A DNA stretch of 64,000 nucleotides from a virus, in IMG/VR virus record IMGVR_UViG_3300036761_003779, positions 1 to 64,000 of that record. One strand, 5' to 3'. Positions within the stretch are counted from its first letter, which is position 1, and every line of letters starts with the position of its first letter. This document shows, piece by piece, positions 1 to 64,000 of this stretch. The notes under the pieces were generated by a model. That model was not told where the DNA came from, searched no databases, and saw only the letters and a program-made list of their open reading frames with translations. A program made the translations under genes and the position numbers.

Positions 1-2268
1 CCCGTCCTCGTACATCCCCGCGGTCACGTAGCCCTCATGCCCCGCGATGTCGAACTTGTGCGTCCGGGAGGCCCGCTCCCGCGGGAGCTTCTCCCGCCCC
101 GGCGCCCGGGCAACCGCCGGCGCGACCCACTCCGCCGCCTTCTGCCCATGCCCGTTCTCCGGCCGCTTGACCGGCGCCAGGGGCTGCGCCCGCTTGCAGC
201 CGTCCCGGTAGACCGTGACCGCCTTCAGGCCCGCCTTCCACGCGGTCCGGTAGACGTTGGCCACGTCCTCCGACGTGGCCTCCTCCGGCAGGTTGACCGT
301 CTTCGAGACCGACCCGGAGAGGAACGGCTGGACCGCCGCCACCATCCCGACGTGCCCGCGCCAGGAGATCTGGCGCCCGGCCGCGTCCGCCGCCGCGCAG
401 TCGAAGACCGGCAGATCCTCCGGGAGGACCTCCGAGCCCTCCAGCGTCCCCCTCTCCCGCAGGTGCTTCAGCGTCAGCTCGACCTCCACCCCATCGTACT
501 CCATCCGCCCCAGCGCCGCGCGGATCGAGCCGTTCTCCATGAGCAGCTCACCGCCCCCGGAGAGCTTCTTCCGGGTGAGGAGGGCGAAGCCCGGCTCGAC
601 CCCGGTCGTGTCGCAGTCGAGCATGAAGGAGATCGTCCCCGTGGGCGCCAGGAGCGTCACCTGCGCGTTCCGATATCCAGAGTCCTCCCCATCCCGGAGG
701 GCGTCCGCCCAGGCGGCCCGCGCCGCCTCCAGGGTCTCGAGCCGCGCCAGCCCGGCGTCGATGCCCCGGAGGGCGTCCGCGTGGTTCTGGAGGACCGCCC
801 GCATTGGCCCGGCCTCGTAGCCCTCGAAGGGGTCGCGCGCCCGCGCCAGCCGCGCGCTCTCCCGGTAGGCGACGCCCGTCATCAGGGCGGTGATTGCCGC
901 CGCCTCCGCCCGCCCCGCCGTCGAGTCGTAGGGGAGCCCGGCCGCCATCAGGTAGGCGCCCAGGTTCGCGTACCCGAGCCCGAGCGGTCGGAAGCGCCGG
1001 GAGTTCTCCCCGATCCGCTTCGTGGGGTACTTGGCCCGGTCGACCAGGACCTCCTGCGCGGTGATCGAGACCTCCACCGCCGCGGAGAAGGCCGCCGCGT
1101 CGAGCCCGCCGTCCGCGCGCTGGAACTTCCGGAGGTTGAGGGAGGCGAGGTTGCATGCCGAGTGGTCGAGGAATGCGAACTCCGCGCAGGGGTTCGTGGC
1201 GTTGATGCGCCCCGCTCCCGGGCAAGTGTGCCAGAAGTTGGCCGCGTCGTCGAACTGGAGGCCCGGGTCCCCGCAGGCGTGGGCGGCCGCCACAATCTCG
1301 TCCCAGACCTCCCGCGCCGGCACGGTCCGCAGGACCTCCCCGGAGGAGCGGGCGAGGAGCGGCCAGTCCGCGCCCCGCTCCGCCGCCTCCATGAAGGCGT
1401 CCGTCACCCGGACCGCGTTGTTGGCGTTCTGGTAGCAGACCGAGGCGTCCCCGTCGAGCCCGGCGCCGAAGCCCGCCTCCTCGAGCGCCCGCGCCTTCCG
1501 CTCCTCCGAGACCTTGCAGCGGGCGAAGTCGAGGACGTCCGGGTGGTCCACGTTGAGGATGACGATCTTGGCCGCGCGCCGCGTCTTCCCCCCGCTCTTG
1601 ATGACGCCCGCGAAGGCGTCGTAGCCCCGCATGAAGGAGACCGGCCCGGAGGCGGTCCCGCCGCCGTGGAGCGGCTCCTCCTTCCCCCGGAGCGGGGAGA
1701 GGTTCACGCCCGCGCCGGACCCGCCCTTGAAGATGAGCCCCTCCGTCGTGGCCAGCTCGAGGATGCTCTCCATCGAGTCCTCGACCGCGTTGATGAAGCA
1801 GCCCGAGCACTGCGGCCGCGCCTCGACGCCGACGTTGAACCAGACCGGGGAGTTGAAGGAGAGCCGCTGCGTGAGGAGGAGGAAGACCAGGTCATCCCGG
1901 AAGGCGTCCCGGTGGGCCCGGTCTGGGAGGTAGCCGTCCGCCAGGCCCCAGTCCGCGATGGCGTCGGCCACGCGCGCCACCAGCTGCCGGACCGACCCCT
2001 CCCGCTCCACCGTCCCGAGGCGCCCGCGGAAATACTTGGAGGCGACGACGTTCACCGCCATCTGGCTCCAGCCCTCCGGCGCCTCGACGTCCCGCTGCTC
2101 GAAGAGGACCGCGCCGTCCGCGCCCTCGATCCGCGCCGTCCGAGTTGTCCACGGACCCGCGGCGTCCCAGACGTCCCCGTCCTCCGGGGCAAACCGCCTC
2201 CGGGCCTGGGTCGCTCTCCTCTCCGACTGCGGCGCCTCATCGACAACAACGGACGGGCTGCTCTCCAT
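1..2268 (-). CDS. nrdJ: Adenosylcobalamin-dependent (class II) ribonucleotide reductase, partial
   Basis: This gene encodes a B12-dependent ribonucleotide reductase that makes deoxyribonucleotides without oxygen-dependent radical chemistry. The frame is open from an ATG preceded by GGAGGAGATTCC to the left window edge, giving 756 codons without the C-terminus. Hallmarks are visible in order: FNSPVWFNVG, then CSGCFINAVEDSMESIL and the FKGGSGAGVNLSPLRG loop in the first third, the active-site block NPCAEFAFLDHSACNLASL in the middle, and HKFDIAGHEGYVTAG at the truncated end. These match the NrdJ family (usual length about 740-1000 residues). It is the last gene of the leftward array visible here and would supply dNTPs for replication. 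No intein is seen in the visible part. Confidence 0.93.
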   Translation of the reverse strand, partial: MESSPSVVVDEAPQSERRATQARRRFAPEDGDVWDAAGPWTTRTARIEGADGAVLFEQRDVEAPEGWSQMAVNVVASKYFRGRLGTVEREGSVRQLVARVADAIADWGLADGYLPDRAHRDAFRDDLVFLLLTQRLSFNSPVWFNVGVEARPQCSGCFINAVEDSMESILELATTEGLIFKGGSGAGVNLSPLRGKEEPLHGGGTASGPVSFMRGYDAFAGVIKSGGKTRRAAKIVILNVDHPDVLDFARCKVSEERKARALEEAGFGAGLDGDASVCYQNANNAVRVTDAFMEAAERGADWPLLARSSGEVLRTVPAREVWDEIVAAAHACGDPGLQFDDAANFWHTCPGAGRINATNPCAEFAFLDHSACNLASLNLRKFQRADGGLDAAAFSAAVEVSITAQEVLVDRAKYPTKRIGENSRRFRPLGLGYANLGAYLMAAGLPYDSTAGRAEAAAITALMTGVAYRESARLARARDPFEGYEAGPMRAVLQNHADALRGIDAGLARLETLEAARAAWADALRDGEDSGYRNAQVTLLAPTGTISFMLDCDTTGVEPGFALLTRKKLSGGGELLMENGSIRAALGRMEYDGVEVELTLKHLRERGTLEGSEVLPEDLPVFDCAAADAAGRQISWRGHVGMVAAVQPFLSGSVSKTVNLPEEATSEDVANVYRTAWKAGLKAVTVYRDGCKRAQPLAPVKRPENGHGQKAAEWVAPAVARAPGREKLPRERASRTHKFDIAGHEGYVTAGMYEDG

Positions 2269-2288
2269 GGAATCTCCTCCCGGGTTTG

Positions 2289-2642
2289 CTAGTACCCCAG
2301 CACGTCCAGGCGCCGGAGGTAGTGAAGGCGGAACGTCTCGAGGGTCTTGTCCGTTGCGGGCCTGCTCTCGATCTCCTCGTACACGAAGCGCGCGACCTCC
2401 CCCGCGATGTGCCTGTCCTCTTTGGCCAGGGCATTGATGAAGGGCGCCACGTCGAGGATCTCCCGGTCCAGGTGAGACCAGTCGATCAGCCGCTTCATCT
2501 CCTCCAGGGGGTAGCGCCGCGCAAAGGACGGGCGCTGCCAGCGCCCGAAGCGCGCCTCGAAGTCCCCGTCCCGCTCCGTGAGTTTCCCCAGCCGCTCCAC
2601 GGCCAGGTCCACGAGCGCGCCCGGGGTCGTCAGCTTTGTCAT
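2289..2642 (-). CDS. Hypothetical protein, 117 aa
   Basis: I do not recognise this protein. It is a soluble, mostly helical, charged 117-residue product starting MTKLTTPGALVDLAVERLG with no membrane segment or metal motif. The ATG start is preceded by GGGAGAGTAGAG; an upstream extension of the frame would overlap the preceding gene and is not favoured. It lies two bases after the stop of the zinc-ribbon gene and 20 bases before the ribonucleotide reductase, so it is probably cotranscribed with both. Confidence 0.7.
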   Translation of the reverse strand: MTKLTTPGALVDLAVERLGKLTERDGDFEARFGRWQRPSFARRYPLEEMKRLIDWSHLDREILDVAPFINALAKEDRHIAGEVARFVYEEIESRPATDKTLETFRLHYLRRLDVLGY

Positions 2643-2644
2643 CT

Positions 2645-2857
2645 CTACTCTCCCGCGCAGGTCTTGCAGACCAGTATCCTGGACTGACCCGGTCCGGCTC
2701 CCGGCGGGATTGTCTGAAGCTCCTGCACCGGGAACTCCCGCCCGCAGCGGAAGCACGCGCACGCGCGCGCCCCGAGGAGCGCGCCCGGTTCCGCGGCCGG
2801 GTCGCTCCTCCTGACGGACGTTTGCCGAACCTGTCTGCCGGAGAGCTGGAGCTTCAA
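2645..2857 (-). CDS. Small zinc-ribbon-like protein, 70 aa
   Basis: A 70-residue protein with two knuckles, CFRC near residue 36 and CKTC near the C-terminus, about 30 residues apart. That spacing fits a zinc ribbon. The only good start is a TTG with GAGGG just upstream, which is less certain than an ATG. Function is unknown; such small ribbons in phages often bind nucleic acid or host proteins, but nothing here shows the partner. It sits in a row of small genes between the SDR gene and nrdJ. Confidence 0.55.
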   Translation of the reverse strand: MKLQLSGRQVRQTSVRRSDPAAEPGALLGARACACFRCGREFPVQELQTIPPGAGPGQSRILVCKTCAGE

Positions 2858-2922
2858 GGGGTCCCTCGCAACGGAGGTTCCAGGCTACCGCCGCCCCCTC
2901 CCCCGCCGCCAGGAAGATGCCT

Positions 2923-3555
2923 TCATTGACCCGGCGGAGGCGGGAGGACGCCCGGCGGGGGGTCCCCCGGGATCCATAGCCGCCGCTCCGCCTTCTGGAC
3001 CTCCGCGATCCGCTCCTTGAGCTTCACGAAGATGGGCCGGATCTGCTCCGGGATCTTCTCAGCCCCCGCCGCCTCGATCGCCGCCAGGACCTCCGCCGCG
3101 CGCTGCGGCTCCTTGGCCTGGAGGAGGAGGGAGATGGCGAGCGTCCCGTCCTGGATCTCGCTTCCCAGTTCCCGGGCGATCTCCCAGAGCCGCTCCCCCG
3201 TCTTCCGCCGCTCCTCCAGGTCGTCCCCCTCCGCCGTCCGCGGCCGCGCCGCCACCTGGTGGAGCCCCTTCCGCTCCACCATCAGGTCCTGCTTCCTCTT
3301 CAGCGCCTCCCGCGCGCCCTCGTCCCAGCCCGGGTGCTTCTTGTCCAGGAAGGTCTCCACGGAGGCCACGAGGAGGGTGGTCGCATTGCTCGCGGTCATG
3401 AGGGAGTTCATCGCCTTGAAGACATTATCCAGGCCATGCTCGACGTGGTTCAGCCTGGCCTCCTGCGTCTTCTGCTTCTCTCGGACCTCCTCCTCGAACG
3501 ACTTCTTCTTCTGGCGCGCGCCCTTGATGGCGCGCAGGCTACCCTTGTCCGGCAT
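2923..3555 (-). CDS. Hypothetical coiled-coil protein, 210 aa
   Basis: No family recognised. The 210-residue product opens with a basic stretch (SLRAIKGARQKKKSFEEEV), continues in long charged helices with coiled-coil character to about residue 190, and ends in a proline-rich tail. The ATG at 3555 is chosen because GGAGGAG lies six bases upstream; the longer TTG form would start inside that ribosome-binding site. It overlaps the end of the upstream gene by 17 bases, so translation is probably coupled. Confidence 0.72.
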   Translation of the reverse strand: MPDKGSLRAIKGARQKKKSFEEEVREKQKTQEARLNHVEHGLDNVFKAMNSLMTASNATTLLVASVETFLDKKHPGWDEGAREALKRKQDLMVERKGLHQVAARPRTAEGDDLEERRKTGERLWEIARELGSEIQDGTLAISLLLQAKEPQRAAEVLAAIEAAGAEKIPEQIRPIFVKLKERIAEVQKAERRLWIPGDPPPGVLPPPPGQ

Positions 3556-3898
3556 CGTCTTCTCCTCCAATCAGCTTCAGCGCGGCCTCCCCCTCGTTCC
3601 GGAGGACCGCGTGGACCACATGAACGACCAGGCGCCAGAAGGCCCCGGCCTGTTTGTCCCGCGGCAGCTCGAGGTCCGCCTCCGCCTCGAGGAGCGCCTC
3701 GTGCTGCTCCGCGGAGAGGAGCGGCCCGGCCAGCCGGATCCGGTCCGCGGAGACCGGGGAGCGGAGGTCCCGCGTCACCTGGACGCGGAGGTCCCGCGCC
3801 ACCTCCTCCGGGATCTCCGGCCGCTCCCCGGCGGCCCGGTAGACCTCCAGGAGCCATGCCAGGGTCGACTTCCGCACAACCGCGTAGCCGTCGCTCAC
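3539..3898 (-). CDS. Hypothetical protein, 119 aa
   Basis: Unrecognised 119-residue protein beginning VSDGYAVVRKSTLAWLLEVY from a GTG. The start is fixed by a GTGA overlap with the stop of the SDR gene upstream, the commonest junction type in this genome. The product is helical and acidic with no obvious metal site or membrane segment. It ends 17 bases inside the next gene. Confidence 0.65.
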   Translation of the reverse strand: MSDGYAVVRKSTLAWLLEVYRAAGERPEIPEEVARDLRVQVTRDLRSPVSADRIRLAGPLLSAEQHEALLEAEADLELPRDKQAGAFWRLVVHVVHAVLRNEGEAALKLIGGEDDAGQG

Positions 3899-4536
3899 GG
3901 GAGCACCTCCACGTCCTGCCCGAGCCGGTGCGGCGCCCGCCCGTCCGTCAGGTCCGCCAGGATCGAGGCCGCGCGCTCGACCGGGAACGTCCCGACGCCC
4001 GCCGGGACCTCCGTCACCCGCCGCTCCCCGGTCAGCTCCGGGAACCAGGCGCAGTAGACCCCCAGCGCCGGCGGTCGGTGCCAGTAGGCGAGGAGGTCCC
4101 GGAGCCCCCGCACCAGCGCGGCCTCCGGGTGGACGCGGAGCATGCCGATCCGCTCCGGCGTGACCGTCGCCTGGAGGAGCGGCCCCGCCAGGGAGAACCG
4201 CTTCAGCGGCGCCCGGAGGTTCAGCAGCTCGAGGAGGAGCCGGACCCCGCCGACGACGTAGCCCTGGAAGGCGGTCCCCCAGCACGCGCGCTCCCGCTCC
4301 AGCGGGTGGCGCAGCGCCAGGTACGCGACCGCCTCCACGTCCCGGAGGTTCCCCTCCGGGAAGGAGGTCCAGGAGTAGGTGGCGCCCGGGTTCCGCCAGC
4401 GCGCCTCCTCCCCGTCCTCCTCCAGCTCCGCCGTCGAGAGGTCGTCGTGGACCAGGACCGCGTGGTCCCGGGAGAGCAGCTCGTCGACGACGTGTGAGCC
4501 TAGGAAACCAGCACCACCGGTCACAAGTACCTTCAT
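3895..4536 (-). CDS. Short NAD-dependent epimerase/dehydratase-like (SDR) protein
   Basis: The N-terminus MKVLVTGGAGFLGSHVVDEL is a textbook Rossmann dinucleotide-binding motif of extended short-chain dehydrogenases (sugar nucleotide epimerases and dehydratases). At 213 residues it is about two thirds of the usual 310, and I see no YxxxK catalytic pair, so it may have lost catalysis or act on an unusual substrate. The ATG at 4536 shares an ATGA overlap with the gene upstream. A second SDR that keeps YGMTK is at 22415-23428. Cofactor binding is likely; the reaction is unknown. Confidence 0.75.
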   Translation of the reverse strand: MKVLVTGGAGFLGSHVVDELLSRDHAVLVHDDLSTAELEEDGEEARWRNPGATYSWTSFPEGNLRDVEAVAYLALRHPLERERACWGTAFQGYVVGGVRLLLELLNLRAPLKRFSLAGPLLQATVTPERIGMLRVHPEAALVRGLRDLLAYWHRPPALGVYCAWFPELTGERRVTEVPAGVGTFPVERAASILADLTDGRAPHRLGQDVEVLP

Positions 4537-4886
4537 CGCCCCCACCTCCCCTTCTTCCCCGCGCGCCGCTTCGGGCGGAGCAGGATCGACTGGTCCTCCA
4601 CGTCCACGTCGAGGACCTCCATCCACCAGCCCTTGACCGGCCCGACCTCGTCCCCGACGTTGAAGCGCGGCCAGCCGTCCGGGACCACCGCGCCCGGCGG
4701 TGGCTCGGAGTCCGGGACCCGCGCCGCCTCCGCCGCGCGCGCCCGCGCCAGGACCTGCTCGACCGTCTCCTCCGGCCGCGGGTTGACGCGCCCGAGGAGG
4801 ACGTCCCCGACCTTCTTCGACCCCTCCCCGAAGGCCGCCCGCACGTTCTCGGCGACCGCGTGGATCCGCCCGCTGTCCGGGTTCAT
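4533..4886 (-). CDS. Hypothetical protein, 117 aa
   Basis: Unrecognised. The first 50 residues are helical (MNPDSGRIHAVAENVRAAFG); the second half is beta-rich (FNVGDEVGPVKGWWMEVLDV) and reads like a small SH3-type barrel, followed by a lysine/arginine-rich end. That suggests, but does not prove, nucleic acid or ribosome binding. The start is fixed by an ATGA overlap with the following SDR on one side and a coupled stop of the previous gene on the other. Confidence 0.65.
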   Translation of the reverse strand: MNPDSGRIHAVAENVRAAFGEGSKKVGDVLLGRVNPRPEETVEQVLARARAAEAARVPDSEPPPGAVVPDGWPRFNVGDEVGPVKGWWMEVLDVDVEDQSILLRPKRRAGKKGRWGR

Positions 4887-5221
4887 CGATTCACCCCGTC
4901 CTCCCGCGCCGCGTCGAAGGCCAGGTCCCCGGCCACGTCGCAGGCTTGGCACTCCCCCAGCTCGTTCCCGTGCGGGCACTGCGCGCGCCGGACCAGCGCG
5001 GCCGCCTGGACCTGCGCCGTCTCGTCCCAGGCCAGGGCCACGAACTCCGCGTCCGGCGGCCCGGCCTCGAGCGCGCCGTCCCGGACGCGCCGGAGCGCCT
5101 CCCGGAGCGCCGGCCGCCCGGGCAGGTTCGCCTCCGGCCCCTCGTCCAGCAGCGACTCGTCCACCTCCGTCTCGAAGACCTCCTTGACGCGGTAAACTTT
5201 GACATACACGGAGTCAGCCAC
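4883..5221 (-). CDS. Hypothetical protein with C-terminal Cys/His motif, 112 aa
   Basis: Unrecognised 112-residue protein. Near the C-terminus it carries CPHGNELGECQACD, a compact Cys/His arrangement that could bind zinc. The GTG start at 5221 is chosen because GGAGG lies six bases upstream; extending further would run into the HNH gene. It overlaps the end of that HNH gene by eight bases, so the endonuclease has been inserted immediately upstream without breaking this gene. Confidence 0.62.
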   Translation of the reverse strand: MADSVYVKVYRVKEVFETEVDESLLDEGPEANLPGRPALREALRRVRDGALEAGPPDAEFVALAWDETAQVQAAALVRRAQCPHGNELGECQACDVAGDLAFDAAREDGVNR

Positions 5222-5684
5222 TTTGAGCCTCCGTTTGTTGAATCTTCCTGAGGTGAGTCCAATGACGTTCCCCGCGCGGCCTCCGCTCCGGGTGCAGCCT
5301 GGAACCACATCGATCTCCCCGCGCAACCCGCTCTGGGTGAGTCCTCGAACCATGCCGCTCCCCACGCGCCGTCCGTCCCTTCTCCTCCCGATCCGCTACA
5401 TTCTCCGCGTGGGTCCCCGGAATCAGGTGCGCCGGGTTGCAGCAGGGCGGGTTGTCACACGTGTGGCGGACCGCCTCCGCATCCGTCGGACCAAAGGTCA
5501 GCTCGTAGGCCACGCGGTGAGCCGTCTCCTGCTTTCGGTTCCTGTAGAACCGCCCATAACCCTTCTTGATCCGGAAGGCCATCCAGGGCCAGCATGCGTC
5601 AGGTCCTCCGGATACATCCACCTTGGACCAGAAGCGTCGGGCGTCCCGCTCTCTGCGTTTGTCTTCCTTCACGTCATGCGCCAT
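5214..5684 (-). CDS. HNH homing endonuclease (free-standing), 156 aa
   Basis: A homing endonuclease of the small HNH family found in phages. The N-terminal FWSKVDVSGGPDACWPW block is followed by GYGRFYRN, AHRVAYELTFG, and the metal-binding HTCDNPPCCNPAHLIPGT core with N and D ligands downstream (HAENVADREEKGR). The tail holds about three tandem 13-residue basic units of the form RGxRHGSRTHPERxA, probably DNA contacts. The ATG has a strong AAGGAGGTGAAGAA upstream. It overlaps the endolysin end by 16 bases and the next gene start by 8, which fits a mobile insertion at a gene junction. GC content looks lower than in its neighbours. Confidence 0.88.
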   Translation of the reverse strand: MAHDVKEDKRRERDARRFWSKVDVSGGPDACWPWMAFRIKKGYGRFYRNRKQETAHRVAYELTFGPTDAEAVRHTCDNPPCCNPAHLIPGTHAENVADREEKGRTARGERHGSRTHPERVARGDRCGSRLHPERRPRGERHWTHLRKIQQTEAQSG

Positions 5685-6796
5685 TTCTTCACCTCCTTGT
5701 CCAGCGCGGCCCGCGTCCGGTTCCCGGCGTCCCCGTCCACGACCAGCTCCCGGGACCGCTGGAAGGTCCGGACGGAGGTGGTCAGCGCCTCCGCCGTCTC
5801 CACGTAGTAGCCGAGCCTGCGGAGCGCCTCCCGGACCTCGTCCGGCGTGTCGACCGCGCCCGCGACGCCCGGGTTGAAGTTCTCCAGGTCCTCCTCCGCG
5901 CGGTCCCCCTGACGCTCGGAGATGGCCCGCATCATCCAGGGCTCGTCCGAGTCCTGGAACGGGTCGTCGACGTCGTCCAGCTCCGCCAGCCAGGGGAGGT
6001 CGTCCACGTGCGTCCGGTCGTAGAGGACCGCCTCCCGGATGGCGGCCGCGTCCGGCATGTACACGCAGTCATTCTTCTGCGGGTGGAGGTTGTGGTGGCA
6101 GAGCATCCACTCCGGGCGGAGCTTCCCCGGGTACATGGCGGAGAGGTAGCGGAGGAGGACGATGACCGTGGCCACGCTCCCCCGGCTCCAGGTCTCCCAC
6201 CAGGTCCCCCGGACGTTCGTCACCTCCCCGGTGAACTTCGAGGTCCACCCCTCCGGCCACCAGTAGAAGTCGAGGTCCGCCGGGTCCGCGTCCGCCTGGG
6301 CGCGGAAGGCGTCCATCGACATCCCCTGGACGAGCGCCGGCGGCCGCCCCTTCCGCTTGGGCCACGGCCGGAGGATCCCGGCGTTCCGGACCTCCGTGCC
6401 CGCTAGGAAGCGGTTGACCCAGCCGGCGTGCCAGGACGGCTTGTCCGGCGGGACGACCTGGATCGCCTCCGCCCGGAGGTCCCGGTCCAGCTCGAGCTTC
6501 CGCCGGACCTCCGCGAAGGCCGGGTCCAGCCCGCGGGAGACCACCCAGTTGGAGGAGGCCCGCTGCTCCAGGACGAAGTGCCTGACCGTCCCCGCGAACC
6601 GCGTCCCCGCCGTGAAGTGGAGGACGTGCCCGATGGGCGCACCGTCCCGCCACGCCTCGTAGCAGTTCTTCGAGGGCCAGCGCGGGTGGACCGCCTTCAG
6701 GGTGACGCGGACCAGCTCCGCGGAGTAGACCGCCAGGCGGGCGAAGAAGTCCCGCGCCTCCGCCTGGGTGTAATGTTCCACGATCTTCTTGCTCAT
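5669..6796 (-). CDS. Endolysin: N-acetylmuramoyl-L-alanine amidase with C-terminal peptidoglycan-binding domain
   Basis: This enzyme is predicted to cut the amide bond between muramic acid and L-alanine during lysis. The Amidase_2/T7-lysozyme-like core shows HFTAG at residues 60-64 (first zinc histidine), SSNWVV near 81-86 and HHNLHPQKNDC at 234-244, where a second histidine and the final cysteine fit the zinc ligands. Residues about 310-370 (VREALRRLGYY and FQRSRELVVDGDAGNRT) look like a peptidoglycan-binding repeat. There is no signal peptide, so a holin is expected. The ATG has GAGGAGAGAAGACAA upstream and forms an ATGA overlap with the preceding gene. The core insert between 90 and 230 is long for the family. 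Confidence 0.82.
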   Translation of the reverse strand: MSKKIVEHYTQAEARDFFARLAVYSAELVRVTLKAVHPRWPSKNCYEAWRDGAPIGHVLHFTAGTRFAGTVRHFVLEQRASSNWVVSRGLDPAFAEVRRKLELDRDLRAEAIQVVPPDKPSWHAGWVNRFLAGTEVRNAGILRPWPKRKGRPPALVQGMSMDAFRAQADADPADLDFYWWPEGWTSKFTGEVTNVRGTWWETWSRGSVATVIVLLRYLSAMYPGKLRPEWMLCHHNLHPQKNDCVYMPDAAAIREAVLYDRTHVDDLPWLAELDDVDDPFQDSDEPWMMRAISERQGDRAEEDLENFNPGVAGAVDTPDEVREALRRLGYYVETAEALTTSVRTFQRSRELVVDGDAGNRTRAALDKEVKKWRMT

Positions 6797-7209
6797 TTGT
6801 CTTCTCTCCTCAGGTCCTCGACCACGAAGACGCCCAGGATCAGGAGCGGCGGCCCGGGGTCAATCCAGCGCTCCTTGATGGTCCAGTGCCCCTTCTCCTC
6901 CTGGTTGAGCTTCTCGACGATGACCCGGATCTCCCGGGATGAGAGCCGGATGAAGCCGGGTTCGTGTCCGCGCTGCCGCAGGCGCCGGCGGATCTGGGAC
7001 GTGACGGAGGCCAGGATCCGGTGGAAGCGCCGGACCGGATGCTCCATGAAGCCGAAGCCCGGGCACTTCAGGCAGGACGCGCCGCAGCGCGGGCACCGGC
7101 AGCCGCTCCCGCTCTCCGGCGGGATGGGGACCGCCGGGCAGCGGCATCCGCGTCGGCGGTACAGCCGCTCGTCCCCCCGCATGAGGAGGAAGTCGTCGTC
7201 CACGTCCAT
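6793..7209 (-). CDS. Cysteine-rich putative zinc-binding protein, 138 aa
   Basis: Function unknown. Residues about 22-50 hold a dense cluster (GCRCP, GCRCPRCGASCLKC) able to bind one or two zinc ions. The remainder is a basic helical segment, RFHRILASVTSQIRRRLRQR, ending in an aliphatic C-terminus. The ATG at 7209 lacks a well-spaced Shine-Dalgarno site (GGAGG is about 17 bases away), so the start is uncertain. Its stop overlaps the endolysin start as ATGA, so it may be cotranslated with lysis functions. Confidence 0.6.
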   Translation of the reverse strand: MDVDDDFLLMRGDERLYRRRGCRCPAVPIPPESGSGCRCPRCGASCLKCPGFGFMEHPVRRFHRILASVTSQIRRRLRQRGHEPGFIRLSSREIRVIVEKLNQEEKGHWTIKERWIDPGPPLLILGVFVVEDLRREDK

Positions 7210-7233
7210 CTTGCAGAACAGCGCGCACCTCCG

Positions 7234-7554
7234 TCACTTCCGCGTCCGTCGCCCGAAGCGCCAGAACTTCCGCGCCTCCTCGGTCCCAATGACCCTCCAC
7301 AGGTCCCGCCGGTGAACGACCGCCCGCTCCGCCCCCGCCTCGATGGCGCCGTCCCCGGTCACGTTCCGCGGGTCCACGTCCCGCCCGTCCAGCCTGCTGA
7401 TGACCCAGTACTCACCGAAGAGCGTGAGGAGGGAGCACCCCCTCAGGACCGCGTAGTCGCGCGGGTCCGCCCCCAGGAGCCCCTCCTCCGCCATGGCCAT
7501 GCCGACGATCTCCGCCCTGGACCCCGGCCGCAGCTTCACGTCCTTCAGCTTCAT
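7234..7554 (-). CDS. Hypothetical protein, 106 aa
   Basis: Unrecognised 106-residue protein, MKLKDVKLRPGSRAEIVGM at the start and a strongly basic end (RKFWRFGRRTRK). The middle contains a short hydrophobic run but no convincing membrane segment. The start is fixed by an ATGA overlap with the RlpA-like lipoprotein gene. A 24-base gap separates it from the next gene. Confidence 0.65.
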   Translation of the reverse strand: MKLKDVKLRPGSRAEIVGMAMAEEGLLGADPRDYAVLRGCSLLTLFGEYWVISRLDGRDVDPRNVTGDGAIEAGAERAVVHRRDLWRVIGTEEARKFWRFGRRTRK

Positions 7555-8531
7555 CTTCTATCCGTGATGAGCGTGGGGGTGGACCCCACCCGCGGGAGGA
7601 AGGCCAGGCGGACGCGGGAGAGCCCCCGCGGCCGACCCAGCCGCTTCCAGAGGGCCCAGGAGAGGTCCGTCACCGCCCGGAAGCGCCAGCCCTGGGGCGG
7701 CCGCGTCCGCGTCCAGATCCGCCAGCGCCCGTCCGGGACCGCGTTCTTGAGTCGCCCGGTGTAGATCCCCCACGGCCCGGCGTCCATGACGCGCGCCACC
7801 ACGCAGCGCCCCGTGGCCTCCGCGCACACCTGGACGCGCCGGCCGCAGCCGAGGCGCCGCCAGTGCCGGTGCGCAATGTGGACCTGCGCCTCCGTGTAGC
7901 GCCCGCCGCACGCCAGCTCCCCCCGGTTCCAGCCGTCCCCCGGCTTATAGACACTTAACCTCCCAACTTGAACTACTAGACCTATATCCTCCGGTAGTGG
8001 TAGACTAAGATCATGAACTACGTAACTATTACGTCTTTTCTTGAGCGAGTATCCACCGGAGAAGGGTGTTGGCTCTGGAATGGCCGAATTATGGCCGGAG
8101 GATACGGAACACTCGGGGGCGGAAAGCGCGGCGTGAGCGTCTACGCTCACCGCATGTCCTACATGCTCTTCATCGGAGAGATTCCCCCGGGTGTCTGTGT
8201 CCTCCATCGATGCGACAACCCACGGTGTGTGAAGCCAACGCACCTTTTCCTCGGGACGCAGGCGGACAACAACCGGGACATGAAGGAGAAAGGCCGCGCC
8301 CGCGGCCCGTACCTCAGAGGAGAATATCACCCAGCGGCCAAACTTCGGGACGAACAAGTCATCGAAATTAGGGCCGCGCACTCCTCCGGGGAGTCCACCC
8401 GACGGTTGGCAGAACTCTACGGTGTACGTAGAAGGCTGATCACCGAGGTTGTAGCCGGACGTACCTATATTCACGCAGCCTCCGAGCGTTAGGAGGAGGA
8501 GCGCCAGGAGGAGGGAGATCAGGGTAGCCAC
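7551..8531 (-). CDS. RlpA-like (double-psi beta-barrel) lipoprotein gene interrupted by an antisense HNH gene
   Basis: The frame encodes a lipoprotein signal (MATLISLLLALLLLTLGGC, lipobox ending at Cys19) and, at residues about 193-255, a double-psi beta-barrel of the RlpA type (SVYKPGDGW, RYTEAQVHIAHRHW, ARVMDAGPWGIY). RlpA-like proteins act on peptidoglycan or organise it. Residues 14-173 are encoded by the strand opposite to an HNH gene (8013-8492), yet no stop interrupts the frame. The composition of this stretch is more AT-rich than either flank. Either the lipoprotein now carries about 160 nonsense residues as a linker, or the gene is inactive. The frame starts at a GTG overlapping the end of the preceding gene. 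Confidence 0.6.
   Translation of the reverse strand: MATLISLLLALLLLTLGGCVNIGTSGYNLGDQPSTYTVEFCQPSGGLPGGVRGPNFDDLFVPKFGRWVIFSSEVRAAGAAFLLHVPVVVRLRPEEKVRWLHTPWVVASMEDTDTRGNLSDEEHVGHAVSVDAHAALSAPECSVSSGHNSAIPEPTPFSGGYSLKKRRNSYVVHDLSLPLPEDIGLVVQVGRLSVYKPGDGWNRGELACGGRYTEAQVHIAHRHWRRLGCGRRVQVCAEATGRCVVARVMDAGPWGIYTGRLKNAVPDGRWRIWTRTRPPQGWRFRAVTDLSWALWKRLGRPRGLSRVRLAFLPRVGSTPTLITDRR
8013..8492 (+). CDS. HNH homing endonuclease, plus strand, antisense within the RlpA-like gene
   Basis: One of only two rightward genes seen. The 159-residue product has the same architecture as the other HNH enzymes here: GCWLWNGRIMAGGYG, AHRMSYMLFIGEIPPGVC, and the core LHRCDNPRCVKPTHLFLGTQ with ADNNRDMKEKGR. The C-terminal third (LRDEQVIEIRAAHSS, TRRLAELYGVRRRLI) reads as a helix-turn-helix of the kind that follows HNH cores. 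The ATG has only a weak upstream purine tract. Codons line up exactly with those of the minus-strand lipoprotein frame, so minus-strand stops would need TTA, CTA or TCA codons here. Composition is AT-rich relative to the genome, indicating transfer. Confidence 0.85.
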   Translation: MNYVTITSFLERVSTGEGCWLWNGRIMAGGYGTLGGGKRGVSVYAHRMSYMLFIGEIPPGVCVLHRCDNPRCVKPTHLFLGTQADNNRDMKEKGRARGPYLRGEYHPAAKLRDEQVIEIRAAHSSGESTRRLAELYGVRRRLITEVVAGRTYIHAASER

Positions 8532-8725
8532 TTGTCGACCCCGGCGCGGATGTTCTGGAGCGCCGTGGCCATCTTCTCCGTGACCGCCTGGTGCTCCTCG
8601 ATCCAGTCCTTCATCCCCGTGACCTTCTCCAGGACGGACTCCTTGAAGTCCTCCGCCCGCTCCGGCAGGTCGTCCAGGTCGGTCAGGATCTCCTCGGCCA
8701 GGTCCAACGCCTCGTCCGGTTCCAT
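8519..8725 (-). CDS. Hypothetical acidic helical protein, 68 aa
   Basis: A 68-residue, acidic, fully helical protein (MEPDEALDLAEEILTDLDDL) with no recognised family. The heptad-like spacing of leucines suggests a short coiled coil. It ends 13 bases inside the RlpA-like lipoprotein frame and starts two bases after the preceding stop, so it is part of the same operon. Confidence 0.65.
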   Translation of the reverse strand: MEPDEALDLAEEILTDLDDLPERAEDFKESVLEKVTGMKDWIEEHQAVTEKMATALQNIRAGVDKWLP

Positions 8726-8726
8726 G

Positions 8727-9089
8727 TCACTCCTCCAGCAGCTTCTTGACGCGAGGCTTCATCTTAACATGCCCCGGCCGCGTTGGTCCTCTGTTAATGC
8801 GCCTTACCTCCCGCGGAGGGAGGAGCGCCCAGCCGCGGAGGTCCAGCTCGTCGACCAGGACCTCCGCCGCGCGGTGGACCGCGTCGCGCCCGGCCACCGG
8901 GTTGTCCCGCTCCACCTCGCTGAAGACCTCCTCGACGTCCTTCCAGGGGATGGCGCGCCGCGCGTCGAACACCACCCTGATCCCCTCCTTGATCCGCCGC
9001 ACGCGCCGCTCCAAGGTCTCGAGCGCCTCCAGCGCCGCCTCCAGGACGTCCTCCCGATCCGCGGCATGCAGGTCGAGCCATCTGGTCAT
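8727..9089 (-). CDS. Hypothetical protein, 120 aa
   Basis: Unrecognised 120-residue protein, MTRWLDLHAADREDVLEAAL at the start and a very basic end (RPGHVKMKPRVKKLLEE). It is helical with charged repeats in the first half. The start is fixed by an ATGA overlap with the resolvase gene upstream, suggesting translational coupling and a possible role in DNA processing, though nothing in the sequence proves this. Confidence 0.68.
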   Translation of the reverse strand: MTRWLDLHAADREDVLEAALEALETLERRVRRIKEGIRVVFDARRAIPWKDVEEVFSEVERDNPVAGRDAVHRAAEVLVDELDLRGWALLPPREVRRINRGPTRPGHVKMKPRVKKLLEE

Positions 9090-9787
9090 GCGGAGGTCTC
9101 CCTCTGCGCAAACGGCGTGGAGAGGATGTTCTCCGGCCGCTGCTTGCTCGTCCGCGTGAAGACTCGCCGCTCCGCCTCCGGGAGGTCCTCCAGCCGGAGG
9201 GTCCCCGCCCGGAGCGCCACCTCGCTCCGGAGCAGCTGCGCAATGACGAAGGCGTCCGCGACGTTCCCGCCGGCGCCCGTGGTCTTCCCGAACTCGAGGA
9301 AGTTGAGGTCCCACCTGTCCCGGCATGCGATGACCACCTCCGCCTTCTCCGCGTTCCCGTTCCCCGTGGCGAACATCTTGACCGCCTGCACGTCGTAGAC
9401 CCTGTAGGGGATCCCCCGGGCCCAGAGGAGGAGGCGGACGACCGCTCCGACCTCCCCGAGGTGATGGGAGTAGGCCATCCGCGCCAGGGCGTAGTCCTCG
9501 AGCGCGGCGTGCGCCGGTGTCCACTCGCTCAGGAAGCCGCCCAGCTGAACGCGAAGGTCCTCGAGCCGCGCCGCGCGCCCGGCCTCGTCCCCCGCCCGCA
9601 CCTCCCGGGGAGGGAGCGCCCCGCGCTCGCGGAGCGCCTTGGCGCCCGACTTCGTGTCCGCCCAGAAGAGGACGCCCAGGAGCTTCCCCGCCGCGTCCAG
9701 CGCGACCGCCGCCGTCCCGGTGGCGGACTGGTCGATCCCGATCACCGCGGCCGCCTCCGCCGCCTTGTACAGCCGCTTCTCAGCCAC
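9086..9787 (-). CDS. RuvC-like Holliday junction resolvase
   Basis: Predicted structure-specific endonuclease of the RuvC/RNase H fold, resolving branched replicating DNA before packaging. Acidic catalytic positions appear in order: Asp in VIGIDQSATGTAAVAL (residues about 15-30), Glu in ALEDYALARMAYSHH, and Asp in GGNVADAFVIAQLL. The motif DVQAVKMFATGNGNAEKAEV matches the conserved lysine-containing segment of RuvC relatives. Length 233 is somewhat above the family average of about 170 because of a loop after the first motif and a C-terminal tail. The GTG at 9787 follows GGAGGGAGC. It overlaps the methyltransferase end by eight bases. Confidence 0.82.
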   Translation of the reverse strand: MAEKRLYKAAEAAAVIGIDQSATGTAAVALDAAGKLLGVLFWADTKSGAKALRERGALPPREVRAGDEAGRAARLEDLRVQLGGFLSEWTPAHAALEDYALARMAYSHHLGEVGAVVRLLLWARGIPYRVYDVQAVKMFATGNGNAEKAEVVIACRDRWDLNFLEFGKTTGAGGNVADAFVIAQLLRSEVALRAGTLRLEDLPEAERRVFTRTSKQRPENILSTPFAQRETSA

Positions 9788-10625
9788 GCTCCCTCCTGTC
9801 CCGGAGTAGCCGCGATGCGGCCGCCCGGACCTGCGCCGGGTCCCGGTCCACGTACACGCACCGGCGCCCCGCCCGGTCCGCCGCCACGAGCGTGGTCCCG
9901 GTCCCCCCGAAGACGTCGAGGACCAGGCCGCCCTCCGGGCAGCCGGCCCGGACCAGCGCCTCAACGAGGTCCAGGGGCTTCTGCGCGCGGTTCAGGTCCA
10001 CGCCGTCCCCCCGCTTCAGCCGCTCCGACTGGTTGACGACCCCGCGCTCGACCCAGTTCGGGCAAACCGCCGGGACCCACTCCCCGCCCGGGTGGGCCAC
10101 GAAGTAGTTGCGCTGCCGCGGCATCGCGTCGAGGTCGAAGAAGGCGCCCGGCGCCTGCCCCACGGCTAGGAACTCGCAGGCGGAGACGAAGGTCCGCTTC
10201 CGGACGGAGCAGGCCGGATTCGGCTTGCACCAGACGAAGGAGGCCCGGACGTCGAAGGCCGCCTCCCGGAGCCACCGCTTGATCAGGGAGAGCCACCAGT
10301 CCGAGGTCCAGATCCAGGCGTTCCCCGCCGGGAGGTCCCGCGCCGCCCCGACCAGGGAGCGGAGGAGCGCCTCCAGCTCCGGCTCCGGGAGCCGGTCCCA
10401 GGACTCGTTCAGGGCATGGTCCTTGTGCCCGGTCATGTTCCCGATGACCGCGTCGGACGAGACCGCGTAGGGCAGATCCGTGAGGAGGAGCGCCGGCGGC
10501 CCCTCCACGCGGGCGAGGACCTCCCGGAGGAAGTCCGCGTCCGCCGCGTCCCCGCAGGCCACCACGTGCCCCCGCGCGTCCTCCCAGATAAAGCCGGGGA
10601 CGATCTCGACCGCGAGCCGCTTCAC
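9780..10625 (-). CDS. DNA methyltransferase, N6-adenine/N4-cytosine beta-type
   Basis: Predicted to methylate DNA, perhaps protecting phage DNA from restriction. The catalytic motif IV reads TDLPYAV (DLPY rather than the usual DPPY) at about residue 50, before the SAM-binding motif I LDVFGGTGTTLVAADRAG near residue 240, which is the beta-class order of PF01555. VWCKPNP and a RAQKPLDLVEALV segment also fit this family. The GTG start overlaps the HNH stop as GTGA. No cognate restriction enzyme is adjacent, so it looks like an orphan enzyme. Whether DLPY changes the target base is unknown. Confidence 0.82.
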   Translation of the reverse strand: MKRLAVEIVPGFIWEDARGHVVACGDAADADFLREVLARVEGPPALLLTDLPYAVSSDAVIGNMTGHKDHALNESWDRLPEPELEALLRSLVGAARDLPAGNAWIWTSDWWLSLIKRWLREAAFDVRASFVWCKPNPACSVRKRTFVSACEFLAVGQAPGAFFDLDAMPRQRNYFVAHPGGEWVPAVCPNWVERGVVNQSERLKRGDGVDLNRAQKPLDLVEALVRAGCPEGGLVLDVFGGTGTTLVAADRAGRRCVYVDRDPAQVRAAASRLLRDRRERG

Positions 10626-11080
10626 CCTCCGACCTCAGGCCATGGACCCGTCCACTGATTCCTCCCAAACCGTTCCGGACACGTCTTCGAGCCATGCCGC
10701 TCCCCCCGCGCCGTTCGTTCCGGTCTGGTCCGCCTTCCGTGACTCTCCCCACGCGCCCGCCTATCCGGTGAAACGGAGTCCCTACCCCGCGCGGTCCGCC
10801 CCTTCGCGTCCCGGTCCGCGACGTTGTCCGCGTTGGTCCCGAGGAAGAGGTGGTCCGGGTTCACGCAGGATGGGTTGTCGCAGCGGTGGAGGATGCATAG
10901 ATCCTCCGGGATCGCCCCGTTGAGTAAAGAGAAGGCCACGCGGTGCGCGCAGTGCCGCCTCCCGGCAACTGTGAAGAGCCCGTAGCCGGAGCGCGTCTTT
11001 ACCCCAAGCCACTCCCAGCACCCGTCCGCCTTCCTCACCTTTGACCAAAATCTCTTCTCTATTGGGACATTCCTACTCAT
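10622..11080 (-). CDS. HNH homing endonuclease (free-standing), 152 aa
   Basis: Same family as the enzyme at 5214-5684: FWSKVRKADGCWEWLG, GYGLFTVAGRRHCAHRVAF, and the core LHRCDNPSCVNPDHLFLGT with NADNVADRDAKGR. The tail repeats basic units (RGESHGRRTRPERTARGERH). A stretch near 10690-10720 is almost base-for-base identical to 5340-5372 in the other HNH gene, so the two share a recent ancestor. The ATG at 11080 has GGAG upstream. It sits between the SbcC-like gene and the methyltransferase, overlapping both by 4-8 bases without damaging either. Confidence 0.88.
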   Translation of the reverse strand: MSRNVPIEKRFWSKVRKADGCWEWLGVKTRSGYGLFTVAGRRHCAHRVAFSLLNGAIPEDLCILHRCDNPSCVNPDHLFLGTNADNVADRDAKGRTARGRDSVSPDRRARGESHGRRTRPERTARGERHGSKTCPERFGRNQWTGPWPEVGG

Positions 11081-13280
11081 TCCAAGCTCCGCTTCTATCC
11101 TCCGCCTCCCAGCGGTGGACCACGACCACGTTCCGGAACTCCCTCCGGACGTCTGCATGAGTTATTAATGATACTTGCCGGATCCCCAGGTCCTCCAGCC
11201 CGCCGAGGAGGAGGGCGTGGAGCGCGGCCCGGTTCGGCTCGTCCAGCGCGCCGTCCGGCTCGTCGACTAGGAGGGACTCGCAGCGGACCCGCCGCCGACT
11301 CCCGGGGAGCGCCGCCAGCCCAAGGCGGACGCCCAGGCTCAGGAGGACCTTCCCGCCGCCGGAGTCCAGCTCCCAGGCGGACTCGTGCTCGCCGTCCAGG
11401 ACCTCGAGCCGCAGCTCGTCCCGCCGCTTCCGCCGCCGCGGCGCCCCGCACAGCCGGCAGAGGTGGGTCCGCTCCGCCTTCTCGAACGGCGTCCCGCAGC
11501 CCACGCAGGCCGGCTCCCAGTCCTTCAGCTCCCGGGTCGGCGCGAACCGGACCCGGAGCGGCGTCCGGAGGACCTCGAGGACCCGGTTCATGTTGGCCTC
11601 CGCCGACCCAAAGGCGTTCTCCAGCTCCCGGCTCGGGATCCCCGCCGCGCCGAAGGCGTAGGCGGCCCAGGCGGTGAGCTCAAGCTCGCGCCGCGCCGCG
11701 CCCCGCCGCCCCTCCAGGTCCGCCCGCTCCGCCGCCGCGCGCTCCAGCCCGGCCGCCTCCGCCCGCGCGTCCGCCGCGACCCGCTCCGCCTCCCGGAGCG
11801 CCTCCCGCGCCTCCCGGAGGGCGTCCGCCGCCCCCGCCAGCGTCCGGGACTCCGGGACCGCCGGGAGGGTCTCGAGCCGCTTCCGCGCCGCGTGGAGCGC
11901 CCGGCCCACCTCCGTCCGCCCCAGCCGACCCCGCTCCACCTCCCCCGCGGCCGCCTCCGCCGCCCGCTTCCGGGCGGTCAGGTCCGCCATCGCCTGCGCC
12001 GGCGTCGCCGCGCCCCGGAGCGCCCGCAGCTCCCGGACCTCCTCCTCCGCGGAGGCCACGTCCGAGCGCGCCATGCCCAGGCGCCAGTCCACCTCGTCGA
12101 TCTCCGTCTCCAGCGCCATCATCCGGCGCCGGTGCCCGAGCCCGTCCACCTTCATCCCGGCCAGGACCGCCTCGTCCCGCGCCACCCGGTCACAGGGCTC
12201 CCGGAGGACGGGGCAGACCCCGGTTCGGCTCTCCACCAGGGCGTTGTACTTTTCCAGTAAGGCTAGACGAGCATGCCCCTCCTCCCGCAGCGCGTCCTCC
12301 GCCCGGTGGAGCGCGGCAAGCGCCTCCTCCGCCGTCCCCCGCATCTCCCCGAGCGCGGCCTCCCGCTCCTCGAGCCGCCGCGCCCGCTCCGCCCGGTCCG
12401 CCGCCGCGCGGTAGGCGGTCTCCGCCTCCGGGACCGCCGCCTCCGCCGCCGCCGCCGCGTCCTCCGCGTCCCGTCGCTCCTGCGCCAGGGCGTTCTCCAG
12501 CCGCCGGACCTCCGCCCCCGCGGCGTCCCGCTCCCGCCGCTTCCCCTCCCGCGCCTCGTCCGCGGCCCTGGCCACCACATGGCGCTGGAGCGCCTCCTCC
12601 GCTTCCAGGCGCGCCGCGTCAAGGGCCAGGTCCGCTCCCCTTGCCCGCTCCCGCATCTCCTCCCCCCGGGCCAGCAGGGCGCCCAGGCGCACCTCCTCCG
12701 CGTCCAGCGCCCGGAGCGTCGCCTGGGCCCGGAGCATCCGCCGCCGCGCCAGGTCGGCCCGGGGCACCCAGCGGTCCGTCCCGAACCAGGGCGCCACCAC
12801 GCGCCGCTTCTCCCCGGCGGTCAGGCGCATGAAGGCGTGGACGTCCCCCTGCGCCGCCGCCATCGTCAGGGCGTACTCCTCCCGGGAGAGCCCCACGACC
12901 TCGTCCCGGACCGCCGCCTCGAGGTCCGCGTCCGAGACGTGGGCGCCGTCGATGGTCCGGATCGGGTCCCCGCCCGCCGTCCGCCCGCGCCGGAGGACCC
13001 AGGAGCGCCCGTCCGAGGACTCGACCTGCGCCTCCGCCCAGGCGTCCTCCTTCCCCCGCGCCAGCCGGTGGGGGAGGTCCTCGACGCGCCCGCCGCGGGT
13101 GGCTCCGAAGAAGACGTACATGGGCACGTCCACCGCCAGCCACGATTTTCCAGCCCGGTTGGAACGGTCGCCCGCGCCCTCGTACTCCCCGACGAAGACC
13201 GTGACGCCCGGGCCCAGCCGGACCTCCCACTCCGCGAGGAATGGTCCCAGGTTGTTGACGGTCAGCCGCGTGAGGATCAC
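11073..13280 (-). CDS. SbcC/Rad50/gp46-like SMC ATPase, recombination nuclease subunit
   Basis: A 735-residue ABC-type ATPase expected to pair with the SbcD-like nuclease at 14496-15239 to process DNA ends. The N-terminal ATPase half has a Walker A (EGAGDRSNRAGKSWLAV, about residues 34-50), followed by long coiled coils with a zinc hook CPVLREPC at residues 356-363. The C-terminal half carries an extra zinc ribbon (CVGC and CRLC, about residues 588-607), the signature DSGGGKVLLSLGVRLG and Walker B ESLLVDEPDGALDE. The GTG start overlaps the HNH stop as GTGA. It matches T4 gp46 in size class, with short coils. Confidence 0.88.
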   Translation of the reverse strand: MILTRLTVNNLGPFLAEWEVRLGPGVTVFVGEYEGAGDRSNRAGKSWLAVDVPMYVFFGATRGGRVEDLPHRLARGKEDAWAEAQVESSDGRSWVLRRGRTAGGDPIRTIDGAHVSDADLEAAVRDEVVGLSREEYALTMAAAQGDVHAFMRLTAGEKRRVVAPWFGTDRWVPRADLARRRMLRAQATLRALDAEEVRLGALLARGEEMRERARGADLALDAARLEAEEALQRHVVARAADEAREGKRRERDAAGAEVRRLENALAQERRDAEDAAAAAEAAVPEAETAYRAAADRAERARRLEEREAALGEMRGTAEEALAALHRAEDALREEGHARLALLEKYNALVESRTGVCPVLREPCDRVARDEAVLAGMKVDGLGHRRRMMALETEIDEVDWRLGMARSDVASAEEEVRELRALRGAATPAQAMADLTARKRAAEAAAGEVERGRLGRTEVGRALHAARKRLETLPAVPESRTLAGAADALREAREALREAERVAADARAEAAGLERAAAERADLEGRRGAARRELELTAWAAYAFGAAGIPSRELENAFGSAEANMNRVLEVLRTPLRVRFAPTRELKDWEPACVGCGTPFEKAERTHLCRLCGAPRRRKRRDELRLEVLDGEHESAWELDSGGGKVLLSLGVRLGLAALPGSRRRVRCESLLVDEPDGALDEPNRAALHALLLGGLEDLGIRQVSLITHADVRREFRNVVVVHRWEAEDRSGAWNE

Positions 13281-13792
13281 TCCGCGCCCTCCTCCGGGAC
13301 GTGAGCCCAGATCTTCCGCCGCGCAATCAGGCTGACGAGACTGCGGGAGACCCCCAGCGCCTGCGCAATCGCGGTCTTTGACTCTCCCTCGGCAACGCAG
13401 CTCCGGATAACCTGCACGCGGGGAACGTCTATCTTCGCCGCCCCGTTCACGGGTCCACGCGCCAGCCGTTCCGGACGTTGGCGGGTCCAGTGCGCGTCCC
13501 CGCCCACGGAGACGTGCCGCCCACGGTCAAGACAGTCTGCGTTATTCTCCGCCACGGTCCCGGCGAGGAGATGAGCTGGATTGCAGCAGGGAGGGTTGTC
13601 ACAGGAGTGCCTCACCGTTGGCGCCGGGATCTCCCCATACGTTAATTCGTAGGCAACCCGGTGGGCACGCCTCCTCCAAATGAGTCCGTAGCCCTTCTTG
13701 CTCCGGGATCCGGTCCAGGGCCAGCAGGCGTCCGGACCGCCGCTCCGGTCCACCTTCGCCCAGAACCGTGTAGCCCACCTTTCCCTATTCAT
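13277..13792 (-). CDS. HNH homing endonuclease with C-terminal helix-turn-helix, 171 aa
   Basis: HNH family member: FWAKVDRSGGPDACWPWTG, KKGYGLIWRRRAHRVAYEL, then core HSCDNPPCCNPAHLLAGT with AENNADCLDRGRH. Unlike its two sense-strand relatives it has one basic tail unit (RQRPERLARGPVNGAAKI) and then a clear helix-turn-helix, TAIAQALGVSRSLVSLIARR. The start is ambiguous: ATG at 13792 (MNRERW) is chosen, with AAAAGG upstream, but an in-frame ATG six codons earlier is possible. It lies between the SbcD-cap-like gene and the SbcC-like gene, with a GTGA overlap to the latter. Confidence 0.85.
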   Translation of the reverse strand: MNRERWATRFWAKVDRSGGPDACWPWTGSRSKKGYGLIWRRRAHRVAYELTYGEIPAPTVRHSCDNPPCCNPAHLLAGTVAENNADCLDRGRHVSVGGDAHWTRQRPERLARGPVNGAAKIDVPRVQVIRSCVAEGESKTAIAQALGVSRSLVSLIARRKIWAHVPEEGAE

Positions 13793-13820
13793 CCGTTGAC
13801 CTTTTAGCATCTTGATATCC

Positions 13821-14231
13821 CTACTCGGTTGCGCCGGCGTCCGCCTCCCGGGCCAGCGCGGCGGCAAAGGCCACGCGCTCCGCCGGCTCCGGCGCCCGGA
13901 CCTCCTCCGCGAAGATGCGGAGGGAGTCCTCCAGGGGCAGCTCCGCCGCGTGCCGCGCGTCCCGGGCGTCCCGCCGCCGGGTCACGTGGACGACCGGCGC
14001 CCGGCAGGAGACCGCGCCGGCGGCCAGGACCGCCGCCCGGATGGCGTCCCGGTCCAGCTCCGCGACCCGCTCCTCCGCGACCCGGAGGACCAGCTTGACG
14101 CTCGCGCCCGCGATCCCCTCCGGGATCCCCAGGCCGGCAAGGCGCCCGTCCCAGTCCTCGCCCAGGTCGAAGGACAGCTCCACGACCGGGGTCACCGGAA
14201 GCGGGATGAACTCCTCGCGGACCTTAGACAC
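13821..14231 (-). CDS. SbcD/Mre11 C-terminal-cap-like protein, 136 aa
   Basis: The product (VSKVREEFIPLPVTPVVEL at the start) resembles the cap domain that normally follows the nuclease domain inside SbcD: a beta-rich entry, a helix-strand unit DAIRAAVLAAGAVSCRAP, and a closing PLEDSLRIFAEEVRA helix. The nuclease gene at 14496-15239 stops right after its last metal motif and lacks this region. The position between that nuclease and the SbcC-like ATPase supports a split-subunit reading. This is inference from pattern and context, not a family match I can prove. GTG start with GGGAGGACAGCG upstream. Confidence 0.5.
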   Translation of the reverse strand: MSKVREEFIPLPVTPVVELSFDLGEDWDGRLAGLGIPEGIAGASVKLVLRVAEERVAELDRDAIRAAVLAAGAVSCRAPVVHVTRRRDARDARHAAELPLEDSLRIFAEEVRAPEPAERVAFAAALAREADAGATE

Positions 14232-14496
14232 CGCTGTCCTCCCGGAGCGCCTCAAGCAGCTCGGCGTGCTCCCGCCGGACGTCCGCCTCCACGCGCTTGA
14301 GCGCCTCCGCCAGGGTCTCCCCCGGGTTGACCGTGACCGTGGCGCCGCAGCCGACCTCGAGCATGTCGTACCTTCCGAGGTTCACTTTTCTACTGATCTG
14401 GACCCACGCCCGGTCGTCCTCCCGCGGCGCCCGCGCCCGCTGGACCCCGCTCCCGCCCTCCGGCGGGACCATCCGCTTGACCTTCGGCTCGTCCAT
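14224..14496 (-). CDS. Hypothetical protein, 90 aa
   Basis: Unrecognised 90-residue protein. The central stretch SRKVNLGRYDMLEVGCGATV, followed by a PGE turn and a charged helix, resembles small beta-plus-helix phage proteins of unknown role near replication genes. Its ATG overlaps the nuclease stop (TGATG) and its own stop overlaps the next start, so it is translated between the two putative SbcD pieces. Confidence 0.65.
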   Translation of the reverse strand: MDEPKVKRMVPPEGGSGVQRARAPREDDRAWVQISRKVNLGRYDMLEVGCGATVTVNPGETLAEALKRVEADVRREHAELLEALREDSGV

Positions 14497-15239
14497 CAGA
14501 CCTCCGCGAGGATGGCGCCCTTGGGATCGGCCGCCTCCCCGAAGTCGACGTGGATAGCGGAGCCCACCACCGTCACGTTCCCGACCGCCTGGTGGCGGTG
14601 GATGTGCCCCGCGTAGACCCGGAGGACCCGTGGGTCCGCCAGGAGGACCGCCGGGATCCGGAGTCCAACGTCCCGCTGGGTGACGTCCCACTCGTTCCGC
14701 TTCGCGCCCGGCACCTCCAGGTGCGTGAAGGCCAGGACGCGCCCGCCCGCCCCGGCCTCCGCAAGCGCCGCCTCCGCCGCCTGGTCCATCAGGTCCTGCT
14801 CCGCCGCGCCCCCGAACACGGTCCGCGCCTCCCACGCCGTGACGAACGGGAGGAACAGGAGGACGGACCCCCGCCGGACGGTCCGGGACCACGGCGTCAG
14901 CAGGACCTGCGGGAGCCGCTTGAACCCCATCAGCGGGGAGAGCGCGTTCACCATCCCCCGCGTGGGCTTGTCGTGGTTCCCCGCCAGGACGAAGGCCGCG
15001 CGCCCCTCCTTCCCCGCCGTCCACTCCGCGACCGCCCGGAGGTACTCGAAGGCCGCCTCGTAGGCGTCCGGCCCCGGCCGCGGCGAGTGGAAGAGGTCCC
15101 CCAGGTCCACGTAGACGTCCGGGTCCCGCTCCCCGAGCAGCTCCACGCAACGCGCCAGGACGCGCCGCTGCTCCTCCAGCCGGCTCTCCCCGTCCGAGGA
15201 GAGCCCCAGGTGCTTGTCCCCGGTGACCAGGAGCCTCAT
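14496..15239 (-). CDS. SbcD/Mre11/gp47-like nuclease subunit
   Basis: A calcineurin-like metallophosphoesterase predicted to act as the nuclease of an SbcCD (T4 gp46/47) complex in recombination and end processing. All metal motifs are present in order: GDKHLG at residues 7-12, DLGDLFH near 45, GNHDK near 88, FTHLE near 172, and YAGHIHRHQ near 210, ending with GSAIHVDFGE. At 247 residues it is shorter than full SbcD (about 340-400) and ends soon after the last motif, lacking the usual cap. The ATG start shares an ATGA overlap with the preceding gene. Confidence 0.88.
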   Translation of the reverse strand: MRLLVTGDKHLGLSSDGESRLEEQRRVLARCVELLGERDPDVYVDLGDLFHSPRPGPDAYEAAFEYLRAVAEWTAGKEGRAAFVLAGNHDKPTRGMVNALSPLMGFKRLPQVLLTPWSRTVRRGSVLLFLPFVTAWEARTVFGGAAEQDLMDQAAEAALAEAGAGGRVLAFTHLEVPGAKRNEWDVTQRDVGLRIPAVLLADPRVLRVYAGHIHRHQAVGNVTVVGSAIHVDFGEAADPKGAILAEV

Positions 15240-15514
15240 CGCTTCTCCCGCAGGTACTCGAGCGCGGCGTCCAGGATCGCCTCCTCCCGCACGTCCAGCT
15301 CCACCTCCCCGGCCCGCACCTCCCGGACCGCTCGGACGTAGGACGCGGTGAGACTTGCCATCCGGAGAAGCGCCCGGTCGTCCTCCGGGAGCGGCTGCGC
15401 CAGGGCGCCCACGAGCGTGGAGAGCAGCGCCTCCGGCGGCACGTCCGGGATCCGGAAGCTCAGCGCCTTGAAGAAGGTCACCAGGCGCTCGTCAGTCGGC
15501 GGCCGCGGTTGCAT
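15236..15514 (-). CDS. Hypothetical protein, 92 aa
   Basis: Unrecognised, soluble, helical 92-residue protein (MQPRPPTDERLVTFFKALSF). ATG is preceded by GGAGGAGCTGG, a good ribosome-binding site lying inside the end of the recA-like gene, which it overlaps by 23 bases. It is coupled by ATGA to the SbcD-like nuclease. A role in recombination is suggested only by position. Confidence 0.7.
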   Translation of the reverse strand: MQPRPPTDERLVTFFKALSFRIPDVPPEALLSTLVGALAQPLPEDDRALLRMASLTASYVRAVREVRAGEVELDVREEAILDAALEYLREKR

Positions 15515-16619
15515 CCAGCTCCTCCGCCAGCGCCGCGTACCTTGGCGCGCCGTCCTCCCCGGGCTCCCGGAGCCAGGTGAGGAACTTGGTCTTGTTCGCG
15601 GCCACCGTCTCCCCGCGGTAGAGGTAGCCGGTCCCGTTCTTGAACTCTACGACGCCCCGGGTGACCGCCTCCTCCCGGACCTCCCGCGCCAGGTCGAGTC
15701 CGATCTCCGTCCCCTTCTCCGTCCCGGTCGCCGAGTAGAAGTAGGCGACCTCCTCCAGGTGCGGCCCCATCGAGTTCTTCTCCACCACCATCTCGTGCTT
15801 CTCCCCCGCGAGCGCGCCCTCCTTCGCGTCCCCCGCCTTGACCCGCGCCGCCGCCGTGACCCGGAGCCGCCAGCCGGAGTCGTACTCGACCGCCCGCCCG
15901 CCCTTCACCGTGTAGGTCTTCTGCCCCGGCATCGCGTCCAGCTTCTGGCTCTCCCGCTGGACGAAGACGAAGGACTCGTCCCGCTCCAGCGTGGGGACCA
16001 GGCGGTCCAGCCAGCGGGAGTTGAGCATCGCCCGGAGCGGGTAGCCCCTGGACTCGACCTTCCCCGCGAGCAGCTCCTCCAGCTCCGTGGAAGGCGTCAG
16101 CCGGTTGATGGAGTCCACCCCGACGACGCAGAACGCCTCCGGCTGGAGGTCCCCCGCCGCCTTGGCCGCCCGGAACTTCCCCCGGAACTCCTCCACCTTC
16201 TCGATGCACTCCTCGTACGTCTTCGGCTTGTAGTAGGCGATCTCCCCCAGGTTCCCGCAGATGGCCCGGAACCACTTGAGGTCCACGGCCCGGCACTCCG
16301 CGTCCACGAAGAGCCCCAGGCCGCCGGTGACCCAGGCCGCGTGGAGCAGCTCCGCGAGCAGGAGGGTCTTCCCGCCCTGGCTCGGCCCGTGGAGAGCCCC
16401 GACCATCCCGCCCGGGATCCCCCCGCACTTCATGGCGCGGTTGAGGGAGGTCAGCCGCGTCCGGAGGAACAGGGGTGGCTTCACGTCCGACCAGAGCTGA
16501 AACCCGTCGATGCCCCCGATGAGCTTCGACAGGCGCTTGCTCCGCGCGCTCACCGGCGGGTCCTTCCCGCGCTCCTCCTCCCCGGAGGGCGGTGCCTCCC
16601 GCTTGACCCTCGTCGCCAT
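15492..16619 (-). CDS. RecA/UvsX-like recombinase
   Basis: A 375-residue RecA-fold ATPase expected to drive strand exchange and recombination-dependent replication. The Walker A is GPSQGGKTLLLAELLHAAW (about residues 79-97), followed by GLGLFVDAECRAVDLKWF and a Walker B FCVVGVDSINRL. The segment after the ATPase core is typical of phage UvsX-type proteins rather than cellular RecA. It starts at an ATG overlapping the previous stop (TGATG), next to a possible single-strand-binding protein and a possible mediator, the usual recombination trio. Confidence 0.85.
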   Translation of the reverse strand: MATRVKREAPPSGEEERGKDPPVSARSKRLSKLIGGIDGFQLWSDVKPPLFLRTRLTSLNRAMKCGGIPGGMVGALHGPSQGGKTLLLAELLHAAWVTGGLGLFVDAECRAVDLKWFRAICGNLGEIAYYKPKTYEECIEKVEEFRGKFRAAKAAGDLQPEAFCVVGVDSINRLTPSTELEELLAGKVESRGYPLRAMLNSRWLDRLVPTLERDESFVFVQRESQKLDAMPGQKTYTVKGGRAVEYDSGWRLRVTAAARVKAGDAKEGALAGEKHEMVVEKNSMGPHLEEVAYFYSATGTEKGTEIGLDLAREVREEAVTRGVVEFKNGTGYLYRGETVAANKTKFLTWLREPGEDGAPRYAALAEELDATAAAD

Positions 16620-17875
16620 CAGAACGCCTCGTCAGGGTTGGTCACATACTTGGCGCCGCAGTTGGGGTGCGGGCACTTCTCCGCCGTCTGCGGGACCGCC
16701 TCGTGGCACTTCGGGCAGATGTCGTAGGGCTCGTCCGGCCCGGGCTTCCAGCCCAGCTCATTGGCCGGCTCCGCCGCCTTCTTCTCCCGCTTGGCGGTGG
16801 GGGCGGGCTTCCTCTCCGGCTCCTTGACCGCGGGCTTCTCGGCGGGCTTGGGGGCGGGCTCCGGCTCGGGCTCCGGCTCGGGCTCCTCCGCCGCCGGCTC
16901 CTCCTCCGGCTCCTCCATGACCTCGTCGCCCGGGAGCTCCTCGTCCGCCGGGGGCTCCTCCGGCTCCTCCTCCACCTTCTTGGTGCGCGGCGCCGGCGTC
17001 GCCTTCTTCCCCGTCTTCCCCGCGGGCTTCTTGAAGACCTCGTCCGCGTTCTCGATGACGACCTCGATGTCGTCCCGGATCAGCGCCGCCGTCAGGGCGG
17101 ACATCATCTCGTCCGGGTCGGAGAGCTTCAGCTCGTCCTCCAGGTCCGGAGCGTCCCCCTCGAGGAGGGCGTTCAGCTCCTCGTCGTCCCCGGGGGACTC
17201 CTGCACGCGCGCCCGCGCGCTGTACATGTCCGTCCCGCGCTCCGCGTCGTGGAACTCGATGATGAACGGATAGGGCGTGAAGTAGGGGTTGCCCGCCTCC
17301 TCCCCGCTCTCGTCCATCTCGGAGTCGATCTCCTTCCGGATCTCGACCGCCAGAGTCTTGGCCCCGGAGAGGACCTCCACCTTCAGCTTCTCCGGCCGCT
17401 TCCCCTTCCCGTCCCCCACCTTGATGGCGGCGGTGACGAAGTCCGCGTTCGGCTTGAGCGAGCGCCGGTAGTCGTAGCCGTCCAGCCCGAGGATCTCCCC
17501 CTTGCTGAACTCCGTCTTCCCGCGGCCGCTCCCGACGGCGAGGATGACCTCGTCCGGGTCGATGTCCTCCCGCTCCGAGAGGATGGACCGGAGGGTCTGG
17601 AACGGGCACGCCTTCGGGTCCTTCGGGACGTTGTAGGGGAGGGACATGACCTTCTTCTTCCCGGTCTCCTTCCCCTTGTCGTCCTTCTCCGCCAGCTCCC
17701 GCGGGAACCACACGCGGAGCCGGTCGTGAAGCTCGCTCCCCGGGTGGAGGTAGATCTTGGCCTTGGGCTTCCAGTCCATCCGGTCCGCCCCGCGGCCCCG
17801 CGTCTGGGCCACCTCGCGCAGGCGGGCCACCTTGGCCCGCGCCGCCTCCAGCCTCTGCTCCTTGGTCATGCTCAT
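16619..17875 (-). CDS. Putative single-stranded-DNA-binding protein with acidic tail and zinc ribbon
   Basis: A 418-residue protein with a beta-rich folded region (about 40-230), then a long acidic, proline-rich linker (many EEPEEEP-type repeats, about 300-370), and a C-terminal zinc ribbon (CPKC and CPHPNC). The position between RecA/UvsX and the DNA polymerase, together with the acidic tail, fits a phage SSB or gp32-type protein, whose tails recruit partners. The folded core has a CPFQTLRSILSERE segment I cannot place with certainty. The ATG at 17875 forms an ATGA overlap with the gene upstream. Confidence 0.5.
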   Translation of the reverse strand: MSMTKEQRLEAARAKVARLREVAQTRGRGADRMDWKPKAKIYLHPGSELHDRLRVWFPRELAEKDDKGKETGKKKVMSLPYNVPKDPKACPFQTLRSILSEREDIDPDEVILAVGSGRGKTEFSKGEILGLDGYDYRRSLKPNADFVTAAIKVGDGKGKRPEKLKVEVLSGAKTLAVEIRKEIDSEMDESGEEAGNPYFTPYPFIIEFHDAERGTDMYSARARVQESPGDDEELNALLEGDAPDLEDELKLSDPDEMMSALTAALIRDDIEVVIENADEVFKKPAGKTGKKATPAPRTKKVEEEPEEPPADEELPGDEVMEEPEEEPAAEEPEPEPEPEPAPKPAEKPAVKEPERKPAPTAKREKKAAEPANELGWKPGPDEPYDICPKCHEAVPQTAEKCPHPNCGAKYVTNPDEAF

Positions 17876-18456
17876 GACTCCTTCTCCTTCTGCCCCCTCC
17901 TGGGGAGCATGTTTGGGTCCACGCCGCGGCGCGACATCACCAGGTCGGTCTGCTTCCGCAGGGAGGCGGCCCGGGACTCCCACGCCTCGAACATGTGCTT
18001 CATCAGGTTCTTGGCCCGCTCCAGGTCGATCCGAGCCTTGGCCCAGCGCCGGTACTCCGGGATGTGGGCGGCAACCCAGTTCTCGACCATCTCCTGCGTC
18101 ACCTGCCCGGACTGCCGCCCGTCCCGCTTCGCCTTCTCCAGGGACTCCCGGGCCTGTCCGCTCCACTCCGTGTAGGCCACGCGCCAGTCCAGCTCGAACT
18201 CGTCGAGGTCCTCCGTCGCCACCTGGAGGAGCATCCCCGCGCGCCGGAGGTTGGCGTCCACCTCGTCCAGCGCCCGGTGGATCAGGTCCGGGTTCGTCCG
18301 CCCGTCCCCGATGGTCAGCCCCTTCTCGAGCCGCTCCCAGACCTCCTCCACGTTGACGTTCCGGAGGCGGTCCTTCAGGAAGCCGCAGCGCGCGCCCCGC
18401 GTGGCGTGGGCGTCCAGGCTGGCCGTGGAGCGGAGCATCTTCGTTCGGGCTTCCAT
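17872..18456 (-). CDS. Helical protein, possible UvsY-type recombination mediator
   Basis: A 194-residue all-helical, highly charged protein. The second half has a pattern of long helices with a VENWVAAHIPEYRRW turn and a closing ESRAASLRKQTDLVMSRRG segment, resembling the helix order of UvsY-type mediators that load UvsX onto gp32-coated DNA. No diagnostic residue confirms this. Context is suggestive: it lies between the polymerase and the putative SSB/RecA pair. ATG with AGAGGTGACGG upstream. Confidence 0.4.
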   Translation of the reverse strand: MEARTKMLRSTASLDAHATRGARCGFLKDRLRNVNVEEVWERLEKGLTIGDGRTNPDLIHRALDEVDANLRRAGMLLQVATEDLDEFELDWRVAYTEWSGQARESLEKAKRDGRQSGQVTQEMVENWVAAHIPEYRRWAKARIDLERAKNLMKHMFEAWESRAASLRKQTDLVMSRRGVDPNMLPRRGQKEKES

Positions 18457-18466
18457 CCGTCACCTC

Positions 18467-21301
18467 TCATCTGGCAGTAGACCGGATGCGTGGGCTCCGG
18501 CGCAGCTCCTCGATGTCCTCCGGCCGGAGGAGGGCGCGCGCGTTCTCCCGGATCTGGGCCACCGCCTTGGCGACCCGCTTCGGGTCGAGGAGCCATCGCT
18601 GGTACCGCTCGACCAGCTCCCCCCGCCGGCGCCGCTTCTCGACGAACCACGCCTGCCAGTCCCGCTCCGGGAAGCAGACCTCCAGGATCCGGAGGCTGGC
18701 CGGATAGATCACGCGGTCCCAGTAGTATTCCGCCGCGTACCGGATGCCGCCGGCCGCCTCCTCGAAGTCCTCCCGGGTGACCCCCTGGAGGGTCGGCTTC
18801 GTCCCGGTCACCACGTACTCGATCTTCATCCCCACGTAGTATTCCCGCCCGTGCTCCCGGATCTCGTCCGCCAGCTTCACGTGGAGGGTCTTCGTCTTGT
18901 AGCGTTCCGGGTCCTTCGAGATCCCCTTCGAGATGCAGACCTCGTCCGCGCTCAGCCGCCCCTCCGCGCAGCGGGTGAACTCCGGGGCAACGATGTCCCG
19001 CTCGATCTCATCCCCGCTCAGCCGGTCCATGAGGATGGCGTCGAGGACCCGCTGCTGGAGCCGGCGCGTCATCCCGGAGAAGTCCGACCGCATGACCTCG
19101 AGCCCCTTCACCTCCACGTGGTCCGTGATCGCGCCCTTGTGCGCCAGCATGCGGCCCGCGTACCTCTTCTTGCAGACGAAGAAGATCCGGTCGAAGACGT
19201 CCTCGAACTCCAGCTCGACCATGTTCCACTTCAGGTTGCAGCCGCACCCCTCCAGGATCCGGAAGTAGCGGTCCTGGCAGTAGGCGGCGAACCGCTTGCC
19301 GATGGCGTCCAGCTCCGCGGCCCGCGCCTCCTCCGTCTCCCACTCCCGGTCGGAGGGCGCAAGCTGGATGTAGATGGAGTCCGTGTCCCCGTAAAGCGGC
19401 GAAAAGCCGTTCTCCTTGGCGTACTCCGCCGTCTTGAGGATGAAGGACCGCCCGGAGAGGGTGATGGACTCCGCCAGCTCCGTGTCGTAGTAGCGGCTCC
19501 GCGGGTTCCCCATGTCCCCGTAGAAGCTCAGGCCCAGCCGCTTGAAGGAATAGGCCAGGCGGTAGTACAGGAGGTACATGTCGTCCTGGGTGGTCCCGGT
19601 CACCTTCAGCCGCTCGTGCTGGAGGTCCGTGTACTTCTTCCGCCGCTCCAGCGTCTTGACGAACATCTGGGAGATGTACCCCTCCCGGTCGAGCCGGAAG
19701 GTCGAGCCGCCCTTCGTCTCCCCGGAGTCCACCACGACCTCCGGGCAGCGGCACAGCTCCCCGGGCGCGTAGCTCCCCCGCTCCTCCTCCTTGACGATGG
19801 TCTCCGGGCTGATGTTGAAGGCCCGGACCATCGACGGGTACAGGCTCTTGAAGTCGAAGGCCGCCACGTTCCGGTGCATCCCGACGACGGGTGGGAAGAC
19901 GTAGGCGCCCTCGTAGGGCTCCGGGCGGCCCGGGCTCCAGTACCGGGTGATGAAGTGGTGCCCCTCCTTGAAGCCCTTCTTCAGGAGGAGCTGGTCGATC
20001 TTGGTCGAGATGTTCCAGTCGTTCGGGAAGCCGTTGGCCACGCGGCAGAAGATCTGCTCGATGGCCACGAAGCCCGTGAACGCCTCCAGCTTCCGGAGGA
20101 TCTTGGCGTCGTAGCGGTTGTACTCCTCGAGCAGCTCCGGGTCGTGCCGGTAGAGGTTGATGAACTTCGGGACCACCCCCGGGTGGCGCTCCCGAAAGGG
20201 CTTGCGCCAGTCGATCTTCCGCATCTTGAGGACCTTGTCCCCAATGGAGCCCAGCCCGAAGGACACCGCGTCCGCGCCGGCCCGGATGTAGTGGCGCTTG
20301 AAGACCGGGAGCGGGTCCGCGAAGAGGTGCTTCCGCCAGTCGATCTGGATCCGGTGTTTCCGCATCCGGTAGATGATGACCGGGAAGTCGAACCCAAAGC
20401 CGTTCCAGGCGGCGATGACGTCGTACTTCTCCACGCAGAGCCGCTTCCACTCGAGGAGCATCTCCCGCTCCGCCTCGTCCGTCTCCGCCCGGAGGCGGAG
20501 GAAGCCGCAGTCCTCCGGGTCCTGCTCGAAGTGGTCCCCCTCCCAGGCGATGGACAGGATCCGGTTCTGCTCCTTCCGGTCGAAGCCGCCCACGGAGTCG
20601 TCCGTCTCGATGTCGAAGAAGCCCATGCGGTAGTGCGCCTGGACGTGGAGGTCGTAGTCCGTCAGGAACCGCTGCTTGGGGGTGAGGTCCGCCTCCAGCG
20701 GCTCGAGCCCCTTCCGGCGGCACCACTCGACGGTCTCATGAATAGGCGTCCACCGCTCCCGGTCCTGCGGGAAGCGGACGGCGTGCGGCCGCTCCCCCAG
20801 GACGTAGGGCGCCATCCACATCGCCCCGGCCTCCGGGTCCCCCACCCGGCGGAAGCAGGCGTCGTGGTCGATCTTGGGGTACTTGTAGGGCACGTACACG
20901 CGGACGAAGCGGTCCGGGAAGTCCGGGTCCGGGACCACCCGCTTGGCGTGGTTCCGGCAGAGCCAGGCCCACTTCTCCGCCGGCACGCGCTCGTAGTCCG
21001 CCCGGCTCAGGAAGAAGTACCACTCGAACGGGTGGACCTCCTTGACCCGCTTCCCCGTCGCCGGGTCCCGGGACATGAGGACGATGTCCTCCCCCTCCGA
21101 CCAGCCGTGGTAATACTCCCGGTCGTTGAAGAAGCGGGCGTCCTTCATCTCGTCGAAGTCCGCGGCGTCCCGGAGGTCCACCACGTCCCGCTTGTCGTGG
21201 ACCTGCTCCGCGTCGATCTGTTGGGCGTAGAAGGCCCGCTGCGCGACCTTCTTCTTCCCGTCGAAGTCGCCGACCAGCCCCTGGCTGTCCGCGTCGCTCA
21301 G
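18467..21301 (-). CDS. Family B DNA polymerase with 3'-5' exonuclease
   Basis: The replicative polymerase. Exonuclease motif I FFDIETD starts near residue 228, Exo II is AAWNGFGFDFPVIIYR, motif A is DFKSLYPSMVRAFN near 483, motif B is SFKRLGLSFYGDMGN, and motif C is YGDTDSIYIQL near 640. About 944 residues fits phage family B enzymes. The start is uncertain. No ATG or GTG lies near the junction; a CTG at 21301 would make a CTGA overlap with the glycosylase stop, the first in-frame GTG is at 21184, and ATGs further in lack a Shine-Dalgarno site. The UDG gene directly upstream suggests coupled proofreading and uracil surveillance. Confidence 0.92.
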   Translation of the reverse strand: MSDADSQGLVGDFDGKKKVAQRAFYAQQIDAEQVHDKRDVVDLRDAADFDEMKDARFFNDREYYHGWSEGEDIVLMSRDPATGKRVKEVHPFEWYFFLSRADYERVPAEKWAWLCRNHAKRVVPDPDFPDRFVRVYVPYKYPKIDHDACFRRVGDPEAGAMWMAPYVLGERPHAVRFPQDRERWTPIHETVEWCRRKGLEPLEADLTPKQRFLTDYDLHVQAHYRMGFFDIETDDSVGGFDRKEQNRILSIAWEGDHFEQDPEDCGFLRLRAETDEAEREMLLEWKRLCVEKYDVIAAWNGFGFDFPVIIYRMRKHRIQIDWRKHLFADPLPVFKRHYIRAGADAVSFGLGSIGDKVLKMRKIDWRKPFRERHPGVVPKFINLYRHDPELLEEYNRYDAKILRKLEAFTGFVAIEQIFCRVANGFPNDWNISTKIDQLLLKKGFKEGHHFITRYWSPGRPEPYEGAYVFPPVVGMHRNVAAFDFKSLYPSMVRAFNISPETIVKEEERGSYAPGELCRCPEVVVDSGETKGGSTFRLDREGYISQMFVKTLERRKKYTDLQHERLKVTGTTQDDMYLLYYRLAYSFKRLGLSFYGDMGNPRSRYYDTELAESITLSGRSFILKTAEYAKENGFSPLYGDTDSIYIQLAPSDREWETEEARAAELDAIGKRFAAYCQDRYFRILEGCGCNLKWNMVELEFEDVFDRIFFVCKKRYAGRMLAHKGAITDHVEVKGLEVMRSDFSGMTRRLQQRVLDAILMDRLSGDEIERDIVAPEFTRCAEGRLSADEVCISKGISKDPERYKTKTLHVKLADEIREHGREYYVGMKIEYVVTGTKPTLQGVTREDFEEAAGGIRYAAEYYWDRVIYPASLRILEVCFPERDWQAWFVEKRRRRGELVERYQRWLLDPKRVAKAVAQIRENARALLRPEDIEELRRSPRIRSTAR

Positions 21302-21888
21302 GAGCGAAGCGCCCGCCCGGAAAGCGCCGCCCGCCACCGCGCCGCCTCCGCCTCCCGCGCCGTCCACCGCCGGAGAGTCGCCACCGGGTGCCGGAGGAGG
21401 ACCGCCTCCGCCAGCGTCCCGTCCACCCTCCTCTTCGCCCCGAAGCTGCTTAACCCGAGGTGGGCGCCAGCCGCCCGTCCGAGGACCAGGATGATCCTCA
21501 GGCTCGTCAAGGAGGTCATCTCCAAGGTCAGGTGGGTCCTCGCGCATGCGTCAACCTCCGCCGGAGTCGGGCCCCGGTTCCCTGGAGTAGCGCATTTGAG
21601 CGCATTCGTGGAGTAGACCGCGGAGAGGTCCAGGCCGGAGAGCCGCGCCAGCTCCCAGAAGGCCCGCTCCGCGCCCTGAAGTTTTGGTGGAACTTTCCCA
21701 TACCGCTGGAACACCGCCAGGTATGGGATGACAAAGGCGCCCTTCACGCCGTCCGCCGCCCGGACCGCCGGGTTGATCCCGACCACCGCGACCTCCGCGT
21801 CCCCCGGCCCGAACCCCACGCATCGCGGGAGGCCGGAGGAACCCAGCGGGCACGCCCGGCAGTCCGCGGTCTCCCGCCGGAGGATCAC
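21298..21888 (-). CDS. Uracil-DNA glycosylase superfamily protein, probable Fe-S (family 4-like)
   Basis: Predicted to remove uracil or a related base from DNA, or to act as a polymerase accessory factor. Cysteines CRAC near residue 10 and a later pair in ALKCATPGNRGPTPAEVDAC match the four-cysteine iron-sulphur arrangement of family 4 enzymes. STNALKC and LVLGRAAGAHL are conserved landmarks. The catalytic loop reads VVGINPAVRAADGVKGAF, diverging from the canonical GEAPG. The GTG start has GAGGAG upstream and makes a GTGA overlap with the preceding gene. Confidence 0.78.
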   Translation of the reverse strand: MILRRETADCRACPLGSSGLPRCVGFGPGDAEVAVVGINPAVRAADGVKGAFVIPYLAVFQRYGKVPPKLQGAERAFWELARLSGLDLSAVYSTNALKCATPGNRGPTPAEVDACARTHLTLEMTSLTSLRIILVLGRAAGAHLGLSSFGAKRRVDGTLAEAVLLRHPVATLRRWTAREAEAARWRAALSGRALRS

Positions 21889-22418
21889 GGCTCCTCGAGG
21901 TGCAGGCTCCCGATGAGGAGGGTCAGGCGGGTCTCCCGGTAGGTGACCGCCTCTGACATCCCCACGACGCTCCACGCCACCCAGAGGTGGTTCAGGACGT
22001 CCAGCGGGAGGAGCGGGACCGCCCGCTCGCTCCGCATGAACCCCAGGACGTGGAGGGCGTCCTTGCGGCCGCGGAGGACCTGGATCGCGGACGGGCACTT
22101 CGGGGGCGGGAGGACGGAGACCATCCGCCGGGAGGTCCGCTCCTCCCCCGGGAAGCGCAGGCGGAGGGCGCGCGAGTGCGCCCGGTAGTCCTCCGCCTCC
22201 GCGTCCCAGTGCTCGAGGAGCGCCGGGTCCATCTTCCTCACCAGCCCCCGCGCCGCGTCCTCCCCGTCCAGGAGCCGCTCCGTCGAGAGCCGGAGGACCG
22301 CGCCGGCCGCCTCCCGCCAGTTCCGCCCGTCGACGCGGACCAGCGCCCCCGTCTGCCGGACCTCCTCGACCGCGCGCTCGACCGCGCGCTCGATCTGCTC
22401 CGCCAGCTCCGCGCTCAT
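21885..22418 (-). CDS. Small thymidylate synthase (ThyA)-like protein
   Basis: A 177-residue protein whose second half resembles thymidylate synthase and dUMP/dCMP hydroxymethylases: a VLPPPKCPSAIQVLRG segment with a cysteine in the place of the catalytic one, then FMRSERAVPLLPLD, an LNHLWVAWSVVGM helix and a terminal IGSLHLEEP reminiscent of the SxHxY element. The family usually runs 260-320 residues, so this is a short or specialised relative. It starts in an ATGA overlap and belongs to a block of nucleotide genes. It could be an intermediate enzyme in base modification. The assignment is tentative. Confidence 0.45.
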   Translation of the reverse strand: MSAELAEQIERAVERAVEEVRQTGALVRVDGRNWREAAGAVLRLSTERLLDGEDAARGLVRKMDPALLEHWDAEAEDYRAHSRALRLRFPGEERTSRRMVSVLPPPKCPSAIQVLRGRKDALHVLGFMRSERAVPLLPLDVLNHLWVAWSVVGMSEAVTYRETRLTLLIGSLHLEEP

Positions 22419-23428
22419 CTCTGCCGCCCCTCCCAGCCGGGGAACGCCTCCGCCAGCTTGTCCGCAAAGCGCCACTCGTGGTTCGCCTCGACGCCCCCGC
22501 CCTCCCGGATGTCCATCCACTCGAACTTGAGCGCCGTTCGGAGGTCCGGCTCCGTCATCCTCCCGACGCCCAGGACCTCCTGGAGCCGGTCGAGGTCCTC
22601 CGGCGCGTGGACAAAGTCCCCCTTGTAGTCGAGGTCGGCGCGCCACTCCGGGTCGAGGTCCACGCCCGTCACCTCCTCCACCATCCGCACGATCTCCCCG
22701 TACTGGAGCCAGAGCCCGGAGGCCACCGGGATCTTCCCGGAGAGCCGCTTCTCCGCCGCGTGGGTGATGACCTCCGCGATGAACTCGTGCGGCGTCACCT
22801 CCTTCACCTTCAGCGGGTCGAGCGGGAGGAACGGCCGGCGGTCGTAGACCCCGGCCGCGCACTTGAGGAGGTCCGCCACGCAGGAGTTCCCGTCCCGCAT
22901 CCCGCCGAAGCCAAAGGACGGGTAGACCTGGAGGAGGTGGTCCTGGACCCCACGCTCCCGGAAGGTCGACTCCATCAGGAGGCGCCCGGCCAGCTTGGTC
23001 ATCCCGTAGCGGGTGAGCGGGTTCGCCGGCGTCCGGTTCACCTCGATGGGGCGGTCCAGCCCGTAGGCGGCCGGCTCCATCTCCGCGGCGGTGGCAAGTA
23101 GGACCGTGTAGACCCCGCGCCGGGAGAGGACGTCCGCCAGCGCCTGGACCGCGGACACGTTGCAGCTCCAGGCGTCCTCCGCGTGCGCCTCGCAGCGGGT
23201 CGTCCCCACGAGCGCGCCGGAGTGGAAGAAGGCGTCCGGCCGCTCCGCGTCGAGCCAGGCCAGGTAGACCGGGCTCCGGAAGTCCGGCTCCTCCGCCCCG
23301 GTGGACGGGCTGACCCAGCGCGGGACCTCCTGCGCCGGCGGGGAGACCCGGACGTGCCCCGCCGTCTTCAGGTACTCGTCCAGGACGGACGCCAGCATCC
23401 CGCTGTCACCAGTGAGTGCGTACCTCAT
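22415..23428 (-). CDS. NAD-dependent epimerase/dehydratase family (SDR) protein
   Basis: A 337-residue extended SDR. The N-terminal Rossmann loop is degenerate (MRYALTGDSGMLASVLDEYL), but the catalytic RYGMTKLAGR (YxxxK at residues 141-145) and the preceding VLLATAAEMEPAAYG fit sugar-nucleotide epimerases and reductases. In this cassette it might reduce or rearrange a sugar or base-attached group. It overlaps the kinase-like gene end by 23 bases and the ThyA-like gene by ATGA. Confidence 0.75.
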   Translation of the reverse strand: MRYALTGDSGMLASVLDEYLKTAGHVRVSPPAQEVPRWVSPSTGAEEPDFRSPVYLAWLDAERPDAFFHSGALVGTTRCEAHAEDAWSCNVSAVQALADVLSRRGVYTVLLATAAEMEPAAYGLDRPIEVNRTPANPLTRYGMTKLAGRLLMESTFRERGVQDHLLQVYPSFGFGGMRDGNSCVADLLKCAAGVYDRRPFLPLDPLKVKEVTPHEFIAEVITHAAEKRLSGKIPVASGLWLQYGEIVRMVEEVTGVDLDPEWRADLDYKGDFVHAPEDLDRLQEVLGVGRMTEPDLRTALKFEWMDIREGGGVEANHEWRFADKLAEAFPGWEGRQR

Positions 23429-23924
23429 GTATGACCTCCTCCTCGCTTCGGTTCGTGTCGATGACGTGGACCTCCCCGCCCAGGTCCCGGTACAGCCGCG
23501 CCGCCTCCCGGAAGGCGTCCAGCTGCTCCCGGAGCCGCCGCGGGGGGCGTCCGCCGCGCCGCGTCGCGCGCGCCTCGAGGACCTCCGCCGGCGCCTCGAG
23601 GACAAAGACCCGGGCGTCCCCCGCCGCCCGGGCCACCTCCCGGACAAAGTCCCAGGGGACCGGGCGGCCGCGGAGCCCGTCGTACACCACGTTCGAGAGG
23701 ACCCAGCGGTCCACGATCGCGCGGAGGAACGGGGCGAGGGCGGCCACCGTCAGCGCGTGTTGCGCGCCGTGGACCTGGAGGTCCCGAGACGTCAGCGGGT
23801 GGAGCCAGGTCAGCTCCCCGTGCCGGCCCGGATCATCGAAGACCGGGAGGTCGTAGAGCGAGGCCAGCGACTTAGCCAGCGTGGACTTGCCCACGCAATT
23901 GGCGCCCTCGAGGACGCGGATCAC
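23406..23924 (-). CDS. P-loop deoxynucleoside monophosphate kinase-like protein
   Basis: A 172-residue nucleotide kinase. It has a P-loop VLEGANCVGKSTLAKSL at residues 4-20, a DRWVLSNVVYDG segment matching the DR(Y/F) motif of thymidylate kinases, and a lid-like RRGGRPPRRLREQL region rich in arginine. The likely reaction is dNMP to dNDP using ATP, possibly on a modified pyrimidine. The GTG at 23924 is fixed by a GTGA overlap with the ThyX-like gene. Confidence 0.72.
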   Translation of the reverse strand: MIRVLEGANCVGKSTLAKSLASLYDLPVFDDPGRHGELTWLHPLTSRDLQVHGAQHALTVAALAPFLRAIVDRWVLSNVVYDGLRGRPVPWDFVREVARAAGDARVFVLEAPAEVLEARATRRGGRPPRRLREQLDAFREAARLYRDLGGEVHVIDTNRSEEEVIHEVRTHW

Positions 23925-25087
23925 GGCCGCCTCGACGCGGACCAGTCCGCGGAGAGGTCCCGCGGCTCCCGCTCCTCCCCGGACGGTCCGGCGGAGAAGC
24001 CGCCCGTGGGGTCCGCGGCGTCCCCGGCCATCACGGTGAAGAGGTCCGCCTCCTCCGCGCTCCCCGGCTCGTAGCCGAAGAGGAAGCGATCCCGGGCGGA
24101 AAGCGGCCAGCCCTCCGGGCGGTCCTCCCCGGCGTCCGGGATCCGGACGCCCAGCTGCGCGGCGATGGTCGCCCGGTCCGAGCAGCTCTCGTTGAAGTCC
24201 GCCACGCTGTAGTCCAGGTCCGGCGCCCCCGGCGCGGAGCGGACCCGGTTCCGGCCGCAGCTCCGGAACAGGCACCCGAACGCCTCCGACATCGTGTGCG
24301 CCTTGTGATAGCCGCACGCCCCGGAGAAGTCGCAGCCCGGGCGGAGGTGCATCCCGAGGAGCGGGAAGGCGTCCCACTTCAGGAGCCGGTCCCGGAGGAG
24401 CCAGGCCACCGCCACGGTGTCCTCCGCCTCGGAGAAGGTCATCCGCCGGGCGCACATCCCCTTCAGCGCCATGAAGTTGATGCTCAGGGAGAAGCGGTGG
24501 ACCACGGAGATCGGGAGCGCCGTCCGCGCCTCCTGCCAGCTCCCCTTCCCCGCCTCCACGATCTCCCGGTAGACGTCCTTGGCGTGACGCGCCAGGGAGA
24601 CCAGGCCCGCGAGCTTCCGCTCGTCCCGGAAGGACGCCTCGTGGAAGCGGAACGGGATGTCCAGGTGGTTATTGTCCCGCGTCCCCATCGACGCGAAGAC
24701 CACGCCGAGCCGCGCCCGAGCGATCTGCTCGAAGGACCACCGGGAGAGGTTCTCCACGGAGAAGGTGAACTGGGGCGCCTCCATCGCCAGGGGGAGCGCC
24801 TGACCGCGGAGGACCGCGCGGACGACCGCCTCCCGCGCCTCCGGGGAGGCGTCCTCCCAGCGCTGCCGCATCGAGGTCCGCCAGGTCCCCCAGGTCGACG
24901 TGGCCATGCAGTACATGGCCCGGTAGGGGTTCCGCGAGGCGTCGAGGAGGTCCACGCGGATCCCCTCCACGCCCCGGTAGAAGCGGGTGTCGAACTCCGG
25001 GGAGGCGGAGGGCGCCGTCCCCATCAGCTCCCGGAGCTTCCGCAACTCCTCCACGCGCTCCGCGCCCGTCTTGACATCCGTGCTCAT
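23921..25087 (-). CDS. ThyX-like flavin-dependent thymidylate synthase homologue, divergent
   Basis: A 388-residue protein with ThyX-like landmarks: APQFTFSVENLSRWSFEQIA at residues 104-123, ARARLGVVFASMGTRDNN at 123-140 where classical ThyX has RHRxxSxNExSxRY, and ARTALPISVVHRFSLSINF at 187-205 followed by ALKGMCARR. The canonical RHR signature is therefore replaced. The C-terminal part is longer than in ThyX (usual length 220-260) and has extra cysteines (GCDFSGACGYHK, FRSCGRNR). It may act on dUMP with a different carbon donor or product. Coupled at both ends by four-base overlaps. Confidence 0.62.
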   Translation of the reverse strand: MSTDVKTGAERVEELRKLRELMGTAPSASPEFDTRFYRGVEGIRVDLLDASRNPYRAMYCMATSTWGTWRTSMRQRWEDASPEAREAVVRAVLRGQALPLAMEAPQFTFSVENLSRWSFEQIARARLGVVFASMGTRDNNHLDIPFRFHEASFRDERKLAGLVSLARHAKDVYREIVEAGKGSWQEARTALPISVVHRFSLSINFMALKGMCARRMTFSEAEDTVAVAWLLRDRLLKWDAFPLLGMHLRPGCDFSGACGYHKAHTMSEAFGCLFRSCGRNRVRSAPGAPDLDYSVADFNESCSDRATIAAQLGVRIPDAGEDRPEGWPLSARDRFLFGYEPGSAEEADLFTVMAGDAADPTGGFSAGPSGEEREPRDLSADWSASRRP

Positions 25088-26064
25088 CTCGTCCTCCTCT
25101 CCCGGGCGATCCGGAGGACCGCCTCAAGCGCCCGCGCCGGGTCCGCCGCGCGGTGGGCCCCGGCGACCTCTCGCCCCGCGTTCAGCTCGTTCTCGACCAG
25201 GACCACGGGCACGCCCGCGGAGACCACCTCCGCCGCAATGACCGGGTCGTCCTCCAGCATCGCCAGGAGCCCGGGGAACCGCTCCACGATCCGCCGGTGC
25301 TTCTCCCGGTCGAAGAGGACCGCCTCGTGCCGGAGCCCGTTGGCGTCGAGCCACTCCAGGGTGTCCGCGTAGATCCGGCTGAAGCGCCAGTAAGGCCGCG
25401 CGGAGAGGAGGACCACGTTCAGCCCCTCCGCCCGGAGCCCGTCGAGGAGCGCCTTCGCGCCCGCCCGGACGCGCTGCTCCCGCTTCGCGCCGCTCTCCCG
25501 GTAGCGGTCCTTGAGCTCAAGGTAGCGCCGCGCCCCCAGCTCCCCCCGGAGCGCGGAGAGGAAGGGCACGTCCCCGCGCCGCTCGAAGGAGAACTCCGGA
25601 ACGGTCTGGCAGACCCACTCGCAGAACACGGCCGGGTAGTCCGAGAGGACCCCGTCGATGTCGACGGCCACGACCCGCTCCGACCCGGGCGGGATGGCCC
25701 GGAGGCGCTGCTCCATCCCGTAGCGGTACTCGACCACCTGGGTCTTCCGCTCGAACTCCTCCTCGATCTCCTCCGCGGAGAAGTCCCAGACGTTGGCCAG
25801 CCCGAGGAGGAACTTGAGGCAGTCGATCCACTCCTCCAGCACGTTCGTCCGGATCACCGGGTCCGGGCTCTGGCGGTGCATCTTCCAGGAGGTCTCCCCC
25901 AGCAGCTCGTGAAGCTCCCCCTCCACGTGGAGGACGAACTCCTTGGACCAGTGGATCCGGTCCGTCGGGGAGAGCGCCCGGACGTCCCCCAGGCCGCGGT
26001 CTGCGAAGAAGCGCCGGTTGAACTCCATCTGCCTCGCCAGGAGGTCCCTGAACGCCTCAGACAT
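25084..26064 (-). CDS. Fusion of dimeric dUTPase-like and HAD phosphatase domains
   Basis: Residues 1-120 look like the all-alpha dimeric dUTPase/MazG-like family: VLHVEGELHELLGETSWKMH at 44-63 and LEEWIDCLKFLLGLANVW at 76-93 carry the Ex2-3E and ExxD metal ligands. Residues about 130-326 form a HAD phosphatase with VVAVDIDGVLSDYP (DxDG at 135-138), VVLLSARPYWRFS and a later EDDPVIAAEVV acid pair, like 5'-nucleotidases. The fusion could make dUMP from dUTP and dephosphorylate a chosen dNMP such as dTMP. The ATG overlaps the oxidoreductase stop by eight bases. Confidence 0.75.
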   Translation of the reverse strand: MSEAFRDLLARQMEFNRRFFADRGLGDVRALSPTDRIHWSKEFVLHVEGELHELLGETSWKMHRQSPDPVIRTNVLEEWIDCLKFLLGLANVWDFSAEEIEEEFERKTQVVEYRYGMEQRLRAIPPGSERVVAVDIDGVLSDYPAVFCEWVCQTVPEFSFERRGDVPFLSALRGELGARRYLELKDRYRESGAKREQRVRAGAKALLDGLRAEGLNVVLLSARPYWRFSRIYADTLEWLDANGLRHEAVLFDREKHRRIVERFPGLLAMLEDDPVIAAEVVSAGVPVVLVENELNAGREVAGAHRAADPARALEAVLRIARERRTR

Positions 26065-26959
26065 GGGACACCAGGTCCCGGAGCGCCTCCTCCGCCACGT
26101 CGTGGAGCCGGATCCGGTGGTCCCAGCGGGCCATCCTCCCCATGTGCCGGACCAGCCCGCCGGACTCCTCCGCCGGCCGCGGCTCCCCGAGGACCTGGAG
26201 GAGGGCGTCCCGGACGACCCAGGAGCCGTTCACCACCTCGGGGAACCAGGGCGGGGTGTCCCCGTTGAACTCGTAGGCGAAGGTCCCGCCGGGGAGGATC
26301 GTGACCCGGTCAAACGGGATGCGCGGGTCCGTCACGTAGACCCAGCGGAGGCCGGCGTCCCGCGCCACCCGGAGGGCGTCCGCCCAGGCCATCCCCTCCG
26401 CAAAGGACTTCCTCCCGATGCACCAGGTCCCCTCCCGCCGGAGGAGCCCGTCGAAGGCCGGCGCCGGGAGGGTGTTCACCAGCAGGCCGGTCTCGTACAG
26501 CTCGTCCCCCGCCTCGACGCGCACGCGCCCCGTGGCGGGCTCGGGTCGGACGAACGAGACCTTACCCAGCCAGACGCGCACGCGCGCCTCCAGGGCTGCG
26601 CAGAGGGCATCGACGGTGGTACGGAAGCACGTCAGGAGCCCGGGCGCCCCGGAGGAGACCGCGGAGGAGGGCGCCGCCGCCGGCCGCCCGCTCCGGCGGA
26701 GGTACTCCGCCCGCTCACCCGGCGTGACGTCCTGCGTCACCCCCCGGGGACCCCAGAAGCCGAACCGGACCTCCTCCGTGTCCGCCGGGAGGCCGAGGTC
26801 CCGGAGGACCGCGGCCATGCCCGGGGAGGACCAGAGGTGGCTCGGGGCCAGGCGCCGCGTCTCCGCGTCCCCGCCCGGCCGCTCCCCCAGGCAGGGCGCC
26901 CGGAGGAGGTGGGCGCAGAGGAGGCCGACCGGCCCCGCCCCAATCACGAGAGCGTCCAT
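26057..26959 (-). CDS. FAD-dependent oxidoreductase
   Basis: A 300-residue flavoprotein. The N-terminal MDALVIGAGPVGLLCAHLLR is the classic FAD-binding beta-alpha-beta turn. A later LLVNTLPAPAFDGLL segment resembles the ATG motif of amine-oxidase-like flavoproteins. The substrate is unknown. It is the first gene of the coupled nucleotide cassette, and FAD-dependent enzymes are known in phage pathways that build hypermodified thymine, so a role in modifying a base or amino acid side chain is inferred. ATG with GGAGGGGAGAC upstream. Confidence 0.72.
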   Translation of the reverse strand: MDALVIGAGPVGLLCAHLLRAPCLGERPGGDAETRRLAPSHLWSSPGMAAVLRDLGLPADTEEVRFGFWGPRGVTQDVTPGERAEYLRRSGRPAAAPSSAVSSGAPGLLTCFRTTVDALCAALEARVRVWLGKVSFVRPEPATGRVRVEAGDELYETGLLVNTLPAPAFDGLLRREGTWCIGRKSFAEGMAWADALRVARDAGLRWVYVTDPRIPFDRVTILPGGTFAYEFNGDTPPWFPEVVNGSWVVRDALLQVLGEPRPAEESGGLVRHMGRMARWDHRIRLHDVAEEALRDLVSHV

Positions 26960-26971
26960 GTCTCCCCTCCT

Positions 26972-28369
26972 CTACTTGCTCTTGGACTTGGGGGGCTTCT
27001 TCCCGTACCGCTTGAAGACCGCCTCGGACATCCGGAGCGCCTCCTTGGCGACGTCCCCGCGGTAGATGTAGTTGTCCCGCCCGTAGTGGCGCCGCTTCCG
27101 CTCCTCCGGCGGGTAGAAGTCGCAGCCCTCCGCCAGGTCCTTCCCGAAGAAGCCGTCCTCCACGCAGAAGCAGACCCGGAAGCCCCGGAGCATGACGCTG
27201 ATGCGGCGGACGTGGTCGACGTCCCAGTACGAGGTGAACTGTTTGCTCACCGACTTGGTCCAGCCGTCCGGCATCTTCTCCGTGAGGACCTCGTTCAGCT
27301 TCTGCGCCTCGATCCCGTGGACGTCCGCCCCCCGCGCGGAGGCGGTCCGCCGGCGGGTCTCCGCCGCCTCGACCTCCTTGAGGAGGACGTCCTTCGTCTT
27401 CCGCGTGTTGTTGGCCGTGATGGCGATACCCAGCGACTTCGCCCTCGCCTGGATCTCCTCGAGCTTCATCTCCGGGTCCTCCTCTCCTTCGTCGTCCGAG
27501 ATTGCGGCGCCGCACGCCCAGCAGCGCTTCATGTCCCCGTCGATGGGCGCGTTGCAGCGCCCGCACACGTAGTCCAGCTCGCGCTCTCCGAGCTTCCCCA
27601 TCACCTCCTCGTAGGCCCCCCGGACCGTCCGCTCCGTCACGTCGACGTCGAGGACCTCCTTGGCCGACTCGCGGAGGGTCTGCAGGGAGAGGACTTTCCA
27701 CCGGGGTCCCTTCTCCGGGACCACTGCCGTCGCGTTCTCCATCAGTACCTCCTTCAGCTCATCACTAGACGAGATGAGGTCCCTCATGCGCCGCGCCGCG
27801 GAGGGGACCCGAAGCGCCCGGTTGCCAACAAGCGCCGGCGCGGGCAGCTCCCCGCTGAGGAGCTGAACGAGCAGCGCCAGCGCCTCCCCGGAGATCCGCG
27901 CCTCCGCCCGCCGGAGGAGGTCGGAGAGGATGAGCCGCTCCTCCTGCCCCTCGTCCGCCTGCTCCGGAAGCTCCTCGACCACGATCTCCTCCGGCCGGAG
28001 GAGGCGCCGCGCCGCCCGCCGCATCGCCATCCGGGCGGAGATCTCCACGAAGGTCTCGATGCCGACCAGCTCCACCTCCCCGCGGACGCGGTGGACCTCC
28101 CGGGCGTGCGCCCGGAGGTCCCGCCGGTCGAGGAACGTCCGGCCGCAGACCGGACAGAAGTGGAGGAACCGCCGCGCGCTCCGGGAGAGGGAGAGGAGCC
28201 CCTCCACCCGGAGGTCGTCCAGGTCCGCGGTCGGGGCAAGGTTCGTGAAGCGGTTGAGCGCCTCGAGCCCCGCCCGGCGGAGCCACGGTTCGTACTCATG
28301 GGCAACCAGATTGAAGTTGAAATCCGTTGGGTTGGCACGATACTGGAGCAGCGCGGACTCTCTCCTCAT
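26972..28369 (-). CDS. Sigma-factor-like transcription protein with embedded zinc finger
   Basis: A 465-residue protein. The first 170 residues look like sigma-70 region 2 (FNFNLVAHEYEPWLRRAGLE, DLDDLRVEGLLSLSRSARRF, then ETFVEISARMAMRRAARRLL), but a C2H2 finger, FCPVCGRTFLDRRDLRAHAR, is inserted between the two halves. A zinc ribbon, CGRCNAPIDGDMKRCWACG, follows in the middle, and the C-terminal domain is unknown. It may redirect host RNA polymerase to phage promoters. The ATG at 28369 has CGGAGGCCGC upstream; earlier in-frame ATGs lack this. Confidence 0.5.
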   Translation of the reverse strand: MRRESALLQYRANPTDFNFNLVAHEYEPWLRRAGLEALNRFTNLAPTADLDDLRVEGLLSLSRSARRFLHFCPVCGRTFLDRRDLRAHAREVHRVRGEVELVGIETFVEISARMAMRRAARRLLRPEEIVVEELPEQADEGQEERLILSDLLRRAEARISGEALALLVQLLSGELPAPALVGNRALRVPSAARRMRDLISSSDELKEVLMENATAVVPEKGPRWKVLSLQTLRESAKEVLDVDVTERTVRGAYEEVMGKLGERELDYVCGRCNAPIDGDMKRCWACGAAISDDEGEEDPEMKLEEIQARAKSLGIAITANNTRKTKDVLLKEVEAAETRRRTASARGADVHGIEAQKLNEVLTEKMPDGWTKSVSKQFTSYWDVDHVRRISVMLRGFRVCFCVEDGFFGKDLAEGCDFYPPEERKRRHYGRDNYIYRGDVAKEALRMSEAVFKRYGKKPPKSKSK

Positions 28370-28452
28370 GCGGCCTCCGGGGGGTGGGACGGGATAGGAT
28401 CTGGACCCTAGCCGCATTCTTTCTCTGTGTAAAGGGTAAAGTTGGAACATGC
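28370..28452. promoter_or_regulatory. Intergenic leader with operator-like decamer
   Basis: This 83-base gap precedes the sigma-like gene. It contains ATTCTTTCTC at 28416-28425 on the plus strand. The same decamer occurs in minus orientation inside the promoter at 29426-29454 and with one change at 31020-31048. A minus-strand TTGAGC followed 17 bases later by TTTACA is a weak promoter candidate. Confidence 0.3.
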
Positions 28453-29175
28453 TCAAACCGTTATCTTTTCGCTCGTCGCAAGCACGCTCCGGACCGACGA
28501 CCCGTACCAGGCCGCGCCCGCCTTCGGGGGGACCCCGCGGGCGTTCAGCATGTCCGCGATCTTGTGGGAGGAGATCCCGTCCGCCCGCGCCGCCCGCATC
28601 TCCTCGAGGACCGCCGCCTCCGCCGGGTCCGGGAGCAGCCGGTCCCCCTCCCGCCGGAAGCCGAAGGGCGTCCGCCCGAAGACCCGGCCGGTCGCCCGGC
28701 AGCGCGCCGTCGCGTCCCGGCAGCGGGCGGAGATCATCTCCCGCTCCATCTCCGCCATGGCGGCGAGGATGGTCATCGTGAACCGCCCGTGCGGCGTCGA
28801 CGTGTCCATCTGCTCCCGGACGGAGACGAAGCCGCGCCCGGCCCGGGCCAGGTCGGAGACCACGGTCAGGAAGTCGAGGGTGGAGCGGCTCAGCCGGTCG
28901 ATGGCGTAGACGATCAGGGCGTCCGCCTCCCCATCCAGGACCGCCTCGAGCGCCCGGCGGAGCGCCGGCCGCTCCAGGTTCTTCCCGGAGAGCCCGGCGT
29001 CCACCTCGACGCGGAGGAGGTCCGCGTCCGTCAGCGCCGCGTAGGCGCGGAGCTTCTCCTGCTGATCCCCGAGAGAGACCCCGCCGCGCGCCTGCTCCTC
29101 CGTCGACACCCGGGCGTAGCCGATCAGGCGGGTCCGCCCCTCCGGGCGGAGCATCTTCGTCCGTGGCCGCGCCAT
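28453..29175 (-). CDS. Serine recombinase (resolvase/invertase family)
   Basis: A 240-residue serine recombinase that would cut and rejoin DNA through a 5' phosphoserine link. The catalytic serine is in IGYARVSTEEQ (Ser24), the conserved VYAIDRLSRSTLDF segment carries the DRLxR motif, and the E-helix region is MTILAAMAEMEREMISAR. The C-terminal 70 residues (FGRTPFGFRREGD, AARADGISSHKIADMLNARG) form a recombinase/HTH DNA-binding part. No paired inverted repeats are obvious nearby. It could invert DNA, resolve multimers or integrate. ATG overlaps the upstream stop as TGATG. Confidence 0.88.
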   Translation of the reverse strand: MARPRTKMLRPEGRTRLIGYARVSTEEQARGGVSLGDQQEKLRAYAALTDADLLRVEVDAGLSGKNLERPALRRALEAVLDGEADALIVYAIDRLSRSTLDFLTVVSDLARAGRGFVSVREQMDTSTPHGRFTMTILAAMAEMEREMISARCRDATARCRATGRVFGRTPFGFRREGDRLLPDPAEAAVLEEMRAARADGISSHKIADMLNARGVPPKAGAAWYGSSVRSVLATSEKITV

Positions 29176-29402
29176 CAGAGCACCTCCAGGACCGCGAAGA
29201 GGGGGACCTTGACGGAGAGCCGGCCGGTCGCGCAGGCGTTGACCGCGTTCGCGGCGAACCAGGCCAGGCGCTCCGCGTCGACCACCAGGACGCGGAGGGT
29301 CACGCGGTTGACCTTCTGGATCTGGCAGCGGCCCCAGAAGTTCACCAGGATCTCCGCCCCCGTCTTGAGCGCCTTCAGCTCCTCCACCGTCGGCTTCGCC
29401 AT
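29175..29402 (-). CDS. Hypothetical protein, 75 aa
   Basis: A 75-residue soluble protein (MAKPTVEELKALKTGAEILV) of unknown function, alpha/beta in character, perhaps a small barrel. The ATG is chosen because AAGGAG lies six bases upstream; an earlier in-frame GTG would place the ribosome-binding site inside the gene. It is the first gene after a strong promoter-like element and is coupled to the serine recombinase, so it may regulate that enzyme. Confidence 0.65.
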   Translation of the reverse strand: MAKPTVEELKALKTGAEILVNFWGRCQIQKVNRVTLRVLVVDAERLAWFAANAVNACATGRLSVKVPLFAVLEVL

Positions 29403-29425
29403 GTTGTTCTCCTTGTTCACCCTTA

Positions 29426-29454
29426 CATCTTAGCTTCGAGAAAGAATCTGTACA
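29426..29454 (-). promoter_or_regulatory. Sigma-70-type promoter candidate P1
   Basis: On the minus strand, TGTACA (29449-29454), a 16-base spacer and TAAGAT (29427-29432) precede the 75-aa gene and the serine recombinase. A 26-base core matches P2 at 31020-31045 in 23 positions, which supports conservation for function. The -10 lies 25 bases before the chosen ATG. Confidence 0.55.
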
Positions 29455-29456
29455 GG

Positions 29457-29496
29457 GGTAAAATGAGGGGGAGGCGTTTTTTTTCGCCTCCCCCTC
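29457..29496 (-). terminator. Rho-independent terminator after the UvrD-like helicase gene
   Basis: A perfect 12-base-pair stem (29465-29476 with 29485-29496), GAGGGGGAGGCG on one side, closes on an eight-base homopolymer loop. On the minus strand it is followed by ATTTTA. It begins 13 bases after the helicase stop and ends just before promoter P1, so it separates two transcription units. Confidence 0.75.
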
Positions 29497-29508
29497 CCGG
29501 CCTCCCGG

Positions 29509-30978
29509 TCAGCGGACGTAGACCAGCTCGGCCCGCGCGCGGGTGATGGCAACGTACAGGCAGTTGCTCTCCTGCCCGCCCTCCCGGAAGGAGTCCCGGA
29601 GGAGCCACACGCGGTCCCGCTCGAGCCCCTTGGCGCGGTGGGCGGTGGAGAGGGTCACGCGGGAGGCGTCGTCCGTGTCCGAGAACAGCTCCTCCAGGCG
29701 GGTCTTCAGCTCCGCCGTGGTCTCCGCCTCCGGGGCCAGGGCGCGGAGGCAGGCGCAGCGGTCCGAGAGCGCCTCGATCAGGCTCATCTCCGCGTCCGCG
29801 GAGATGAGCTTCTCGCGCTCCCGGTCCTCGTACGCCTCGAGCCAGTCCATCAGGTCCGCCGTGGTGGCGCACTTCGACTTCTCGACCATCCCGAGGATCT
29901 GGCCGAGGACGTCCCGCCCCTGGATGGCGGCCGGGATCCGGTTCCGGAGGAGGTCGAGGCAGATGGGGAGGAGCGGCGCGTTGGCGCGGCAGATGACGAA
30001 GTCGCCGCGGCGGACCTCCGCCAGCATCTTGGCGGCGGTCGAGTCCCGGACAATCCCGACCGGGTTCGAGGCGTCCGCCTCGTAGTCCGGGACCAGGCGC
30101 TTGGCCTCCGCGACGATGGAGGTCCCGCAGCGGTAGGTGCGGGGGAGGAGGAGGGTCCGGGCGTTCAGCTCGGAGACCATCCGGCCGAGGAAGCCGGAGT
30201 CCGCCGCGCGCCAGCCGTAAATGGCCTGGCGGTCGTCGCCGACGGCGATGAGCTGTCCGCCCCGCCTCACGCTCTTGCGGGCCAGCTCGAGCTGGGAGGG
30301 GTTCATGTCCTGCGCCTCGTCCACCACCACCAGGTCGTGCTGCCAGGGGGTGAGGCCGAAGTGGTGGGGGAACCAGAGCTGGTCGTCGAAGTCCACCTTC
30401 GAGCGGTCCGCGGCGGAGACCTCCATGGCCCGGGCGGCGAGCCGCGCGAGCGCCTCGATCTCCGCGTCCTCGTCCGCCACCCCGTAGCGGCGCCCCAGCT
30501 CCTCGATGGCGGCGAGGTCCGCGGGGTCCGTCAGGGTGATCTTGGCCAGCGTCGCCAGGCGCTGGACCTTCCCCTCCGGGCTGATGACCTTCTCCGCGGC
30601 CGCCGCCAGCTGCCGGCACGCCTCCCACGCCGCGTCCCGCCCCTTCTTGGCGTCGACCTCGATCCCCTTCCCCCACGCCTTCTTCACGGTGGCCAGGCCG
30701 ACGGAGTTCAGGGTCTTGGCGGAGGCGGTCTTCCAGTCCAGCCCGGCCTCCTGCAGCCGCTGGTCCAGCTCCTTGGCGTTCTTCACGTTGAAGGCGCAGG
30801 TGAGGACCTTCCGGGAGGCGTTCTTCCGGCAGTACCGGATGACCGCCTCGATGACCGTGGTGGTCTTGCCCGTCCCCGCGCGGGCGAGGATGACGAGGTC
30901 CCGGCGGACCGCGTGGATGGTCTCGACCGCCGTGAAAATGGCCTCCTGGTAGGTGCTCCAGCTCTTCGTCGTCTTCAT
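29509..30978 (-). CDS. UvrD/Rep-like superfamily 1 DNA helicase
   Basis: A 489-residue SF1A helicase that unwinds DNA 3'-5'. Motif I is LARAGTGKTTTVIEAV near residue 30, motif II VVVDEAQDMNPSQLEL, motif III VGDDRQAIYGWRAAD, motif V LSTAHRAKGLERDRVWLL, and motif VI LYVAITRARAELVYV at the C-terminus. It is compact relative to cellular UvrD (about 700) and lacks large 1B/2B insertions, as in phage versions. The ATG at 30978 has AAAAAGGAG upstream. It has its own promoter-like element (P2) and terminator, so it seems to be expressed separately. Confidence 0.9.
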   Translation of the reverse strand: MKTTKSWSTYQEAIFTAVETIHAVRRDLVILARAGTGKTTTVIEAVIRYCRKNASRKVLTCAFNVKNAKELDQRLQEAGLDWKTASAKTLNSVGLATVKKAWGKGIEVDAKKGRDAAWEACRQLAAAAEKVISPEGKVQRLATLAKITLTDPADLAAIEELGRRYGVADEDAEIEALARLAARAMEVSAADRSKVDFDDQLWFPHHFGLTPWQHDLVVVDEAQDMNPSQLELARKSVRRGGQLIAVGDDRQAIYGWRAADSGFLGRMVSELNARTLLLPRTYRCGTSIVAEAKRLVPDYEADASNPVGIVRDSTAAKMLAEVRRGDFVICRANAPLLPICLDLLRNRIPAAIQGRDVLGQILGMVEKSKCATTADLMDWLEAYEDREREKLISADAEMSLIEALSDRCACLRALAPEAETTAELKTRLEELFSDTDDASRVTLSTAHRAKGLERDRVWLLRDSFREGGQESNCLYVAITRARAELVYVR

Positions 30979-31019
30979 GGTCGGCTCCTTTTTGGGACTC
31001 CGAGTTGTGCTCACATCCT

Positions 31020-31048
31020 CATCTTAGCATAGGGAAAGAATCTGTCCA
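31020..31048 (-). promoter_or_regulatory. Sigma-70-type promoter candidate P2
   Basis: Minus-strand TGGACA (31043-31048, five of six matches to TTGACA), a 16-base spacer and TAAGAT (31021-31026) with a TG two bases upstream of the -10. It lies in the 134-base gap before the helicase gene. The 26-base core is shared with P1, including the GGGAAAGAAT/GAGAAAGAAT block that could be an operator. Nothing else is evident in the rest of the gap. Confidence 0.58.
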
Positions 31049-31112
31049 TCAGAAAAGCGCAGGTGGAGGCACTTTGTATCCGCCGGCTCGATAGACCTGG
31101 GATGAGGGGAGG

Positions 31113-31340
31113 TTAGGAGCGGCCGCGAATGGGCGTCTCGAGGTAGGACACGGCGTCGGCGGAGAGGATCCACCACCGCCGGCTCACCGGGTCCTGATGA
31201 GCGCGGAGCTTCCCGGCGCGGATGTCGTAGAGGACCGCCACGCGGGAGACCCCCCGGAGGCGCGCCACCTCCGGGATGCTGAAGAAGTTGCGGATCGGGA
31301 CGCGCCGCGCCACCGCCCCGCCTGCCTGCGTTGCCATCAT
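31113..31340 (-). CDS. Excisionase/MerR-like helix-turn-helix protein, 75 aa
   Basis: A 75-residue DNA-binding protein of the HTH_17/excisionase type: FFSIPEVARLRGVSRVAVLY forms the helix-turn-helix, followed by the wing RAGKLRAHQDPVSRRWWIL and a C-terminal helix. It may act as a repressor or as a directionality factor for the nearby serine recombinase. The start is the first of two adjacent ATGs, overlapping the primase stop. It is last in its transcript, just before promoter P2. Confidence 0.75.
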   Translation of the reverse strand: MMATQAGGAVARRVPIRNFFSIPEVARLRGVSRVAVLYDIRAGKLRAHQDPVSRRWWILSADAVSYLETPIRGRS

Positions 31341-32470
31341 CTCACCCTCCTGCTCCGGAACCGGACCGCCAGCCGCTTCCGCTCCTCCGGCGGCCGGAGC
31401 GCCTCGAGGAGCGCCCCCTCGGGGGCGTCCCCCGGGTCCGTCCCCGCCGGGAGCGGCCGGAACTCGACCCGGGCCCAGGGGGACAGGTGCTCCTCTATGG
31501 TACTCCATAGAGTTTTACCACCCTCATCCCCGTCCGCCACGTGGATGACGACCGGGACCCCCCGGAGGCGCCGCGCCTGCTTGGGGTAGATCCGGCCGCC
31601 GAGGACCGCGACAACGTTCCCCGGCGAGACCGGGGAAACGCCCGGCTCCCGGAGGAGGAGCGCCCGGACCCGCTCCGCGTCGAAGATGCCCTCGACCAGC
31701 GCCGCCGGCCGGGAGGCGTCGATCCCGTCCGGCGCCCAGAGGACCCCGGCGTCCTTGACGAAGGGGAGCCCGGGGCAGTAGCGCCCCTTCAGCTTGGACG
31801 GAACTTTGAAGATCGAGCGGACGTACCAGTTGACCGCGCGCCCGCCCTCCCGGATGGGGAACAGGATCCCCGGGACCGTCCGGGCGAGGCAGGCCACGTC
31901 CCCCGCGGCGGAGACCGCCCGGAGGTCCAGCTCCGCGGCCCGGTCCGCGGAGATGCCCCGCCGCTCCAGGTAGGCGAGGAACTCCGGGCGCGCCCCCGCG
32001 ACCGGCCGGTTTGGCGGCCAGGTCAGCTCGCGCCAGTCCGGCGGCCGGACCGCCGCCGCGCGCCGGGAAAGCGCCTCCTCGAGCGCGGCCTCCCCGCTCC
32101 CGTCCTCCCGGACGTACTCCGCCCGGAGCCAGGCAAGCGCGGCCGCGCGCTCCTCCTCCCGCGGCCCGCGGTCCCAGACCTCGCCCCGGCAGCGGGCCAC
32201 GAGATCCGCGAAGTCGAGCCCCTTCAGCGGCCCGCCCGGGTGGCTCCAGCAGTTGAACCAGCCGAGCCGCGCGCGCCCCTCCCCGTCCGTGACGTCCTCC
32301 ACGCAGACGTGGAAGGAGGGGTTGCTCTCCCGGTGCTCCGGGTCCGGGCACTCGAGGTAGGCGTCCGACCCGTTCCGGTAGGCGATGACCATGCCAAGGT
32401 CCGCCAGGACCTCCTCCAGGTCGAGCCGGCGGAGGAGCCGCTGCGTCCGCTGGATGTCCCGCTGGCTCAC
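31337..32470 (-). CDS. DnaG-like DNA primase with TOPRIM domain
   Basis: A 377-residue primase making RNA primers for lagging-strand synthesis. The N-terminal zinc domain has ECPDPEHRESNPSFHV and FNCWSHPGG as a CHC2-like C/H set. The middle is helical. TOPRIM motifs are ALVEGIFDAERVRALL (catalytic Glu) and VVIHVADGDEGGKTLW (DxD). It is shorter than bacterial DnaG (about 600), lacking the helicase-binding domain. ATGA overlap couples it to the DnaB-like helicase gene immediately upstream, its functional partner. Confidence 0.85.
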   Translation of the reverse strand: MSQRDIQRTQRLLRRLDLEEVLADLGMVIAYRNGSDAYLECPDPEHRESNPSFHVCVEDVTDGEGRARLGWFNCWSHPGGPLKGLDFADLVARCRGEVWDRGPREEERAAALAWLRAEYVREDGSGEAALEEALSRRAAAVRPPDWRELTWPPNRPVAGARPEFLAYLERRGISADRAAELDLRAVSAAGDVACLARTVPGILFPIREGGRAVNWYVRSIFKVPSKLKGRYCPGLPFVKDAGVLWAPDGIDASRPAALVEGIFDAERVRALLLREPGVSPVSPGNVVAVLGGRIYPKQARRLRGVPVVIHVADGDEGGKTLWSTIEEHLSPWARVEFRPLPAGTDPGDAPEGALLEALRPPEERKRLAVRFRSRRVR

Positions 32471-34788
32471 TTGCGCCCGTCGAAGTCGGTCGTGTGCGCG
32501 CCGACGCGGCAGATCTTAGGGTCGAAGAGGAAGCCCGCCGTCAGGTTCTGCGGCCCGCGCCGCTGCTTGGCGACCTTGACCTCCATCACGTCCTCGTCCG
32601 CGCTCTCCGGGTCGTAGTATTTCGAGCGGTGGAGGAGGAGGATCAGGTCCCCCACCTCCTCGTAGCCGCCGGAGTTCTTCAGCTCGTCTAGCCGCGGCCG
32701 CGGGTTCCGGGTCCGCTTGATGCGCCGGATCTGCTGGACCACGACTGCGCAGAACTTCCGCCGCTTCCCGAGCTTCTTGAGGCGCCGGAGGGCGTCCGTC
32801 ACCTCCGCGGGTTTGAGCTCACCCTGGAGGAGGTACTCAAAGAGGTCCAGGATGACGACGTCGAAGTCGTCCTCCTCCACGCGCATCTCCAGGTCGTCGA
32901 GGGAGGAGACCTCGTCGTCGAAGGTCACCAGCCCCGAGTCGAGGATCGCCCGGGCGGACCGCTCCATCCGGAAGACCTCCTCGTCCGTCAGCTGGTCCGG
33001 GGTCTTCACCAGCTTCTCCGCCTCCACCTTCGCGTTCGCGCAGAGCATCTGGTCGACGACGGAGGCGGTCCCCGCCTCCACCGGGCAGTTCAGGACGCGC
33101 CGGCCGGCGAGGACCTGCCGGAGCGTCAGATTGGAGCAGAAGGTGCTGTTATGAGTGGGGATCATCCCTTCCCCCGCAAGGTACACCCCATCCGGAGCGT
33201 CTACCTCGATGCAGCGCACCGGGACGCTCTCCACTGGCTCGATCATCTTTACGAAGCGCCGCTGTCTGCGCGGGGAGCGGTACGACTCGAAGTGGTTCTG
33301 CTTCCGCCCCAACTTGAAGAGGTCCCCGCGATCCAGCGAGAACCACATCCGGTAAGAAACGCTCGTCTCCGGGCATCTCCCCTTCACGGCTCGCTCCCCG
33401 GTTCCAACCCGGTAACCGAGGGAGCGAACTAACTGTAGGGCGTCAAGGAAGAGGGCGCGGTTACAGAGGTCCAGTCGAACGGTCCGCCCGTAGTTCTCAA
33501 CGTACCCGTCGGTGTCTAGGAGCCCCGCCAGAAGCTCCCTCCGCTGCAGCTCTGACGCCCTGAGGTAGAGCTGCGGGATGTGTTTGTTCCCCAGGAGCCC
33601 CGCCTCACGCAGCTTCTTCTTCAGCCCAATGACGTTATACGCTCTGAAATTTCTCCTGCTCCAGCTGCTAACCCTCACCTCATACCCGTCCAGCTCCACC
33701 CGCCTGGGGATCTCCGGATCCTCGGAACCAAACCGCCCATCCGCGGCGCCCCCGTCCCCGAGCCATACCCCAAGGGTGTACGGTTCGATCGGAAGCATGA
33801 CTTCCGGCAGGTCCAGCGGCGGGAAAGGTTCCACGGAGTGGTTTAGTCGATCGTCTTGGTTCACCCGGAGCGTCCGCGCAAGCTCTACCGTCGTCCGCAC
33901 CGATCCACTCCCCCCTCCCTTCCGCTCCCGGTCGGTTCGGGTGAGCCAGAGGTGCTCGGCGTCCGCCACGAGCGAGGACCCGTCCGAGAAGACCACCCGG
34001 AAGCATGGCCTCCGAAGGAGGACCTCCCCGACCTTACGCACGGAGCGCCGCCTACCATCCGAACCAAAGACGGTCTCGCCGACGGAGATGGAACCCATCT
34101 CCACCCAACCGGCGGGCGTCGGGATCTTGGTGTCCAGCGCCAGCGCCTTGCCCATCCCCGGGCGCGCCGCCAGGACGACGAGGTCCCCGGGCTTGAGGCC
34201 CGCGTACAGGTGCTCGTCCAGGCCCGTGAAGCGGAGCGGGACGAACCGCGGTGACTTCCCGGACCGGGACTCCTCGAGGTCCGCCATCCACTCCGCGTGG
34301 AGCGCCCTCCCCTTCTTGACCCGCGTCGCGGAGGAGCCGGCGTCCCGGAGCTTCTTGACGATGGAGAGGGCGTGTCCCTGCGCCTCCTCCAGCCCGGCGT
34401 TCGGGTCGTCCATCGAGGCGTAGAGGGAGGCGAAGTCCTCCCCGGCGGAGAACTTGGCCGCGTCGCGGCGGAGCTGGTCCAGGTGAATCGACAGGTTCTC
34501 CGGCGGGAGCGGCTCGAACTGCTCCTCGAGCTTCCGGAGGTAGGCGAGGTCGACCTCCCCGGCCCCCAGCTGAACAACGCTGTCCGCCGCGTAGGAGGCG
34601 CCCCGCTTCCGGAGTTCCCGGAGCGCGGCCGCGATGGCGCGGTGCCGCGGGTGGTTGAACAGCTCCGGCCGGAGGGCGCCCGCCTCCCGCTGGAAGGCCG
34701 CCGGGTCCCGGACGAGGGCGCCGAGGACCACCTGCTCGTTGTCCACGTTCACGTCGATTAGGAGCGTCCCGGAGTCCCGCTTGCTCAC
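32467..34788 (-). CDS. DnaB-like replicative helicase precursor containing an intein
   Basis: After protein splicing the extein would be about 440 residues. The N-terminal domain (DNEQVVLGALVRDPAAFQRE, HPRHRAIAAALREL) is the DnaB primase-interacting part. The RecA-fold domain begins VPLRFTGLDEHLYAGLKPGD, with Walker A ARPGMGK interrupted by the intein and resuming at STFCSNL. Walker B is FDVVILDLFEYLL, followed by VVVQQIRRIKRTRNPRP and a SGGYEEVGDLILLLHR segment. The GTG at 34788 overlaps the loader stop as GTGA. Neighbours are the loader upstream and the primase downstream, a complete replisome core. Confidence 0.9.
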   Translation of the reverse strand: MSKRDSGTLLIDVNVDNEQVVLGALVRDPAAFQREAGALRPELFNHPRHRAIAAALRELRKRGASYAADSVVQLGAGEVDLAYLRKLEEQFEPLPPENLSIHLDQLRRDAAKFSAGEDFASLYASMDDPNAGLEEAQGHALSIVKKLRDAGSSATRVKKGRALHAEWMADLEESRSGKSPRFVPLRFTGLDEHLYAGLKPGDLVVLAARPGMGKALALDTKIPTPAGWVEMGSISVGETVFGSDGRRRSVRKVGEVLLRRPCFRVVFSDGSSLVADAEHLWLTRTDRERKGGGSGSVRTTVELARTLRVNQDDRLNHSVEPFPPLDLPEVMLPIEPYTLGVWLGDGGAADGRFGSEDPEIPRRVELDGYEVRVSSWSRRNFRAYNVIGLKKKLREAGLLGNKHIPQLYLRASELQRRELLAGLLDTDGYVENYGRTVRLDLCNRALFLDALQLVRSLGYRVGTGERAVKGRCPETSVSYRMWFSLDRGDLFKLGRKQNHFESYRSPRRQRRFVKMIEPVESVPVRCIEVDAPDGVYLAGEGMIPTHNSTFCSNLTLRQVLAGRRVLNCPVEAGTASVVDQMLCANAKVEAEKLVKTPDQLTDEEVFRMERSARAILDSGLVTFDDEVSSLDDLEMRVEEDDFDVVILDLFEYLLQGELKPAEVTDALRRLKKLGKRRKFCAVVVQQIRRIKRTRNPRPRLDELKNSGGYEEVGDLILLLHRSKYYDPESADEDVMEVKVAKQRRGPQNLTAGFLFDPKICRVGAHTTDFDGRK
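33148..34146 (-). other. Class 3 intein with LAGLIDADG endonuclease in DnaB-like helicase (333 aa)
   Basis: Residues 215-547 of the helicase precursor, inserted in the Walker A loop between GMGK and Ser548. The intein starts ALALDTKIPTPAGW, so residue 1 is Ala, not Cys, Ser or Thr, and it ends MIPTHN. It carries the WCT triplet of class 3 inteins: Trp in DAEHLWLT, Cys in VRCIEVDA and Thr in IPTHN. The middle holds two LAGLIDADG-type motifs, YTLGVWLGDGG and LLAGLLDTDGY, of a homing endonuclease. Base use is more AT-rich than in the extein, pointing to transfer. Confidence 0.9.
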
Positions 34789-35435
34789 GCGCCCCTCCTC
34801 GTCCCGCCGGTCAGGGCGGCCACCTCGAAGTAGCGGAGGAAGTCCCGGAAGCGCGGGGAGAGCCCCGGGAGCCGCTTGCCGGAGGCGTCCGCCTCCCCGT
34901 CCACGTTCCCCGTCAGGATGACGGACCGCTCGTCCTCCCAGCGCCGCTCCACGACGGACTCCACGAACTGCTCCTCCCCTCGGTAGCCGGCGACGCGCGC
35001 CACGTCGTCGATCAGGAGGAGGGAGCAGGAGTCGAGCCGGTCCCTGGTGGCGCTCCGACGCTCCTCGTCCTCCCCCTCCTCCTCCCGCCCGGAGAGGGAG
35101 CGGAAGCGGAGGTCCGCGAGCTGCGGCACCCGGATGAAGAGCGGCGAGAAGCCCGGCGGGCAGCGCCCGTCCGACGTGCCCAGGTACGCCTGGAGGAGGA
35201 GCCAGCAGGCGGCCCGGGTCTTCCCGCTCCCGAAGGGTCCGCTCAGGAGGAGGAAGACCGGCTCCGTCAGGAAGCGCCGGGAGCGGAGGGTCTCCCCGAT
35301 CGCGGCGATCTGGTCCAGCGCGGCGAGGTAGTCCCCGGAGGCGCCCGGTCGCATGCCGTCGAGGTCCAGGCGGGCGAACTTCCGCGGGCACGCCGTCCGC
35401 GGGAGGAACTTGCTAAGCTCGACCTCGCTCATCAT
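34785..35435 (-). CDS. DnaC/IstB-like helicase loader AAA+ ATPase
   Basis: A 216-residue AAA+ ATPase predicted to load the DnaB-like helicase. Walker A is LSGPFGSGKTRAACWLLL near residue 65, Walker B CSLLLIDDVARV, sensor-1-like SVILTGNVDGEAD, and an arginine-rich SPRFRDFLRYF element near the end. ATGATG makes the start ambiguous by one codon; GGAGGAGG lies nine or more bases upstream. Gene order initiator, loader, helicase, primase is the classic phage replication order. Confidence 0.83.
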   Translation of the reverse strand: MMSEVELSKFLPRTACPRKFARLDLDGMRPGASGDYLAALDQIAAIGETLRSRRFLTEPVFLLLSGPFGSGKTRAACWLLLQAYLGTSDGRCPPGFSPLFIRVPQLADLRFRSLSGREEEGEDEERRSATRDRLDSCSLLLIDDVARVAGYRGEEQFVESVVERRWEDERSVILTGNVDGEADASGKRLPGLSPRFRDFLRYFEVAALTGGTRRGA

Positions 35436-35439
35436 CCGG

Positions 35440-36678
35440 TCAGACCTCCTCCCCGACGTGGAGCTTCACCTGGCTCAGCGGGATCCCCAGCTTCTCCGCC
35501 TTCCGCCGCCGCTTCTCCTGGATCTCCGCCGCCTTCTTGTCCCAGTGCGCCCGGTCCTCGCCCCAGGCGTCGTTTACCTCGACCGGGGAGGGCGCCTTCC
35601 CGCCTCCCCTGGGTCTATCCAGGGATGCCAGCACGGCCGGGTTCCTCGGGAGGATGTGATACGCAAGACTGACCGGGTGTCCCGCGCCCTCCGCCTTCGC
35701 GAGGATCCCGTCCACCGCGTCCCGCCACCGCTCCCCGGAGGCCCCGAGGTGAAGCTCCGTGTAGTTCCGGCAGGTCCTGGCGACGCGCAGCTCGTAGGCG
35801 GAGTCACACGGGGCGAAGGCCGGGTCCTCCGATCCCCGGGCCTCCCGATAGCGGCAAACCCAATACCCGACCAGGTCCGCGTCCCGCCAGTTGGAGGGGT
35901 TCCTCCGGCGCCAGCCGTTCCACTTCGGGCGGGTGGACGGCTCCGGGCGAATCTTATCCGCGTCCTTTATCCGGGCCAGGAGGGAGCGTTCCTCCTCCCG
36001 GAGCTGCTGGACCTCGAGGGAGCCCCCCTCCAGGTTCAGTCCCCGGAGCTTCTCCCGGACCTCCCGGAGTTGATCCCGGAGGGGCCCGCCTCCCTCGGGA
36101 TGTCCCGGGAGACCCGCGGCGTCCGCGGGTCTTTTATCCGGTTCCCCATTTTCTCCGTGCTTATTTCTTATGGGAGGGTCCAGGTGACCCCCCCGAATGA
36201 GCCCGTCGGGGGGGTCCAGGTGACCCCCCGGATGCGCGTTTTCCGGGGGGGTCAAGGTGACCCCCCCGTTCGCGGGCGGTTCGACCGCGCTCGCCTCGTC
36301 CCCCGGCTCGACGCGGAGGGTGACGCGGCCGCGCTTCAGGTACGCCCTCCCGGCCTCCGCCGCCTGCGTCGGGAGGAAGGTCTCGACGTCCACCACCGTC
36401 GTCCCGCGTCCGTTCCGCCGGTGCGTCCGGTGAGCGTAGCCCTTCCGCTCCAGACCGTCGAGCGCCCGCCGGACGTTCCGGCGGTCCTTCCCGAGCCAGC
36501 TCCCGACGTTCTGCATCGACGGCTGATCCCCGCTCATCTCCACGTTCTCCCGTCCGTGGAAGGCAATGAAGACCAGTTTCTCCGCGTCCGTCAGGTCCGG
36601 GGCGCAGAGGACCGCGCGGCATGCTACGAAGAAGTAGTAAGAATCCTTATTACTTACGTCAATAGTACGCTCAGACAT
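35440..36678 (-). CDS. Winged-helix replication initiator (lambda-O-like organisation)
   Basis: A 412-residue protein whose N-terminal 90 residues form a winged helix (LTDAEKLVFIAFHGRENV, SMQNVGSWLGKDRRNVRRAL, LERKGYAHRTHRRNGRGTT). The middle is a low-complexity stretch with two GGHLDPP repeats, produced by three iteron-like DNA repeats, and the C-terminal 150 residues (KWNGWRRRNPSNWRDADLVG) probably contact the loader or helicase. The arrangement of DNA-binding domain, iterons within the gene, AT-rich tract and partner-binding domain mirrors lambda O. ATG with GGAGGGCTACA upstream, overlapping the preceding gene end. Confidence 0.72.
   Translation of the reverse strand: MSERTIDVSNKDSYYFFVACRAVLCAPDLTDAEKLVFIAFHGRENVEMSGDQPSMQNVGSWLGKDRRNVRRALDGLERKGYAHRTHRRNGRGTTVVDVETFLPTQAAEAGRAYLKRGRVTLRVEPGDEASAVEPPANGGVTLTPPENAHPGGHLDPPDGLIRGGHLDPPIRNKHGENGEPDKRPADAAGLPGHPEGGGPLRDQLREVREKLRGLNLEGGSLEVQQLREEERSLLARIKDADKIRPEPSTRPKWNGWRRRNPSNWRDADLVGYWVCRYREARGSEDPAFAPCDSAYELRVARTCRNYTELHLGASGERWRDAVDGILAKAEGAGHPVSLAYHILPRNPAVLASLDRPRGGGKAPSPVEVNDAWGEDRAHWDKKAAEIQEKRRRKAEKLGIPLSQVKLHVGEEV
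36131..36267. other. Putative replication origin: three iteron-like palindromes plus AT-rich tract
   Basis: Three near-identical units centred on GGTCCAGGTGACC lie at 36172-36194, 36208-36229 and 36245-36267, spaced 36-37 bases apart. Each has arms of G and C runs that make it an imperfect palindrome. A tract at 36131-36171 is far richer in A and T than the surrounding DNA. Location inside the initiator gene matches lambda ori. It could instead be a protein repeat only, but the spacing is regular and bases outside codon constraints are conserved. Confidence 0.6.
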
Positions 36679-37096
36679 TGTAGCCCTCCGCCCGGAAGCG
36701 TCTGGTGGCCTCCTCGATGATCTCCCGCCGCGCCAGGGAGTGCGCCGGCGCAATCCGGTGGTCCTCCGGGATCCTCACCCGCAGGTCTACCTTCGTCCCC
36801 CTCTTCTCGTAGGTCCGCCGCACGAACCCACGCTCCACCAGCCGCCGGATCGCCCGAGCGGCGGTCGCTCGGGAGATTCCCAGGATGGAATAGAGGATCC
36901 CCATCCGGAACTCCGGCCCGGCAAGGTAGGAGATCCCGAGGTACACGATGCGCTCCGTTGGGGTCAGCTCGACGTCCAGGAGGATCGGGAGCGGCGCCGG
37001 GACGGACTCGTACTCCCCCGGGTCCGTGACGTCGAACCGACGCGGGGTGACGTCCCCCCGCAGGAGCAGGTCGACGACGGTGAGTTTTTCTCTCAT
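36671..37096 (-). CDS. Winged helix-turn-helix regulator, 141 aa
   Basis: A 141-residue MarR/HTH-type protein: LTPTERIVYLGISYLAG, then LGISRATAARAIRRLVERGF as the recognition helix and FVRRTYEKRGTKVDLRVRI as the wing. The N-terminus has VVDLLLRGDVTPRRFDVTDP. It resembles the DNA-binding domain of the adjacent initiator (36678 start) and could control the replication operon or assist initiation. ATG with CAGGTGG upstream, first gene after a 70-base intergenic region. Confidence 0.78.
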   Translation of the reverse strand: MREKLTVVDLLLRGDVTPRRFDVTDPGEYESVPAPLPILLDVELTPTERIVYLGISYLAGPEFRMGILYSILGISRATAARAIRRLVERGFVRRTYEKRGTKVDLRVRIPEDHRIAPAHSLARREIIEEATRRFRAEGYNV

Positions 37097-37166
37097 CTTG
37101 AACCACCTGTAGAGTTTTGAAACCGGAACCTAGTCCAGTCTTAGACGGATCTGAAGTAGGATGCGC
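37097..37166 (-). promoter_or_regulatory. Intergenic region, possible weak promoter
   Basis: This 70-base gap separates the UvsW-like helicase from the regulator-initiator operon. The minus strand has CAGATCCGTCTAAGACT, sharing CAGAT and CTAAGA with promoters P1 and P2 but with shorter spacing and no convincing -35. A TGGACT follows further down. I see no terminator hairpin. Confidence 0.25.
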
Positions 37167-39941
37167 TCAGGACAGTCGGCGGAACGGGAGGGCGCGGATC
37201 CGCGCCTGGAAGAACCGCCCCTTGCTCCCCGCCGCGAGTAGCTCCGGGAGGAGCGGCCCGGCGCCCGGGTAGACGTACTCGGCGCCCTTCCTGAACCGGA
37301 CGAGGAGGTCCTCCCCGTCCCGGCGGACCGCCGCGAGGTTCTCGCTCTCGACCGCGACCCAGCCGCCCGCCGCCGACGCCGGCCCGGGCTCAGCCTCCAG
37401 CCCCCGGAGCAGCTCCGGCGTCAGCTCGACCCGCTCCCCGGCCCGCTCCGAGAACCAGGCCCGGTGCGGCGCCTGGACCGCGTTCCGGATGGCCCGGGCG
37501 TGCGACCGGAGCGGCCGGACGAGGCGGTCCCAGAAGTAGAAGTACACGGCGTCGACCTTCCCCTCGTGCCGACGCTTGAGGCGCCCGACCTGCTGCGTGA
37601 ACCGCCCCGGGTTTGCCGCCGCCGGCGTCATGCCGAAGCCGCGGTCGAGCCGCTTCACGTCCATCCCCTCGTCCGCCACCGTCGTCCCGACCGCCACGCG
37701 GAGGGTCCCGTCCTCGAGCCCCTCCGCCGTCCGGTCCTGCTCCTTCGCGTCCCGCCCGCCCATGAGGCGCCCGGCGTGGACGCCCCGCCGCTTCAGCCAC
37801 GCCTGGATCTCGAGGCACATCTCCCGGCGGTCCGCGAGGAGGAGGCACGTCCGCCCGGCGGCGATCTCCGGGAGGAGGTACTCGAGGACCCGCGCGCGCC
37901 GGCGCTCGTCCCGCGTGGCCGCGTCGAGCATCTCCGCGTAGGTGTTCAGCGGCCCCGCAAAGTGGGTCTCCTTCGCCCAGCGGCGGACCGCCGCCGTCCC
38001 CGTCTCCCGCTCCAGCCGCTCGAAGCCGGCCGCCTCCAGCTCCGCCTCCCGGTTCAGGTCGAAGGCGAAGTCCGTCGGGACCACGACCACGTCCACGGGG
38101 ACGATGCGGTTGAAGCGGTCCAGGTCCTCGTCCCGGATCTCGAAGAGGACCCGCGGCCCGCGCGCCGTCCCGCCGCCCCGCTTCGGGACGTACTCGACCC
38201 CGAAGGCGTCGAAGAACAGCGGCTCCTTCTTGTCCCGCCGGTGCGGCGTGGCGGTGGCCGCCAGCCGGTTCCGAGCCGGGAATAAACTGATACATTCCGA
38301 GAACGTAGACGCGGCGCAATGGTGCGCCTCGTCAAGTATCAGCGTCCCCCAGCGGTTCACCCAGCCCGGGTCCGCCTTGACCTTGTTCAGGACGGAGCGG
38401 ATCATCCCGACGATCAGGTCCCCGTCCCGCTTCTCCCGCCCGTAGAGGACACCGATCCGCCGCTCCGGGACGGAGAACCGCGCCGCCGCCTTCCCCACCC
38501 ACTGCCGGAGGATCCGCTCCGTGTGGCAGAGCACCAGCGTCCGCTCCCCGAGGTCCGAGATGGCCTTGAGCAGGATCTCCGTCTTCCCGGAGTTGTGATG
38601 CCAGAGACCTCCGGCCCAGTAGTTCCCAAAGACCGGGACGTTGAAGTCAAAGTACGGCTCCGCCGGGACCGCCCGCGCGGAGAGGACCCGGACGAACTCC
38701 ACTGGACCCGGGTTATAGGTCCCTGTTAAGATGGACCCACCTAGAGGTGACTCGGATGAGAGAACGCCAGATGTGGGACAAAGCGCGCCGTCAGCGAGCC
38801 GCGGAGCTGTACCGCTCCGGACTCCTCCTAGAGGAGGTGGCGTCCGCCCTTGGGACGAGTCGGAACCGCGTCCGGGAGGCGCTCCGAACGCTTGGGGTGG
38901 AGGTTCGCCCGACTGCGTTCCAGAAGGGCGGGCTGACCGGTCGGAGGAACCCGAATTGGAAGAGCGATCGCCGGGTGGATGAGGATGGATACGTCCTCCT
39001 TCGGGTCCCGGGACACCCGGACGCAAAGCCGGGGGGATGGGTACTCGAGCACCGCCTGGTGATGGAGGGTCTTCTTGGGCGCCGCCTGACCGCGGAGGAA
39101 GTGGTCCATCACCGAAACGGAGATCGAGGAGACAACCGTCCGGAGAACCTCCAGCCGTTCGACTCCAATGGAGCGCATCTTGCGCATGAGCTTCGAGGGA
39201 GGACGCCGAACTGGACGGAAGGAGGACGCCAACGGACCCTGGACGGCCTGGAGCGGTGGCGTGGAGAGCTTCATAGATCTCACGGGCGGAGAGGAAATGG
39301 TGGCCGTCCCAGAAGAGGTGTCCCGGCCTGACGCGGAAGGTCCCCACCTCCGTCTCGATCTCCACGAGCTGCGCCGCCTCGAACATCACCGGCGGGAGCG
39401 CCGCGGAGACCACGGGACCGTTCGGTCCCATTGCCCAGACGTGGAAGGGCGCGCCCTCCGCCCAGCGCTGGAGGGCGGTTACATCGCTCCCGTCCGTTGG
39501 GTCTCGAATAACGGTAGATCCGTGGATACAAGCGCACGGGCCGACGAGGATGCCGGCGCGCCGGGCGACGAGCGCCTTGGCCGCGCTCCGCTGGTCCGGC
39601 CCCAGCTCCCACTCCGGCGGGCTCCGGTAGACGAAGGGGAGCGGCCCGGTCCCGCGGACCGTCCGGTCCACGGGCTCGATCTCCGCGCCGACCCGCGCCA
39701 GGAGCCGCTGGAGGACGACCCAGCCGCCGCGCGGGAGGAGGAGGTCCTCCCCCTCGTCCAGCACCAGGCTGAGCTTCCGCGGGGTCTCCCCCGTCCAGAA
39801 GCCCATGTTCGACTTCTTCCAGAACTCCGGGTTGTCCACCTCGAACGCCTCCCGGACCTCCCGGAGGGAGAGCCCGGCGTCCTTGGCCGCGCGCTTGCTC
39901 AGGCGGAGGTGGGCGTCGACGACGACCTTCAGCTTGACCAT
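37167..39941 (-). CDS. UvsW-like superfamily 2 helicase precursor containing an intein
   Basis: After splicing the extein would be about 611 residues. It is an SF2 helicase of the UvsW/XPB type, remodelling forks and recombination intermediates. N-terminal domain about residues 1-115; Q-like WELGPDQRSAAKALVARRAG; Walker A is GPCA joined to SGKTEILLKAI across the intein; DEAH motif TLILDEAHHCAAST; motif III LAATATPHRRDKK; motif V VAVGTTVADEGMDVKRLD; motif VI RFTQQVGRLKRRHEGK. The ATG at 39941 has no Shine-Dalgarno site in the 31-base gap, unusual in this genome. A plus-strand HNH gene lies inside the intein segment. Confidence 0.88.
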   Translation of the reverse strand: MVKLKVVVDAHLRLSKRAAKDAGLSLREVREAFEVDNPEFWKKSNMGFWTGETPRKLSLVLDEGEDLLLPRGGWVVLQRLLARVGAEIEPVDRTVRGTGPLPFVYRSPPEWELGPDQRSAAKALVARRAGILVGPCACIHGSTVIRDPTDGSDVTALQRWAEGAPFHVWAMGPNGPVVSAALPPVMFEAAQLVEIETEVGTFRVRPGHLFWDGHHFLSAREIYEALHATAPGRPGSVGVLLPSSSASSLEAHAQDALHWSRTAGGSPDGCLLDLRFGDGPLPPRSGGAQEDPPSPGGARVPIPPALRPGVPGPEGGRIHPHPPGDRSSNSGSSDRSARPSGTQSGEPPPQAFGAPPGRGSDSSQGRTPPPLGGVRSGTAPRLADGALCPTSGVLSSESPLGGSILTGTYNPGPVEFVRVLSARAVPAEPYFDFNVPVFGNYWAGGLWHHNSGKTEILLKAISDLGERTLVLCHTERILRQWVGKAAARFSVPERRIGVLYGREKRDGDLIVGMIRSVLNKVKADPGWVNRWGTLILDEAHHCAASTFSECISLFPARNRLAATATPHRRDKKEPLFFDAFGVEYVPKRGGGTARGPRVLFEIRDEDLDRFNRIVPVDVVVVPTDFAFDLNREAELEAAGFERLERETGTAAVRRWAKETHFAGPLNTYAEMLDAATRDERRRARVLEYLLPEIAAGRTCLLLADRREMCLEIQAWLKRRGVHAGRLMGGRDAKEQDRTAEGLEDGTLRVAVGTTVADEGMDVKRLDRGFGMTPAAANPGRFTQQVGRLKRRHEGKVDAVYFYFWDRLVRPLRSHARAIRNAVQAPHRAWFSERAGERVELTPELLRGLEAEPGPASAAGGWVAVESENLAAVRRDGEDLLVRFRKGAEYVYPGAGPLLPELLAAGSKGRFFQARIRALPFRRLS
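38592..39530 (-). other. Intein in UvsW-like helicase (313 aa) whose central region is antisense to an HNH gene
   Basis: Residues 138-450 of the precursor, inserted in the Walker A loop. It starts with Cys (CIHGSTVIRDPTDG) and ends GGLWHHN before Ser, the normal class 1 termini. The N-terminal splicing part includes VEIETEVGTFRVRPGHLFWD (block B-like His) and the C-terminal part YFDFNVPVFGNYWAGGLW (block F). Between them about 190 residues are low-complexity Pro/Gly/Ser-rich sequence, which is the antisense reading of the HNH gene at 38756-39331. No sense-strand endonuclease motif is present. The frame has no stop. Confidence 0.85.
38756..39331 (+). CDS. HNH homing endonuclease, plus strand, antisense within the intein
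   Basis: A 191-residue HNH enzyme with its own Shine-Dalgarno site (AGAGGTGA, five bases before ATG). Residues about 14-45 form a helix-turn-helix (LLLEEVASALGTSRNRVREA). The HNH core is LEHRLVMEGLLGRRLTAEEV followed by VHHRNGDRGDNRPENLQPFD at 117-136. The last dozen residues (NGGRPRRGVPA) are antisense to the intein block B region, so the gene end has adopted intein DNA. A plus-strand TGGACC and TAAGAT pair with an 18-base spacer lies just upstream and may be a promoter. It belongs to a different HNH subgroup from the other four. Confidence 0.88.
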   Translation: MRERQMWDKARRQRAAELYRSGLLLEEVASALGTSRNRVREALRTLGVEVRPTAFQKGGLTGRRNPNWKSDRRVDEDGYVLLRVPGHPDAKPGGWVLEHRLVMEGLLGRRLTAEEVVHHRNGDRGDNRPENLQPFDSNGAHLAHELRGRTPNWTEGGRQRTLDGLERWRGELHRSHGRRGNGGRPRRGVPA

Positions 39942-39972
39942 GCGGGGAGGTAGGCGGGATGAGCCGGTGAGC

Positions 39973-40452
39973 TCAGAACTTCTTGGCCTCGACCTGCTCC
40001 AGGGAGGCCGGCGGGGGCTCCAGCTTCGGGAGCCGCCGCGCCGCGGGCTTCGCCGCCGGCGGGAGCCGCCGGACCGGCGCCTCGAGCCGCTCCCGCATTG
40101 CCGGCGTTATGACGCGCCGCGCGGTCGCCAGCTGGAGGACCGCCTTGGTCAGCTCCGCCTGCCCGCGCGCCACCTCGTCCCGGAGCTTCTCCGTCCGCGC
40201 CTCGCAGGCCCGCGCCACGGCGTCCAGGTCCGCCCGGCTCGCCCGGGCCCACTCCTGGAGCTGGGTCACCTGCTGCGCGGACTCCGAGTTGACGGCCCGG
40301 ACCGTGTCCCGGGAGGCCGCCTGGCGGCCCTGGATGGCCGCGAAGGCGCCCGGGAGCGCGGCCAGGAGGTAGGCCAGGACGTAGGCCAGCGGACGTCCCC
40401 AGCGCTGTCCCGCGCGCTGTAGCGCGGTGGTCTCCTCGGAGGGCTCAGGCAT
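39973..40452 (-). CDS. Membrane-anchored coiled-coil protein, 159 aa
   Basis: Function unknown. One transmembrane segment near residues 22-42 (PLAYVLAYLLAALPGAFAAI) is followed by a long coiled coil (SESAQQVTQLQEWARASRAD onward) and a proline/alanine-rich basic tail. The topology resembles i-spanins (Rz) but the size and proline-rich tail are not diagnostic. It overlaps the MshEN-like gene by eight bases and lies with a second small membrane protein, so a lysis or virion-anchor role is possible. Confidence 0.62.
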   Translation of the reverse strand: MPEPSEETTALQRAGQRWGRPLAYVLAYLLAALPGAFAAIQGRQAASRDTVRAVNSESAQQVTQLQEWARASRADLDAVARACEARTEKLRDEVARGQAELTKAVLQLATARRVITPAMRERLEAPVRRLPPAAKPAARRLPKLEPPPASLEQVEAKKF

Positions 40453-40846
40453 CCTTCTTCTCCGTTGACGCCAGCAGCGCCGGCGTGATGGCCGGGTAGG
40501 CTTCCCCGGTCCGCTTCCTCCGGAGGTCCGAGACCGCCTCCCGGAGGGTCCCCGCCAGGGTCCGGACCCCCTCGGAGGCCCGGCCCGCCAGGTCCGCGGC
40601 TGCCATGGCCCGGACGTGCCCCCGCCTCGACCGGAGCCCGCGCTGCGCGTTGAGCGCCGCCGCGAGCTGCGCCTCCGTGATCATCCCCCGCCGGACCATC
40701 AGCTCCCCCAGGAGTTCGTCCTGCGACATCCGCTTCTGCTCCTCGAGGACCGCCCGGAGGTCCTCCCGCGTCACCGCCTCCATCTTGACCAGGATCATCC
40801 CGATGGAGAAGACCTCCGTGTTGTCCCGCGGGTCCTGCTTACTCAC
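40445..40846 (-). CDS. MshEN/GspE-N-like adaptor protein, 133 aa
   Basis: The 133-residue protein has two tandem copies of the repeat seen in the N-terminal domain of type II secretion/pilus ATPases: IGMILVKMEAVTREDLRAVL and LGELMVRRGMITEAQLAAAL, each followed by a Q-rich helix end. In bacteria such MshEN domains can bind cyclic di-GMP or partner proteins. No ATPase domain follows; the C-terminal half is a charged helix. A role for this fold in a phage is unusual. Coupled by ATGA to the upstream membrane protein gene. Confidence 0.5.
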   Translation of the reverse strand: MSKQDPRDNTEVFSIGMILVKMEAVTREDLRAVLEEQKRMSQDELLGELMVRRGMITEAQLAAALNAQRGLRSRRGHVRAMAAADLAGRASEGVRTLAGTLREAVSDLRRKRTGEAYPAITPALLASTEKKDA

Positions 40847-41064
40847 TTGAAGCTCCTCCGGAGTTCCTCCAGCTCCTTCAGCGTGTTGGTCATCGTTCCG
40901 TGGACCTCCGCGCTCTGTTTGACCTGCGCCGTCGCCAGCTCGTAGAGCTTGTCCGAGAGCTGAACGGACCGCCGCCAGAGCGTGGTAACCGCGAGGAGGA
41001 GGGCAACGCAGAGGATGCCCCAGGGGGCACCGGACTTGAGCAGACTCGAGAAGAGTGCATCCAA
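40843..41064 (-). CDS. Small single-pass membrane protein, 73 aa
   Basis: A 73-residue protein with one hydrophobic helix at about residues 13-30 (APWGILCVALLLAVTTLW) and a charged, helical C-terminus (MTNTLKELEELRRSFK). Size and topology fit a small holin or a membrane anchor, without a family match. It starts at TTG with AAGGTAGACGAAA upstream, a clear ribosome-binding site, and its stop overlaps the next gene as in ATGA junctions. Confidence 0.55.
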   Translation of the reverse strand: MDALFSSLLKSGAPWGILCVALLLAVTTLWRRSVQLSDKLYELATAQVKQSAEVHGTMTNTLKELEELRRSFK

Positions 41065-41190
41065 TTTCGTCTACCTTGCACCTTACAGGTTTCCCTACAA
41101 GAGTAGCGCTGGATCTTCTGAAGGACCGCAGAATTGAGCGGCGAGGGTGAGGTTACCTAGCCGGAGGTCCGGGGGGTTCTGCGCGGCGCT

Positions 41191-41391
41191 CTAGGAATTG
41201 AGCCTGAACGCTTTGACCGCCCTGGCCCTCAGTTCGGCGATGCAGTTGACGCAGAGGGTCGGGGCGGGGGGCGGTCCGGTCCGAACGCAGGCGTGGCACC
41301 CTTCCTTACCGCACTCGCAGACCCGCTTCTCCAGGGCGGACTCGCTCTGGGTTTTGCAGTTTCCGCACTTGTTGTCAGCCCAATTTGGCAT
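41191..41391 (-). CDS. Cysteine-rich zinc-finger-like protein, 66 aa
   Basis: A 66-residue protein with many cysteines (KCGNCKTQ, VCECGKEGCHAC, LCVNC), able to form two zinc sites. Function unknown. ATG with AAAGGA upstream. It stands alone between the tail fibre gene and the small membrane protein. The 126 bases after it (41065-41190) hold no clear gene, terminator or promoter. Confidence 0.6.
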   Translation of the reverse strand: MPNWADNKCGNCKTQSESALEKRVCECGKEGCHACVRTGPPPAPTLCVNCIAELRARAVKAFRLNS

Positions 41392-41441
41392 TGGTCACGT
41401 CCTTTCAGATTGCTCTCCGGGACCGGCTCCCGGTCTCCGGG

Positions 41442-44288
41442 TTACACCACGTTTCTAGCCTGGACCCTCGCGAGGGAGAAGTTGCTGGGGTCGTTCTTGT
41501 CGGCGGCGGCAACCGCCGCCCAGCCACCCAGAACGGCGGCGGCACCGTCGAACGTGAGGTCCCCGATCGCCGTGCCCGTCAGGGTGATCGCGACCCCGGC
41601 GGTCTCCAGGTACACCTGACTCGCGTCCCGGGCGTAGACCCCGGAGAGGGCGTTCAGGCCCGTGATGGCGCCCTCGAAGTAGACGGTCGAGTTGCGGAGG
41701 TACACCCCGTGCGGGCTTCCGGAGAAGTCGCAGTCCTTGAAGGCCGCCGCCCCTCGGCTCATGTACACGCCGGGACTGGGCGGGGTCACCGAACCCCAGG
41801 GGATGAACCCACCGAAGAAGCTGTCGGAGTTCAGGTTGTAGAAGTCGGAGTAGGCGCCGTTGAAGTCCAGCTCCTTGATCCGGGTGCCGAAGCCGGTGAA
41901 GAACCCCGAGTTGTGCGCGGCGTTGAGGGCAGCGTGGTTGAAGAACCCGCCGTCGATGGTGTGGAAGCCGTCGTTCCACTCGTAGAGGGCGTCGAACATG
42001 GCGGTGACGCCGTCTCCACCCGAACTCCCCACGCCCGCCTGGTTGGCCGGGATCGTGACCGACAGGTCCAGCGTCGCGGGGTCGTACACCGTGAAACCCA
42101 GGGTGGTCCCGCCCTTGCAGAGGATGACCCCAAACCTCCAGATGGTGTACAGGTTCCCCAGGACGCAGGCGGACATCACCACGTCGTTCTTCCCTCCGCG
42201 CCCGCACACGTTGAAGGGCGCGAACCCCGTGAACGTGATCCGCTGGAAAAGAACGGTCCCATCCCCCTCCAGGGCGACCAAGTTGCCGAGGTGGTAGCTG
42301 AAGTCGTAGGGAGCGGGTGCCGTGAGGGCGATCTCGGTCGCAGGCTGGACGATGCGGAACGTGGCCCCGGGACCGGGGTCGACCGAGAAGAGTACAGTCG
42401 GGATGACGGTCGTGGCGATGTTGGCCCGGACGGTGCGGAGGTCCCCGAGCGCCGGACCGCTGGTGATCTCCACCATCAGACCCGTGAACTGGTCCACGGG
42501 GAATGTCAAGGTGGAGAGGCCGATCGACGTCAGGCTGTTGATGTCGGAGACCCAGGGGGAGCCGGCGTTGTCGGCAACCACGGTCAGGCCCGCGCCGCCG
42601 TCGACGAGGATGTGGGCGGTGTCGGCAACGTCCCGCTCGAGGGTGTCGTTCCAGGCCCAGTCGAAGCCGGGACCCTCCAGGTTGACGTGGACGTTGTGCC
42701 GGACGTAGTGGGGGATCTTGGCGTAGACCCCCGCCCTCGTCTGCACCGCCGTGGCCGGCGTCAGCCCGTCGTTGGCGTCGTCCCCCGTGACGCTGTTGGC
42801 GTAGAGTACCATGTCGGCGACGGTTGCGCTGTGGAACCCGGGGTCATTCTTCGTGACGTAAGGGTTGGTCGCGGCGGGGGTTCCATAGCTTCCAGCGAGA
42901 GCCGCCTTCTCCCCAGCGGAGGGATCGTTGGGGGTTCCCGTGAACGTCATCGAGCCGGTGCCAGCCACGTACCCCTCGACGTGGCTGTTGCGGAGCGTGA
43001 CGACGCCGTTGTTCGTGTGGGTTCCTCTCACGAAGCTGTCGTAGGCAAGGAGGGTGAGCCCGGCCGGAACCGTCACCGCGCCGGCCGCGCCCCACCGGCA
43101 CGCCTGCGGGGCCACGGTGTAGAGGGAGGTCCCGCCGATGGCGTACGAGACCGCTCCGCTCTGGAACACGCCGTTGGCGAGCAGCGTGCCGTCCTTGCCG
43201 GTCGACGGGATGGGCAGGGTGTCGTTCATCGTGAGGCTGAGCGCGCCCTGGAGCTGCCCGCCCGCGATGTAGGACCAGGCCACGTTCACGAAGGCGATGG
43301 CGCACTCGCTGTACGGGGTGTCCATCGAGAAGTTGTTCACGCAGGTCACGGCCAGCGTGCCGGTCCCCGTGAACTTGCAGTGGTCCCAGAACACGTCGTT
43401 GAACGCGCTCGCGGGTCCGGCTGGGCCGGTGATGACCACTGGCTTGCTGAAGATGAGCCCGCTCACCAGCAGAGCCTTGAGGTTGCTGTTCAGCGCGGCG
43501 GACTGGAGCGCGTTACCGGCGACCGGGTTGATGGACACGTAGCCGTCGGCCTGGAGCTTGAGGTACTGGAGACCGAGGTGCTCGAGGAGCAGGTTCTCCA
43601 CGTAGATGCCGGAGGCGATCTCGATGACGTGGTAGGCCGCCGAGCCCAGCGCGGCGACCGCGTTGATCGCCGCCTGGATGGTCTTGTACGGTCGCTCGGC
43701 GGACCCGTCGGCGGTGTAGACGTCCGCCCGGCTGCCGTCAACGTGGTGCTTGAACTGCTCCGGGAAGATCGTGTCCAGCTTGGTCCGGTACTCGTTCCCG
43801 GTGGCCGGCGTGCCGTAGGTTCCGGCCAACGCTGCTTTCTCCCCCGCGGTTGGGATCGTCGAAATTGCGTCCGCGCCCCCGTCCTCATGGTCGCTCCCGT
43901 GGGTGTCCGGGATCTGCGGGTCCGCCGCCTGCCCGGAGAGCCCCGCGATCGAGATCTCGTCCGCGCCTCCGTCCTCGTGCGTCGAGGCGTGGAGACCGGG
44001 CGCCGGGCCGGAGACGGTCAGGCCCGGCGTGCTGTACTCCGGTTGACCGTCCCACTCGTAGTCGACGCTGGCGGCCTGCGCCTGGAGCGCCGTGAAGTCC
44101 CCGGCCTCGAGCCCCCCGCTGACGCCGTTGATCGGGTCAACGGTCAGACTTGGGCGAAGCTCCGAGGTGACGTTGACCGCCTGCCCGCGCGCCGGTGGCG
44201 CCGCTGAGGCGGGTATCTTCGGTGCGGATGGTTTCCCGCGCGCCAGTGTCACCCGTGAGCCGGTCTTGTTGAAAGCGTACAGTGCCAT
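41442..44288 (-). CDS. Tail fibre / receptor-binding protein with beta-helix repeats, 948 aa
   Basis: A large beta-rich protein. It starts with a short basic N-terminal domain (MALYAFNKTGSRVTLARG), then linker units with HEDGGADEISIAGLSG and HEDGGADAISTI, typical of phage fibres, then two long parallel-beta-helix-like parts. Each follows a repeat of the form GEKAALAGxYGTPA (about residues 150 and 460). The first beta-helix is introduced by GSAERPYKTIQAAINAVAAL, a motif seen in pectate-lyase-like tailspikes. It is likely the receptor binder or a glycan-active spike. No catalytic residues are evident. ATG with AGAGAGGCTGAGA upstream. Confidence 0.75.
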   Translation of the reverse strand: MALYAFNKTGSRVTLARGKPSAPKIPASAAPPARGQAVNVTSELRPSLTVDPINGVSGGLEAGDFTALQAQAASVDYEWDGQPEYSTPGLTVSGPAPGLHASTHEDGGADEISIAGLSGQAADPQIPDTHGSDHEDGGADAISTIPTAGEKAALAGTYGTPATGNEYRTKLDTIFPEQFKHHVDGSRADVYTADGSAERPYKTIQAAINAVAALGSAAYHVIEIASGIYVENLLLEHLGLQYLKLQADGYVSINPVAGNALQSAALNSNLKALLVSGLIFSKPVVITGPAGPASAFNDVFWDHCKFTGTGTLAVTCVNNFSMDTPYSECAIAFVNVAWSYIAGGQLQGALSLTMNDTLPIPSTGKDGTLLANGVFQSGAVSYAIGGTSLYTVAPQACRWGAAGAVTVPAGLTLLAYDSFVRGTHTNNGVVTLRNSHVEGYVAGTGSMTFTGTPNDPSAGEKAALAGSYGTPAATNPYVTKNDPGFHSATVADMVLYANSVTGDDANDGLTPATAVQTRAGVYAKIPHYVRHNVHVNLEGPGFDWAWNDTLERDVADTAHILVDGGAGLTVVADNAGSPWVSDINSLTSIGLSTLTFPVDQFTGLMVEITSGPALGDLRTVRANIATTVIPTVLFSVDPGPGATFRIVQPATEIALTAPAPYDFSYHLGNLVALEGDGTVLFQRITFTGFAPFNVCGRGGKNDVVMSACVLGNLYTIWRFGVILCKGGTTLGFTVYDPATLDLSVTIPANQAGVGSSGGDGVTAMFDALYEWNDGFHTIDGGFFNHAALNAAHNSGFFTGFGTRIKELDFNGAYSDFYNLNSDSFFGGFIPWGSVTPPSPGVYMSRGAAAFKDCDFSGSPHGVYLRNSTVYFEGAITGLNALSGVYARDASQVYLETAGVAITLTGTAIGDLTFDGAAAVLGGWAAVAAADKNDPSNFSLARVQARNVV

Positions 44289-44334
44289 TCTCAGCCTCTC
44301 TTTTCTTACGTGCTAGGGGCACGTTTTGCGCTGT

Positions 44335-44592
44335 CTAGGTGAGGTTCCCCATCGCGTCCCGCCAGTCGGTCCCGTCGGACCAGTTGGGAGCGCGGTCGTC
44401 CACGTTCCAGATCGAGGAGCCCGGCGGAACCTTGCTCGCGTCCGGTCGCGTTGCGTTGCTGTACACCCGGGCGTTCAGCTCGTTGAGGAGGCGCGGGAGG
44501 GTAAGCCCGATCGGTCGCGAATTTCCGCCCTCCGTGATGCCCTCCCCGCCGGCGAAATGGTTGTCCCTGAGTGGAAAGTTGAACTCTGGCAT
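44335..44592 (-). CDS. Hypothetical protein, 85 aa
   Basis: An 85-residue protein, MPEFNFPLRDNHFAGGEGIT at the start, with SKVPPGSSIWNVDDRAPNW near the end. The style of the sequence is that of a structural or fibre-associated protein. Function unknown. ATG with GGAGAGAATCCTC upstream. It is first in the tail fibre transcript. Confidence 0.6.
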   Translation of the reverse strand: MPEFNFPLRDNHFAGGEGITEGGNSRPIGLTLPRLLNELNARVYSNATRPDASKVPPGSSIWNVDDRAPNWSDGTDWRDAMGNLT

Positions 44593-44630
44593 GAGGATTC
44601 TCTCCGTTTCTAGTGAACCTTGATGTCACA

Positions 44631-44636
44631 AGTATA
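44631..44636 (-). promoter_or_regulatory. Possible -10 element before the tail fibre unit
   Basis: TATACT on the minus strand (five of six matches to TATAAT) lies in the 82-base gap before the 85-aa and tail fibre genes. No good -35 is found 16-18 bases upstream, so this is a weak call. Confidence 0.3.
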
Positions 44637-44674
44637 GCCACACCCCCGGAACCGCCATGCTCGTAAATGTATCC

Positions 44675-45175
44675 CTAGCGGACCGCGGCCGCCGTCCCAG
44701 CGCAGATCCCGCCGCCAAGGAGGAGGCCCAGGCCCATCGTTAGGTAGCCGGACTTGTACCAGGGTTCGGAGACAGAGAGCCGCTCCAGGGACCGCTCGTA
44801 GAGCGCGGAGCGCCGGAGGAGGTCCCCCTCCAGGGCGGTCCGCTTCTCCCGCTCCGCGGTAAGCGCCGCGTCCGCCGTCTTCACCGTGGCCGCCGCACGC
44901 GCCGCCGCCTCCCGCTTGGCCGCCTCCAGCTCGAGGGCCAGTCGCGCGGCCCGGGCGTCCAGTTCCGCGAGCGTCCTGGCCAGCGCCGCCGGCGTCAGGA
45001 GGATGCCGGCAAACGGCGCCTTCTCCCCGGCCGCTACCATGGCCCGGCGGAGGTCCTCAGCCGCGGGGGGTGGGGTCGCCCCGCCCGAGGGCTCCGCCCA
45101 GGATCTCGTCCAGCCGGCGGAGCAGAGCGTCAGGATCGCCAGCCATGTCACGGTACTTCTGAGCATTGTCCGCAT
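44675..45175 (-). CDS. Putative spanin-like protein with signal, coiled coil and C-terminal membrane segment
   Basis: A 166-residue protein with an N-terminal signal-like segment (LRSTVTWLAILTLCSAGW), a periplasmic coiled coil (LAELDARAARLALELEAAKR onward) and a hydrophobic glycine-rich C-terminal segment (YLTMGLGLLLGGGICAGTA). The start lies 119 bases inside the preceding gene in a different reading frame, as in Rz/Rz1 overlaps. The cysteine in TLCSAG does not meet the lipobox rule strictly. A function in outer-membrane disruption is inferred only. ATG with GGAGGCGCTCG upstream. Confidence 0.5.
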   Translation of the reverse strand: MRTMLRSTVTWLAILTLCSAGWTRSWAEPSGGATPPPAAEDLRRAMVAAGEKAPFAGILLTPAALARTLAELDARAARLALELEAAKREAAARAAATVKTADAALTAEREKRTALEGDLLRRSALYERSLERLSVSEPWYKSGYLTMGLGLLLGGGICAGTAAAVR

Positions 45176-45431
45176 CGAGCGCCTCCAGTCTCGTCTTCTT
45201 CCACTCCGCGATGTCACGGATCTCCGCCTCCAGCTCCCGGGCAACCCGCTCCGTCGCCTCCCGCCCCCGCTTCTCCGCGGCCGCCTCCGCCTCCAGGCGG
45301 GTCCGCTCGGAGTCGATCAGGCCGGCGCGGTCCACCGCCGGCGCCGCCTTCTTCCGGAGGAGAAGCCAAAGGCCGAGGAGCACCAGGCCCACGGCCCCGC
45401 CGCCCAGGAGCATCCAGCCCCACCAGGGCAT
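45057..45431 (-). CDS. Putative inner-membrane spanin-like protein, 124 aa
   Basis: A 124-residue protein: an N-terminal transmembrane helix (WGWMLLGGGAVGLVLLGLWL), a basic patch, then a long coiled coil (ERTRLEAEAAAEKRGREATE onward) and a helical end. This is i-spanin (Rz) topology, and the downstream gene starts inside its 3' end in another frame. Part of its coiled-coil DNA recurs at the 3' end of the holin-like gene at 45433-46134. ATG two bases before the preceding gene's stop region. Confidence 0.55.
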   Translation of the reverse strand: MPWWGWMLLGGGAVGLVLLGLWLLLRKKAAPAVDRAGLIDSERTRLEAEAAAEKRGREATERVARELEAEIRDIAEWKKTRLEALDADNAQKYRDMAGDPDALLRRLDEILGGALGRGDPTPRG

Positions 45432-45432
45432 C

Positions 45433-46134
45433 TCAGCCCTCCTTCTTGGCCGGCGCGGCCGCCGGCTGGGTGGCCGGGAACATCGCCACCTTTTCCGCGA
45501 TGTCACGGATCTCCGCCTCCCGCCCCCGCTTCTCCGCGGCCGCCTCCGCCGCCGGCGTCGCCTTCGGGACCGCCGGCGCGGCGACCGCCATCGCGGACTC
45601 CGCCTCCGGGATCTTGGCCAGGATGAGGGCGCGGAGCTTCTCCTTGGCCTTCTCGGACCCCATCAGCTTGGCGTCCACGCTCCGGATCAGGTCGAAGGCC
45701 CACTCCTCCTTCTGCGCGCCCGTGCTCTTAGGCTTCCCCTCCCCGAGGGCGGTCGACGCCTTCTTCTCCGCGTACAGCGCCGCCTTCCCGGCCAGGCTGT
45801 CTAGAGTCGCCAGGTCCACCTTGATCCCCAGCTTCCGCAGGAGCAGGAACCCGAGCGCGGAGATGACCGGGACGAAGATGGCGAGCGCCGCGATCAGGAG
45901 GTCCACGAGGAGGGACTGCCACCAGCTCTGCTCCCCGGCCGCCTTGGGCGCCTCCGCCGCCGGCGTCGCCTTCGGGACCGCCGGCGCGGCCGCCGGCTGG
46001 GTGGCCGGGATCATCGCCACCTTTCCCTCGACCTTCAGTACCGCCGCCGGCTTGGCATCCGGCGCCGCGTTGGCCGCCGGCGCCGCGGCGATAAGGAGGG
46101 ACAGAATGGTCAGGACTACCAGCTTGCGTCTCAT
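45433..46134 (-). CDS. LLH-type holin-like membrane protein, 233 aa
   Basis: A signal-like N-terminus (MRRKLVVLTILSLLIAAAPA) is followed by an Ala/Pro linker, a transmembrane helix (LLVDLLIAALAIFVPVISAL) and LDSLAGKAALYAEKKASTAL with K and E spacing like the Holin_LLH family, which permeabilises the inner membrane for endolysin release. The C-terminal 60 residues repeat earlier parts: VAMIPATQPAAAPA recurs as VAMFPATQPAAAPA, and AAAEKRGREAEIRDIAE copies the next gene. ATG with AAGGAGAACTCGC upstream. The recognisable endolysin lies 40 kb away. Confidence 0.5.
   Translation of the reverse strand: MRRKLVVLTILSLLIAAAPAANAAPDAKPAAVLKVEGKVAMIPATQPAAAPAVPKATPAAEAPKAAGEQSWWQSLLVDLLIAALAIFVPVISALGFLLLRKLGIKVDLATLDSLAGKAALYAEKKASTALGEGKPKSTGAQKEEWAFDLIRSVDAKLMGSEKAKEKLRALILAKIPEAESAMAVAAPAVPKATPAAEAAAEKRGREAEIRDIAEKVAMFPATQPAAAPAKKEG
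45450..45582. repeat. Patchwork direct repeats within the holin-like gene
   Basis: 45450-45493 repeats 45981-46024 with one mismatch. 45541-45582 repeats 45949-45990 exactly. Between them, segments at about 45496-45549 repeat pieces of 45206-45290 in the downstream gene. The 3' end of the holin-like gene is therefore made of copied local patches. Confidence 0.8.
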
Positions 46135-46157
46135 GCGAGTTCTCCTTGTCTGGGGGT

Positions 46158-46391
46158 TCATGTCGACTCCCCGTAGGGCGGGTTGGGGGAGAGGTCTGCC
46201 TCGGCAAACGCCGTCCGGTCCTCCACCAGCCCGCGCCGGTTCTCCGCGTCCTTGACGTACTCGACCGTGACCCCGCGCCGGCACTGCGCGACGATGGTCA
46301 CTGCATGGCCCGTCAAGAGCGGGTCGTCTCCGAGGACTGGGGGGTCCCCGGTCCAGCGCTTCACGTTCACGTCCTTGCTCAGTGCGGCCAT
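46158..46391 (-). CDS. Hypothetical protein, 77 aa
   Basis: A 77-residue protein (MAALSKDVNVKRWTGDPPVL) with no recognised family; beta-rich by eye, possibly a small capsid or tail accessory protein. ATG with AGGAGGTGGCCAT upstream. It lies between the lysis-like genes and the tail genes. Confidence 0.62.
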   Translation of the reverse strand: MAALSKDVNVKRWTGDPPVLGDDPLLTGHAVTIVAQCRRGVTVEYVKDAENRRGLVEDRTAFAEADLSPNPPYGEST

Positions 46392-46405
46392 ATGGCCACC
46401 TCCTC

Positions 46406-46693
46406 TCAGGTCACGTCGCCGTTGAAGGCGGTCCACTCCCAGAGCTTCACCCCGCCGCTCCAGCCCGACACGGGCGCGTAGATGGAGATCGGCGGGTCCC
46501 AGGTCAGGTGTTTCCCCGCCTTCTTGAAATGAGCCGGGTGCGCCGGAACGCCCTTCAGCCGGACCTCGTAGTCGTCCGGGAGGTCGTCCTTCACCGTGTG
46601 TTTGACCACCGTCCCGCGCTGCCCATGTCTCGTGGACTTCCCCGGCCCCGCCTCGAGGACCCGGGCGTCCAGCGCCTTCTCCGGCCTTGCCAT
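46406..46693 (-). CDS. Hypothetical protein, 95 aa
   Basis: A 95-residue protein, MARPEKALDARVLEAGPGKS at the start and GWSGGVKLWEWTAFNGDVT at the end. No recognised family; composition suggests a small structural protein. ATG with AAGGAGTAGACAG upstream, five bases before the large tail gene's stop. Probably coexpressed with it. Confidence 0.62.
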   Translation of the reverse strand: MARPEKALDARVLEAGPGKSTRHGQRGTVVKHTVKDDLPDDYEVRLKGVPAHPAHFKKAGKHLTWDPPISIYAPVSGWSGGVKLWEWTAFNGDVT

Positions 46694-46697
46694 CTGT

Positions 46698-49211
46698 CTA
46701 CTCCTTCGGCCCGGCAACGATGATCTCGTCCCAGACCTCCATGTGGTCTACCTCGAAGCGGCGGACGTTCGTCCCCAGGACGCCGACCTGGCTCACGTGG
46801 AGGAAGGGCTGAACCCGCTTGTCCAGCCAGTCGGAGGCGCCCAGGCCGGCGAGACGGATATTCAGGGCGCTCACGGAGGACATCCCGGTCATCCAGTAGC
46901 TGATCGAGTTGACGGAGGTGTCCACCTCGAAGTAGAACTCCAGCCAGCCGGAGTCGTTGTTCGTGTTCCCGGAGGAGTCGAAGGTGGCCGCCGGTGCGCT
47001 GTTGTCGACCGGCCCGCCGGTTGAGCAGCGGGAGAACAGCTCCCAGTTCGCGCCGACGTTAGCGGTGTCATAGACCCGGAACTGGATGCACTCCGTTGTG
47101 GTCAGGCTGTTGAAGATCCCGAGCCCGTACCAGACGCACTGGTTGACCTGAATGGGGCGCGCCCGGGCGTAGAAGCGGAGCCGGCGGTAAACCGCCCCGG
47201 AGGTCCGGAGGATCCAGCAAGCCGGCCCCTCCCAGGAGAGCCCGTCCCCGGAGGCAATCCCCGCCGTGTCGATGTGGAGGATGTCCCCCTGACCCTGCAT
47301 CCCGGTGCCAAAGATGTTCGTGTCGTTGAAGGAGGACGTCCCGCCGTTCCCCCAGGTTCGCGCCCACCACCGCTCGCTCCCCGGGAGCCCGATGGCCGAC
47401 TCCGCGTAGTCGAAGCGGTCGACGAAGCGGTGGACGTCCGCCATCCGGCCGAAGGGCGTCCAGCGCATGATCTCCGTCCCGCGCTCGTCGAAGAGCCCAA
47501 CCTGCCGGGTGGAGGGCTTCCCGAAGATGGGACCACTCGTCTGCTGCATTGGCTTGACGTTGAGCGCGTACTTGTCCGCCGCGCCCGACCCCTGAACCAG
47601 GGTCCGGAGGTCCAGGCCGCACTTCGTGTGAACCCCGGACTCCGCACCCACCGTCCCGATCCACTGCCCCAGTTGGAGGCGGCCACCCGGGCTCCCGTAG
47701 GCGGGCGCGTCGAAGTCGAGGCTCAGGAGGTCCCGCTGGTCCATCATCCCGGTCGTTGAGCTGATCCGGTTGTTCTTGGCGTTGACTAGCTTCCCGTAGC
47801 CGCGGCTCGGGGCAAGTGTGAGCATCGGCGTGCTGCTCCCGTTCCCGTCGATCCCGGGGAGGAGGAGCCCGAGCCAGTGGAGGATCGTCGAGGGTGCCGC
47901 GGAGGGCAGACCGTTGGAGAAGACCATGCGCGGCTGCATCACGGAAGCGACCTGACCGGTGAGTGCCGGCCAGGCCGGGGTGACTCCCGTCTGGAAGTCC
48001 CGGCATGCGACGGTGTTCGCCCCGACGCTGACGAAGGCGTACACGCCCGCGTAGGCGCCCGTCTTGAGCCAAATGAACTGAACGTCCTTGTCCAGGTACC
48101 AGGCCAACGGGTTGGCGGAGGCGAAGGTGATCGTGTCCCCGGAGATGCTGCAGTTCTCGTTCCGGATCCCCCCGAACTCCTGGCAGAGCAGGAGCGGGAC
48201 GGAGGAGACGTCCCCCATGAGGACCTCCAGGCTGAGCTGGAAGTAGTCGGTGCTGGCGAGCCGGCTGAGTCGGAGCTGCGCATTGTGGAGGTCGTCCGGT
48301 CCGGCGGAATCCGTGTTCATCTCCACCGCGCCGGCGTCCACCTCGATGGCGCGTCCGGAGCCCGCGGAGCCCGTACCGTCGTAGGCCAGGTCGAGGGTCG
48401 GCGGCATGAGGCCTGCCGTCACGTCGATCTGCCCCGCCGTGCTGAAGGCCACCGGCGTCCCGCCGGCACCCACGCCCGTCACCGAGCCGAGGTAGACGTA
48501 GGGATCCGTCACGCTCAGGTCCGTGTTCCTCCGGACCGTCACCCCGGTGGCCGCCGCCGTATAGTCGGTGGCCAGGACGGAGGCGGAGCCGCTCCCCTGC
48601 CCGAGGAGCCCGGTCGTCACGACCACGTTTTGTCCGCCGGTCCACTGCACCGGGAGGTCCCGCTCGATGGCAACGTCCTCCTCCACGGTCTTCGGGGAGT
48701 TCAGCCACACCGTGACCTTCCGGCCGGCGTGGGAGACCCCGGACTCGAAGAGGGCGTCCACCACGAAGCGGAGCGTCCCGGCCACCTCCGTTACGCTGTT
48801 CGGGTTCCCGGAGAGCCCGATCCGGTCCTCCAGCATGTCGTAGTCGAGGAGCCCGGTCCGCGGGTTCCGGTCGATCCCCGTCGGGGTGAGGCAATGCCGC
48901 ACGGCCGCGTAGTAGGTGACCCCCACCGTGTTCTGGAACTGGATCCCCGTCGCGTCCCCGGACGCGAGGGTGAGGATCAGGACGTGCCCCTCCCCGTCGA
49001 GGCACTCGACCGGGAGCGCGTCCACCTTGAACTTGTCCGCCCCGTCCGCGGAGAGGGTGGCGGTCCCGAAGACCCCGCGGCGGCCGCCAACCACCCGGTG
49101 GAGGGTCTCGTACAGCTCCTCTGCCAGGTAGTCAAAGAAGGTGTCCTTGAACCGCGTCTGCGGGAGGTGCCGCTTGTCCGCGAAGTTTGTCCTGAGGTTC
49201 CCGGTTGGCAT
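46698..49211 (-). CDS. Large virion protein, probable baseplate or fibre component, 837 aa
   Basis: An 837-residue protein with no family I can name. The N-terminal 100 residues (FKDTFFDYLAEELYETLHRV, then beta strands) suggest an attachment domain. The rest is rich in Thr, Ser, Gly and Val, as in adhesive tail proteins. The C-terminal 200 residues (RRLRFYARARPIQVNQCVW, SGWLEFYFEVDTSVNSISYW) look like a jelly-roll carbohydrate-binding fold. It sits directly after the P2 gpI-like gene. ATG with AAGGAGAAGAC upstream. Confidence 0.62.
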   Translation of the reverse strand: MPTGNLRTNFADKRHLPQTRFKDTFFDYLAEELYETLHRVVGGRRGVFGTATLSADGADKFKVDALPVECLDGEGHVLILTLASGDATGIQFQNTVGVTYYAAVRHCLTPTGIDRNPRTGLLDYDMLEDRIGLSGNPNSVTEVAGTLRFVVDALFESGVSHAGRKVTVWLNSPKTVEEDVAIERDLPVQWTGGQNVVVTTGLLGQGSGSASVLATDYTAAATGVTVRRNTDLSVTDPYVYLGSVTGVGAGGTPVAFSTAGQIDVTAGLMPPTLDLAYDGTGSAGSGRAIEVDAGAVEMNTDSAGPDDLHNAQLRLSRLASTDYFQLSLEVLMGDVSSVPLLLCQEFGGIRNENCSISGDTITFASANPLAWYLDKDVQFIWLKTGAYAGVYAFVSVGANTVACRDFQTGVTPAWPALTGQVASVMQPRMVFSNGLPSAAPSTILHWLGLLLPGIDGNGSSTPMLTLAPSRGYGKLVNAKNNRISSTTGMMDQRDLLSLDFDAPAYGSPGGRLQLGQWIGTVGAESGVHTKCGLDLRTLVQGSGAADKYALNVKPMQQTSGPIFGKPSTRQVGLFDERGTEIMRWTPFGRMADVHRFVDRFDYAESAIGLPGSERWWARTWGNGGTSSFNDTNIFGTGMQGQGDILHIDTAGIASGDGLSWEGPACWILRTSGAVYRRLRFYARARPIQVNQCVWYGLGIFNSLTTTECIQFRVYDTANVGANWELFSRCSTGGPVDNSAPAATFDSSGNTNNDSGWLEFYFEVDTSVNSISYWMTGMSSVSALNIRLAGLGASDWLDKRVQPFLHVSQVGVLGTNVRRFEVDHMEVWDEIIVAGPKE

Positions 49212-49220
49212 GTCTTCTCC

Positions 49221-50756
49221 TTATGACGGCCCGCCGCCCGTCCCGTAGATCCCGATGGACATCTCCGGGCCGATCCGGACGGACTCGAGTGGGTGCCGGA
49301 ACATCTCCACGTAGGTAGCCGTGAGACGCTGGGACGTCCCGGCGGCCAGCTCCAGGCACCCGGAGACCAGAGCGGAGTCCGTGACCTCCCCCAGGTGCTT
49401 CCCGTCCAGCTCCGCCTGGATGAGGTTCCCGCCACCGCTGACCGGGGTCACGTCCACGGCAAAGGTGTAGTTCAGGTCGAAGTGGAAGACCGGGAGCGGG
49501 ACCGTCAGGAGGGAGGTCCGCGCGCCGGCCAGGACCCGATCGACCGTCACGGTGGCGCCGACCCCGCCCGTGGCGGTGAGGCGCAGCGCGTAGAAGTTGG
49601 AGGCGTCCTGGTGGTAAAAGCGGAACTCCCCCCAGCGCCCGACCACGTTCATCCCCAGCCGGAACCGCGCCAGGGCGTAGTAGTTGACCCAGGTCCCGGA
49701 GTTGTCCCGATCCACCCGGATCACGGAGTCCTCGACGCCGCTCAGGAGCTGGACCTCCCCCGCGTCCTGGTCCGAGGTCGCCTCCCCGGAGACAACGGTC
49801 CAGTCGAAGGTCCGCCGGAAGGAGTCCAGGAAGGTCACGTATCGGATGAAGATCCGCTCATTGGCCGAGCGGAGGACCCGGGTCAGGTTCTCGACCAGCT
49901 CCCGGTTCAGGTCCCCGTTGTCCGGGACCCGGAGGTCCGAGCAGTACTCGTCCGGGTCCACGCCCACCCGGTAGCTGTTCTCGAAGAGGGGCTCGCCCCC
50001 GGGCGCCAGGCCCAGTGCGACGGAGGGCGTGCTGACCTTGTTCTCCAGGGTCAGCGGATCCCAGTAGGAGGTGAGCGTGGCCACCACCCCCCGGGTCGTC
50101 AGACAGGTGACGCGGACCCGATGTGGGACCGCTTCCCCGCTCCCCAGGAGCCCGTTCACGCTGAAGTGGATTAGCCCGGGTCCGACCACCGTGACCTCGT
50201 CCGGCGGGATGGAGACCTCCATCCCCGGCGCGTCGATGAGCCACGGGTCCACGTCCGGGATCTCCTCGAAGCCCAGCTCCGCGGAGTCGACCAGGACCCT
50301 GAAGAGGAAGTAGTTGACGATCCGGACCTCCCCCACCATGACCGCCTCGAGGACCTCCTGGAGGCCCGCCTCCGTCCCCTTCCGCTTCCAGGTCCGGACG
50401 GCCATTGCGACGAGCCGCCGCAGCTCCGCCTCCGTGAGGTTCCCGGTGAGGTAGTCCAGGGTGGAGGTCAGGCCGACGAGCCACTTGACGTGCTTCAGCG
50501 CCGCCAGGGTGGTGTGCTCCACGTCGTAGAGGAGACGGAGGGTCTGAACCCGCTCGTACGTGTCCTCGAACTCGCTCTGCGCCGCCGCCAGCCAGCGGAG
50601 GATCAGCTCCCCTCCCTCCGCCTTGTCCGAGTCCCGGAGGGACTGGATGAGCATCATGTAGATGTCGTGCGGGAACGCCTCCGCCTCCATCGTCCGGTAG
50701 GCGATAAAGGAGATCGCGGAGGGGTCGATGGGATTGTTGACAAGGTCGGAGATCAT
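49221..50756 (-). CDS. P2 gpI-like tail/baseplate protein with C-terminal lectin-like part, 511 aa
   Basis: The N-terminal 170 residues resemble the P2 gpI tail-protein family (baseplate wedge periphery): LIQSLRDSDKAEGGELILRW, then YLTGNLTEAELRRLVAMAVR and TWKRKGTEAGLQEVLEAVMV. The C-terminal 200 residues (WVNYYALARFRLGMNVVGRW, FHFDLNYTFAVDVTPVSGGG) look like a LamG-type beta-sandwich. It probably links the baseplate to fibre proteins. ATG with TGAGGAGGGACGC upstream. Confidence 0.7.
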   Translation of the reverse strand: MISDLVNNPIDPSAISFIAYRTMEAEAFPHDIYMMLIQSLRDSDKAEGGELILRWLAAAQSEFEDTYERVQTLRLLYDVEHTTLAALKHVKWLVGLTSTLDYLTGNLTEAELRRLVAMAVRTWKRKGTEAGLQEVLEAVMVGEVRIVNYFLFRVLVDSAELGFEEIPDVDPWLIDAPGMEVSIPPDEVTVVGPGLIHFSVNGLLGSGEAVPHRVRVTCLTTRGVVATLTSYWDPLTLENKVSTPSVALGLAPGGEPLFENSYRVGVDPDEYCSDLRVPDNGDLNRELVENLTRVLRSANERIFIRYVTFLDSFRRTFDWTVVSGEATSDQDAGEVQLLSGVEDSVIRVDRDNSGTWVNYYALARFRLGMNVVGRWGEFRFYHQDASNFYALRLTATGGVGATVTVDRVLAGARTSLLTVPLPVFHFDLNYTFAVDVTPVSGGGNLIQAELDGKHLGEVTDSALVSGCLELAAGTSQRLTATYVEMFRHPLESVRIGPEMSIGIYGTGGGPS

Positions 50757-50766
50757 GCGTCCCTCC

Positions 50767-52155
50767 TCACGGCTCCGCCTTGACGGAGAGCTGGTACGAC
50801 GCTCCCAACGTCTGCGGCGTGGTGATCACCTTCACGCGGTCCGGGGCAATCCGCTCCACGATCTCCGCGCGGAGCCCGCCCGAGAAGACGTAGGCGGAGG
50901 GGTTGATGAGGTCCGCGTTGTCCGCCATCTCCCGGTCGAAGGCCACCTCCAGGGTCCGGGAGCTGGTGGCGACGACGGAGGTTACACGCGGGTGGGAGAC
51001 CACCGCCATGTAGTCCGAGAGCGCCCCCGTGATGGAGGCCCCGGTGACCGTCTCGAGGTCCCCGACCACCTCCAGTCGGTACGCCTCACCGTCCGTCGTG
51101 AGCGGGATGATCAGCCGCACCGTCGTGGAGTTGACGACCACCACCGCGGTCGGGTGGAAGACCCCGGCGGGGAGGCCAATGTACAGCGCTGTCAGCTCGT
51201 AGCTAAGTGGGTCCCGGAGGGCGTCCCCGGGCTCCCCGAGCAGCTCCATGGCGTAGGCAAAGTGGAGCGTGATCTCGCTGTCCCCCGTCTGATCCGTGGT
51301 GATAAACCCGGTGACGTTGAAGGTCTGGAAGGAGTAGACCGTCATGCCCGCGTTCGGGATCGGGGAGGCGTTGTCCTGCGCGGTTACGCGGACCCGACAG
51401 AGCATGTCCGGCTCGAACGGGACAACGTGCTCGATCCAGTAGCGGTAGCCGTTCGGGAGCGCGGTCCGCGAGGCCGGGTAGCCCGGCTGCTCCGCGTCGT
51501 TCTGCCAGATCGTCTCCCAGGTCCCGGCGCCGCGGTCCAGCTCGATCTTGGTGGCGTCGACGTTCACGCCCGTCTCATCGTCGACAACCTCCAGGATGAT
51601 GTCCGCGTCCAGGGCGACGATGGCCTGACCCGGATAGGGGTCCTGGTTCTGGAGCACCGGCGGGTCGATGTCCGGGTCGATGTCGATGGACGTGTCCGCC
51701 TGGAAGCCGGCAGCGAGGCCCCAGAACTCGTGGAGCGTCGAGGCGTCCGGGAGGTCCGTCCCGCCGACGGTGGTGAACTCCACCTGCGGCGTCGTCCCGT
51801 CCCCGCCCACGACCACGTGCCCGTAGGTGTCAGTCAGGTGCCGGACGAGGAGGGTATATTCCCGCGGCCGGACCGGGAACTCCTCCGTGACCAGGTCGAC
51901 CGTGGCGGAGTTGACCAGCTCAACCCAGAGGACGTACAGGCGCCGCCCGGTCTCCTTCTCCCGGAGGTGGTAGTTGTCCGGGTTCCCGATGAGGGAGGAG
52001 GCCGGGTCCACGCTCAGCGGCCACTCGAAGGTCACGCGGCAGCGGCAGGAGAGCCCCGTGGCGCTCGCCCCCGTGACCTCCGTCCCAACAGGCTCTATGC
52101 CCTCCGAGAGGGTGAGGACGTCCGCCCCGAAGGAAAAGGCGTTCACGATCCTCAT
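50767..52155 (-). CDS. Virion protein with Ig-like domains, 462 aa
   Basis: A 462-residue beta-rich protein with repeated Ig-like segments, for example DPDIDPPVLQNQDPYPGQAI to VVDDETGVNVDATKIELD (a typical bacterial Ig-like beta-strand set) and a C-terminal SsbA/Big_5-like part, VTSVVATSSRTLEVAFDREM. Such domains decorate phage tails and bind cell surfaces. The start is fixed by an ATGA overlap with the gene upstream. Function is inferred from composition and position. Confidence 0.65.
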   Translation of the reverse strand: MRIVNAFSFGADVLTLSEGIEPVGTEVTGASATGLSCRCRVTFEWPLSVDPASSLIGNPDNYHLREKETGRRLYVLWVELVNSATVDLVTEEFPVRPREYTLLVRHLTDTYGHVVVGGDGTTPQVEFTTVGGTDLPDASTLHEFWGLAAGFQADTSIDIDPDIDPPVLQNQDPYPGQAIVALDADIILEVVDDETGVNVDATKIELDRGAGTWETIWQNDAEQPGYPASRTALPNGYRYWIEHVVPFEPDMLCRVRVTAQDNASPIPNAGMTVYSFQTFNVTGFITTDQTGDSEITLHFAYAMELLGEPGDALRDPLSYELTALYIGLPAGVFHPTAVVVVNSTTVRLIIPLTTDGEAYRLEVVGDLETVTGASITGALSDYMAVVSHPRVTSVVATSSRTLEVAFDREMADNADLINPSAYVFSGGLRAEIVERIAPDRVKVITTPQTLGASYQLSVKAEP

Positions 52156-54593
52156 GAGAGCACCCCCAGCGCGTAGGTGTGCCGCGCGTCCTCGGTCAGA
52201 AGCCCCTCCGCCCAGACCGTGTGCGTGTTCAGGTGGATGACCACGACCCGGTTGACGGCCTGGCCCCAGTCAAGGTTGCAGACCAGGAACTCGTCAGAGC
52301 CGTCCCGCGCGTAGGCGATGGCGGAGACCGCCAGGAAGGGCGGGAGGATGTCGTGGTTGGACCCGGGCTTGTAGACCGGGCAGCCGTACTCGAACGCCCA
52401 CGCCCCGGGCCACTCCGAGACGTAGATCCCGTCGTCCGTGGCCACGTACAGCCGCGTGGGGGAGGGGCGGAGGGCCAGCCGCCACTGGGCCACGTACGAG
52501 GCCGGGTAGTGCGGCCACTCCTTCATGTACTGCGTGGCAAACGGGAAGCCGTCGAAGCCCGCCTCCCAGGCGGTCTTGGGGGCGGAGCGGATCCTCCGCG
52601 TGCTTGTCTCGATCCAGAGGACCTGTCCGGAGGGGTCGAAGGCGCACCACTCCACGCCGTCCTCGTCCACGGAGTAGGTGCTCTCCGGGTTCGGGGCGGC
52701 CGCCAGGAAGTTGCCGGGCTTCGAGCGGAAGATCTCCAGGCCGAGGCCGCCGCCCACCGCCCAGTGAAGGTAGCCCCCGGAGTCCTCCTGGTCGTAGAGC
52801 GCGACGGAGTTGCTCCCGTAGGTCTTCACCGCCCAGTCGTCGTAGTCCCCCTGGTACCCCTTCCCGGCGTTTCGGTGGACCAGCGCCCCGGAGGCGTGCT
52901 GGCTCCCGCAGTAGAAGCCCCCGCAGATCGTCGAGGCCGCCAGCCGGTGAATCCGCGCCCGGTCCAGGCGGAAGTCGATGAGGATGGCCCCACCCTCGAC
53001 CGTCCAGGAGCAGCCCACGCTGTAGGAGATCAGGAGGACCCCGTTGCACCACGCGACCCGGTGGACGTAAGGGCTCGAGCCGTCGTGGAGGAGGTTGTTC
53101 GTCCCCCGGTTGAAGCCCATCCAGAGCTTCTTCGCCGCCGCGTCCATCAGCTCGATGGAGGTGGCGGTTGTCAGCACGGCCAGCTCCGCCGGCATGTCCG
53201 CCAGGAGGCCGCGCTCCGCGCCCGCGACCGCCCCCTCCCGGTACCAGCCGGCCCGGTTGGACGTCAGGCCGGAGTTGATGGCGAAGCTCGAGAACTTCAC
53301 GGAGCCCGTCCGGGAGGCGGACCCATCCATCCCAAGGTGGACGTAGACGTCCCCCTGCAGCGACGCGTGGGTGTAGTTGCTCCCAACCTGGACCCACGTG
53401 GCGCCGCTCCAGCGGTAGCCGGAGAGCGTCCCGGCAACCCGGGTGATCCGCAGCTTCCCGGAGACGTCCGAGGTCGTGAAGGTCCCGAGGGAGACCCAGG
53501 TCCCGGACTGCTCCCGCGCCGCCTCGTAGCGCCCGCCGGAGACGTTCCCGCGCCGCTGGATCTGGAAGTCGTTCGACCCACCGGCGCCGCCCACGTTGGC
53601 GGCAACGAACATGATCGCGGTGATCTCGTCCCCGCTGACCGTGTAGGCGGCGAAGTCGGCCTGGATGTCGAAGTCCCCCGTCAGGAGGACCCACTTCAGG
53701 TCGGAGGTCACGCGCGCGGTCTGGTAGCCCCAGGCCGGCGTCCCAAGGTGCGTGAACGTCAGCTCCCCGTCCGCGGTCAGCGTCGCGGTCCCGTAGGCGT
53801 CCGACCACCCAAGCGGGTCCTCCCCCGGGAAGCGCCACGCCAGCCGGTTCTTCCCGCCCGCCATCGACCCGAAGCCGCCCGGCCCGCACTCCTCCCCGTG
53901 GTCGTAGAAGCGCCCGTTGCGTGCCGCCCCCGTGTGCCCGAGGCCCGGCGTCCCGAACGTCCCCCGCGTCGTGTCGACGAGGATGGCGTCGTAGTGCCAG
54001 GCCGCGTTCGCCGTCTCCCGCCCGTCCGCGTCGTAGATGTCGTCCCCCCAGTCCGAGAGCCCGGAGCCCGGGAGGGACAGCTCCCAGTTGAGGGTGTCCT
54101 CCGCCCCGCCGCGGTCCAGGGCGCCGAGGAGGACGCCCCGGCTCTCCCCCGCGACGGCGTCGTGGAGCAGGATCCGGTCCGCCGGGCGCGTGAACTCGAC
54201 CGCGCCCGCGAAGAGGTGGACCAGCCGGTCCTCCAGGCTCCCCGCCTGCGCGCTCTCGTCCGCCCGGGACATGAGCTGGTCGCCGAGCGTGAGCGGGTCC
54301 GCGCCCCAGAGCCGCGGCTGCCGCGGGTCGAGCCCGGGGTTAAGGAGCGCCGCCGCGTCGAAGGCCCCGGCCCCGGGGTCCGGGCCGCTCGGGGTCCCCG
54401 CCCCGTCGTCACCCGTCACGTCCAGCGGGCTCCGGCTCGCCCGCCCCGGAACGCGCTGGCCCATCCCGGCCGCCTGCCCGCCCACGCCCTCCGCGGCCGC
54501 CGGCCCGCCCGCGTCCGCCTGCTCCCCGGCGTCAAACGCCCCGCCGCCGGGGTAGGAGTTGGTGGGGAAGTTGTCTCGCTCTTGGTCCGCCAT
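52152..54593 (-). CDS. Large virion protein, 813 aa
   Basis: An 813-residue protein. The N-terminal 100 residues are Gly/Ala/Pro-rich and disordered (GGGAFDAGEQADAGGPAAAE). The middle (SDLKWVLLTGDFDIQADFAA onward) resembles a LamG/concanavalin-like sandwich, and the last 350 residues contain repeated beta-blade-like units (CAFDPSGQVLWIETSTRRI, RLYVATDDGIYVSEWPG) of a propeller. It is likely an adhesin or baseplate-attached protein. It is related in style to the gene upstream (54595-56322). The ATG lacks a strong ribosome-binding site. Confidence 0.62.
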   Translation of the reverse strand: MADQERDNFPTNSYPGGGAFDAGEQADAGGPAAAEGVGGQAAGMGQRVPGRASRSPLDVTGDDGAGTPSGPDPGAGAFDAAALLNPGLDPRQPRLWGADPLTLGDQLMSRADESAQAGSLEDRLVHLFAGAVEFTRPADRILLHDAVAGESRGVLLGALDRGGAEDTLNWELSLPGSGLSDWGDDIYDADGRETANAAWHYDAILVDTTRGTFGTPGLGHTGAARNGRFYDHGEECGPGGFGSMAGGKNRLAWRFPGEDPLGWSDAYGTATLTADGELTFTHLGTPAWGYQTARVTSDLKWVLLTGDFDIQADFAAYTVSGDEITAIMFVAANVGGAGGSNDFQIQRRGNVSGGRYEAAREQSGTWVSLGTFTTSDVSGKLRITRVAGTLSGYRWSGATWVQVGSNYTHASLQGDVYVHLGMDGSASRTGSVKFSSFAINSGLTSNRAGWYREGAVAGAERGLLADMPAELAVLTTATSIELMDAAAKKLWMGFNRGTNNLLHDGSSPYVHRVAWCNGVLLISYSVGCSWTVEGGAILIDFRLDRARIHRLAASTICGGFYCGSQHASGALVHRNAGKGYQGDYDDWAVKTYGSNSVALYDQEDSGGYLHWAVGGGLGLEIFRSKPGNFLAAAPNPESTYSVDEDGVEWCAFDPSGQVLWIETSTRRIRSAPKTAWEAGFDGFPFATQYMKEWPHYPASYVAQWRLALRPSPTRLYVATDDGIYVSEWPGAWAFEYGCPVYKPGSNHDILPPFLAVSAIAYARDGSDEFLVCNLDWGQAVNRVVVIHLNTHTVWAEGLLTEDARHTYALGVLS

Positions 54594-54594
54594 G

Positions 54595-56322
54595 TCACAC
54601 CACCAGGAAGCCGTGCGCGGTCATCGCGCCCGCCTCCTCCAGGGTTGGGTGCGTCACCGCCCGGATGACCACGTCGTCGTGGCACCGGACCGCGAAGGCG
54701 CCGCCCAGTGGCCAGGAGGAACCGACGAGGTAGTCCGTCTTGAGCGCGCGGAGGAGCTGGATCCGCTGGACCGCCGCGGTCTCCCCCGGGAGGACCTCCC
54801 CGCCGGGCGGGCTCCCAAAGACCCCGCCCCCGCCGCCGCCCGCGATCGTGTAGCAGAGGTCGTACCCAAGGGAGACCCGGTGGACCCGCCAGACCCCGGA
54901 GGCGCCCCCGCAGTACACGTGGTTGGCGCCAACCGCGAGGGAGGTGACCGCCTCCGGAAGCTCCACCGCGGCGGAGATCCGGCCCCGGAGGTCCCCATGC
55001 CCGGCGGTGAGCGGGTCCACGAGGACCCCGCGCCGGTAGTCTAGGCCGGCGCGGATCAGCCGGTTCTGCTGGCTCCACCACATCTCCCCGGACCGCCCGA
55101 AGGCCACCCGCCGGATGTCCCCGACGTTGTAGACGAGGGCGGAGGGATTCTGCCAGTACTGGAACTGACCCGCGTTATTGAGGAACTCGACGACCTCCAG
55201 CCCGTCCTCCCCGACCTGCGCCGCCCAGGCCCGCCGCGGGTCCGCCGGGTCGACGGAGACCGCCAGCGCGTGGACGTCCTCGTTGTTGATCCAGAGGGAG
55301 GGGGAGACCCCCGTGGGCGTCCACGGGTTCCCCGTGTTCCGGTTGACGATGGTCTGCCCGGCGGTCAGCCACCAGTGCCCGTCCGCGCGGATCAGCTGAC
55401 CCGCGTTCTGCCCGGTGGCCTTGAAGTCCACCGCGAACAGGCCGCCGTTCTCCCAGGAGTTGGTCCGCATGCCCGCGTACAGGACCCCGTTGACCATGCA
55501 GACGTCCCGGACGGACTCCACGCCCCGGCCCAGGAAGTGGAACTCCGTGGAGGTCGCACTGTTCCCCAGCCTGAACCGCATCCAGACCGTCAGCGTCCCG
55601 CCGGCGTGGTAGAGGTCCAGGTCGTAGATCACCACCTCCAGCCGGTCGACGATGATCAGGGCCAGGTCCGGGAAGTCGTCCCGGACCCCGCGGTCCTGGG
55701 AGGACGCCTCGGACGCCCAGGGCGCCCAGACCGGCCCCGCGTCCTCCACGCCGTTCGTGTACTTCTTCCCGTTCTGCGCGTAGCCGGAGAAGCCGCCCGC
55801 CGTCGGGGTGTGCCAGGCGTCCTTCGTCGCGTCGTAGACGAAGGCCCGGTACACCCAGTACGTCGTCAGGTGCTGATGCCCGTCCGCGTCGAGGGTCGGG
55901 AGCTGCGCGTTGTACTGCGGGTCCGCCCCCTGCCACCGGCGGTCCCGGTCGAGCGGCGCCGTCACCCCCTGCACGCCGTTCTGGTTCTCGGAGGAGAACC
56001 AGGCCCGCGTCGACAGCTGCAGCTCCACCGTCGGCGCCGCGTCGCTGTACCCCACCCCCGCCGCGCGCGTGCCGTCCGCCTCCGCGGCGTCCGCCTCCGC
56101 GGAGCCCTCCGGGAGCCGGAGGCCCGTAGAGAACTCCGGCTGCGGGCGCCTCGGTCCGCCGGCGTCCAGGAAGCGGTAGGCGTCGCATGCGCCGGCCGCG
56201 GGCTTTGGCCCCACCTCCTCCCCCGCCGGCGCCTCCGCCGGCCCGGGGAGGATCTTCTGGAGGTCCTTCCCGATGTCGAGGAGGAGCCGGTCCTCCAGGG
56301 CTCCTGCGCACGTCCTAGCCAC
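54595..56322 (-). CDS. Virion protein with propeller-like repeats, 575 aa
   Basis: A 575-residue protein, no named family. The C-terminal half has beta-blade-like units (CMVNGVLYAGMRTNSWENGG, WVHALAVSVDPADP-type strands, GDIRRVAFGRSGEMWWSQQN). The N-terminus (GALEDRLLLDIGKDLQKILP) is helical and may attach to the baseplate. It shares DGRETANAAW/DADGHQHLTTYW-type contexts with the next gene, suggesting common ancestry. GTG start with GGAGGTAGTCG upstream. Confidence 0.58.
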   Translation of the reverse strand: MARTCAGALEDRLLLDIGKDLQKILPGPAEAPAGEEVGPKPAAGACDAYRFLDAGGPRRPQPEFSTGLRLPEGSAEADAAEADGTRAAGVGYSDAAPTVELQLSTRAWFSSENQNGVQGVTAPLDRDRRWQGADPQYNAQLPTLDADGHQHLTTYWVYRAFVYDATKDAWHTPTAGGFSGYAQNGKKYTNGVEDAGPVWAPWASEASSQDRGVRDDFPDLALIIVDRLEVVIYDLDLYHAGGTLTVWMRFRLGNSATSTEFHFLGRGVESVRDVCMVNGVLYAGMRTNSWENGGLFAVDFKATGQNAGQLIRADGHWWLTAGQTIVNRNTGNPWTPTGVSPSLWINNEDVHALAVSVDPADPRRAWAAQVGEDGLEVVEFLNNAGQFQYWQNPSALVYNVGDIRRVAFGRSGEMWWSQQNRLIRAGLDYRRGVLVDPLTAGHGDLRGRISAAVELPEAVTSLAVGANHVYCGGASGVWRVHRVSLGYDLCYTIAGGGGGGVFGSPPGGEVLPGETAAVQRIQLLRALKTDYLVGSSWPLGGAFAVRCHDDVVIRAVTHPTLEEAGAMTAHGFLVV

Positions 56323-56572
56323 CGACTACCTCCGTGAACCCGTCGCTCCAGACCTTCATATCCCCCTCCCCGGAGGAGACGAGCGCGGTCACTGCCGGGA
56401 TCCCCGCCCATGCCGTGGCCGGGTCCGCCTCAAAGACCGCGGAGATCTCGTCCCCCGGGAAGTCCGCCGCCGTGGCGTCCCTCGCCGCCTGCGCCGCCCC
56501 GGCGTCCTCGTGCGGTCCCATGACGCCCCAGCCGTGCTCCCCGGCCCGCTTCCAGCTGTAGAAGTGCTTCAC
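56315..56572 (-). CDS. Hypothetical protein, 85 aa
   Basis: An 85-residue protein, MKHFYSWKRAGEHGWGVMGP at the start, acidic, with no recognised family. GTG start with GAGAGGAGGCGCGTC upstream. The stop overlaps the start of the following large virion gene by eight bases. Possibly a chaperone or accessory of the neighbouring tail proteins. Confidence 0.58.
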   Translation of the reverse strand: MKHFYSWKRAGEHGWGVMGPHEDAGAAQAARDATAADFPGDEISAVFEADPATAWAGIPAVTALVSSGEGDMKVWSDGFTEVVGG

Positions 56573-56585
56573 GACGCGCCTCCTC

Positions 56586-57230
56586 TCAGATCGTCACCAG
56601 CTTCAGGGTGTACTCGATGAGTAGCACCTGACTGGCCGTCTTGTTGATGATCACCGCCCGCCCCGCGGCGTCCTTGATCCGGACGCGGCAGATACGGGCG
56701 CGGCTCACATACCCTGCCACGGAGTCCGCGTCCGCGGCAAAGTGGATCCCCACGGACCTGATGTCGCTGGAGACCCCCTCCGAGGGGAGGAATAACCACC
56801 GGCTCCGGCACTCCACCGACTCCCGCCCATCCCCGGCCACCGCGATCCGGGTGGTCTCGATCACGTCCTCGACGAACCGCTTGCCCCCACCCCCCGCCGT
56901 CTCCGCCTGGGTGTACATAGTCTCGTAGTAGCCGGTGGCAAGCTCCTCGTACGTGGGCTCGGAGGCGGTCGTCATCAGGGTAACGATCCCGAGTGCCGCG
57001 GCCGCCGTCCCGCCAAGGTCGAAGGGGTCCGTCACGTCCGGACCGCCCATCAGCTGGGAGAAGAGGAAGGCCGCGAAGTTGTCGAAAACCAGGTTCCGCG
57101 CCCGGTATCCCCCCAGGAGCGGGAGCCCGCGGAGGAGGGCGTCCGCCTCCCCCCGCCGGAGCGCCGCGCGGAAGTCCGCGTCCCGGAGTCCCCGGGCGTC
57201 GCGGTGGGTCAGTTCGAAGGTCCCTTGCAT
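56586..57230 (-). CDS. Virion protein, tandem paralogue A, 214 aa
   Basis: A 214-residue protein that is a clear paralogue of the next gene upstream. Both share an N-terminal LRDxDFRAAxRxGExDALLRG pattern, a central KRF(V/I)ED(V/H)IE element, the block RWLFLPSEGVSSDIRS, and a C-terminal IIINKT motif with a beta hairpin. No known family. Probably a structural subunit, perhaps of the baseplate or a fibre base. ATG with GGAGGGGCGGCC upstream. Confidence 0.65.
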   Translation of the reverse strand: MQGTFELTHRDARGLRDADFRAALRRGEADALLRGLPLLGGYRARNLVFDNFAAFLFSQLMGGPDVTDPFDLGGTAAAALGIVTLMTTASEPTYEELATGYYETMYTQAETAGGGGKRFVEDVIETTRIAVAGDGRESVECRSRWLFLPSEGVSSDIRSVGIHFAADADSVAGYVSRARICRVRIKDAAGRAVIINKTASQVLLIEYTLKLVTI

Positions 57231-57241
57231 GGCCGCCCCTC

Positions 57242-57877
57242 CTACACCGTGACGAGGGTGGCCACGTACTCGACGAGGAGGACGTGACGGTTCGTCTTGT
57301 TGATGATGATGGGGAGCCCCGCCTGGTTCTTCAGCCGGATCCGAGCGAAGCGGTAGGTGTAGGATTCGTAGAGGTAGTCTCCATCCAATCGGAAGTAGAC
57401 GGCCAGGGATCGAATGTCACTCGAGACCCCCTCCGAGGGGAGGAACAGCCACCGCTCCCGGAGGGTGATCTCCTCCCGCCCGTCGGGCGCGCACTGGATC
57501 TGATGCGCCTCAATGTGGTCCTCGATGAACCGCTTCGCACCCGCTCCCGCGGTGTTCGGTTGCGTGGAGGGTCCACCGTAGTACTGCTCCGTCCACTCCG
57601 TGTAGGTTGGCTCCGCGTCCAGGGTGCAGAGGTTGAGGTGCGCGAACGCGGCCGCGGATGAGTTCAACGCAATCTGAGCGTACCCAGCCCCGGACATCAG
57701 GTTGACGAACTGGTAGACGGCGAACCAGTTGAAGATCAGGTTCTCCCCCTCCGCCTTCCGCTCCGTCGGGAGACCCCGGAGGAGGGCGTCCAGCTCCCCC
57801 GCCCGGGCGGCCGCGCGGAAGTCCTCGTCCCGGAGATCCCGCGACGCCTTCAGCTCGAGCTTGAAGTGACCGATCAT
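57242..57877 (-). CDS. Virion protein, tandem paralogue B, 211 aa
   Basis: A 211-residue paralogue of the gene at 56586-57230, with the same block order (LRDEDFRAAARAGELDALLR, KRFIEDHIEAHQ, RWLFLPSEGVSSDIRS, IIINKTNRHVLLVEY). Divergence is concentrated in the middle third, which would be surface-exposed if these are fibre or base proteins. ATG with GGAGGGCGCC upstream. Duplication is followed by specialisation, by inference. Confidence 0.65.
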   Translation of the reverse strand: MIGHFKLELKASRDLRDEDFRAAARAGELDALLRGLPTERKAEGENLIFNWFAVYQFVNLMSGAGYAQIALNSSAAAFAHLNLCTLDAEPTYTEWTEQYYGGPSTQPNTAGAGAKRFIEDHIEAHQIQCAPDGREEITLRERWLFLPSEGVSSDIRSLAVYFRLDGDYLYESYTYRFARIRLKNQAGLPIIINKTNRHVLLVEYVATLVTV

Positions 57878-57886
57878 GGCGCCCTC

Positions 57887-60205
57887 CTAAGCCACCGGCA
57901 GGTCGCCGGAGACGTTGACCCGGTAGATGATGGTGAGCGCCTCCAGCGGGAGCTTCCGGACGACCTGGGTCAGGCCCGTCTTCTGCTCCTGGGAAGTGGA
58001 GAGCCCGAGCTTGGCGTTGGCCGTCCCGCCGGCCGCCGTCGACACCTTGTCGAGCTGGCTGTTGTAGCCGGCCACCGTGGCCCGGATCCAGAGGAAGCCG
58101 GCCTGGCTCCGGATCGCCTCCAGCCCGTAGCCCCGGAGCTGCTTGTTCAGGGCGTCCGCGACGGTCTGGACGTCGTTGTTTGCGATGCTCCCGGACGTGA
58201 CCAGGCTCCCGAAGCTGAAGGTCCGCCAGACGCCGACCGGCCCGGGCGTCCCCGGCCCCGTCGGGGCGCCGGAGGTCGCCAGCTTGACCGCGTCGTCCAC
58301 CCCCGCCGTGAAGGTGATCGAGGCCAGCTCCTCCATGATGTAGAACTCCGCCACCTCGACCGCCTTGGAGGTCACGAACGCCTGCCCGGACGTGATCTTG
58401 ATCCCCCGGGTCGCGCGCGGTGAGTTGAACCTGAACTCATAGCCCCGCTCCCCGCCGTCGAAGATCTCCGTGGCCTTCCCAGAGCCGGTGAAGTCCACCT
58501 CCGCGCCCACGTCCGTCCAGTGGAGCGGCTGCGCCGGCTCGAGGAGGTTCGGGTCCCCGCCCACCTTGCTCGCATCCAGGAACTGGATCTTGAAGGTATT
58601 GAGGCAGTTGTCCTTAGGCGTCCCGGGCGGGAGGACGATGCGGACCCCGTGGACGTTCTGGTCCGCGGCCCAGATCCGCGCCAGCTCGTGCGGCCCGGTC
58701 ACGTCTACACTCCGCCACTTCCGCTCCCCGAGGTCCACGACCCCGGTGCTCGCCTCCGCCTCCACGTTCCCGTCGAAGGCGCCGTCCCCGGTGCTCACCG
58801 TCACGACCTGCGCCGCGAAGCCGGCGGTCTCGTTGGAGACCGCCTCCAGGACGAGGACGTCCCAGGAGGTCAGGACGGTGACGATCCGCTTCGCCCCGTT
58901 GTTCCCGGCACCGGAGCCGGAGATGTCCAGCGTTCGCCCCTCGTCCGCGGCGGTGAAGTTCCCGTTCTTCATCCGGACCCGCTTGTCGCTGGCCCAGATC
59001 TGATCCCCGACCGCGGTGGCGACGGACCGCTCCGTCACGTCCTCGTTCGAGGTCTGGTAGTAGCCCGCGCCATGCCCGTCCCCGAGGAGGTCCCCCAGGA
59101 CGTACTTGTAGAGGGAGGTCGACTCGTGGACGTACACCCGGTCGGAGATCCCCTGGAGGAGCGGCGGGAGCCCGATGACGGAGCGGACCCCGACGAGGCT
59201 GTCCGCCTCCCCGTCCCCGCACTGGATCCCGGCGGCCAGGCCGACCGCCTTAATGGGGAGGTTGTCGATGTAGTCGTCCGCGATCTCCAGCGCCGTCCCG
59301 CCGGTCATCCCGGAGACCGTGAGCGTCCCGCCGGTGTGCGTGATGGTCTTCGCCCCGATGGCGCCGCCCGTGTCGTGGGCGAGGGAGACGATCCCGGAGC
59401 CGCCGTTCGAGGCGGTGATGAAGAGCGTCGTAGCCAGGAGGGAGTTGACGACCGCGATGGTCAGGTCCCGCATCTGGTCCGCGGTCTCCGTCCCGGCGAA
59501 GCGGATGGGGACGTGGTTCGCCGGGTCCCCGTCCCACTCCGCCACGGAGGCGTCCGAGTCAAACTCGAACGTGAGCGCGTCGTTGATCCCGTCCGGGAGC
59601 GTGAACGTCGAGCCGTTCAGCCCGCCCGTCGAGCCGGCCGGGACGGTCACGGAGCCCGTGGCGTAGGTGGGCGTGTTGGCCTGCGCGAAGAAGACGTACT
59701 CAATCTCGCGGTAGGGTGCAGTTGTAGGGTACGCGATGGAGTTCCGCTTCATCCCCGGCCCGGTCGTGTCCGAGATCAGGATGGCGCGAACGCCCTTCCC
59801 CGGGAGCGCCGGGTTGACCGGGACCCGCGCATCGTACGCCCCGTCGCTCTCCGCCCACTTCACGCGGGCGTCCCCCGCCTTTGGCGGGATCGCCTCCGGG
59901 TGGTCCGCCGCCATGAAGAAGGCCGGGAACGGGTTGGTCGTCTGAGAGATGACGATGTCCGTGGGCACGTAGGGTCCGCCCGGGTGCCCAATGAGGGCGC
60001 GGTGCATGAAGGCGGAGAGCCCACGCTTCGTGATCTTGTTCTTGCTCCGGAGGTCCTGGAGCGGGTCAACCCGCGGCGACCACTCCCCGTCCGCCCCGTG
60101 GAGGAGAAGGTCCTCCAGCTGCAGCGGCCGCCCAGCGGCGTCAATGCCGCGCTGCCTGATGAACCGGAACGAACCGGAGATCCCAGCGAAGCCCTTGCCC
60201 TTCAT
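57887..60205 (-). CDS. Large virion protein with tail-type repeat domain, 772 aa
   Basis: A 772-residue protein, unnamed family. A segment around residues 190-310 (FTLPDGINDALTFEFDSDAS to GGTLTVSGMTGG) is a repeat unit common in phage tail and adhesin proteins, ending in a GMxGG turn. The C-terminal 200 residues contain a discoidin-like part (VDVTGPHELARIWAADQNVH) and a second copy-like region (TSGSIANNDVQTVADALNKQ). ATG at 60205 is chosen with GGAGGAAGAG upstream; a GTG four codons earlier would sit on that site. Confidence 0.63.
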   Translation of the reverse strand: MKGKGFAGISGSFRFIRQRGIDAAGRPLQLEDLLLHGADGEWSPRVDPLQDLRSKNKITKRGLSAFMHRALIGHPGGPYVPTDIVISQTTNPFPAFFMAADHPEAIPPKAGDARVKWAESDGAYDARVPVNPALPGKGVRAILISDTTGPGMKRNSIAYPTTAPYREIEYVFFAQANTPTYATGSVTVPAGSTGGLNGSTFTLPDGINDALTFEFDSDASVAEWDGDPANHVPIRFAGTETADQMRDLTIAVVNSLLATTLFITASNGGSGIVSLAHDTGGAIGAKTITHTGGTLTVSGMTGGTALEIADDYIDNLPIKAVGLAAGIQCGDGEADSLVGVRSVIGLPPLLQGISDRVYVHESTSLYKYVLGDLLGDGHGAGYYQTSNEDVTERSVATAVGDQIWASDKRVRMKNGNFTAADEGRTLDISGSGAGNNGAKRIVTVLTSWDVLVLEAVSNETAGFAAQVVTVSTGDGAFDGNVEAEASTGVVDLGERKWRSVDVTGPHELARIWAADQNVHGVRIVLPPGTPKDNCLNTFKIQFLDASKVGGDPNLLEPAQPLHWTDVGAEVDFTGSGKATEIFDGGERGYEFRFNSPRATRGIKITSGQAFVTSKAVEVAEFYIMEELASITFTAGVDDAVKLATSGAPTGPGTPGPVGVWRTFSFGSLVTSGSIANNDVQTVADALNKQLRGYGLEAIRSQAGFLWIRATVAGYNSQLDKVSTAAGGTANAKLGLSTSQEQKTGLTQVVRKLPLEALTIIYRVNVSGDLPVA

Positions 60206-60272
60206 CTCTTCCTCCACGCGGACCAGCGGGTCCGCATCTGGCCCACCGCGGCGCGTCCGCGGGGAGCGGTTG

Positions 60273-62723
60273 TTAGGTCGTCGGCGGGACGATGGAGACC
60301 GTCAGGGACCCGCTATCCAGGAAGGGCAGCTCGTCCTCCGACATCTCCACGTCCGCGGCCGGGTCCGTCACGTCCACGTCGAACACGTTCCCGGGGGAGA
60401 TCTGGAAGATCTCGGACTCGATCCGGGAGAGCGGGACTCGACCCCCGAACCGCCACACGAACTGCGCGCCGTCCGAGGTCTTGGCGGTGGGGGAGAGGAG
60501 CGTGGCCAGAGTCGTCTTTACCAGAGACTCCGTGAGCGCCGCATTTGCCTCGATAACCACGGTGATCCCGAGGAGGCGCGGCGTGAAGTTGATGACCGTG
60601 ACCTCCGTGTTGGCCTGACCGACCCCGGTCACCCCGGTGATCGGGTTCCCGTTGAAGTATTCCTCCAGCTCGTCCTTGACGGAGGAGGAGATGGCCACGC
60701 CGTTCGTCCCCACCACGATGAGCTTGATGGTCTTCGGCCCGAAGCCCTCCTCGACCGCCTTGGCGCGCACGACCGGCCGCGTCCCGGCGGAGGAGGTGAA
60801 GGCCAGGGCCAGGGTCTCGTAGTCCTCCGGCGCGACCGCCCGGTTCCCCGTCCGGAGGGAGGCCGGACCCTCCTCCTTCACGAGCGCCAGGGACTCCTCG
60901 GAGGCGCCGTCCGCCTCCCGCCACCCGGAGGCCGGGCGCGGGTTCGTGACGGACTTGACCCAGGAGGAGCCGTCCGAGTTCACGATGATGGTGTCCGCCC
61001 CCACGTTCCCCTCGTCCGTCGCGTTGGAGCGGTACTCGAACCGGATGTTATCCGTCCCGAGCGGCGGGACCTTCCCGTGCGTCCCGTCCCCGAACCGGAC
61101 CGTGAGGACTCCCTGCGCGTTCTGGTCGACGACGAAGTGCCGGTCCTTCGGGCCGGAGGTGACGAGGGAGTCCCCGTCCACGGTCAGGTTGCTCCACTCG
61201 ATCTCCCCGCCGCCCTCGTCCACGAAGACCGCCACCGTGTCCCGGAGGCCCGGGGAGGTGGCTAGGACGAACTCCTGCCCCGGGTTCCCGTCGGAGGAGA
61301 CCAGGGGCTCGCTCTCGACCGTCTCCCCCTGCACCGCGTCCTGGAGGACGTACTGGCTCCCCCCGTCGATCCGGACCCGGTTCAGGACCGGCTCCGTGGG
61401 GGTGGAGACGGAGATCACGCGGTAGCGGAGGAAGAAGCCCTCCACGCTCTGGACCGCGACCGGCTGCCAGTTCTCCCGGAGGGTCTGCGGGAGCGTGAAG
61501 GTCAGGTCCCCGTCCTCCGTCAGGTCCGTCGTCCCGTCGTCCTGTTCCGGGAGCGGGTTCCAGTCCGTCCCCACGGAGTAGTCCTCCGGGTCCACGGAGG
61601 GCGTCCCGGACTGCCCCAGGAAGCCGCTCGACTCGACCAGGTTCTTCCCGCCGGAGAAGTAGGACTTGACCACCTCGTACACGCCCGTCGGGAGGTACGT
61701 CATCCGGATCAGCGCGCCGCTCCGGTCCGGGGTCCCGAGGAGGGAGGTGAGCTCGAACTGGAAGGAGGCGCCGATGTTCACGACGTCGTCCGGGGTCTCG
61801 TCCGAGAGGTCCGGGTCGTAGTATTCCCAGACGCCCGTGATCCCGGCGCCCACCGTCTGGAGGGTCACCCCGAGCTGGTCCCACATCGCGTACAGGGAGC
61901 CGAAGTACAGTTTGTCCCCCGCCTCGACGCTCGCCCAGGGCGTCCAGTAGGGCGCGCCGGAGGTGTTCACGTCCGAGGCGTGGTTTGAGGAGAAGGCCCG
62001 GATGGTCCAGGTGAGGTTGGTCTCCAGGATGAAGAGCGGGTCCTCCCCGCCCAGCGTGGCCGCCAGCCGGACGCGGGAGAGCGCCCCGGTCTGGAGGACC
62101 GCCGCGATGATGAAGGTCCCGTAGTTGCCCAGGGAGGAGTTCCCCAGCTCGACCTCCTTCCCGATATCCGCGGTGGAGACCGCCATCGAGGCGGACTCGA
62201 ACGCGGTCGGGTCCCCGAAGACGGTGACGCCGTCCGTCCCGCCCCGGTCCTTCTCCAGGGCGAAGGCCGCGTCGAGGACGTTCGACGGCCCGACGTACAG
62301 CTCGTCGATGACCTCGAACGGGACTGGTTCGGACTCCTCCGTCCGCTCCGTCTCGAAGAGCGCCGCCGCCTCGAGGACCTGGACCGAGGTGGACGGGACC
62401 TGCGCCAGCTCGATCAGCAGCTCCGCCACGCCCGAGCTGTAGTCCCGCATCTGGAAGTCGATGAGCTTCAGGAGGAGCCGCGCAGAGTCCGCCAGTTTGC
62501 ACGTGGGGAGGAGGTTCTCACAGGCCGCCAGGTCGAGGAGGACGTTGTTCAGGTGTCCGACGAGCGCGAAGGCCCGCTCGAGCTGGATGAAGGGCTCCTC
62601 CGCTACCTCGGAGGAGACCTCCGGCGCGTTCACCCGGTTGAAGATCCGGAGTCGCCGGAGGATCTCTGCATAATAAAACCCCGAAAACTGGAAGTCAGGG
62701 ACGATGATCTTGGTGGTACTCAC
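60273..62723 (-). CDS. Baseplate J-like protein, 816 aa
   Basis: A baseplate wedge protein of the P2 gpJ/Mu gp47/T4 gp6 type. The C-terminal 400 residues show the family pattern: LTVRFGDGTHGKVPPLGTDN, FEYRSNATDEGNVGADTI, NPRPASGWREADGASEESL, LRTGNRAVAPEDYETLALA and VRAKAVEEGFGPKTIKLIVV. The N-terminal 400 residues are longer than in P2 J and contain beta-rich insertions. GTG start forms a GTGA overlap with the gp25-like gene. The family marks a contractile (myovirus) tail. Confidence 0.85.
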   Translation of the reverse strand: MSTTKIIVPDFQFSGFYYAEILRRLRIFNRVNAPEVSSEVAEEPFIQLERAFALVGHLNNVLLDLAACENLLPTCKLADSARLLLKLIDFQMRDYSSGVAELLIELAQVPSTSVQVLEAAALFETERTEESEPVPFEVIDELYVGPSNVLDAAFALEKDRGGTDGVTVFGDPTAFESASMAVSTADIGKEVELGNSSLGNYGTFIIAAVLQTGALSRVRLAATLGGEDPLFILETNLTWTIRAFSSNHASDVNTSGAPYWTPWASVEAGDKLYFGSLYAMWDQLGVTLQTVGAGITGVWEYYDPDLSDETPDDVVNIGASFQFELTSLLGTPDRSGALIRMTYLPTGVYEVVKSYFSGGKNLVESSGFLGQSGTPSVDPEDYSVGTDWNPLPEQDDGTTDLTEDGDLTFTLPQTLRENWQPVAVQSVEGFFLRYRVISVSTPTEPVLNRVRIDGGSQYVLQDAVQGETVESEPLVSSDGNPGQEFVLATSPGLRDTVAVFVDEGGGEIEWSNLTVDGDSLVTSGPKDRHFVVDQNAQGVLTVRFGDGTHGKVPPLGTDNIRFEYRSNATDEGNVGADTIIVNSDGSSWVKSVTNPRPASGWREADGASEESLALVKEEGPASLRTGNRAVAPEDYETLALAFTSSAGTRPVVRAKAVEEGFGPKTIKLIVVGTNGVAISSSVKDELEEYFNGNPITGVTGVGQANTEVTVINFTPRLLGITVVIEANAALTESLVKTTLATLLSPTAKTSDGAQFVWRFGGRVPLSRIESEIFQISPGNVFDVDVTDPAADVEMSEDELPFLDSGSLTVSIVPPTT

Positions 62724-63157
62724 GCTTCACCTCCCATGGCCCCGGAGTAGTTGACCCGCGGGGAACTCTGGAGGGCGTCTTTCAGGTTGCTCTCGACCTC
62801 CCCCTCCCGGTCCGCCTCCAGGTCGACGTACTTGACGCGGGCGATCAGCTCCTCCCCGGCGTTCTCCATCACGAGCCCATCCTCCGGCGCCAGGCGGGCG
62901 ATCTCCGCCTCCCGGAGCCGGGCGAAGAAGCGGGTGACCTCTCGGCGCGCGCGGACCATGACGGAGGCCGCGTTGACGGAGAAGACGATCTGCTCGGAGA
63001 TGCCGACCTCGACGCCCCCGCCGGTCTGGAACGGGTTGCGGGAGTAGTTGGGCGTCAGCCCCACCCGGATGCACTGCTCCGTGTAGGGCGTCCCCTGGAT
63101 CAGCTGGGCGCCCCCGCGCTTGTTGGTCCGGACCGGCACCGCGAATCCTTTGGCCAT
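62720..63157 (-). CDS. gp25/W-like baseplate wedge protein, 145 aa
   Basis: A 145-residue protein of the size and position of gp25 (T4) or W (P2), the wedge lysozyme-like protein at the base of the contractile sheath. The sequence (QLIQGTPYTEQCIRVGLTPN, VMVRARREVTRFFARLREAE, ELIARVKYVDLEADREGEVE) is compatible with, but not diagnostic of, that family. It lies between a spike gene and the J-like gene, the standard order. ATG with AGAAGGAGC upstream. Confidence 0.55.
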   Translation of the reverse strand: MAKGFAVPVRTNKRGGAQLIQGTPYTEQCIRVGLTPNYSRNPFQTGGGVEVGISEQIVFSVNAASVMVRARREVTRFFARLREAEIARLAPEDGLVMENAGEELIARVKYVDLEADREGEVESNLKDALQSSPRVNYSGAMGGEA

Positions 63158-63165
63158 GCTCCTTC

Positions 63166-63915
63166 TTACTCCGTCTTACATTTGGTGGACAACCAAGTGT
63201 TCTTGGCCGCCTTGAAGGCGTTCACCGCGGAGAGGTACGTCCCCGCCGCCGTGGTCGCAGCCGTGACCCCGGAGGACTGCGCCTGCCAGGCCGCCTGCAG
63301 CGCCTCGAAGGCCACCTTGAGCGGTACCAGCGGCCCGGTGCAGGCGGACGCCAGCGCCGTGTACTGCGTCACGTTCGCGTCCGCGCAGGTCTGGCACGTC
63401 CCGAGGTACGTCTGGAGGGCGGTCACCCAGGCCGCCTCCGCGGTCAGGTACGTCTCGAGCTGCATGTTGAAGGTGTCCCCGCGCATCAGCGGGTGAGAGG
63501 CGTCCTCCTCCCCGAGCCGCGTCTTGGCGGAGATGAGGGCCAGGATCCCCTTCTTCCGATCGAAGAGGAGGACCAGCTCCCCCACCTTCATGCCGCCGCG
63601 CTCCGTCGGGTCCGAGGCGAACTCCGTCGGGATGGCGTCCTTGTCCGTGTACTGCGCGCCGGTCCACCGCGCGGAGGTCTCCCCCGCGGACCGCTCCCGC
63701 CCGGACTCGACCTCTACCTCGACGAGGGAGCCCACCTTCGGGACCATATAGAAGCCCTCCCCCTTGCCGGCAAACGGCCAGGAGGCCGGGATCCAGGTCT
63801 CGTCGTCCCCCAGGTTCTGACCCTCCAGCACCGCGTCGACCTGGACCTGGAGGCGCCCGAGCTTCTTGGGGTCCTCATTCTTGAGGACCTTCCCAAAGTG
63901 CTTCTCCGGGATCAT
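63166..63915 (-). CDS. gp5/V-like baseplate spike (OB-fold) protein, 249 aa
   Basis: A 249-residue protein. The N-terminal 75 residues match the OB-fold of baseplate spikes (FGKVLKNEDPKKLGRLQVQV, ASWPFAGKGEGFYMVPKVGS, VEVEVESG). The second half has a Thr/Ala-rich helical region (LTAEAAWVTALQTYLGTCQT), unlike the beta-helix needle of T4 gp5, so the tip may be a different module. It would form the central puncturing hub. ATG overlaps the stop of the truncated upstream gene as ATGA. Confidence 0.72.
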   Translation of the reverse strand: MIPEKHFGKVLKNEDPKKLGRLQVQVDAVLEGQNLGDDETWIPASWPFAGKGEGFYMVPKVGSLVEVEVESGRERSAGETSARWTGAQYTDKDAIPTEFASDPTERGGMKVGELVLLFDRKKGILALISAKTRLGEEDASHPLMRGDTFNMQLETYLTAEAAWVTALQTYLGTCQTCADANVTQYTALASACTGPLVPLKVAFEALQAAWQAQSSGVTAATTAAGTYLSAVNAFKAAKNTWLSTKCKTE

Positions 63916-64000
63916 GCGTCCGCCTCCTCCTGCTTGGCCCCGGAGATGTTCCGCGGCGTCCCGACGACGGACTTCAGGGCTACCTTGTTGGCGGAGAACT
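63912..64000 (-). CDS. 3' end of an upstream gene, partial
   Basis: Only the last 28 residues are in the window (ending NISGAKQEEADA). Its TGA overlaps the start of the spike gene. By position it is probably another baseplate or tail hub component. The remainder lies beyond the right edge. Confidence 0.6.
   Translation of the reverse strand, partial: FSANKVALKSVVGTPRNISGAKQEEADA

Follow-up and report, generated by a model that had tools for sequence, protein, structure and literature searches.

The analysed window, 64,000 nucleotides of a 105,878-bp virus record of 70% GC, carries an HNH endonuclease gene inserted antisense in a small gene for a double-psi barrel (DPBB) protein, and the host frame stays open throughout. 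On balance this is probably a homing endonuclease gene whose insertion is tolerated as a disordered linker of ~160 residues in an exported or membrane-anchored DPBB protein. As an earlier note on this DNA had described, the host frame (7551-8531, minus strand) runs from a GTG start through 326 codons without an internal stop, and the HNH gene (8013-8492, plus strand; ATG start, 159 aa) is nested antisense within it, the codons of the two strands lying exactly in register. The order of parts given there is likewise confirmed: a hydrophobic N-terminal arm (VATLISLLLALLLLTLGG, 8478-8531, minus strand), predicted to act as an export or membrane segment, is followed by a linker read from the antisense strand of HNH and then by the DPBB domain (PGDGWN..., 7554-7943, minus strand), conserved in six relatives. 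The arrangement is real and uncommon; its parts are known and their combination is unusual.

HNH gene, host protein and insert-free relatives

The HNH protein matches Pfam HNH_3 (PF13392) at 43.5 bits (cut-off 24.8, E 2.4e-11) and PHROG endonuclease families down to 5e-31. Its nuclease core (AHR..LHRCDNPRCVKPTHLFLGT..N, 8139-8276, plus strand) is intact, with AHR, H-C-D-NP-C, H and N in place and every column that is invariant among nine aligned sequences present, and its C-terminal end also aligns with the relatives. At 58% the GC content of the gene is far below the 70% of the genome, and the insert has not yet taken on the codon usage of the phage. A promoter scan recognised none for the HNH gene.

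That the gene is an insertion follows from six related phage loci (L008, L017, L018, L028, L030 and L031) that carry the host gene without it. These encode the host protein as 144-178 aa, compared with 326 aa here, and in all six the hydrophobic N-terminal segment is joined directly to the conserved GRLSVYxPGD-type segment (xGRLSxYxPGD). In the nearest relative, L008, the host gene is a single 178-aa ORF in the same gene order: a RuvC-like gene, small genes, a 68-70 aa gene, the host gene, a 106-aa gene, a 138-145 aa gene and the amidase. In our window the corresponding neighbours, all on the minus strand, are a 68-aa gene (8519-8725; conserved in L008, L017 and L018) that overlaps the host start, a 106-aa gene (7234-7554; conserved in L008 and L017) and a conserved Amidase_2-like protein with a peptidoglycan-binding domain (5669-6796; cell-wall lysis). 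The host GTG occupies the same position in L017 and L008, and the codons of the arm are mostly GC-rich and phage-type. The window thus contains an insertion of ~480 bp between the N-terminal hydrophobic segment and the DPBB domain, which supports the earlier claim that an HNH gene has been inserted and the host frame left open.

The HNH gene is present in one allele and absent at the same site from six related genomes, the pattern sought for a homing gene. As neither the six host relatives nor the surroundings of 87 HNH relatives yielded the insertion a second time, homing and a donor allele are what we infer. The sole candidate for another copy, L054, in which a long antisense frame extends to either side, was rejected as the shadow of a plausible opposite-strand gene. 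The searches recovered no relatives of the host gene among cultured phages or in bacterial or archaeal genome contigs. In L030 (2374-3393), an AT-rich phage, the same DPBB gene stands in another setting, directly after a deoxynucleotide kinase-like gene.

The host product had been called an RlpA-like lipoprotein. Its fold stands; the remainder of the name is doubtful. Pfam DPBB_1 scores the family at 13.1-18.9 bits, under the cut-off of 28.8, and by sequence the host profile gives only a weak lead to one solved structure, PA4485 (4avr). The fold search later supported this lead: the L008 protein as modelled by AlphaFold (mc0bcf1b48ce1, pLDDT 73.5) matches 4avr with Z 12.1 and 1.9 Å over 93 residues at 29% identity, followed by kiwellins, expansins and many other DPBB chains, so that assignment of the host domain to the DPBB fold, shared with these proteins and with the RlpA domain, is well supported by modelling. 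In contrast to the DPBB proteins and RlpA, the phage protein is anchored by a minimal N-terminal segment, shows no SPOR domain in Pfam scans and scores below threshold for DPBB_1, and for RlpA every family search stays under the cut-off. The lipoprotein label is doubtful, because the supposed lipobox, LTLGGC, sits exactly on the insertion junction and its N-terminal cysteine is absent from all six relatives.

In the AlphaFold model of the whole 326-aa frame residues 16-184 fall below pLDDT 50 and the DPBB domain is retained. Compared with L008 the domain has a dN/dS of about 0.24, indicating purifying selection, most of which presumably predates the insertion. The in-frame start codon closest to the domain precedes GRLSVY by about 60 codons; internal initiation would therefore not restore the normal protein.

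Junctions of the insert

On the left (8463-8477) the junction zone comprises the HNH C-terminal codons TYIHA. Read from the other strand, the HNH codon for Ala155 becomes TGC, the codon of Cys19 in the 326-aa frame. Since HNH relatives terminate at ..WxH(V/A) and here the frame continues as ASER before a TAG that is itself the antisense of a host CTA leucine codon, the HNH ORF probably runs at its end into host sequence, residues ~A155-R159 together with the stop deriving from host DNA.

The right junction zone (7944-8012, minus strand) is an AT-rich stretch. Its first part, 7944-7970, encodes the host-homologous QVGRLSVYK in codons rare for the phage (TTA, AGT, TAT, CAA), with a mean log relative adaptiveness of -1.90 over the nine codons, where the remaining codons of the domain average about -0.19; only 18 of 17,997 nine-codon windows in the gene calls of the genome are as low or lower, and phage codon usage resumes sharply at 7943. 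The simplest reading of this break is that 7944-7970 is a probable co-conversion tract, flanking host sequence brought in from a donor allele of higher AT content. The free-standing endonucleases of T4 are documented to leave such tracts (PMC2988022), and L030 shows that AT-rich phages bear the host gene. Alternatively, the AT-rich tract could have been selected as a control region for HNH.

An 8-bp direct repeat, ACCTATAT, flanks the insert (shuffle P 0.02), with one copy at 7980-7987 (plus strand) and the other at 8463-8470 (plus strand) inside the HNH codons TYI. The copies are 483 bp apart and in frame, so that a repeat-bounded insert would measure 483 bp, which we treat solely as a lead.

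Taking co-conversion as the likelier source of the tract, we suggest that a free-standing-type HNH gene entered the small DPBB gene antisense and in frame, near the phage's cell-wall amidase gene. The most likely route is break-repair recombination in which a phage allele richer in AT and already bearing HNH served as template, the repair also swapping a short run of host codons to the right of the gene. The insert is a multiple of three, occupies the one antisense phase that chanced to be free of stops and sits in the linker between anchor and domain. The host gene would then still be translatable, as a predicted 326-aa protein with an unstructured linker of ~160 residues, and the insertion may have persisted through a survivorship filter for this reason.

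Openness of the antisense host frame

The HNH gene has none of the codons TTA, CTA and TCA among its 159 codons in the host phase, as against 8 in each of the other two phases. The earlier note had held that the gene must avoid these codons for the host to stay open, and had suggested selection to keep the host gene translatable. Among the 87 HNH relatives, which are not independent of one another, the count of the three codons declines as GC3 rises, and it is zero in three of the 25 free-standing relatives at GC 0.55-0.62 and in two of 19 at GC3 0.58-0.72. A negative-binomial fit puts the probability of a zero count at 0.09-0.11, and a null conditional on the amino acids and the codon usage of the relatives gives P = 0.073. 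The missing stops are thus largely what base composition and the reading alignment would give, and since avoidance is not clearly above composition, the outcome that the note itself had named as refuting, the claim of codon-level selection is not supported.

Openness as a whole is a different matter. At this GC 4% of relative-by-phase combinations are open, and with a factor of one third for a length in frame, which assumes a uniform length phase, a random antisense insertion would be both open and in frame with a probability of about 1.3%. For this reason an open frame is improbable without some filter. A filter at the level of the insertion, by which only in-frame and open insertions are kept, would suffice and fits better than selection codon by codon. 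It accounts for the data with no need of ongoing selection on codons.

An alternative view, which we regard as unlikely, is that the host gene has been inactivated, the insertion being recent and the open frame a by-product of composition, register and luck. In its favour, 72% of 159-codon windows in the gene calls of this genome are stop-free in the same antisense phase, the HNH gene itself would be stop-free with P about 0.07-0.11, the still foreign codon usage of the insert implies that it is recent, and long antisense open frames are known to arise as a statistical effect (PMC3454372). However, phase and length must match as well (the ~1.3% above) with the AT-rich 7944-8012 included, and the sole other intragenic HNH gene in the window also keeps its host open.

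Ongoing selection against TTA, CTA and TCA within HNH, keeping the host open codon by codon, is less probable again. In its support none of the 20 leucine and serine codons of the gene ends in A, though 20% of its third positions are A, and a crude null built on base frequencies at the third positions of the gene, the only one to come out low, gives 0.0066. Against it stand the zero counts in three of 25 GC-matched free-standing relatives, the amino-acid-conditional null of 0.073 and three AT-richer free-standing genes (L059, L094 and L109; GC 0.42-0.47) that have zero TTA, CTA or TCA in the matched region and no antisense host ORF around them.

Removal of the insert before or after translation, as an intron or intein that leaves a normal host product, is very improbable: the other antisense HNH gene of the window does sit in a probable intein, but no Rfam match to a group I or II intron was found at E<=1 in 7500-8800, the 326-aa frame aligned with the empty site lacks intein-type junctions (N-terminal Cys/Ser and C-terminal His-Asn motifs), and the empty-site protein of the relatives gives no clean splice point. 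A genes-in-pieces arrangement at 7551-8531 was also rejected, the locus holding a single 326-codon ORF in place of two separate host ORFs.

A second antisense HNH gene and its bearing on homing

The earlier note counted two independent cases in the window. A second does exist, an HNH gene at 38747-39331 (plus strand) inside an SF2 helicase gene (37167-39941, minus strand), with no stop in the host phase; the two cases are not alike, as this HNH gene is part of a probable intein and its codon phase differs from that of 8013-8492. The Walker A region of the helicase is interrupted between A137 and S451 by 313 aa (C138...N450), and the helicases of three related phages are uninterrupted at this site. 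By inspection the interruption has an intein pattern, starting CIHGSTVIRD and ending WAGGLWHHN, and is probably an intein; Pfam gave no intein match in the helicase. Here the open frame would truly be required to make the host protein, and the surrounding probable intein could self-splice, unlike the insert in the DPBB gene. The helicase case, in another phase and by another mechanism, supports the view that an antisense insertion survives only if the host frame remains open.

Homing endonucleases usually spare their host by an intergenic, intron or intein location. Keeping the host gene translatable from the strand opposite the insert would, if true, add another such option, and a single event could then give rise both to overlapping antisense genes and to new protein linkers; with two such arrangements in one genome, the idea is testable. 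We advance only tentatively the fuller proposal that the antisense strand of an active HNH gene, once translated, forms a structural linker within a functional envelope protein of the phage and that, with the helicase case, antisense in-frame insertion is a general route into host genes that needs no splicing element. If the antisense strand is translated, one stretch of DNA encodes a nuclease in one direction and part of the host protein in the other. The open-licence literature yielded no precedent for an endonuclease gene lying antisense within an intein or a host frame that stays open.

The closest known systems differ in this respect. The HNH genes mobA-mobE of T-even phages encode a nuclease with a separate C-terminal DNA-binding region and vary in presence between related phages (PMC2988022). 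The gene at 8013-8492 resembles them in its HNH nuclease with a C-terminal DNA-binding region, in variable presence and in the co-conversion expected; the T4 mob genes, however, are listed as mostly intergenic, whereas this gene is inside a host ORF, antisense, with the host frame open. In the genes-in-pieces of phages, such as the split nrdA of Aeh1 and the mobA-associated topoisomerase split, an endonuclease gene likewise lies in a phage gene that can remain functional (PMC2988022), but the host is made as two polypeptides, while here a single ORF continues unbroken across the endonuclease gene on its antisense strand.

The probable helicase intein with its opposite-strand HNH gene is possibly more striking than the insertion in the DPBB gene. 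HNH_3 genes were absent from the three related phage records checked (two of ~100 kb and one of 75 kb); the present record contains seven, at 5397, 10820, 13541, 102518 and 105223 on the minus strand and at 8139 and 39050 on the plus strand.

Follow-up and report, generated by a model that had tools for sequence, protein, structure and literature searches.

A helicase intein and the gene opposite it

The window (the whole 64,000-nucleotide stretch analysed here, bases 1-64000 of a 105,878-base virus record) encodes a helicase on its minus strand. The Walker A motif of this helicase is interrupted by an intein, and a gene for an HNH endonuclease lies antisense inside the intein (Table 1). The junction in the helicase ORF reads GPCA-[CIHGST...GLWHHN]-SGKTE. 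If the second Cys is counted as Cys1, the helicase regains GPCASGKT (GxxxxGKT). Exact empty sites (slash, insertion point) were found in homologous, uninterrupted helicases: GVCA/SGKTE in L001, which is 73% identical to the window helicase, and GPCS/SGKTE in L002 and L003, which are 65% identical. At the end of the helicase, 37191-37346 (-) resembles a KTSC domain (PF13619 at E 3.4e-4, short of the cutoff); the matching stretch in L001 is in a separate downstream ORF.

Table 1 Features of the helicase locus, in window coordinates
Feature	Position	Strand	Remarks
Helicase ORF, 924 aa	37167-39941	(-)	Frame open end to end
C-extein, UvsW-like SF2 helicase, first residues SGKTE	37167..38591	(-)	phrog_16 E=4e-36; ResIII, Helicase_C
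Intein, 313 aa, Cys1 to Asn313, in Walker A motif	38592..39530	(-)	
Hint C-terminal part, residues 278-313, ...NYWAGGLWHHN	38592..38699	(-)	AlphaFold pLDDT about 95; alignment
Weak promoter-like TGGACC-N18-TAAGAT, candidate only	38703..38732	(+)	Upstream of HNH gene, z 1.74
Disordered linker, intein residues 116-272	38715..39185	(-)	Mostly pLDDT < 50
Shine-Dalgarno AGAGGTGA	38743..38750	(+)	5 nt ahead of ATG 38756
HNH endonuclease gene, 191 aa, HTH + HNH_3 domain	38756..39331	(+)	Antisense inside intein
HNH catalytic core, residues 101-141, LVMEG..EEVVHHRNG..NRPENL..H	39056..39178	(+)	Invariant H119, N131, H141
Hint N-terminal part, residues 1-90, block A Cys1, block B His71	39261..39530	(-)	AlphaFold pLDDT about 95
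N-extein of helicase, last residues GPCA	39531..39941	(-)	55% identity with L001 N-terminus

With Cys1, His312-Asn313 and Ser+1 present, the intein meets the requirements for class 1 splicing residues. Its block B reads RPGH, which retains His71 and has Arg where Thr is usual (TxxH); Thr is found in many relatives. Cys1, His71 and Asn313 are invariant in an alignment of 40 members. A sequence-only reading of this DNA had proposed an intein with Cys1, HHN and then Ser, together with an HNH gene antisense in its centre that has its own Shine-Dalgarno (SD) site and ATG; both proposals were confirmed at the coordinates originally given.

The AlphaFold model of the window intein, computed with 39 relatives, was ordered in the two Hint parts (pLDDT about 92-98) and largely below pLDDT 50 in the middle. 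For the structure alignments, rows from one phage-collection locus were left out. The intein has the Hint fold: its model matched solved mini-inteins in Foldseek, and a profile search matched the DnaB, RecA and DnaE inteins. Pfam Intein_splicing matched 36 of the 40 members; the window intein alone gave no match to it at E 0.01. These results bear on whether the insert is an intein at all, or rather a retained ShiLan-like insertion or an intron with a hidden HNH. ShiLan insertions likewise keep the host frame open while hiding an out-of-frame HNH (PMC11855218), and the HNHs of ShiLan methylases match the window HNH (about 52% over 78 residues). However, such an insertion would not account for the Hint fold, Cys1 and HHN-Ser, the HNH of the window lies on the opposite strand, and a retained insert would leave essential ATPases with a disrupted Walker A motif. 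An Rfam search over 38300-39800 found no intron family, and hence no sign of a group I ribozyme core. We therefore regard a retained insertion or intron as very unlikely and, given the Hint fold, the matches to solved inteins and the lack of an Rfam intron, reject it.

Most of the linker results from reading the HNH gene in antisense, and half of intein residues 101-275 are G, P or S. The earlier description of the intein centre as a low-complexity antisense reading does not cover the whole overlap: intein residues 67-259 face the HNH gene, whose 3' end overlaps the Hint part including block-B His71, which makes the overlap more than filler. The two frames are offset, as had been claimed, with first codon positions facing each other and HNH position 3 facing intein position 2.

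The HNH protein matched HNH_3 (PF13392, E=1.4e-8, above its cutoff) and phrog_20891 (3e-26), and has the features of an HNH homing endonuclease, namely an HNH motif and an HTH DNA-binding domain. Its AlphaFold model is good (pLDDT 87.6) and places the HTH at the N-terminus. The core of the model resembles the homing endonuclease I-HmuI with a Foldseek probability of 0.97 but an E value of only 0.22, and Foldseek returned nothing for this model with E < 0.001. The catalytic residues listed in Table 1 are invariant across the HNH family alignment.

Recurrence of the antisense arrangement

In the window, no stop was seen in the intein frame opposite the HNH gene, where 2.1 were expected by codon resampling with helicase codon usage (P=0.037); permutation of the HNH's own codons gave a probability of 0.017 for no stop. 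Taken singly, the open intein frame of this locus with 70% GC is only weakly improbable. We judged such single-locus evidence as weak because long antisense ORFs are common in the GC-rich window. Elsewhere in it, a 940-codon ORF at 41385-44207 (+) lies antisense to a 948-codon ORF at 41442-44288 (-).

To find relatives, viral contigs and phage records were searched with the HNH, and the opposite strand was then checked. Searches of the collections give the best 80 matches and most records are metagenomic; the counts are therefore samples and not prevalences. At least 85 entries carried an HNH antisense within one long host ORF. They represent at least 49 distinct loci with GC contents of 29-71%, and in these 49 loci no antisense stop was observed, compared to 250 expected. 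All share the same offset phase, whereas the codon-aligned phase contains stops in most of them. In free-standing HNH relatives, the offset phase holds about the expected number of stops. The constraint extends to the protein. When the residue after Phe is Ile, Met, Thr, Asn or Lys, a stop on the opposite strand is inevitable; such a residue follows 0 of 153 Phe in embedded HNHs, compared to 12 of 49 in free-standing ones. Judged from these comparisons of sequences, the antisense arrangement looks maintained by selection.

The sequence-only reading had added that the openness is not a simple consequence of codon alignment. This is correct insofar as the phase is offset; however, it is the codon-aligned phase that is most easily kept open by synonymous choice. 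That all loci share a phase which is not the easiest to keep open points to common descent. The reading would have been refuted by a stop in the intein frame, or by an HNH without homologues at this position. Neither was encountered, as the frame is free of stops in the window and in all 49 loci, and the relatives carry the HNH antisense as well.

As a complement, we conducted a survey that was blind to the HNH, seeded with the Hint C-terminus of the antisense-HNH class and with duplicates removed. Among the inteins listed (at least 108), 89 contained one intact antisense HNH ORF; the others were 13 mini-inteins, five short inteins with HNH remnants and one different case (L144, see below). 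Neither a sense HNH nor a broken intein frame occurred among these 108. These inteins depart from the usual design of large inteins, with an in-frame sense endonuclease, the HNH being antisense in 89 of the 89 HNH-bearing inteins listed. All 94 HNH genes and remnants in this survey share one phase. Pooling both surveys yielded at least 114-122 distinct antisense-HNH sequences.

It is conceivable that the HNH landed backwards by chance in the mini-intein of a single phage, and that the frame stayed open by luck at 70% GC. The modest probability for the window locus and the frequent long antisense ORFs around it leave room for this, but the same layout and phase recur in 49 distinct loci with GC contents as low as 29%, and the HNH-blind survey listed 89 antisense and no sense cases. 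We find such an accident barely credible; the low-GC relatives, with 0 stops against 250 expected, rule out high GC as the source of a chance open frame.

A comparison with related phages for intein alleles without the HNH had been suggested, and such alleles were found at the same sites. Between aligned blocks they are shorter than their full relatives by 588, 474, 444 and 489 nt. All of these gaps are multiples of three, which is what a need to preserve the intein frame would predict. In addition, five short inteins (L133, L181, L194, L208 and L211) retain only a piece of the HNH, which in four of the five is its C-terminal part, opposite Hint-N. By their sequences, these short inteins look like in-frame deletion scars.

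The exceptional L144 has an intein of the same Hint class at about 2140-3110 (+) with an antisense nuclease at 2377-2967 (-). This nuclease is a PF01844 HNH with Zn-ribbon-like cysteines, unrelated to the HNH family of the window, and lies in the codon-aligned phase (0 stops, 3.8 expected, P=0.014). The unrelated family and the other phase imply that the antisense design probably arose twice. Nucleases would then have entered the antisense position on two or more occasions, although this rests on a single contig; a second case of the L144 type was not found, as the HNH of the sole other relative, L270, has no intein around it.

The identified host genes mostly encode terminase large subunits (TerL); two helicase types, an SbcC-like ATPase and a clamp loader were also found. 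In nearly all tabulated loci, the insertion site is the P-loop, either before [STC]GK[ST] or just after GK. Three terminases (L058:452-2860 (-), L051:1593-3758 (-) and L062:1163-3673 (-)) contain a second intein downstream of the P-loop intein with its antisense HNH. These second inteins show LAGLIDADG-like motifs in the sense frame, recognised by eye only. If the motifs are genuine, sense and antisense designs co-occur in one gene.

At least eight cultured Pectobacterium and Dickeya phages carry an antisense-HNH intein in TerL. In the Pectobacterium phage records examined, the terminase is labelled 'hypothetical protein' and no HNH gene is annotated. This includes Pectobacterium phage Abuela (L023, OP748251.2 35361-41492), where the unannotated HNH gene extends to within 40 nt of the 5' end of the intein. 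The empty site for the Abuela intein is present in the TerL of Klebsiella HSE3 (FVAGFG/TGKSQTM). The TerL genes of Abuela and Koroua are identical over long stretches. Most of their differences cluster within the intein and some 200 nt of the C-extein, and a few more lie near the 3' end. Such a pattern is what a conversion tract would leave, which makes this a possible origin. Across the family, distances between Hint domains are correlated with those between HNHs (rho 0.36, higher than in any of 2000 permutations), consistent with the two mostly travelling as a unit, as far as sequence distances can tell. Four further candidates, Pseudomonas phage BILI (H1), ctXG6705 (Manatee Spring), phiH and Streptomyces phage Jada, were rejected as carriers, as their HNHs are ordinary genes.

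An HNH scan of bacterial genomes found nothing, and a Hint scan of them returned one match, L268 (CAKZOI010000092.1, an Opitutae MAG contig). L268 contains a terminase with an antisense-HNH intein in the same layout, and may be a phage contig that was grouped into the MAG during binning.

Signs of HNH expression and function

The first HNH ATG is preceded by an SD match of at least 6 nt in 22% of cases, compared to 1.1% at other ATGs on the same strand (p=6e-12); for matches of at least 4 nt, the proportions are 61% and 20% (p=4e-10). The 120 nt upstream of the HNHs are mostly intein-coding on the other strand, and were compared with synonymous shuffles that preserve the intein sequence. They outscored these shuffles for sigma-70-like promoters (mean z 0.90, p=2.8e-7); the signal was null on the sense strand of this 120-nt stretch and in three other stretches. 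In the window itself, a strict promoter scan found no promoter for the HNH gene, and the candidate in Table 1 is not significant when taken alone. We read the HNH as a gene translated from a ribosome site of its own and probably transcribed from a promoter of its own as well.

Substitutions between close pairs fell on the three HNH codon positions in numbers of 1358/1602/3770, with the third dominant, and in these pairs the HNH proteins were 91% alike compared to 83% for the linkers. We treat this pattern as descriptive because close pairs share ancestry and are not independent.

The intein could still be real while its antisense HNH is an unexpressed, silent passenger or a decaying fossil. 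There is no transcript evidence for the HNH, and the mini-inteins with remnants indicate that it is sometimes lost. This reading is nevertheless unlikely in our judgement, as the HNH ORF is intact in all 89 full-size cases listed, its catalytic residues are invariant, it is accompanied by SD and promoter-like signals, and substitutions are biased to third positions.

A proposed composite element and its known counterparts

The reading that we hold with considerable confidence is that the two strands together encode a composite mobile intein. The intein anatomy, the empty sites, and the family and fold of the HNH were established by computation, as were the two-frame constraint, the SD and promoter-like signals, the recurrence of the layout and the in-frame losses of the HNH. 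Splicing, cleavage specificity and homing are inferred.

In such an element, the minus strand would yield a helicase precursor with a class 1 Hint intein, which would excise itself post-translationally and thereby restore the Walker A motif and the host ATPase. The plus strand of the intein middle would constitute a separate gene, whose product, an HTH-HNH homing endonuclease, would come from an antisense transcript that starts within or near the Hint-C coding region. By inference, this enzyme cleaves alleles lacking the intein at those same P-loop codons, and repair of the cut allele would copy the whole intein, HNH included. Read in antisense, the HNH gene would give a mostly disordered intein linker, on which the main demand would be the absence of stops. 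Evidence for homing is only indirect, comprising the sporadic presence of the intein, the empty sites and the possible conversion tract; the HNH could also aid spread by nicking or by acting at another site.

TerL is encoded by a late gene in well-studied tailed phages. A possible advantage of the composite intein, likewise inferred, would be early expression of the antisense gene in spite of the late timing of terL. The sequence-only reading had regarded a splicing element that outsources homing to the antisense strand as a new arrangement. This description fits all computations, but the arrangement is not unique to the window phage and is kept open across GC contents of 29-71% and several host genes. 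We lean, though only slightly, towards a broader proposal: a widespread class of phage P-loop inteins with an independently expressed antisense homing gene, which arose at least twice, uncouples the timing and dose of the endonuclease from late genes such as the terminase, and has an HNH that can be lost only by in-frame deletion. The last point would follow from double coding, which ties the partners together.

To our knowledge, all intein endonucleases described so far are themselves intein domains. We file the present element as a homing intein by its inferred behaviour, yet its endonuclease is not part of the intein; splicing and homing, both inferred functions, would be provided by separate products from opposite strands of the same DNA. 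No published report of an antisense endonuclease gene in an intein was found in the open-access literature, where the design thus appears undescribed so far. As an instance of antisense double coding, it is replicated unusually well and comes with natural controls in the free-standing HNH relatives, the HNH-less alleles and the sense-frame second inteins of some of the same terminases. The system makes it possible to test whether homing can follow a schedule separate from that of the host gene, and by what means overlapping genes remain open. Annotation misses antisense HNH genes, as in the Pectobacterium phage records.

Inteins in phage proteins, prominently in TerL, are familiar from phages including mycobacteriophages (PMC5050341), and searching that paper for terms denoting antisense or opposite-strand genes gave no match. 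The intein in the dCTP deaminase of cyanophage CL131 is a conventional large intein with an in-frame HNH_3 domain (PMC6293099). It resembles the window element in its Hint splicing domain, HNH_3 nuclease, phage host gene and interruption of a conserved protein, but its HNH is a sense, in-frame domain, while that of the window is a separate gene on the opposite strand. The ShiLan domain and other hidden, out-of-frame HNH insertions lie on the same strand as their host genes in phage methylases (PMC11855218). A related HNH, a host frame that stays open through the overlapping HNH gene and a sporadic distribution are common to both. Unlike ShiLan insertions, which have no Hint domain, no expected splicing and no detectable ribosome site, the window element combines an antisense HNH with a Hint intein and an SD site, and is not of the ShiLan type. 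Finally, the nuclear group I intron L2066 of Didymium carries an antisense homing gene, I-DsqI (PMC9548176). Both are self-splicing elements with an antisense homing gene that is expressed on its own, which for the window is inferred. However, the Didymium gene need not keep a protein frame open because its host element is an RNA-splicing ribozyme in rDNA, whereas the window element requires open reading frames on both strands.
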